The notes beneath the pieces are model-generated. The model was not told the origin of the DNA. It saw only the letters and a list, made by a program, of their open reading frames with translations, and did not search any database. 24,435 bases of DNA from a virus, in the IMG/VR virus record IMGVR_UViG_3300018405_000059, positions 1 to 24,435 of that record; one strand, 5' to 3'. Position 1 is the first letter of the stretch. The number at the start of each line of letters is the position of its first letter. This document shows positions 1 to 24,435 of the stretch, piece after piece. Made by a program: the position numbers and the translations under genes.

Positions 1-2480
1 AATTTTATCAATATGCTCAGCAAGAAGAAAAAAATGAAAATATTAAAAAAGCAGCAGAAATTTATTGGTATAATATTTTTAATAATATTATAATTAGTAA
101 TATCTGTCGGCGTAAAGACTAGCTCGTATTCATCGTTTGGCCAGGTCATTAGCATACTGGGATTTGTCCAAGTAAACGTTCCGGCTCCAGTGCCATTTAC
201 TAAAACCGCACTAGAGATAAACTCTCCGACCATCATTGGATTTGCTTGCGGCCAATTTACAATCGGGTCGATTTTATTAATCGTCCATGAAATATATATC
301 GCAGTATTCGTTCCATCTTCCCAATAGTAGCCAGTTTTAGGCGTAACAGCGATATTATAAGTCCCGGTATTTGTTTGCTGGTTGTTTGCAACGGTCATAA
401 TATTTTCATCAAAGTCCTGCAATATAGCTGTTTGTTTTTGAGTGTTATAATTATAAGTATTTAATAAACTTGGTTTTGTATGAATCGTTTGGCCGATGTA
501 TTGCATATATGCAAAGCCGTGGTTTTCTGCATCTGGATTGTTTGTTGTAATAACTGGCTCAACTAAGTATTTATTTCCGGCGTTACATGGAACTAATGGA
601 TAACTGTCTTTAGTTAATTCTGTATAGGCATAATTAACTCCACCACCAAGACCTCCAGCAAGAACAGGAACACTATTTTTTTCTCCAGTTGTTGAGCAAA
701 AAAGACTTGGTGGAAAAGAAGCATTCCAATAAGCACTGTGATAAGATGGACTACTAGAGCCACATAATGCCAATGAATACTTTTTACCAGCAGTAACGGC
801 AATAGTAGCAGTAAAATTCCAAGTTGTTGGTTGCCAATAAATATAATTAGCTGTTCCTTCGACGTAAATATAAGGACTAATTGGAATTTTGTCATTGGTT
901 GAAGAAGCGTAAAAGGTAACAGTTCCTGATGTATATGGAATAAAGTCACAAACAAAAGTAGGCCCCCAGTGTTGTCCCCCAGGTACACTTCCGTTAGCAT
1001 ACGAACTACCCATTATGGGCTTTCCTTTTCCGCCTTTTGCTGTTAAGATTCTTGAATTCAAATGCTGTTGATTATTCCAGTTAGAATCTAGGTCAGTACC
1101 TTGAATTGCTATATCGGTTGAACCCCCGCCGCCAAAGGTCTGTGGGTTTGGTGTATCTTTTCCGTCGTTCCATCCGCCAGTTGTTGATTCTGGTTGTTGA
1201 CCAACATTAACATAAAACATAGTTGGTTCTAATATGGCGATTCGAGCTTTGGAACTATCGCCATAATAAGTATTATCTTCGCCGCCGCCTTGAGCGCCTC
1301 TGGTATAGAAATTATAAACACCGGGACTTAAATTAATAGCTTGTGTTTGACCAGTATAATTAAATTCTTTTGTTTCGATAACCGGTTCTACTTCATTGTT
1401 TATAGGCTTTAAATCCTGAAGACTAGCAACAGTTAAATCACTAATCAAAAAAGGTTGAGATTGAGCAATTATATTATTTGTTCCGTTTTGTCCATACTGA
1501 TTTTCTCCACAAAACTTAATAGAACCATCTTCAAATAAAAATTGAGAAAAATAATGACCACAAGAAATCTGAGTCACGTTAGCTAAATTGTTAATTAAAG
1601 TAGGAACTTTTACTACAGACGGTGTTACTCCGTTTCCACATTCTCCGTTTGCATTTGTCCCACAAGCTTTTACGGTTCCATCTTCTAGTAAAAATAACGT
1701 ATGAACCAATCCACCAAAAACCTGTTTAACATTTATTAGATTCGGAATTGTGAAAAGTGTACTTACTTGTGTCAGCGTTCCGTTTCCACATTGACCAAAG
1801 TCATTTCGCCCGGCTGCCTTGACTGTTCCGTCATTCATTAGATAAAAACAAGCTCTTAAATCAGTTGCTATTTGTTTAACACCTATTAAATTCGGTATTT
1901 TATACAAAGCCGTATGAGAAGTCGTATTCCCCATTCCGCATTGCCCTTGACTGTTCAATCCGCAATACAGAACAGTGCTGTCTTTTTGAAGCAAAATACT
2001 GTGCTCAAAATCTAGTGATAGTTGTCGGACTTCGCTCAAATTTGGAATGGGTGACAAGTTCAATTTTGGAGAAGTCGTATTCCCCATTCCACATTGACCA
2101 TAATTGTTCATACCGATAATAATAACAGAACCGTCTTTTAATATAAATCCGGAATGATATTGTCCAGCATAAACAGAAGCAACGTTAGTTAAGCCCGGAA
2201 TAACACTAAGAGCTAATTTAGGGGAAACCGTATCCCCTGTTCCGCATTGTCCATGATTATTTCGGCCACAGCTTTTGACTGTTCCATCGCTTAGTAAAAA
2301 TAATGAATGACCGTACCCTGTGGCAACTTGGACAACATTTTCTAAATTAGAAATAACGGAAATATTTAACTTAGGAGATATTGTATCGCCTGTTCCGCAC
2401 TGGCCATAATTATTTAAACCACAAGACTTTACAGTCCCGTCGGACTGTAAAAATAACGAACAATCGGTTGAAGCTCCCAT
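1..2480 (-). CDS. RCC1-repeat / glycine-rich / Ig-like virion or adsorption protein (3' partial)
   Basis: The frame starts at ATG 2480, behind an AAGGAGG site about 7 bases upstream, and stays open for 826 codons to the left edge with no stop. Residues 1 to about 340 hold seven RCC1-type repeats of about 50 residues, each with a core like CGxNxYGQCGxG followed by a beta blade (HSLFLLSDGTVK type), which predicts a seven-bladed propeller. Residues of about 365-625 form a glycine-rich domain (GAQGGG, NVGQQ, GGGGSTDIAI, SRILTAKGGKG) resembling the ALK/LTK-type Gly-rich family found in phage appendages. The last part has two MBG-like bacterial Ig domains (TPKTGYYWEDGTN, FTPTDITNYN). It is last in the leftward series, behind the tail-fibre-like gene. 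A receptor-binding or virion-surface role is inferred from domains and position. The expected stop after the last Ig domain (around 60-90) is absent. Confidence 0.85.
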   Translation of the reverse strand, partial: MGASTDCSLFLQSDGTVKSCGLNNYGQCGTGDTISPKLNISVISNLENVVQVATGYGHSLFLLSDGTVKSCGRNNHGQCGTGDTVSPKLALSVIPGLTNVASVYAGQYHSGFILKDGSVIIIGMNNYGQCGMGNTTSPKLNLSPIPNLSEVRQLSLDFEHSILLQKDSTVLYCGLNSQGQCGMGNTTSHTALYKIPNLIGVKQIATDLRACFYLMNDGTVKAAGRNDFGQCGNGTLTQVSTLFTIPNLINVKQVFGGLVHTLFLLEDGTVKACGTNANGECGNGVTPSVVKVPTLINNLANVTQISCGHYFSQFLFEDGSIKFCGENQYGQNGTNNIIAQSQPFLISDLTVASLQDLKPINNEVEPVIETKEFNYTGQTQAINLSPGVYNFYTRGAQGGGEDNTYYGDSSKARIAILEPTMFYVNVGQQPESTTGGWNDGKDTPNPQTFGGGGSTDIAIQGTDLDSNWNNQQHLNSRILTAKGGKGKPIMGSSYANGSVPGGQHWGPTFVCDFIPYTSGTVTFYASSTNDKIPISPYIYVEGTANYIYWQPTTWNFTATIAVTAGKKYSLALCGSSSPSYHSAYWNASFPPSLFCSTTGEKNSVPVLAGGLGGGVNYAYTELTKDSYPLVPCNAGNKYLVEPVITTNNPDAENHGFAYMQYIGQTIHTKPSLLNTYNYNTQKQTAILQDFDENIMTVANNQQTNTGTYNIAVTPKTGYYWEDGTNTAIYISWTINKIDPIVNWPQANPMMVGEFISSAVLVNGTGAGTFTWTNPSMLMTWPNDEYELVFTPTDITNYNIIKNIIPINFCCFFNIFIFFFLLSILIK
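3..122 (+). CDS. Possible C-terminus of a plus-strand protein (partial, uncertain)
   Basis: An open frame enters from the left edge on the plus strand and stops at a TAG at 120-122. It encodes about 39 residues, rich in Lys, Glu and Asn, with an amphipathic-helix look (residues such as AQQEEKNENIKKAAEIYWYN) and ending in a basic CRRKD tail. This composition looks more like a genuine protein end than the Phe/Ile-rich antisense reading does. If real, it is the only plus-strand gene in the window and converges on the RCC1-repeat gene, overlapping its 3' end. No start or domain can be seen. It could be chance coding opposite an AT-rich gene end, so confidence is low. Confidence 0.3.
   Translation, partial: FYQYAQQEEKNENIKKAAEIYWYNIFNNIIISNICRRKD
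1480..2480 (-). repeat. Seven tandem RCC1 repeats (coding)
   Basis: Seven in-frame repeats of about 150 bases encode the RCC1-like N-terminal domain. Each copy has a Gly-rich loop: NNYGQCGTG, NNHGQCGTG, NNYGQCGMG, NSQGQCGMG, NDFGQCGNG, NANGECGNG, NQYGQNGTN. Adjacent copies are similar at DNA level; for example the plus-strand string GTCGTATTCCCCATTCC occurs near 1921 and again near 2075. This suggests recent duplication or recombination within the array. Boundaries are approximate. Confidence 0.8.
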
Positions 2481-2511
2481 GTAAATACCTCCTTCTTAAA
2501 TTAAATTTTAT

Positions 2512-4515
2512 TTAGAATGCTTTAATAAATAAATTGAAGCCTTCTCGTACTAAATTGATATCATAAAGCGTCTGCGTGTTCGTAAAGCTTATTGTCTGGT
2601 CACTATCATTAATAATTAAATAGCTAGTCTTAAAGCTTTCATCAAGCGTTGTCAATAATCTATCGACAAGCGTTTGTTTATATAATATACCTTCTGCAAC
2701 TTTGATAAAGCCATCTGACCGAACATTGTAAGTATTGGCTGATTGTTTAAAATCTCCGATTGCTGTTTCTTGATTATATTGAATCCCACGTTCGATGCTG
2801 ATAATTAAACCAATGTCTTCGATGGGATAACCCACAGTCTTAGAAATATCCGGTTGGTCTTGAACGACTTTACCGGGGTCTGTATCCGAGATATATAACG
2901 GCATCCCCTGACCATAGCCATTTGTGTTTGTGAATAAATTGGTTTTATGAAACCCGGCCCACTTGTATTCGAATGAGTTAACATCAATTATCTTAGTGAC
3001 CATACCAACGATATTAGAGTTATAGTCGTCTAAAGCTGAAGCTTTGGCGTAACCCGTAATCGGATGGTAAAAGATAAAGTCACCTTCGACAAATCCATGA
3101 TTTGATTTACTTACTAGCTTAGAATTTGATTCGTCCCGGACATAATAACCATCAGCCAGTTTTTTAAGTGAATTATCCGGCTGAAGCGAAACTTCTGTCT
3201 TTTCGACATAATAACCGTCAGTATTTTTGATTAATGCATTTTTAGCCTGGGTCGAGATTTTAAGGGTTTCGGAATATAATCCGTCAGTCTTAATTAATAA
3301 ACCATTAGTAACGTCTGCTGATAATTTAGTTTGTGCTGACAATATAGATAAAGCTAAATTATCATAAGTAAAGTTTATATTTGAAAAATAATTTGCTTGA
3401 TTATAATAACTACAGTATCCGTACTGAACAGCGTTTGCAAATAAGTGACCCCAATCATAATCATTTAAATCTATACTCATTTTTGTAGCTTCATTTATTT
3501 CGACATTGTTCCAATTTGAAGTAGCGACGGATATTAGATTTGCCCTTTTTTCTGTTCGTAATGTAATACCGTAAGAGAAATATGACCATCCTGAATTTCC
3601 TGCATTAGTTTGTAAATTGCCGTCTAAGGCATTCCCGGCTTTAATGATTGATTGGTCTGGTAGCATAAGGTCATAAACGATGGCATAATAAAATCCACCT
3701 CCCAGAGTTCCTCTTGATACAACTACGCTTAATGTATGGGGATGGTTAAGCTCATCAAGAGCATAGCCGATAACAAGACCGTTAATACCACCTTGGTTAA
3801 CGGTTGACTTAATTGTTGCAACATGAGTATAAAAATCATATTTCTCACTAGATACTATTCCATTAAAGGACGTAGTATCCCTTAATGGCTGATGAAGAGA
3901 TAAAGGATAACTAACATAAGCCCAGCTATTAGCGCCTGTTGGATAATACAAATTACTCCAGGATGTTCCGCAATGAGAAAATCTTTTACATTTATCATAA
4001 AAGGCATGAATGTCATTCTGATTTAGTATTTTATCCCAAATTATAGATTCAGTGTCTACTGGTGTAATTTTTGGCACATAAACTCCTGTCTTTTGAGTTT
4101 GTATGAGGTTATTAGTGTCAGAATGAATCTTAACATCAGCCTTTAGGGATTTTACTGTTGTATCATAAGTTAAATCAACGGTATTGGTATCAATTACTGA
4201 ATTAATAATATTTGAATTATTGATTGTATTAGTAATATCATCTATTTGCTGGTCGATAACTGCAATGTCTGCCAAAATATCGGTGACATGTGTATTTATC
4301 TCGGTATAGATTTCAGTCTCTTTTGTTATGACTAACTGATTCGTTTCTTGAACAGCGTCTTCAAGTATATTTAAAACCTCTTGGAGACCAATGATAGCAT
4401 AGATGGGGTGCTGATTCATCATGTCTCGGTTTATTAATTCATCGTGGTCGTTAAAGCTTGAGCTTCCGCCAGCCTCTGTATTAGCTCGATTGTGTCTGAC
4501 TAATCTAACTCCCAT
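2512..4515 (-). CDS. Tail-fibre-like / adsorption virion protein
   Basis: The product is 667 residues. ATG 4515 is preceded by an AAGGTGA site. The N-terminus carries an NQHPIYAIIGLQEVL segment, a motif common near the start of Firmicutes phage tail and baseplate proteins, followed by a Thr/Ile-rich stretch (about residues 50-130) likely to form a trimeric coiled coil. The middle (about 155-395) is a beta-rich domain with several Tyr/Trp residues that could be a carbohydrate-binding module. Residues of about 400-455 carry DGYYV repeats. The C-terminal third has a fibre-tip-like sequence (HGFVEGDFIFYHPITGYAKA, LYISDTDPGKVVQ, KTVGYPIED), with the D-T-x-P-G motif common in phage fibre and appendage proteins. 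It lies 14 bases after the lectin-like gene and 31 before the RCC1-repeat gene. A host-recognition role is inferred; the exact location in the virion is unknown. Confidence 0.75.
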   Translation of the reverse strand: MGVRLVRHNRANTEAGGSSSFNDHDELINRDMMNQHPIYAIIGLQEVLNILEDAVQETNQLVITKETEIYTEINTHVTDILADIAVIDQQIDDITNTINNSNIINSVIDTNTVDLTYDTTVKSLKADVKIHSDTNNLIQTQKTGVYVPKITPVDTESIIWDKILNQNDIHAFYDKCKRFSHCGTSWSNLYYPTGANSWAYVSYPLSLHQPLRDTTSFNGIVSSEKYDFYTHVATIKSTVNQGGINGLVIGYALDELNHPHTLSVVVSRGTLGGGFYYAIVYDLMLPDQSIIKAGNALDGNLQTNAGNSGWSYFSYGITLRTEKRANLISVATSNWNNVEINEATKMSIDLNDYDWGHLFANAVQYGYCSYYNQANYFSNINFTYDNLALSILSAQTKLSADVTNGLLIKTDGLYSETLKISTQAKNALIKNTDGYYVEKTEVSLQPDNSLKKLADGYYVRDESNSKLVSKSNHGFVEGDFIFYHPITGYAKASALDDYNSNIVGMVTKIIDVNSFEYKWAGFHKTNLFTNTNGYGQGMPLYISDTDPGKVVQDQPDISKTVGYPIEDIGLIISIERGIQYNQETAIGDFKQSANTYNVRSDGFIKVAEGILYKQTLVDRLLTTLDESFKTSYLIINDSDQTISFTNTQTLYDINLVREGFNLFIKAF
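3130..3310 (-). repeat. DGYYV-type tandem peptide repeats in the fibre-like protein
   Basis: About three tandem units of roughly 20-24 residues lie here: KTDGLYSETLKIS, NTDGYYVEKTEVS and LADGYYVRDES. A weaker relative (TGVYVPKITP) lies nearer the N-terminus. The pattern is dNaL-x-K-x-DG-[LY]-Y-V followed by a short polar strand, and is familiar from phage tail fibres. Such repeats commonly form shaft segments in trimeric fibres. Confidence 0.6.
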
Positions 4516-4529
4516 ATTGCTTTCACCTT

Positions 4530-5936
4530 CTATTCTATAACAATTTTAAATCTATAAGCGTTAGCTGTCATATAGAAATCCTGGACTGGCTTATCAAGTA
4601 ATTTTAAGTAAATGCTTTCACTTTCTGATGGGTTGATTCTGCCGATAATTATTTCTTTTTCATACATGAGGTTTTCCGGAACAATGCCATTAGAATGAGC
4701 AGCAATCATAATTTCTTCTTCGCCGCCATAATATTCAGAATATCTTATCACTTTAACTTTTACGTCGTGCAACATATAGCCTTCGCTGTTTCTAATATCT
4801 AACTTAATAAAATAAGAGCCTCTATAAAACTGACCTAGTTCATATATTTCGCTCTGGTTTATTTTAATATTGTTAATAAATAATTCGATATTGGATTCAA
4901 CCGTAAAACTATCACCGCCATAGACCAGCTCACCCAACGAAAATTCGTTAATTGTTACAGCGTAATTTGTTTTTGAATAAATCCGTAATCGACTGTTCTT
5001 AATCGGAGTTGGCATTGTTGTTGTATTAATTACGCATATTTTATTCGAACGGCTAATCATATGAGCATACTGAATATTGTCGGTTCTTAAGATAATATTG
5101 TTATTCGCATCATAGATTTCCATTTCGTATTGGCGGTCAACACCCTCAATCGTAATATATTTGCTGCTAAAAATAGCAAAATCATTAAAAATACAATGAC
5201 TTTGACTTACGATATCTGGGTCATCTGTGCCATATAGGAAAAATCCGATAACACCTGAATTTTCAAACTTAACATTCCCGATTTCAATCCAGCTAGAGCC
5301 ATTTGTACTGGCCCAGAAGATATATTTATATTTTGTCTTTGTAAATTTAATATATCGATATATTTTATCAACAAAACCAGACGCTGGCGGAATTACCACT
5401 ACCTCGCCCGGAGTGTCTTCTTCTGAATCATCCCAGCGAACATATGAAGGGTCTAATAAACTTTGAACAATTCTTTCAACAGTGGAGAACGTGTTCCCTT
5501 GTTCGTCAATGACATAATTACCGGTTGGAATTTCGTTATCATTGTCTGTCCAGCGAACATAAGTATCATCCATGATATGATGTATCATGGTTTCTAATTG
5601 GGTTTCTTGAATCTCTGAATTTACTATTTCAGATTCACTGGTTCCAAAATAAGATTGGCATTCGGCATAATCCTTAGCGCTCGACATTACAATAATTCCT
5701 GCAATATCGGCTAATTTTGCAGGAATGTGGTCTAACTGTATGACGCAGGAATAATCTTCCGTGCTTGGCTCTACGATTGTATAAGTAATATAACGACGAG
5801 TATGAGTAACACGAAGACCGTCGTCTCCGAATGATAAGCAGTTTGCATCAGACGGAGACAGTGTCCACATAAGAGTTCTTTCTGAGAAATCATCAAAGAA
5901 GAGGAGTCCATTATTTGTTTTGTTTAAGTTTGCCAT
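4530..5936 (-). CDS. Lectin-like (LamG/concanavalin-like) virion protein with inserted linker
   Basis: The product is 468 residues and its ATG at 5936 follows an AAGGT site. The N-terminal segment (GLLFFDDFSER, then alternating strands up to about residue 95) and a later segment (about 190-250, YRYIKFTKTKYKYIFWAS, SGVIGFFLYG) together look like one split concanavalin/laminin-G-type jelly roll, the fold used by many glycan-binding modules. Between them sits a linker (about residues 100-180) holding two copies of a DxxYVRWxD motif. The C-terminal half is further beta sandwich with an RGS sequence and a Tyr-rich strand (RYSEYYGGEEE). No catalytic motif was recognised. Its place among fibre-like genes supports an adsorption or baseplate role. 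The fold call rests on sequence appearance only. Confidence 0.55.
   Translation of the reverse strand: MANLNKTNNGLLFFDDFSERTLMWTLSPSDANCLSFGDDGLRVTHTRRYITYTIVEPSTEDYSCVIQLDHIPAKLADIAGIIVMSSAKDYAECQSYFGTSESEIVNSEIQETQLETMIHHIMDDTYVRWTDNDNEIPTGNYVIDEQGNTFSTVERIVQSLLDPSYVRWDDSEEDTPGEVVVIPPASGFVDKIYRYIKFTKTKYKYIFWASTNGSSWIEIGNVKFENSGVIGFFLYGTDDPDIVSQSHCIFNDFAIFSSKYITIEGVDRQYEMEIYDANNNIILRTDNIQYAHMISRSNKICVINTTTMPTPIKNSRLRIYSKTNYAVTINEFSLGELVYGGDSFTVESNIELFINNIKINQSEIYELGQFYRGSYFIKLDIRNSEGYMLHDVKVKVIRYSEYYGGEEEIMIAAHSNGIVPENLMYEKEIIIGRINPSESESIYLKLLDKPVQDFYMTANAYRFKIVIE
5430..5570 (-). repeat. Duplicated DxxYVRWxD linker motif
   Basis: Within the lectin-like gene two copies of a short unit appear: IMDDTYVRWTDNDNE (around 5547-5570) and LLDPSYVRWDDSEED (around 5430-5455). 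Both share the plus-strand string CCAGCGAACATA. Each follows a predicted short helix. The 77-residue protein at 18462-18695 ends with a related segment, ILDREYVGYSEEPD. Confidence 0.6.
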
Positions 5937-5951
5937 AACAGACCTTGTTAT
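5935..5951 (-). promoter_or_regulatory. Small hairpin spanning a stop codon and the next start codon
   Basis: On the minus strand, ATAACA and TGTTAT form a perfect 6-bp inverted repeat around a 5-base loop (AGGTC). The TAA stop of the upstream 226-residue gene lies in the left arm. The AAGGT ribosome site is at the loop and the ATG of the lectin-like gene overlaps the right arm. Folding would mask the start until a ribosome finishing the upstream gene melts it, which suggests translational coupling. The stem is AT-rich and weak, so this is tentative. Confidence 0.35.
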
Positions 5952-6628
5952 ACAATCTCAATATATTGGTCAAGGGCGACGACTTTCCCTATCTTGACTG
6001 CATCCTTTCCCATGATATTAATTAACTGATTTGCCCGGGTCATCGCTGACCGAAGTGAGCCATGAGAAGAATACAAGAACCAAGGGTCGAGCTTAATACG
6101 TTTCATCCGCTCATAATGCAAATAAGGTTTACCTGCGATGTTACTGGTCGGAGCATTTAGAATACCTTCTCCGGTAATGCTGGCAATTCCATCATACATA
6201 AAAACCATATCGTATTTAGGATTGCCTGCCTGACTTTGGTCAATAACGATTTGGTATTTTTCTTGGTCAAGTAGAGCCGCTGTTTTTTTTAACGTTCCAG
6301 AGACATCCCCGGTAAAAGCATCGGCTGGTCGAATATAGGCATACTCGATTACCGCCTTTCCTTCTTCTATTTGTTTCTGTACTGCTTCATATCGCTTGCA
6401 CTGGGTATAAATATTTAACTGAACAACGCTAAGTGCATTTATCTTAATTGTACCGGCAATAATATCCGCTTTAAGGTTTTCGTAGACCTCTTGGTTGGTT
6501 TTATAAGATGCTTCAAGCACTTCATATTCTTCGGCGCTAATCCATTCGCTTTCGGTTCGATTGGTTAACGCTCTATTAATGTTTTCATTTAGATATCTAC
6601 AAAATATCTCATACTGTGTTGTCGCCAT
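5948..6628 (-). CDS. Unknown virion-associated protein, paralogue of the next upstream gene
   Basis: The product is 226 residues, with ATG 6628 behind AAGGAGG. Its first 23 residues (MATTQYEIFCRYLNENINRAL) and last 60 residues (KRIKLDPWF ... LDQYIEIV) align without gaps to the adjacent gene at 6650-7639; I count 24 identities in the final 60. The middle differs: here it is mainly helical and charged (about residues 25-90). A short conserved stretch also aligns, NPKYDMVFMYDG versus NPKANMIFAYDG. No known family was recognised. Position between the giant tail protein and the lectin-like gene suggests a baseplate or appendage part, possibly forming a hetero-complex with its paralogue. Confidence 0.65.
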   Translation of the reverse strand: MATTQYEIFCRYLNENINRALTNRTESEWISAEEYEVLEASYKTNQEVYENLKADIIAGTIKINALSVVQLNIYTQCKRYEAVQKQIEEGKAVIEYAYIRPADAFTGDVSGTLKKTAALLDQEKYQIVIDQSQAGNPKYDMVFMYDGIASITGEGILNAPTSNIAGKPYLHYERMKRIKLDPWFLYSSHGSLRSAMTRANQLINIMGKDAVKIGKVVALDQYIEIV

Positions 6629-6649
6629 GTTAATACCTCCTTATGATAT

Positions 6650-7639
6650 TTATTGAATTTTAACAAATTGCCCAAATGGAACGATTTTGATTAGCTTTAC
6701 GTTGTCTAGCCCAATCATGTCAACTAGAATCCTGGCTTTTGTTAAAGCGGCGTCTAACGAACAAGTTGTGCAGTTTACAAACCAAGGACTTAATTGAATT
6801 CGCTTATAAGTATCTTTAATTAAATAAGGATAGCTATTAGTTTCTTCGTAATGTCCGGGGATTGTGCCTGTTTCTACTTGTGTAGTTGCTATTGTTACAC
6901 CGCCATACAAATAAGTGTTTTCTGTACTGCACATAGCCATGGTTACAATTGGGGTAGTTGGAACAGACTGTTTTTTCATAATATTACCACCAACTGCGAC
7001 TAGCCCTGTGTAATATTTTACATTCTGCTGGTTGGTTGTAATCGTAAGCGATGGAGATGTGTGTTCTTTCCAGTCAAATGTTTTTAGTTTAAAAGGAGTT
7101 GCATTCGTAACCATTGATTGCATTTTCGCTTCGGTGTAAAATGGGTTTTCCTTTGTCCCGGAATCAGCATAATTATTATTTGTAACGACTGTAATCGTTG
7201 CTGGGAAATACTTGTCAAAAACAGCCTTATTGCAAATAACAATACCGCCGTCTTCCGGGGTTGCCTTATCAATCGTAGTGAACTCTTTTGAGAAATCATA
7301 TTGATTGCCAATTTTACTTCTGGCGATTTTTGTATAATCTCCGACAACGTAACCGACAGCTTCAGGTATCCATTTTTTATGTTTAACTTTTTTTGTACCA
7401 TCGTAAGCAAAAATCATATTTGCTTTTGGATTGTCCCCGCTATTCCCATAAGAAATCATTTCTTGCTGGGCATCGATGGCCGTCGCTTTGTCAATTTCAT
7501 TTGTTGAGAATATCATATGGTCAGGGTCGGTGTAAAACTCCATTGTTTCAACGTACTTTGCATCCATCTTATTAATGATGGCGGTGTTTGTGCCTTCATT
7601 CATGTATCTGTGCAGTAATTGATATTTTGTTGTAGACAT
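6650..7639 (-). CDS. Unknown virion-associated protein, larger paralogue of the 226-residue protein
   Basis: The frame is open up to ATG 7726, but that start would lie inside the upstream gene with no good ribosome site. ATG 7639 follows AGGAAGG and gives MSTTKYQLLHRYMNEG, which matches the paralogue's start, so 329 residues is preferred. The shared ends (first 23 and last 60 residues) flank a central region of about 240 residues that is beta-rich and much longer than in the neighbour (VTMAMCSTENTYLYGGV, GGIVICNKAVFDKYFP). The conserved PWF and GLDNVKLIKIV segments resemble a small alpha/beta module. Function is unknown. Tandem duplication followed by a central insertion or loss is the simplest history. 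Confidence 0.65.
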   Translation of the reverse strand: MSTTKYQLLHRYMNEGTNTAIINKMDAKYVETMEFYTDPDHMIFSTNEIDKATAIDAQQEMISYGNSGDNPKANMIFAYDGTKKVKHKKWIPEAVGYVVGDYTKIARSKIGNQYDFSKEFTTIDKATPEDGGIVICNKAVFDKYFPATITVVTNNNYADSGTKENPFYTEAKMQSMVTNATPFKLKTFDWKEHTSPSLTITTNQQNVKYYTGLVAVGGNIMKKQSVPTTPIVTMAMCSTENTYLYGGVTIATTQVETGTIPGHYEETNSYPYLIKDTYKRIQLSPWFVNCTTCSLDAALTKARILVDMIGLDNVKLIKIVPFGQFVKIQ

Positions 7640-7658
7640 ATTTGCTACCTTCCTTTCT

Positions 7659-10600
7659 TTATACCTCTTTAATAGTAAGCCTCTTACCTTTTGTCTTATC
7701 TTGATGGTGAAGTTTCCAATATTCATCTAAGCGTTTATAAGTTTCCCCAACACCAAGATTGCCTTCTCTGATTATATTATACATCTCTTCTCGGTTTTGA
7801 TAAAGATTTGCATAAACCATCATCTTTTGAGCGACCTCGTTTAATGGCTTATTCCCCGCTTTAAGGGTTGGGTCGAACTCTATATTTAAATCTTTAAACG
7901 TTCCACTTGGGACTTTGATATTGCCAATATAGAATGTGCCATTTAAGTTATTCTCTTTGGTCTTTTCTATCTTGATAATATTATCATCACCGCTAAACGG
8001 AAGTTCATAAGTAAGATTTAAAGCTGATTTAGAAACAGTATCAACCAGTTCGTCATTAATATATATATTAACCGAACCGATTGTATTTGATAATGAAAAC
8101 GTAAATGTTGTATTTTTCTTATTGGCGACGGTAAAGGTAACGTGCGCTGCGTATGTGCCAATATAAATCGGATTGTTTTTGATAACGCCGAGCTTAGCGT
8201 CGACATACATCGAATCGTTCGTGTCTAAATCATTGGGGATTAGACAACCCCCAGTATTTAATTTAGACTCTAACAAGCCGTACTCATAAGTTATAATATA
8301 CTGGGAATTTCGGATAATACTCGTTTCTGAATACCATCGAATGAGACGAAATACCCGTAAGGCTTGCTCTAATTGCTCAACCGGGAAGTATTCCATAATC
8401 CATGTATACATATATTCCAGCATTTTCTTAGTCGATTGAGTCATGGTCATGGTTCCGAATTCGAACACCTTGGCTTGCCAGATACGATAGTATTTTAGAA
8501 ATATCGTATGCATGATACTGGTCTCAACGTCGATATAGACAATCCCGATTTTATCATAGTTCGGCAACGGATGTTTGGTTGGGAACTTGGCGATAAACGT
8601 GTTATCATCTATTTCTTTAACTGGATTCTTGGGCCGCATATTGACCTTGTCGAAAATGATATCTTCAAAGTCTTGGTAGCGGGTATCGTTCTCTGGCAGC
8701 AATAATTCATCGATTCCAAACAGGTCACCCTCTAGTGGGTCTGGTGTTTCATATACCCACGCCCAATTGCTGAAATCATTGGGCAGAATGGCCATATCTT
8801 TACTGATGCGATTTACTTCATCAATTTCTCGTAAGAGTTCACAATCTCGAAGCTGTCTTTGTGAAAACAACACATCATCATAATACATTCCAGCGTTTTC
8901 TTTAATGGCTGGCGATATCATGTCTAATAGCTGAACTTCTTTTTTATCTCTAAATGCATTTACCTGTTGTTGTATTTTCATTTTAAGCGAGTCTTTGTCC
9001 GCCCATGTGTCATAGCTATAATAACACAAAGCTGGCGTGGTTTCTACAAATATAGTATCGTAAACATACATCCCTCTTCTATCTTTTATGGCGGCGGCTA
9101 AATCATCTTTAAGATTAAGCTCTTTTCGTGCTTTAAAAGCGTTTTCGTCTGAATGCATCCAGATACTTGCTTTTTCTTTTTTCGCCCATACAAACTCCTC
9201 GTAAGCGAAACTATGGCTATCTAATAAACCAAAGATATCTTTTCTGATATTAAGTTTTATTTTGTCTTTAATCATTTCGGTATTTCGAAGGTCAAGATAG
9301 ACACTGTGACCCTCCATGTCAAAAAATAATTCGGCATCTGGAGCAGCAACCGGTTTTTCAATAACAGAAGCAACAACATCTTTATCAATACCTGAAATAT
9401 TTCCTGCGGCTTTTACGCAAGTAGTTGTCATGTTGTCGATATAAGCCTGATTCCGGATTTTAGATATCGGGACAATTGTTCCAGAAAAATCGTTGTTCAT
9501 TGCGTTAAGAATATCAATCGGAATACTGTCTTGAATAACAGCATCGACTTCTAAAGCGTTAATTATAATTGTATTTCTAAAGACTCTATCCATTTGTCTG
9601 AATACGATTGTGTCTTGATGGTTCTTGAATCCCCATAAGTCTTTGTTAAGCTCTATTGCTTTTTTCTCGGTGTTTACTCGAATCATATCAGGGACATTAA
9701 TGCTATAGCTGTCTTTTTTAAGCCATAAGTCCTGAATAAAATCAGGAATTGAATTAAGTATTTTATAAATATTATTATCATAAGTATCAAACCGGGCTCC
9801 GATTTTTTGCCGATATACATGATGATTATTCCATAAAATAATTGGTTTTCTGGTCTTTTCAGCAAATAATAAAAAGTCAGCCTTTAAGGCCATACTGCGT
9901 CTTTCTTGGGTGATATTAAAAAATGTATCTGGTACAACAAATGAAAGCCTGTCTTTTGTGGCAAATAAATCCTGATATAAGTCTTGAACAACCCGGGCTT
10001 CCGGAGATGCCCAGATAGATTGTTTTTCTGGAACAATGCCGATTCTGTCTTTTTTGACGCCTTTTTGATTTTTATCTCGAACGATACTTTTGTCTCGTTT
10101 TGACAATTGAATGTCTTTTTGGTTATCAAACAAAAACTTATCGACAATACTAGCTGATAAAATAAAAGATTCTTGGATTTCTTTTTCAAACTTTTTAACC
10201 CAATAATCAGTCTGACTGACATCAGCGGTCACACCGGACAGTGTAACAGATGTGTCTTTTAAAATAATGCTATTCTTCTGTTCGATGACAGCAAACGTAT
10301 CGATATCAAAAGTATAAGTCGTACCGGTATTTTTATAGGCATAAATACTTTTGTCATAAAAGCTTTCTTTACCAAATTTATCAAGGCCTAATAGGCTATC
10401 TTCAAAAGCTATCTTATCTCCTTTTGTTCCGGTGATAGTATAGCGGCTGAACAGATTAGTTTGCCCTATTGCTAAAGCTCCGTATGCCCATTTGTTTTCG
10501 ATAAACTCTTTCGTTCGTTTACTTAGCTCAAATAATTTAAAAATGCTGTCAACGAGCTTATTAGAGCTTTTGGCGCTATAATTGTTAAAAGTATTAGCCT

Positions 10601-12953
10601 GTCGGTCTGTAACATTAAAAGATAGGTCATGATTATTAAAGATATTTTTATTATAAACACAAGCACTAACGATATTATCGATATAAACATTATCACTAAG
10701 CTTATAGGCGCTGTAATTCTTTAACAGCATTGCTTTTGTTGTTACCTTGCTTCCTTGGGGTATCATCTTATCAATATAGTATTCACCTATCTCTTTTAAG
10801 GCTGAAACAGGTTGGGTATTACGGTTGAGCGACACCTTAGTTTTAATGACGTTATTACTCTTAAAATAATTTAAAGGAGGTTTTTGTTTAGCCGCCCCGT
10901 TGATTTGCCAGCCTATTGAAAATCCATAACGAGTTCTTTGTGCTGATAAATTATATCCATACATCAGGCCTTTTTTAAACTTTCCACCAGTAATTGATTT
11001 AAATATACTTAGACTAGGCTTTGTTTTTAACCCCCATGAGTTCGTCTCAAACTCTAAAAAGGAGTTACGAGTTTTGCTTAAAAACGTGTTCTTGAATTCA
11101 ATCAATGGCTTTTTCTCTCTGGTTACAGTCAAGGAATTATTTTTAATATTTATTTGTTTGTCATTCGTGGATGCCTCCAAGAAGTTATTCATTGATTGAA
11201 TTGATAGTTTATCTTTACCGGCAAGATATTGACCTTTTATAAAGTCGGTATATCGGTTTTCTTGATAAGTTAACAATGAGTCATACTTCCCATTAATTTC
11301 CAGTCGTTCTTTGAAACCATTATCTTGGCCGTCCAGCATTTGCATTTTGATTCTTTCTCGAAATGTCATATAGCTTTTATTACCAAGCGCTGTCTTACTT
11401 GTTATATTAGCAAATTCAATAAAATATTCTTGAATTTGTTGACTGAACTTTCTAAAAGATAGCTTAGAAGAAGTAATGCTCGCAGTAATACTAAAAGGTG
11501 ACGCTATTGCGTTTCTTAAGAGAGTTCCGTATTTTCTTTCGTTAGTCAATAAAATATTCGCAAATGTATTTAATTCATTATCTTGTTTAACAATATCAAA
11601 ATTCTTATAAAACAAAAACTCAATATCGGCTTTATTAAGCTTAAATCCTTCATCAATATTAACTTTTTTATTTCCGAGGTTTCCAATATAAATATTATAA
11701 AGCCCAGCTCCATCAATATCAGAGCCGATGTTAAGCCATTGATTGCCAGTAAGTGTCTTGATTGATTTGCTAAAATTAAGAGTCTCAAAAATATCGCCTT
11801 CTTTGTCTGAAGTGATGACATTACAATTATCAAAAGAATTTGCGAATTTATTTGGCGGCAAAGAAGAGCAAATTGGATTTAATATAGCTTCTTTATCGCT
11901 ATTGCCAGCGCCAAGTATGTCGTATAACAAAAAACTAGCGGTGGGCCGATAAGCGTTAATGTTTTTGCTCACATCGGTCTTTGCTGATGTTTTTTCTATA
12001 ATTACATCTCTTACGCTATCTACCTTGCCGTCTTGGCGGCTTCCGAAAAAAGATTGAGCCATTTTTGTTCGTTGGCGTTCTTTTATTGTATTTATATTTT
12101 CAAGGATGTTTGCTATAATTTCAGATTCTGGCGCTGTCATAATGTTTTCAACGATATTACCCTGATTCTTACCTTGATAAAGCTGATGAAATTGCAATTT
12201 GTTATTTGCTATCAGGTCTCTTCTTCCAACAAAGAAAGCTTTATTGACATAAGCCTTGTTTCTCCGAGAAGACATGATATAAATTATCGGCAAATTAATA
12301 ATCTTATTGTCTGGCAATGACACAAAAGTGTCTTTTTGTTTTGTTGACAATTTTTCATGTTTAAGATTTATAGCTTTTTTGAAAATATATCCGTCATACC
12401 AAGGGCTTCTCTCTAAGATTAAGTTTTCTTTAGTATTTGTGTAAAAGTATTTTTTGAAAAATAAACTTTCTTTGTCTAAGTTAAAATAGTCATAAACTTG
12501 GGCAAAATATCCAGAATCTAGGACGGTAAGCCTTTCGTCTTTTATTCGCTTTAACGAAGCTATTTTATCATATAAAATAAAGTCATAAGGTGATGGTTTA
12601 TGTATATCAAGTAATTTATCAGGGTCTTCTGTCGAATGCGGGACTTTGTTTATGGCTAATGCTTTTTTGTTAACCTTTTCGGAAATGTTGCCTTTGACTT
12701 TGCTAATTTCAAGCATTGACTTATGATATATCATAGAGTGAGCCGTTTTATCGACAAACAATGGATATAAAGCAGATAGTCCTGCCGCTACCTTTATGAT
12801 AGAGACAGGACTATTGAGTATACTTGCGTTAGAAAGGGCGATACATCTCTCATAAGTAAATCCATATTCAATTGAATTGGCATAAGTATATTGAAAAGCC
12901 GTTTCATGTTTTGGTTCGCTTACGGCTTGAAAGCTAAAGGATATTTCGCCCAT
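7659..12953 (-). CDS. Giant (1764-residue) repeat-containing virion protein, probably tail-associated
   Basis: This is the largest gene in the window, with ATG 12953 behind AAGGAGTG. No signal peptide or membrane segment is apparent. Much of the protein, clearest at about residues 880-1420, is built of degenerate units of 15-18 residues with the pattern aromatic-xxx-[KED][KR]xx-[ILM]-x-[LIV]-xx-D, for example AFKARKELNLKDD, AFRDKKEVQLLDM, FFNITQERRSMALKAD and FAVIEQKNSIILKDT. The C-terminal 300 residues differ: a helical stretch with many aromatic and Met residues (TKKMLEYMYTWIMEYFP), a beta-sandwich segment (YAAHVTFTVANKKNTTFTF) and a charged helical end. It lacks the long uninterrupted helices of a tape measure. 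A tail or baseplate scaffold role is inferred from size and context only. I do not recognise a family. Confidence 0.6.
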   Translation of the reverse strand: MGEISFSFQAVSEPKHETAFQYTYANSIEYGFTYERCIALSNASILNSPVSIIKVAAGLSALYPLFVDKTAHSMIYHKSMLEISKVKGNISEKVNKKALAINKVPHSTEDPDKLLDIHKPSPYDFILYDKIASLKRIKDERLTVLDSGYFAQVYDYFNLDKESLFFKKYFYTNTKENLILERSPWYDGYIFKKAINLKHEKLSTKQKDTFVSLPDNKIINLPIIYIMSSRRNKAYVNKAFFVGRRDLIANNKLQFHQLYQGKNQGNIVENIMTAPESEIIANILENINTIKERQRTKMAQSFFGSRQDGKVDSVRDVIIEKTSAKTDVSKNINAYRPTASFLLYDILGAGNSDKEAILNPICSSLPPNKFANSFDNCNVITSDKEGDIFETLNFSKSIKTLTGNQWLNIGSDIDGAGLYNIYIGNLGNKKVNIDEGFKLNKADIEFLFYKNFDIVKQDNELNTFANILLTNERKYGTLLRNAIASPFSITASITSSKLSFRKFSQQIQEYFIEFANITSKTALGNKSYMTFRERIKMQMLDGQDNGFKERLEINGKYDSLLTYQENRYTDFIKGQYLAGKDKLSIQSMNNFLEASTNDKQINIKNNSLTVTREKKPLIEFKNTFLSKTRNSFLEFETNSWGLKTKPSLSIFKSITGGKFKKGLMYGYNLSAQRTRYGFSIGWQINGAAKQKPPLNYFKSNNVIKTKVSLNRNTQPVSALKEIGEYYIDKMIPQGSKVTTKAMLLKNYSAYKLSDNVYIDNIVSACVYNKNIFNNHDLSFNVTDRQANTFNNYSAKSSNKLVDSIFKLFELSKRTKEFIENKWAYGALAIGQTNLFSRYTITGTKGDKIAFEDSLLGLDKFGKESFYDKSIYAYKNTGTTYTFDIDTFAVIEQKNSIILKDTSVTLSGVTADVSQTDYWVKKFEKEIQESFILSASIVDKFLFDNQKDIQLSKRDKSIVRDKNQKGVKKDRIGIVPEKQSIWASPEARVVQDLYQDLFATKDRLSFVVPDTFFNITQERRSMALKADFLLFAEKTRKPIILWNNHHVYRQKIGARFDTYDNNIYKILNSIPDFIQDLWLKKDSYSINVPDMIRVNTEKKAIELNKDLWGFKNHQDTIVFRQMDRVFRNTIIINALEVDAVIQDSIPIDILNAMNNDFSGTIVPISKIRNQAYIDNMTTTCVKAAGNISGIDKDVVASVIEKPVAAPDAELFFDMEGHSVYLDLRNTEMIKDKIKLNIRKDIFGLLDSHSFAYEEFVWAKKEKASIWMHSDENAFKARKELNLKDDLAAAIKDRRGMYVYDTIFVETTPALCYYSYDTWADKDSLKMKIQQQVNAFRDKKEVQLLDMISPAIKENAGMYYDDVLFSQRQLRDCELLREIDEVNRISKDMAILPNDFSNWAWVYETPDPLEGDLFGIDELLLPENDTRYQDFEDIIFDKVNMRPKNPVKEIDDNTFIAKFPTKHPLPNYDKIGIVYIDVETSIMHTIFLKYYRIWQAKVFEFGTMTMTQSTKKMLEYMYTWIMEYFPVEQLEQALRVFRLIRWYSETSIIRNSQYIITYEYGLLESKLNTGGCLIPNDLDTNDSMYVDAKLGVIKNNPIYIGTYAAHVTFTVANKKNTTFTFSLSNTIGSVNIYINDELVDTVSKSALNLTYELPFSGDDNIIKIEKTKENNLNGTFYIGNIKVPSGTFKDLNIEFDPTLKAGNKPLNEVAQKMMVYANLYQNREEMYNIIREGNLGVGETYKRLDEYWKLHHQDKTKGKRLTIKEV

Positions 12954-12974
12954 AATAACACTCCTTCTATTTAT

Positions 12975-14393
12975 TTACACCATAGCCGCTGTATCTACGA
13001 CAATTTGTGCAAATCTTTGACTATTTAATGGACTACCACCCGGAGTTAAACCGTTAGCGGAGTAGCCTGAGATTGTAATGCCTGCATGAGCAGCAAATTT
13101 ACGTTTGTCAACATCAGCTGCTTTTATGGCTGCAAAGTCAAGAGTAAGTTTCGTGTAAGTCTCGCCGCCATCAGCTTGGAATCCGCCATCAAATGCAGTT
13201 GTTAGTAAGGTGTTATCGGTGTATGGAATACTGCCGTTGTATTCGTAAACGTTATTGACAATAGAAACGCCGATAATACCACCTTCGGCAATCTTAAGTT
13301 CAGGTGCTGCAAACATTAAACTACCTTTGTTACCATATGCTCTAAGAACATAGGAGCCGCCAATAGAAGGTGCAGTAATTGTTTCAAAAGTAGAGTCTGC
13401 TGTTTCTTTATAAGGAATTATGTTCGAATCTGGTCTGAACAGACTGATGTTATCAAGAACAGCTTCCATTACTTCAGTATTGGTTAAATACTTACTAACG
13501 GTTGAGCAATTAAAGACAATGTTTTTAACAGCGGTTCCGATTGAAAGTGAGGCAGTAAGAGTTATACCGCCAATCCGGACTCGATTTTGTAAGGTATCGC
13601 TAGCGCTAATCCCGGCAATAACTTTAATAATAACATCGGTAATTCCATCAACAAGGCTACAAGCTGATTTATAGCTGCATCGAGCAACATCGCCGGTTGA
13701 AGTATTGACTCGGGCCTCGGTGTATACGTTCAGGGCTGATGCATAACTTAATGTGTCATCTCTAACTGACCAGGTGACATCTACTGGGTCGGTCGCAAGT
13801 GTAGCGATTGACACAGTAGGAACGAAGTTAAGTTTGTTCATGACGTTATTATGGCCAGACCATTCGCTACCTTGGATATACGAATCATTTGTGCCTTTAA
13901 TGAGACCCCATAGAGCAGGCTGTGTAAATGTAACATCATTAAGAACTTCTGTATCAGTGATTGATTTTACAGAGGTCAGAATACGGGAAACAAGATTTGC
14001 GTTATTCTTTGAAACGGTTATCTCAAAGTACCCTGTCGCATTTCCTTCTCCAAACTTTGGTCTACCTGTAACTTTTCCATCAGCTGTCATATAACCAGAA
14101 AGTAACGGCGCTTCGATATCAACAATGCGATATGAAATTGATGTACCGTTGATGCCATTATACGACAACGAAATATCATCAATAATACTTGTCATATCTT
14201 GTGCATTATTAACTTTTGCGACAGCTGCTTCATGGTCTAAAACGCAACAAGTTAAATCATCAAGAACGTTTGCTTTAACCTTTACTTTAAAAGTTTTTCT
14301 AGCAAACTTGATTTTACTTTCTGTTACGACTTTTGCCATCAGGCTAACGCCGGTATCTTTTTCTTTTCGTGTAACTAAACCAACAAAAGACAT
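12975..14393 (-). CDS. Ig-like virion protein (candidate abundant tail or surface protein)
   Basis: The product is 472 residues; ATG 14393 follows AAGGAGG. After a short N-terminus (MSFVGLVTRKEKDTG) come two domains resembling atypical bacterial Ig repeats. The first, at about residues 30-145, has a core like SISYRIVDIEAP and GKVTGRPKFGEGNATGYFEI. The second, at about 150-270, has ALWGLIKGTNDSYIQG, VDVTWSVRD and ITDVIIKVIAG. The C-terminal 200 residues form another beta domain (GGSYVLRAYGNKGSLMF, GIIGVSIVNNVYEYNG). It has its own strong ribosome site just behind a GC-rich hairpin like the one before the capsid gene, which hints at high expression. A major tail or decorating protein is possible, but no tail-tube signature was recognised. 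Confidence 0.55.
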   Translation of the reverse strand: MSFVGLVTRKEKDTGVSLMAKVVTESKIKFARKTFKVKVKANVLDDLTCCVLDHEAAVAKVNNAQDMTSIIDDISLSYNGINGTSISYRIVDIEAPLLSGYMTADGKVTGRPKFGEGNATGYFEITVSKNNANLVSRILTSVKSITDTEVLNDVTFTQPALWGLIKGTNDSYIQGSEWSGHNNVMNKLNFVPTVSIATLATDPVDVTWSVRDDTLSYASALNVYTEARVNTSTGDVARCSYKSACSLVDGITDVIIKVIAGISASDTLQNRVRIGGITLTASLSIGTAVKNIVFNCSTVSKYLTNTEVMEAVLDNISLFRPDSNIIPYKETADSTFETITAPSIGGSYVLRAYGNKGSLMFAAPELKIAEGGIIGVSIVNNVYEYNGSIPYTDNTLLTTAFDGGFQADGGETYTKLTLDFAAIKAADVDKRKFAAHAGITISGYSANGLTPGGSPLNSQRFAQIVVDTAAMV

Positions 14394-14413
14394 TTTGTAT
14401 CCTCCTTTATTAT

Positions 14414-14438
14414 TGCCCCTAGCTTTACACTAGGGGCA
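14414..14438 (-). promoter_or_regulatory. GC-rich 9-bp hairpin upstream of the 472-residue gene
   Basis: A perfect inverted repeat, TGCCCCTAG and CTAGGGGCA, encloses a 7-base loop between the stop of the 1137-residue gene and the AAGGAGG site of the next. On the transcribed strand it is followed by AATAATAAAGGAGG, not a U-run, so it is not a standard intrinsic terminator for the operon. It may protect or define an mRNA end, or act as a partial terminator. It shares the TGCCCC/GGGGCA core with the hairpin before the capsid gene. Confidence 0.6.
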
Positions 14439-14446
14439 TCTTTGTT

Positions 14447-17400
14447 TTATGGAATTAATTCAAACAGAATTTTTATTTTGTAGTTCTTTGTAATTAAAGG
14501 AAGGGCAATTCCTTTATAGGTTGTTGTTCCATCAACAATATCTTCGAACAATGTAATATCAGTGAAGTCCGTTTCGTCGTCAGTGTTGACAACTGTTGCT
14601 TTAGCTATTCTGTAGCCAGCAGCTGGAATCAAGGGTAGTTCGAACGTTCCGTCGTATTCGATGGAAGTTGTGATAGAATTTACCGTTTGGCCACTATACA
14701 GCATTGCTCCTTTTCCGCCTTCGATATAAACATTTAAGTTACAAGGATATTGTAACAACCAGTTTTTATCGTTAACTTCGTCCTTAAGCGGTGTGCAGGA
14801 GAAATTGGTAATAACATGCTTTGTCTCAGTTTCGATAAGCTCTTCTTTTACACTGTAAAGAACCAGGTACTTGTCTGGACTTGCATCGGTAAGGGTAATA
14901 TCAGTACCTGGAAGGGTGTCGCCAATCTCTTCAGCATATGGGACACCGGCAATTTTGTATTCAAATACTTCGTCTTCAGTTGTACCATCATGAAGAACGG
15001 CTTTAATCTGAGCGCCTGTTCCAAAAGAAGTAATTTCTGTGCTTGAAATACCGTACAGAATCTTTTCTCCATCTCCAGCAGTAAACCCTGAAATCATAAG
15101 ATGAGACTTTGTTGTGTCGGCCTTTTCTGCGCCTTGTTCTAGGACAACTCCAGTGGTTGCCAGAATTGGAGTAGTTAAGTCGCCTTCATATTCGCTAGTG
15201 TTGATAACTGCGAGCTGTACCGGTACATAGTCTGATTTGGTTGCTTCTGTTCCAACCCATGCGGAATCGGGAACGATACTCCAGTAAACACTACAGCCAT
15301 TGGTTGTTTTGTCTCTTGGAATAATATTCTTATCTACTGGCCACCAAGCTTCTTCGGCTAATTTACCAAGCTCGCTCATGGCAATCTTAAGAATTAACTC
15401 TTCGTCAGAGTAGTCTGGTTCAGTTTCTTTTTTCTTAATTGCAACACCGTAACGAGAGTTCGGTGAATCGCTAAGGGGGGAGAATGGAGCGGAGACCGGG
15501 AAGTATACAAATGTTTCTTCGTATTCGTTCGGGTCTTTCTCGAAGTCTTTATTGATAACCAGTTCATCAAGTGCATATAAACTTGAGCTGTCAATAACAA
15601 GTAAATCACTGAGCGTTCCTCGGGGTCCATCATTACTGTGAGTAACTTTAATTCGGTCAGCGTAATACTCGCCCGTGTAGCTTGACTTACCGTACATGAC
15701 CTTACTCATGTATTCTTCAGTTGTAGCAAACATCATATGGTGTCGTTGGTAGTAAGCTTTAGACCGGGTATGATACATCATGATTGAAGTAACACCGTCC
15801 GAAGTATTAATACCATAGTCGTTAATCTTATCAACATCAATTACGTTACCAAAGACATCTCGTGAGACGCCGCTATTAATAACGAATTTTTCTTGATAAT
15901 AACTGAAGCACACAAAAATCGTGTAAGTTTCGTCGAAGTTTGTATAACTTGGGTCAACGCTGAACTGTAATAGGTCTGCCTTGCCGTCGCTCATGATAAA
16001 GTTTCGCTTGTAGGCTGACATAACTGGAGTGACTGGTTTTCCGGCTGCGTCAAGGATAACGTATTTTGGCCATTTTTCACGGTTAAAATAATTCTTATCG
16101 GTCAATTGCACGTAATAAACGGGATTATTACTGCAAGGACTGTTCCAGGCACAATCATCTTTGATAAAGTTAGAAAAGGCTTCTACATCATAAGTATTGT
16201 CTCTTAATTCGTCAGCGCTCATTGAATAGTTACCCATATCATAGGTAATTTTTTCCATTGTCAGACTTGTATTACATGGTTCTGTGGAAGATGATGTAAA
16301 TAAGGCAAAGTTACCAGCGGTATCGTTTAAGGAATTTTCGAATGAATCGATTTTTCCACAATAACAGGCTGAAATTAAATGCCGGTCTCTCTGGTAATCT
16401 AATGATGGATTTCCCATAACAACCACACTAAATCTATCGTTATTGGTATTAATCCAGTAACGCATTTTAGTATCAGCATTAAGACCAGAAGTTTCTAATG
16501 GCACAAATACGGTTCCGTCATGAATACTTGAGATGCTCGGGTCAGTATCGACTGAATCAATCATGATTTCTTCGAAGTCTCTAAACCATGACAGTTTAGA
16601 CCAAGGAGAGATATGAGAGTTCGTCTGAACGATTTCACCACTTGAGTTATACACGTTATCCATTGGCCCGCTACCGTCTTCGTTAATACGGTCAAACAAT
16701 CGCATTAAAACGTGATGATTATTCAGCATGGTAATCCGGTTAGGAATAACATCATTACCGCCAACCTCGTATGCATAACGAACGACCATAACGCCATCAG
16801 TTGAGGCCTCGAAGGAAATACTGTCATCAAAGATAATACGTTGGTTGTCAGTATGATAAAGGGTGGTACTTAGTGGAATGTAAATACCATCAAGATAAAA
16901 CTCTGGAGTCAGGTCTTCGATAGGTACGCTTTTTACAATATATTCAGCGCCTTTTGCGATTGAATAAGTCGTCAGTTTTTTAAGGCCTTCGAAAATCATG
17001 GTATAAATAGCTTCTTCTTTTGTTATTTCGATAGTCATCGAGTTTAACAACGAATAAGTTTTAGGCTCAATACCTTCACCACCATCAAGAGTGTTTAAGA
17101 ACAGCTCATACAATTCTGCATCATCTTGTTTGATTTTTGCAAGATATGCGGCATTAATTGCAAGTGTGGTTGTTGCTCCGGTTTCTGACGGAACACTGAA
17201 TGATGTATTGCCAAAAATATTGTTTAACTTACTTACGTAAGCGTCACATTCGGCATAGGTCAGTTCGACTGAGCCAATACTGGTATCGTCTTTCTTATCA
17301 ACAGCACAAATCGGAGCAGTATAAATATACTCTTCGGTTTCTTGCTGCACTTTGAAAGAATTTTCGTACATCCCTTTGGTAATTAGTTTGGGAGTGATGC

Positions 17401-17860
17401 CTTGACGTTCGCAATCCAGTGGATATTCTTCCGGATTAACGACATACGATGGTTTATAAATTTCAAGATACATCGTCAGCGATGCTTTGTTTGAATCTGA
17501 ATCGACAGTTAAATCATCGATTTCTTCGTCACTTAATTCTTTTGGCGTTGTTGTCGTTTTAAGAATAACAGTATCTGCAATCTTTGCCACCTGATTGTCG
17601 ATTTTGAGTTTATACTCCTCGGTTGTCAGGTTATCAAGGTCAATAGCTAAAGAACTATCGGGTTGTGGGAATACAATATCCCAATTCTTAGATTTAAGAA
17701 TAAATGGTTCTTCGATGACGTTTCCGTCAACGTCTTTAACAGCTTTTGTTTTAACGCCTAATGCCAAAACCTTGGCAATTTCTTTTGGAAAATCTGAAGA
17801 AGAACATAAGCCTTCGTAATATTTAAAAACTTTATATTCTCCATTAGCATTTGCGGCCAT
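14447..17860 (-). CDS. Large (1137-residue) virion structural protein, function unassigned
   Basis: ATG 17860 is preceded by AAGGAGG. The protein is acidic, mixed alpha/beta and rich in Tyr and Asp, with no signal peptide or membrane segment. The central part (about residues 370-800) has alternating strands with conspicuous motifs such as ITMLNNHHVLMRLFDRI, VVVMGNPSLDYQRDRH, AWNSPCSNNPVYYVQL, YHTRSKAYYQRHHMMF and THSNDGPRGTLSDLLVID. Pieces of this look like virion proteins of other large phages, but I cannot name a family. The last 105 residues or so resemble a divergent InlB B-repeat-like beta-grasp unit (NVYIEGGKGAMLYSGQTV, PAAGYRIAKATVVN). It is the first of three large genes after the head-proximal block. 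A sheath-like, neck or baseplate role would all fit; none is shown. Confidence 0.6.
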   Translation of the reverse strand: MAANANGEYKVFKYYEGLCSSSDFPKEIAKVLALGVKTKAVKDVDGNVIEEPFILKSKNWDIVFPQPDSSLAIDLDNLTTEEYKLKIDNQVAKIADTVILKTTTTPKELSDEEIDDLTVDSDSNKASLTMYLEIYKPSYVVNPEEYPLDCERQGITPKLITKGMYENSFKVQQETEEYIYTAPICAVDKKDDTSIGSVELTYAECDAYVSKLNNIFGNTSFSVPSETGATTTLAINAAYLAKIKQDDAELYELFLNTLDGGEGIEPKTYSLLNSMTIEITKEEAIYTMIFEGLKKLTTYSIAKGAEYIVKSVPIEDLTPEFYLDGIYIPLSTTLYHTDNQRIIFDDSISFEASTDGVMVVRYAYEVGGNDVIPNRITMLNNHHVLMRLFDRINEDGSGPMDNVYNSSGEIVQTNSHISPWSKLSWFRDFEEIMIDSVDTDPSISSIHDGTVFVPLETSGLNADTKMRYWINTNNDRFSVVVMGNPSLDYQRDRHLISACYCGKIDSFENSLNDTAGNFALFTSSSTEPCNTSLTMEKITYDMGNYSMSADELRDNTYDVEAFSNFIKDDCAWNSPCSNNPVYYVQLTDKNYFNREKWPKYVILDAAGKPVTPVMSAYKRNFIMSDGKADLLQFSVDPSYTNFDETYTIFVCFSYYQEKFVINSGVSRDVFGNVIDVDKINDYGINTSDGVTSIMMYHTRSKAYYQRHHMMFATTEEYMSKVMYGKSSYTGEYYADRIKVTHSNDGPRGTLSDLLVIDSSSLYALDELVINKDFEKDPNEYEETFVYFPVSAPFSPLSDSPNSRYGVAIKKKETEPDYSDEELILKIAMSELGKLAEEAWWPVDKNIIPRDKTTNGCSVYWSIVPDSAWVGTEATKSDYVPVQLAVINTSEYEGDLTTPILATTGVVLEQGAEKADTTKSHLMISGFTAGDGEKILYGISSTEITSFGTGAQIKAVLHDGTTEDEVFEYKIAGVPYAEEIGDTLPGTDITLTDASPDKYLVLYSVKEELIETETKHVITNFSCTPLKDEVNDKNWLLQYPCNLNVYIEGGKGAMLYSGQTVNSITTSIEYDGTFELPLIPAAGYRIAKATVVNTDDETDFTDITLFEDIVDGTTTYKGIALPLITKNYKIKILFELIP

Positions 17861-17916
17861 TTAATTTACCTCCTTTTAAGTTGTCTTAATGTATTATATA
17901 CCAATAAGATTAGCGG

Positions 17917-18447
17917 TTATGCGTTATTGATTGGTTCCATTTCTTCGCTCGTTATCTCTCCAGTTGGGACAGAAGCCTTGAAGGTATCAACAAGCTCGAC
18001 GGTGATTCTTTCTTCTTTAACTGCATTTCTTAATAATCTTACTCCCAGCCATACCTTCTTCGCTGTTCCACTGATGTTGACAAATTTAAGTTTTAGCTTT
18101 GAAGAAGGGGGTAGTTTATACACATAAGTAGATGTACCAATGTATAAACCTTCTTTTACTTCTGTTGGGAACCATGTATCAAACCATAACTCGTCATTAA
18201 CGAATAGATTGTAATAATCGTTCTCCCCATATCCGGTACACGTTACGACTAATGATAGCAATTCCGTTTCTTCGGCGGGACTGGTGTAGTCTAGGTCATA
18301 TACGCCTGCGATAGCCGGGACATTAATCATTGTCATTTTGTTATAAGGCTGGCTGAGCTGGGCAAAGTTTTTTATTTCTTTGACATAATTGACTTGTTTT
18401 ACCTTATCCAGCTCGCCGCCTGCGACATATACTACTTCAAATCCCAT
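17917..18447 (-). CDS. Unknown beta-rich small virion protein (176 residues)
   Basis: ATG 18447 lies 14 bases after the preceding stop and has only a weak ribosome site (AGGA, about 12 bases upstream), so translation may depend on coupling to the gene before it. The sequence is dominated by beta strands (LLSLVVTCTGYGENDYYNLFV, SKLKLKFVNISGTAKKVWLGVRLL), suggesting a jelly-roll or galactose-binding-like sandwich, with an acidic tail (GEITSEEMEPINNA). No family was recognised. Context suggests a minor structural or attachment protein. Confidence 0.55.
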   Translation of the reverse strand: MGFEVVYVAGGELDKVKQVNYVKEIKNFAQLSQPYNKMTMINVPAIAGVYDLDYTSPAEETELLSLVVTCTGYGENDYYNLFVNDELWFDTWFPTEVKEGLYIGTSTYVYKLPPSSKLKLKFVNISGTAKKVWLGVRLLRNAVKEERITVELVDTFKASVPTGEITSEEMEPINNA

Positions 18448-18461
18448 ATCTTTTACTTATC

Positions 18462-18695
18462 CTATTCTATTGGTTCTTCTGTAGGGTCAGGTTCTTCAGA
18501 GTAACCAACATATTCACGGTCCAAGATTCCGTTTATGGCAGCAGTGATAATCTCTTTAGCTATATCGCCTGCAAATAGGTACTCAACCAGCTCTTTTGCC
18601 GTGACTTGCTTGGTGTCTTCTAGGTCTTCAATAATAAAAACGTCTGTAGATTGTATTTCAAGGGATGTCTTTTCTGTCATTTCTTTAATTTTCAA
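18462..18695 (-). CDS. Small fibre-like minor structural protein with TTG start
   Basis: The in-frame GTG at 18704 overlaps the only good ribosome site, so it is unlikely to be the start. TTG 18695 sits 8 bases after AGGAGG and gives 77 residues beginning KIKEMTEKTSLEIQSTDVFI after the initiator. The N-terminal 45 residues match a pattern frequent in phage tail and fibre proteins (MTE.TSL..TDVFIIED...TKQVTAKELVEYL). The end, ILDREYVGYSEEPDPTEEP, resembles the YVRW linkers of the lectin-like protein at 4530-5936. The acidic Pro/Glu tail may be flexible. It likely acts as an adaptor or linker in a virion appendage, though this is inference. Confidence 0.6.
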   Translation of the reverse strand: MKIKEMTEKTSLEIQSTDVFIIEDLEDTKQVTAKELVEYLFAGDIAKEIITAAINGILDREYVGYSEEPDPTEEPIE

Positions 18696-18703
18696 TTTAA
18701 GCA

Positions 18704-18709
18704 CCTCCT
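18704..18709 (-). promoter_or_regulatory. Ribosome binding site that selects the TTG start
   Basis: AGGAGG lies here on the minus strand. It leaves 8 bases to TTG 18695 but overlaps or abuts the GTG at 18704-18702, which therefore cannot be served by it. Confidence 0.65.
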
Positions 18710-18714
18710 ATTGC

Positions 18715-19767
18715 TTATTCGATTAGCAATCCGTCTCTCAATGTCTCAATGAATTCTGGTTCCTCTACGTCGTCAATATTTACTGGGGTGAAGATAACAT
18801 AAGTTACATCAAAATAAGAATCATAAATAATTGTCCATTTACCATCAACGGTGTCGTGACTGTATTCTTCGTGCTCTTCGTCAAAGCTTTCGCCAAAGAC
18901 ATAGCAATCATCGAGTTTAAGTCTGTCTTCCGTTACGAGACCTCTCATTTTAAGATAAATGATATTTGTCTTTAGGTTGACGTTAACCGTGTCGTCTTTT
19001 GGAAAAAATTCTAATACCTCAATTGGTTCTTCCAGTCCTTCGATGAATTCATCGAAATGCATTAGTTCCGGGCTGTCTTCATTTGCTATAACAGCGTCGG
19101 TAATTATCTTAATAAATATTTGAGAGATATTACTCCATTCACCATTCTCGCTTTTAACCCTGAAGTGATACATTCCTTCTTCTATTTGAAGATTAGGTGT
19201 GTATCGAATAACTTCTTCAATTTGGTTCCCGGGAATTACTTTATCACATAACAATAGCTCAAAGGAATTATTCTTCGCAACCTGGAAAACATATGACTCG
19301 GAGCATTGGTTCTTCCATACAAATTCAGGCATTGCATTTAAGATGCTTCCGTATTTAGGAGAAATTATCTCACAACGAGGGAAGCTTGCAGTCGATTCTG
19401 TATTAAAGCAAGAGACATGCTTCTGTATCATTTTATTTCCAACAATATCAGTGATTCCATCACTTAACAGTACCACATAACAGGTGTCTGTACTAAATGG
19501 TTCATCGGGTACATACGTAAGAATTTTATCATTGTATGATATAGAACCCTTGGTAACACTGTACTGTGAATAATCCTTCAAGCTATTAACATTTTCATAT
19601 ATTTTATTGTAATCTTTAAGAACAACAATGTTATTCCCAAGAGTACCCGGGTTGATGTCTGCGCTAAACGTTATAACAATAGAGCTATGTACGTTAGCAT
19701 TTGTAGAATGATTACTCGGAGATACGCTTAGCACTCTCAATCCAATGGTTTCATTGTTGTTGTCCAT
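18715..19767 (-). CDS. Three-domain Ig-like (Big_5-like) virion protein
   Basis: ATG 19767 is chosen over the in-frame GTG 19776, because AAAGGTGA sits about 6 bases before the ATG and would overlap the GTG. The 350-residue product has an N-terminal Big_5-like domain (about residues 8-125: VLSVSPSNHSTNANVHSSIV, ITFSADINPGTL, ITDIVGNKM). A Fn3-like domain follows (about 130-225: SPKYGSILNAMPEFVW, YHFRVKSENGEWSNIS), then a second Big_5-like domain (about 245-350: VLEFFPKDDTVNVNLKTNI, VIFTPVNI). Such domains usually serve as spacers or surface adhesins on virions. It sits between head genes and small fibre-like genes, so it may decorate the capsid or neck. No enzymatic motif is visible. Confidence 0.65.
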   Translation of the reverse strand: MDNNNETIGLRVLSVSPSNHSTNANVHSSIVITFSADINPGTLGNNIVVLKDYNKIYENVNSLKDYSQYSVTKGSISYNDKILTYVPDEPFSTDTCYVVLLSDGITDIVGNKMIQKHVSCFNTESTASFPRCEIISPKYGSILNAMPEFVWKNQCSESYVFQVAKNNSFELLLCDKVIPGNQIEEVIRYTPNLQIEEGMYHFRVKSENGEWSNISQIFIKIITDAVIANEDSPELMHFDEFIEGLEEPIEVLEFFPKDDTVNVNLKTNIIYLKMRGLVTEDRLKLDDCYVFGESFDEEHEEYSHDTVDGKWTIIYDSYFDVTYVIFTPVNIDDVEEPEFIETLRDGLLIE

Positions 19768-19783
19768 ACGTATCACCTTTTAT

Positions 19784-20197
19784 TTATTTTTCAACTTTTG
19801 GGGTCGGGTCTTTTTTCCGTGGTGCTTTCTTAGCGACAGTTTCTTCTTTAGCTGCCGGAACTTCCTCTTCAGGAATAGCCTTTGCCGCCGGAGCTTCTTC
19901 TGTGACTTCTGGAATCTCTTCAACTGAAGCTTCTTTAACAACAATCTCTTTTGCCAGAATCGGTTCAGATTTAGCAATTCGTCTTTCTTTTAAAGCATTC
20001 TTGCTTGTCACTATCGTACTCATGTCAACTTTACCGTCAATATCCAAGATTGTTTGAGCTGTCAAAGCTCTTGCGATAGCAGGAGTAACCCTGTCAGCAA
20101 AACCGACAGGGCTACTTAATGTTAAGTGCAATCTTGAAACAGGACAGAAGAAAGCGTAATTATTAAATTTATTGGTATTCAATGCAAATCTAATCAT
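19784..20197 (-). CDS. Small protein with Ala/Glu/Pro/Lys-rich tail, next to the capsid gene
   Basis: The product is 137 residues; ATG 20197 follows GGAAGGA. The first 60 residues look like a compact domain (FALNTNKFNNYAFFCPVSRL, LSSPVGFADRVTPAIARAL, ILDIDG). The rest is a low-complexity, charged tail (EEAPAAKAIPEEEVPAAKEE, then KKAPRKKDPTPKVEK) that is probably disordered and flips from acidic to basic at the very end. It follows the capsid gene by 28 bases. I do not recognise the family. A head-completion, capsid-binding or DNA-contacting role is conceivable from the position and basic tail. Confidence 0.6.
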   Translation of the reverse strand: MIRFALNTNKFNNYAFFCPVSRLHLTLSSPVGFADRVTPAIARALTAQTILDIDGKVDMSTIVTSKNALKERRIAKSEPILAKEIVVKEASVEEIPEVTEEAPAAKAIPEEEVPAAKEETVAKKAPRKKDPTPKVEK

Positions 20198-20225
20198 TTT
20201 ATTTTCCTTCCTGTTTTTAGACTAA

Positions 20226-21398
20226 TTAATCAATCAGGTGAAGTCTTTCTGGAGTTGCGTAAGATTTAGCCATGCCAATGTTCTTAGCGCTACAGATAGC
20301 CCGGCCTTCATTGTAAGTACCAAAGCCGTATCGCTCGATAACTTTGATGTTGTTCAAATCACGAGATGGGTCTCTGAACTCTTCAGTTTTAAGTTCGTCT
20401 TTAACAATTTGAACACCGACATTATTGGCATCAACACAGAACATATCAAATGTTTTACCAGCTTTGTCGATTGGAGCGAATGGTGAAAGATTTACGTTAA
20501 ATGCAAACGGTAATCGACCTTGAATACTTTCAGGGCCTAATTTGAATTGTGCATTTGGAGTTTCTCGTTTGGTTTCTCTGTCGAATGGAGCGGTTAAAGA
20601 ACCAGTTAAACCATTTCGAGCAAATACCGACCATACCAGCGGATGCATGATTAAATCAGTAGGAGTGTATTCGTTGTTGTAAACAGCAATGATAATATCC
20701 AGTAAGTCATCGATACTTAATGTATCATTTAAATTACCTTCGAAATCAAGACCGGTAGTTCCGGCTGCTGGAATCTTAGCACGAAGACTGTTATCAAACA
20801 CAGTCCAGCCATGTCGTAACCATTCGTCAAATGCTTTTTGTTCTTTTAATCGAGCCATTGCTCGGCCTGCTTCAGACAACATCACAGAAACAAGGTCGAA
20901 TTCTAAGTCAGACTGTAATTCATCTGAGTATTGGATTCTTACCCCACTCTTACCTACGCTGATAAGAGAATTTTTGTGTAATTGCCAGTCTACAGTTTCT
21001 TCCGGAATTTCCTGACCTTCGGCAACGTCATGCGCTCGCATAACACCGATAGATGGGAACATTACCGCTTGACCGTTTTTCAGACGAATCTTTTTATAAA
21101 ACTTGGACGCCAGATAAACTGGGTCAGCTGACTGCCGCATTGTTCCAATGATTACTCGTGGAATCAATACCTTCGCCGAGGGAGAAGCCAAGAAATCCTT
21201 AAATTGGAAACCCGGTACCGTCTTCCCGTCTAATACATCACCGAAAGCTTGAAAAACTTTTGTATCGTCTTCGGTTAATTCATATTGGTCTAATTCGGCA
21301 TCTGTCAATGACAGGCCTTTAGATAGTTTATCTTGTAATTCAGATTGGATTGTTTTGTTAGCAGAATCCATCTGGTTTAAAATATTCACTAGAGCCAT
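20226..21398 (-). CDS. Major capsid protein (HK97 fold)
   Basis: The product is 390 residues, a typical length; ATG 21398 follows AGGAGG. Residues 1 to about 75 form a charged helical N-arm. Then comes the long-strand/E-loop region (LASKFYKKIRLKNGQAVMFP, GEIPEETVDW-like GQEIPEETVDW), the P-domain spine helix (LVSVMLSEAGRAMARLKEQK) and the A-domain with the usual TDLIMHPLVWSVFARNG segment. The C-terminus is a strand and helix rich in charged residues (ERYGFGTYNEGRAICSAKNI). It self-assembles into the prohead shell and would be matured by the protease upstream. The order protease-scaffold, decoration, capsid is standard for head modules. A GC-rich hairpin just before its ribosome site may influence expression. 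Confidence 0.9.
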   Translation of the reverse strand: MALVNILNQMDSANKTIQSELQDKLSKGLSLTDAELDQYELTEDDTKVFQAFGDVLDGKTVPGFQFKDFLASPSAKVLIPRVIIGTMRQSADPVYLASKFYKKIRLKNGQAVMFPSIGVMRAHDVAEGQEIPEETVDWQLHKNSLISVGKSGVRIQYSDELQSDLEFDLVSVMLSEAGRAMARLKEQKAFDEWLRHGWTVFDNSLRAKIPAAGTTGLDFEGNLNDTLSIDDLLDIIIAVYNNEYTPTDLIMHPLVWSVFARNGLTGSLTAPFDRETKRETPNAQFKLGPESIQGRLPFAFNVNLSPFAPIDKAGKTFDMFCVDANNVGVQIVKDELKTEEFRDPSRDLNNIKVIERYGFGTYNEGRAICSAKNIGMAKSYATPERLHLID

Positions 21399-21422
21399 TG
21401 TTGTATTCCTCCTATTTTTGAT

Positions 21423-21445
21423 TACTGCCCCATTCCGGGGCAGTA
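21423..21445 (-). promoter_or_regulatory. GC-rich 9-bp hairpin upstream of the capsid gene
   Basis: A perfect inverted repeat, TACTGCCCC and GGGGCAGTA, with a 5-base loop lies between the decoration gene and the capsid ribosome site. No U-run follows on either strand, so a standard terminator is unlikely. It could stabilise a processed capsid mRNA. It shares its TGCCCC/GGGGCA core with the hairpin at 14414-14438. Confidence 0.6.
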
Positions 21446-21463
21446 TAATTTAAAGTCAATTTA

Positions 21464-22663
21464 TTATTTTTTAAGTAAAACGTACATTGCGCCTTGAACA
21501 CCTTTGAAGTCAGCCCAAGATGGTGTACCGTAATGCATTGCTTTGTAGCTTGCGGTAACAACTGCTTCTGCAACAGGTGCATCTGCCAGGGTTACAGAGA
21601 TAAGGCCTTTGGTGTAATTAATCGCTACGTTGGTCGCATCAACAGCTACGCCATCAATTGCAACAGTAACGCCTAACTGTAAGTTAGGTAATTTACCACC
21701 AGCGAAATCAACTGCTTGGAACTGAACAACTGTACCAATAGCTGTACCAGCAGCAACTGTACCAATTTCCATGTCGGTATACTCGGTATCATTTTTACCA
21801 AATCCGTCATAGTTACCAGAACCATCGTGTAACCCGGTAATACCAGTTGGGTTATCGATTAATTGACTTTGGTAATTTTGGAAGATAGTGTTTCCTTCTG
21901 GATAAGCTGGGTCAAAAGGATATCCTTCGTCTGAAGGCATATTCGAAGCGCCTGAACGATTCAAGAATGCATCGTCTTCTTTTCTGGCGTTTTCTTCCCA
22001 TAACATCCATTTTAACCAGCCAGTTGGTTCTGCATTTAAATCAGATGCCAAAACTTGACCTACGATTAAGTGAGGAGCGTCAGTACCAGCAATCCATTTA
22101 GTCAAACGACCAGATGGTGTAGCTTTTAAGTAATCGCCATTTTCACATACACCGATGACAGCACCCCAAGGCATTTTGTTATCAACTGACAGAGTTTGCT
22201 CTTCAGCAAGAACACCAGAAGCATTAAAGTTTGCATTAGCTGTGAATCCAGGCATATAAGGCAGTTCAACATAATCAAGTGTAATGATTGAAGGTTGGTT
22301 ACCACCGAATCTATCCATTTGGAACCAGTCTTTGGTAAAGTTGTATGGAGCCATACCAATGGTATTCCCATTGTTTGCAAGACCGGGTAAGGTAATGGAT
22401 GCTAAGAATTTCTTAGATACATAATCTTTTACCGATGCGCCAACACCAACGACTCGTCCTTTTGGAATAACAACGTCCTCCATACCGGGGCCGCCGTACT
22501 GATAATTAAACAAAACGCCATCTTTAAACACACCAGACATTGCTGGTTTCTGGAAAGTAGGGTCGAGAATCCATTTCTCCGCTGGTGACATATGGCCAGA
22601 GCGGACAAGTGCTGTATTAGAACGAGAACCCTGTTGGTTTTCATAACCTCTAAATAAAGCCAT
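21464..22663 (-). CDS. Probable head decoration / capsid-associated protein
   Basis: The product is 399 residues, with ATG 22663 behind AAGGAGG. It lies between the protease/scaffold and the capsid gene, the usual place for a decoration protein. The N-terminal part has a short beta-barrel-like stretch (DVVIPKGRVVGVGASV) reminiscent of gpD/decoration-type domains. The middle is rich in Gly, Asn and Trp (PTGWLKWMLWEENARKEDD). Residues of about 280-385 look like a small Ig-like or beta-sandwich domain (VVQFQAVDF, LQLGVTVAIDGVAVD, VVTASYKAMHYG). It would bind the expanded shell and stabilise it. The assignment rests mainly on gene order. Confidence 0.6.
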   Translation of the reverse strand: MALFRGYENQQGSRSNTALVRSGHMSPAEKWILDPTFQKPAMSGVFKDGVLFNYQYGGPGMEDVVIPKGRVVGVGASVKDYVSKKFLASITLPGLANNGNTIGMAPYNFTKDWFQMDRFGGNQPSIITLDYVELPYMPGFTANANFNASGVLAEEQTLSVDNKMPWGAVIGVCENGDYLKATPSGRLTKWIAGTDAPHLIVGQVLASDLNAEPTGWLKWMLWEENARKEDDAFLNRSGASNMPSDEGYPFDPAYPEGNTIFQNYQSQLIDNPTGITGLHDGSGNYDGFGKNDTEYTDMEIGTVAAGTAIGTVVQFQAVDFAGGKLPNLQLGVTVAIDGVAVDATNVAINYTKGLISVTLADAPVAEAVVTASYKAMHYGTPSWADFKGVQGAMYVLLKK

Positions 22664-22681
22664 TTTTATTTTCCTCCTTTA

Positions 22682-23368
22682 TTATTTTACCAACTTTTTA
22701 ATAATATCGTCAGCGAAATTATTAATAGTTTTAACTGCGTCGGTAGTTTTATGAGTATCGGCAGAACCGTTACTGTCTTTTTTGTCGTCAATAGAAAGCG
22801 TAGGGTTATCTACGTGTGCCGGTTGACGTTGTGGTGGTGCGGAATCAACACTTTTTGCTACTAGAGCATTAAGGTCTTTCATGGACATTCCAAGTAATTC
22901 TTCTTTGCGAGAATCTTTGGCGTCTTCTTTAATAGTGCCTGCGGTTACCTCGGTATGAATAATACTGTCAGCAATCAGCTCTTTATTAAGAGTGGCAAGG
23001 GCAATACATTTGTCTTTTGCATCAGTTGCTTCTGCTTGAGAGTCCTGAAGGTCTTTGGTTTGTTTTTCCAAAGAGTCTTTAGTTGTTGCCAGTTCAGCTT
23101 CAACTTCCCCCAATTTTGCAGTAGCGTCAGCAAGTTGAGTTTTTAAGGTTTCAATTTCCTGTGTAGCATCTTCAGTAGTAGCGGTGCTATCTTCAACGAT
23201 AGGGTCAGCTTCTGGGTCTTTATTGTCGGTAACTTCGGCTTCTGGTGTTTTTGTATCAGCGTCGGCTGTTTTTTCGCCGAGCAGTTTATCAATCATATCA
23301 CTGATTGCGGTTTTCACATCAGCAGCTTTAGTATCTGTAGTGTTTTCTTTTTTCAATTCATCAGACAT
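22682..23368 (-). CDS. Nested in-frame scaffold protein (internal start)
   Basis: An internal ATG at 23368, codon 262 of the protease-scaffold gene, is in frame and gives a 228-residue product equal to the scaffold part alone. It is preceded by a perfect AAGGAGG with an 8-base spacer, better than the site of the full-length gene. The product starts MSDELKKENTTDTKAADVK and contains a helical segment, the coiled coil (ETLKTQLADATAKLGEVEAE) and a charged C-terminal helix (NNFADDIIKKLVK) that could contact the capsid protein. The arrangement parallels lambda C/Nu3, where scaffold is made in excess from within the protease gene. Expression is inferred from the sequence. Confidence 0.7.
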   Translation of the reverse strand: MSDELKKENTTDTKAADVKTAISDMIDKLLGEKTADADTKTPEAEVTDNKDPEADPIVEDSTATTEDATQEIETLKTQLADATAKLGEVEAELATTKDSLEKQTKDLQDSQAEATDAKDKCIALATLNKELIADSIIHTEVTAGTIKEDAKDSRKEELLGMSMKDLNALVAKSVDSAPPQRQPAHVDNPTLSIDDKKDSNGSADTHKTTDAVKTINNFADDIIKKLVK

Positions 23369-24151
23369 GTTGCTTTCCTCCTTCTTATCTTGGTTATCTT
23401 TATTATTATCTGTAACAACCGTGACTTTCATAATCTGTGCATAATCATCTGCCGGATTGTTTACAGTTGATACCTCGTGGTACTCAATGTCTTTTGCTCC
23501 CCAGTAACAAATTTCGTCTTTGTAGGTTTCGCCTTTCCAGTGACCGCAAAATTTAAACTTGCCGTCTTTCAAGATGTTTTTACCACAAATGTTACAAGTT
23601 ACTGTTCCCATCGTGCCGCCGATACTAACCGTTCCGTAACGACCGTCCAGGAACTTAGGAATTGATTCTTGGTCAGTAATACGAGCTTTTAGATTAATGA
23701 CTGACCGGTCTTCTGTTAAGGCAGACGGGCCTGTCCAAGCTTGTAAAATTCTTCCCATTGGCTCACTATAAGTATCGTGATTTTTCAACACTGGTTTTTT
23801 AAATGGATTAACAAATGACTCAGCATCGGTTTCCATGCTATCTTCATAATAGATACAATAGTTATGGTTTCTACCAGAATGCGTTGCTTCCATTTCGACA
23901 TCAAGAGCGACAATGTTTTTCTTGCCGGACGCCATATCACTGAGTAATTGCAAAGAGTCAATTGCTTGTCCTTCTTGGTCGCAATATTCAATGTCATGTA
24001 CTTTACGCACTCTATTTTTTTGGTTATCTGAGATAGAGGCAGCTGAGCTGTTTCCTATGTCTCCATTGATGTCATGAATTTTATTAAGGTCAATAGAGAA
24101 CGATTTACCGTTTATATCTTTGACCTCGAAGATTTTATTTTCATTCCCCAT
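22682..24151 (-). CDS. Prohead protease fused to scaffold domain
   Basis: The product is 489 residues. Residues of about 80-240 are a prohead maturation serine protease: the conserved block around VLKNHD places the catalytic His at 125, VSIGG the nucleophile Ser at 176, and HEVSTVNNPADDYA marks the end of the domain, with Glu226 a candidate third residue. Directly after the Ser is a Cys/His cluster (Cys186, Cys189, Cys202, His204, Cys215), a likely zinc-binding insert like that in SPO1-type proteases. From residue 250 the protein becomes a charged, low-complexity Ala/Thr/Glu/Asp/Lys region with a coiled coil (about 330-385), typical of scaffold. The ATG follows the previous stop by one base, with AAAGGGG inside the upstream gene. 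The enzyme should cleave scaffold and capsid N-arms during maturation. Confidence 0.85.
   Translation of the reverse strand: MGNENKIFEVKDINGKSFSIDLNKIHDINGDIGNSSAASISDNQKNRVRKVHDIEYCDQEGQAIDSLQLLSDMASGKKNIVALDVEMEATHSGRNHNYCIYYEDSMETDAESFVNPFKKPVLKNHDTYSEPMGRILQAWTGPSALTEDRSVINLKARITDQESIPKFLDGRYGTVSIGGTMGTVTCNICGKNILKDGKFKFCGHWKGETYKDEICYWGAKDIEYHEVSTVNNPADDYAQIMKVTVVTDNNKDNQDKKEESNMSDELKKENTTDTKAADVKTAISDMIDKLLGEKTADADTKTPEAEVTDNKDPEADPIVEDSTATTEDATQEIETLKTQLADATAKLGEVEAELATTKDSLEKQTKDLQDSQAEATDAKDKCIALATLNKELIADSIIHTEVTAGTIKEDAKDSRKEELLGMSMKDLNALVAKSVDSAPPQRQPAHVDNPTLSIDDKKDSNGSADTHKTTDAVKTINNFADDIIKKLVK
23377..23383 (-). promoter_or_regulatory. Internal ribosome binding site for the scaffold
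   Basis: AAGGAGG on the minus strand, 8 bases before the in-frame ATG at 23368. It lies inside codons for Lys, Glu and Glu just after the protease domain, at the boundary with the scaffold. Confidence 0.75.
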
Positions 24152-24152
24152 A

Positions 24153-24435
24153 TCAAGAACCCCTTTCTATCAGTTGCGATTGCAACGTATGATAATTTTG
24201 TAAATATTTAATTAAAGAGTCCCTGTAAATTTTTACCCGGACATCCATAATATCAATAATGGATGATTCTGTACTGGCCGCTGATATGTCAGACAAGTCT
24301 TTGGATATTTCGTTAAACAACTTAGCAGATGTTCTGGCGATATAGTCTTCAATGTCTTGTTTGTCAATACTGGAATCTTTTGATGCGATATGCAACATCT
24401 CTTTGCTGTAGTCAATGACTATCTTGGATATACAC
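24153..24435 (-). CDS. C-terminus of a helical protein, possibly portal (5' partial)
   Basis: The frame is open from the right edge to a TGA at 24155-24153, giving about 93 residues. An ATG at 24398 is in frame, but the codons before it stay open to the edge and it has only a weak ribosome site, so the gene probably starts outside the window. The visible part is helical and polar (KDSSIDKQDIEDYIARTSAK, DVRVKIYRDSLIKYLQNYHT) and no motif is recognised. A gene directly before the prohead protease, with one base between them, is often the portal. A separate small head protein is equally possible. Confidence 0.5.
   Translation of the reverse strand, partial: CISKIVIDYSKEMLHIASKDSSIDKQDIEDYIARTSAKLFNEISKDLSDISAASTESSIIDIMDVRVKIYRDSLIKYLQNYHTLQSQLIERGS

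Follow-up and report, generated by a model that had tools for sequence, protein, structure and literature searches.

An RCC1 propeller joined to an ALK/LTK-type glycine-rich domain behind a tail-fibre-like gene of a jumbo phage: a probable exchangeable virion-surface adhesin module

Proteins with RCC1 repeats have been described in several phages, and in some cases they are part of the virion. Three proteins of the family phrog_4219 have been detected by mass spectrometry in virions of Escherichia phage W70, and a part in DNA encapsulation is suspected for similar proteins, according to excerpts of that report (PMC11370258). The eleven RCC1-like proteins of phAPEC6 have been suggested, in the excerpted description of that phage, to order DNA (PMC7247149), and mass spectrometry has placed GAP_001 of phage GAP32 among the structural proteins, with multi-copy homologues in related phages, as stated in the relevant passages of that study (PMC5259590). 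In the accessible parts of the reports on phage JP4 (PMC12648861) and on Brevibacillus phages (PMC4909266), RCC1 is named in figure legends only; in two further papers, the string “RCC1” denotes algal strain names (PMC12906663) or a part of a virus name (PMC5723332). No case of RCC1 as a phage receptor-binding module was found in the literature searched, subscription journals lying mostly outside it. Phages and their virions are already known to contain RCC1; its joining to a glycine-rich domain (GRD), described here, occurred in no other locus examined. The view of RCC1 as a chiefly eukaryotic fold, taken in an earlier sequence-only reading of this DNA, is outdated where phages are concerned: three PHROG families (phrog_7220, phrog_16766, and phrog_4219) match the protein described here with E-values of 5.8e-55 to 1.4e-42 (1.4e-42 for phrog_4219), and 54 INPHARED records match it at E<=1e-5, 52 in the propeller and two in the GRD alone, with no record holding a single place that covers 80% of the protein.

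The window, that is, the whole stretch of DNA analyzed here, corresponds to a 24,435-base IMG/VR record, which by sequence comparison belongs to the jumbo phages (~210 kb) as distant kin of Moorella phage MTATph1. The major capsid protein shares 48.5% identity with its counterpart in MTATph1 and 39.4% with the one in Bacillus phage KLEB27-3, and MTATph1 is also matched by two proteins before the capsid and by the gene behind it (18715..19776). The capsid protein is found in 31 loci of viral contigs, five of them in records of 208–218 kb. The capsid proteins of loci L006 and L027 are 100% identical to that of the window; by their coordinates, both loci stop before the RCC1 locus, and the RCC1–GRD gene is therefore known from one contig only. 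A single-protein query with the complete 826-residue protein found no close relatives of the whole protein in viral contigs, and in genome contigs only two distant bacterial RCC1 proteins matched it.

The RCC1–GRD gene is a minus-strand open reading frame (3..2480) of 826 amino acids, which meets no stop codon before the contig edge, so that its 3′ end is open. The AAGGAGG sequence upstream backs the ATG at 2480 as the start codon. The features of the gene and of its surroundings are collected in Table 1.

Table 1. Coordinates of the features discussed in the text (window positions unless a locus is named; residues refer to the 826-residue protein).
Feature	Position	Strand	Remarks
Suspected chimeric contig end	1..62	-	last ~20 residues of the ORF; putative
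Second Ig/MBG-like repeat	63..272	-	residues ~737-806; weak, borders by eye
First Ig/MBG-like repeat	273..488	-	residues ~665-736; weak, borders by eye
GRD, second part	489..650	-	residues 611-664
GRD insert, ~107 residues	651..971	-	residues 504-610; beta-rich by eye, no family found
GRD, first part	972..1379	-	residues 368-503
RCC1 seven-bladed beta-propeller	1440..2480	-	residues 1-347; protein begins within blade 1
Shine-Dalgarno AAGGAGG	2488..2494	-	ahead of ATG at 2480
gF, tail-fibre-like protein	2512..4515	-	phrog_33406 tail fiber, E 6.9e-11
gE	4530..5936	-	retained by seven sisters at 32-52% identity
Major capsid protein	20226..21398	-	phrog_3922; 81-91% identical in seven sister records
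GRD gene of G012	L054:9175-10419		GRD match confirmed

The propeller residues are recognized by the Pfam models WD40_RLD (E 1.2e-65), RCC1_2 (E 1.4e-38), and RCC1 (E 6.5e-37), all above their curated cut-offs. The GxNxxGxxG signature occurs seven times, at residues 21, 72, 123, 174, 224, 274, and 325, with spacings of 51, 51, 51, 50, 50, and 51 residues. Single loop positions are strongly variable, and the repeat length is nearly constant. The mean identity among the seven aligned repeats is 44% (range 30–72%), and an ungapped 41-residue stretch of six repeats likewise has a mean identity of 44%, as compared with 7% (maximum 10%) in 500 shuffles, so that the likeness of the repeats does not arise by chance. 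The suggestion that the loops differ most between the copies was not borne out overall, as the mean column entropy is 1.11 in the 27 loop columns versus 1.46 in the 23 strand columns of the seven repeats, and 1.79 versus 1.89 across 36 sequences; the entropy is lower in the loops because the conserved signature sits there.

The AlphaFold model of the propeller, for which 35 viral relatives drawn from 77 RCC1 loci were aligned (A3), agrees with the fold assignment. When residues 1–350 are read as 35 ten-residue blocks, the pLDDT is 85–98, with two exceptions at 72 and 77, and the best Foldseek match of the model is UVR8 (TM-score 0.90 by target, rmsd 1.8–1.9). The predicted propeller of the sequence-only reading was thus borne out, with pLDDT values mostly above 85. 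The first blade strand is formed by residues 7–11 and the last by residues ~340–345, after the seventh signature, and these positions in the model fit a ring that both protein ends of the propeller segment could close. The structural neighbors include UVR8, RPGR, HERC, and RCC1, and also BLIP-II, an inhibitor with the RCC1 fold, which indicates that the fold suits tight protein binding. The protein could, by this likeness, be a non-virion inhibitor that is released or displayed by the infected cell, and we consider this highly improbable, as no signal peptide is seen by eye at the N-terminus, where the propeller starts at residue 1, and as the gene stands in line with structural genes.

Behind the propeller lies an ALK/LTK-type GRD (PF12810, E 1.4e-14, 55.1 bits against a curated cut-off of 24.5), so that both domains named earlier, RCC1 and the glycine-rich domain, were recovered above curated cut-offs by domain search. 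The PF12810 match spans profile positions 2–134 of 243, i.e., the first half only. A custom GRD profile, based on six GRD genes of phages, matches the protein in two separate pieces, which shows that the GRD is interrupted by ~107 residues. Relatives of this insert were sought, and the one match (E 0.07) was set aside; among the loci fetched, relatives of the insert, of the second GRD part, and of the C-terminal repeats were not found. Inserted segments seem, by eye, to be present in the GRD proteins of L155, L158, L159, and L160 too, and PF12810 is confirmed in L155, L158, and L160 (the GRD alignment, A6, holds 10 of 20 GRD loci). AlphaFold modeled the GRD, the insert, and the Ig-like repeats with low confidence in two runs (mean pLDDT 41 for residues 366–806), and all 21 Foldseek matches of this low-confidence model at E<0.001 are ALK/LTK chains, with TM-scores by target of 0.21–0.29.

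The C-terminal repeats, which do resemble Ig/MBG repeats by eye, had been read as two MBG-type Ig domains, an assignment that the curated models do not uphold: no MBG/YDG model matches them in Pfam at E<=10 or in NCBIfam at E<=5. The matches obtained are weaker and comprise MpPF1 (E 4e-4, below its cut-off), phrog_37900 (E 2.8e-10), and, by tblastn, six phage records (best E 6e-6), four of which are Faecalibacterium phages (28% identity, E 4e-5). The earlier picture of seven RCC1 repeats, a Gly-rich domain, and Ig domains in one 826-residue protein accordingly stands for RCC1 and the GRD, while its Ig/MBG part is weak, the insert in the GRD had been missed, and the end of the protein is suspect. 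The final residues of the open reading frame, NFCCFFNIFIFFFLLSILIK, are unlike the preceding Ig-like repeat, the final stretch is also open on the opposite strand, where it translates as FYQYAQQEEKNENIKKAAEIYWYN, and positions 69–92 form an A+T-rich near-palindrome (24 bases, 92%). The last ~62 bases are probably a chimera and hence not part of the RCC1–GRD gene, the real C-terminus of which would lie outside the record. An exact search for the suspected join elsewhere gave 0 matches, which neither proves nor refutes a chimera.

The RCC1–GRD gene is located 31 bp behind gF, in the same direction and with its own ribosome-binding site. As a single query, gF found no close relatives; in seven sister records, it is the final gene kept ahead of a variable cassette. 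The stretch behind the capsid was read in eleven records, and the order gB–gC–gD–gE–gF is kept in seven of them (G002, G003, G004, G005, G006, G010, and G012), six of which are distinct, since G004 and G005 are alike in gene lengths and identities and look near-identical. Identity across the seven drops from 81–91% at the capsid to 31–48% at gF. The more distant G014 retains gB, gD, gE, and merely the first ~49 residues of gF, and the likewise more distant G013, G017, and G018 have at most a relative of gE within the stretch read. The genes behind gF vary among the seven sisters. Twelve hand-picked cassette genes were scanned, of which L049 contributed seven, L053 two, and L048, L050, and L055 a single gene each. 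Tail or tail-fibre/collar families are matched by five of the twelve, in one case weakly, and the other seven match no tail family. A GRD gene is present in four of 20 records, all four among the seven sisters, directly after gF in G012, as in the window, and further back in G002, G004, and G005. The C-terminal domain of gF recurs in the sisters, both close to the ends of GRD genes and on its own in short genes of 171–210 residues.

RCC1 was found in none of these 20 records, either by the Pfam model or by the protein, with positive controls on the window working, and a custom RCC1 profile had no match in 42 sister loci (L006–L036, L048–L058); among all of these RCC1-negative records and loci, the seven sisters are the ones known to cover the site behind gF. 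The 20 records represent 20 of the 31 capsid loci, the other 11 being contigs of 10,515 bases or less. The RCC1–GRD gene stands where the sisters carry other genes, some of them with a GRD. The idea of a diversity-generating retroelement found no support, as reverse transcriptase (PF00078) was detected in none of nine sister records (control: found in 3 of 14 genomes), which points to module exchange rather than a retroelement as the likely source of the variation.

At the far side of the cassette, G002 carries two genes with PHROG tail-sheath matches, and genes belonging to the same cluster occur at the far side in L049 and L055–L058; the stretch read in L050, L052, L053, and L054 stops short of it. 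Among 14 records, the Pfam sheath model exceeded its cut-off in the unrelated G023 only, matched G013 and G018 below the cut-off, and gave nothing in the seven sisters. The cassette of this phage group thus lies between head genes and sheath genes, and its site could for this reason be the head or the neck, not the tail. The protein might then be a fibre or decoration of the head or neck, with glycans as its ligands, for instance those of mucus or of the cell surface, and without a say in host range. Ig-like folds are common on phage heads and tails, which can be counted for this reading, as can the gene upstream of the RCC1 gene of L063, which weakly matches a head-decoration family. However, some cassette neighbors match tail-fibre and tail-collar families, and gF itself matches a tail fibre, so that we regard a decoration of this kind as unlikely.

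A survey of viral contigs yielded 222 stretches that encode relatives of the propeller, of which 77 distinct loci were retained, several of these being near-copies of each other. At least two RCC1 open reading frames are present in 43 of the 77 loci, with a maximum of nine in L123, seven of which exceed 290 residues. RCC1 and GRD profiles were found in one open reading frame only in the window and its copies, and a GRD open reading frame of any kind occurs in four of the 77 loci; the RCC1–GRD fusion is thus rare among the loci examined, a sample that is not exhaustive. The nearest propellers, those of L059 and L060–L062, are 46–49% identical to that of the window, and the GQCG variant of the signature is common to all. 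The RCC1 gene of L059 follows a large-terminase-like gene and has a sheath gene downstream of it, so that a neighboring fibre gene is not universal for RCC1.

Fusions to tail-fibre parts occur as well. A protein of Pseudomonas phage Ppr_SeaP4 carries RCC1 fused to a tail-fibre N-terminus of the T7 type, which matches phrog_13481 (tail fiber, E 3.3e-31) and, slightly under the Pfam cut-off with 23.3 versus 25.2 bits, PF03906 (E 5.7e-5). The first 607 residues of this protein align to positions 1–583 of phrog_4219, so that tail-fibre N-termini are present in a family that is filed under DNA metabolism. For L103, the N-terminal part of an RCC1 protein matches that of tail fibres (phrog_18673, E 1.6e-9), and, by Foldseek, PollyC and Littlefix proteins that are entered as tail-fibre proteins have the propeller fold.

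A basic N-terminal tail ahead of the propeller is a feature of RCC1, which is a Ran exchange factor and chromatin binder; Ran is not known from bacteria. Here, the strand of blade 1 at residues 7–11 leaves six residues only, and a basic tail of the RCC1 type is absent. The net charge (K+R versus D+E) is acidic in the propeller (18 versus 21), the GRD (16 versus 21), and the Ig-like part (4 versus 11), and also in the three W70 virion RCC1 proteins (26 versus 31, 24 versus 25, and 22 versus 24). These observations bear on an internal head protein that orders the packaged DNA, as hinted at by the name “regulator of chromosome condensation” and as put in print for the RCC1 proteins of phAPEC6 (PMC7247149) and W70 (PMC11370258) in the passages seen of both papers. 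The cassette does border head genes at one side. However, the absence of a DNA-binding tail ahead of the propeller and, as a mild argument, the acidic charge speak against such a protein, and a DNA-ordering role misfits the extracellular-type GRD/Ig-like fusion, the variable locus, and the tail-fibre–RCC1 fusions; we consider it improbable.

Taken together, the gene probably encodes an exchangeable adhesin module that a jumbo tailed phage displays on its virion surface. The sequence-only reading had proposed a virion protein that binds host or glycan, and this receives indirect support from the position behind gF in a variable cassette, the differing genes of the sisters at this site, the tail-fibre–RCC1 fusions, and the presence of RCC1 in virions of other phages, as given in the accessible parts of the proteomic reports. 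Against the adhesin stand the non-uniform position of RCC1 genes elsewhere, as in L059 and in W70, where they lie among small hypothetical genes, and the DNA role proposed in the portions seen of the papers that find RCC1 in virions. A further point against it is that no anchor domain is seen in the 826-residue open reading frame, the N-terminus of which is propeller. The domains, the gene position, and the gene differences among the sisters are observed; that the protein is part of the virion, is exposed on its surface, binds a receptor, and docks to gF is inferred.

In the adhesin proposed here, the propeller would be displayed together with the GRD, its insert, and the Ig-like repeats, and these parts would bind a protein or glycan of the host surface. 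The propeller and the adjoining GRD would offer large binding surfaces, and solved protein-binding cases exist for both folds (BLIP-II with beta-lactamase and ALK with its ligand). Attachment to the fibre or virion is probably the task of the missing C-terminus, and, judging from the sisters, a docking module like the C-terminal domain of gF may sit there. Swapping of the gene as a unit in the hypervariable cassette behind the conserved fibre gene would change the host range.

A broader proposal, to which we give an even chance, is that phage “RCC1” proteins are largely exchangeable virion-surface binding domains, that the sister phages swap RCC1–GRD, plain GRD, and collar-fibre genes at one fixed site, and that the propeller serves as a general receptor-binding scaffold, either fused singly into a protein or repeated as tandem paralogous genes. 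If this is right, the widespread phage annotation of chromosome or DNA condensation names the wrong compartment, and RCC1 genes would determine host range in jumbo and Vequintavirinae-type phages, a point that bears on comparisons of phage gene content. The locus is a testable case of cassette swapping at a single site in jumbo phages, and the protein is an uncommon assembly of familiar parts that does not amount to a new type of system.

The seven-bladed fold is shared with RCC1, UVR8, HERC, and RPGR, whereas the window protein is without a eukaryotic partner and begins in the propeller. The propeller is also shared with phrog_7220, phrog_16766, and phrog_4219, the last with members in W70 virions according to the excerpted report; however, these families are filed as DNA metabolism, and the RCC1–GRD fusion is found in none of the 77 loci beyond the window. 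Phage PF12810 proteins, such as the “glycine rich protein” of LIBA6276 and the GRD genes of the sisters, have the same domain above the curated cut-off, whereas in LIBA6276 the RCC1 and GRD genes are separate and three genes apart, and in the window they are fused and the GRD is interrupted by an insert. The Ppr_SeaP4 protein has the RCC1 propeller in common, and its T7-type N-terminal tail anchor is absent from the window protein. The gp38 gene lies directly behind a fibre gene, and the window gene is likewise placed behind gF. In a phmmer search of the GRD against the PDB, nine matches at E<=5 were obtained, none named gp38. The gp38 tip adhesins of T2, S16, and PP01, to which the window gene can be likened, have a role in receptor choice. 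As described in excerpts of one paper, they carry glycine-rich motifs, are hypervariable, and are without a propeller and without Ig-like repeats, both of which the window protein has (PMC12892980). By analogy, and with no homology seen in the PDB search, the window protein is likely to work like a T2/S16 gp38-type tip adhesin.

In most blades of the seven-bladed RCC1 propeller of the window (1446..2480), GQCG replaces the GQLG that is usual, a variant that is common to this propeller and its closest relatives (L059:5989-7326 and L060:2430-3776), and residues 1-350 of the protein contain 14 cysteines. Window positions 1..92 are probably a chimeric contig end: positions 69-92 form a near-palindrome, and the open frame on the opposite strand here is unrelated.

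The tail-fibre-like gF (2512..4515, minus strand), upstream of the RCC1-GRD gene, has a C-terminal domain (residues ~468-585) that resembles a movable docking module. In sister phages, this domain is repeated elsewhere both as short stand-alone genes and close to the end of genes for the ALK/LTK-type glycine-rich domain (GRD).

Where the gF C-terminal domain recurs in sister-phage loci
Locus	Coordinates
L048	9312-9833
L050	8983-9498
L050	9500-10831

Two further conserved genes, gC (6650..7726) and gD (5948..6628), are paralogues, and a C-terminal stretch of ~58 residues is common to both. The real start of gC is probably at ~7639, because the alignment of several sisters to gC begins at its residue 30.

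Phage GRD proteins that appear to hold long inserts are found at L155, L158, L159, and L160; three of the four are open reading frames of at least ~1,075 residues within the stretch read, and L155 and L158 each have three GRD stretches.

The PHROG family phrog_4219 is filed under DNA metabolism, a category that looks wrong for members such as the Pseudomonas phage Ppr_SeaP4 protein (L161:2645-5236), since the alignment, which begins at family position one, spans the T7-type tail-fibre N-terminus.

At least two RCC1 ORFs occur in 43 of the 77 viral-contig loci. One locus (L123:3215-11869) has up to nine in tandem, seven of them longer than 290 residues, and most share the N-terminus YKTNEILDRSNNETIYDLYACG or one close to it. 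The three virion RCC1 proteins of phage W70 (L163:3620, 4833, and 5976) all begin with the peptide MLEMLNL/MLEMMNL, a possible docking tag.
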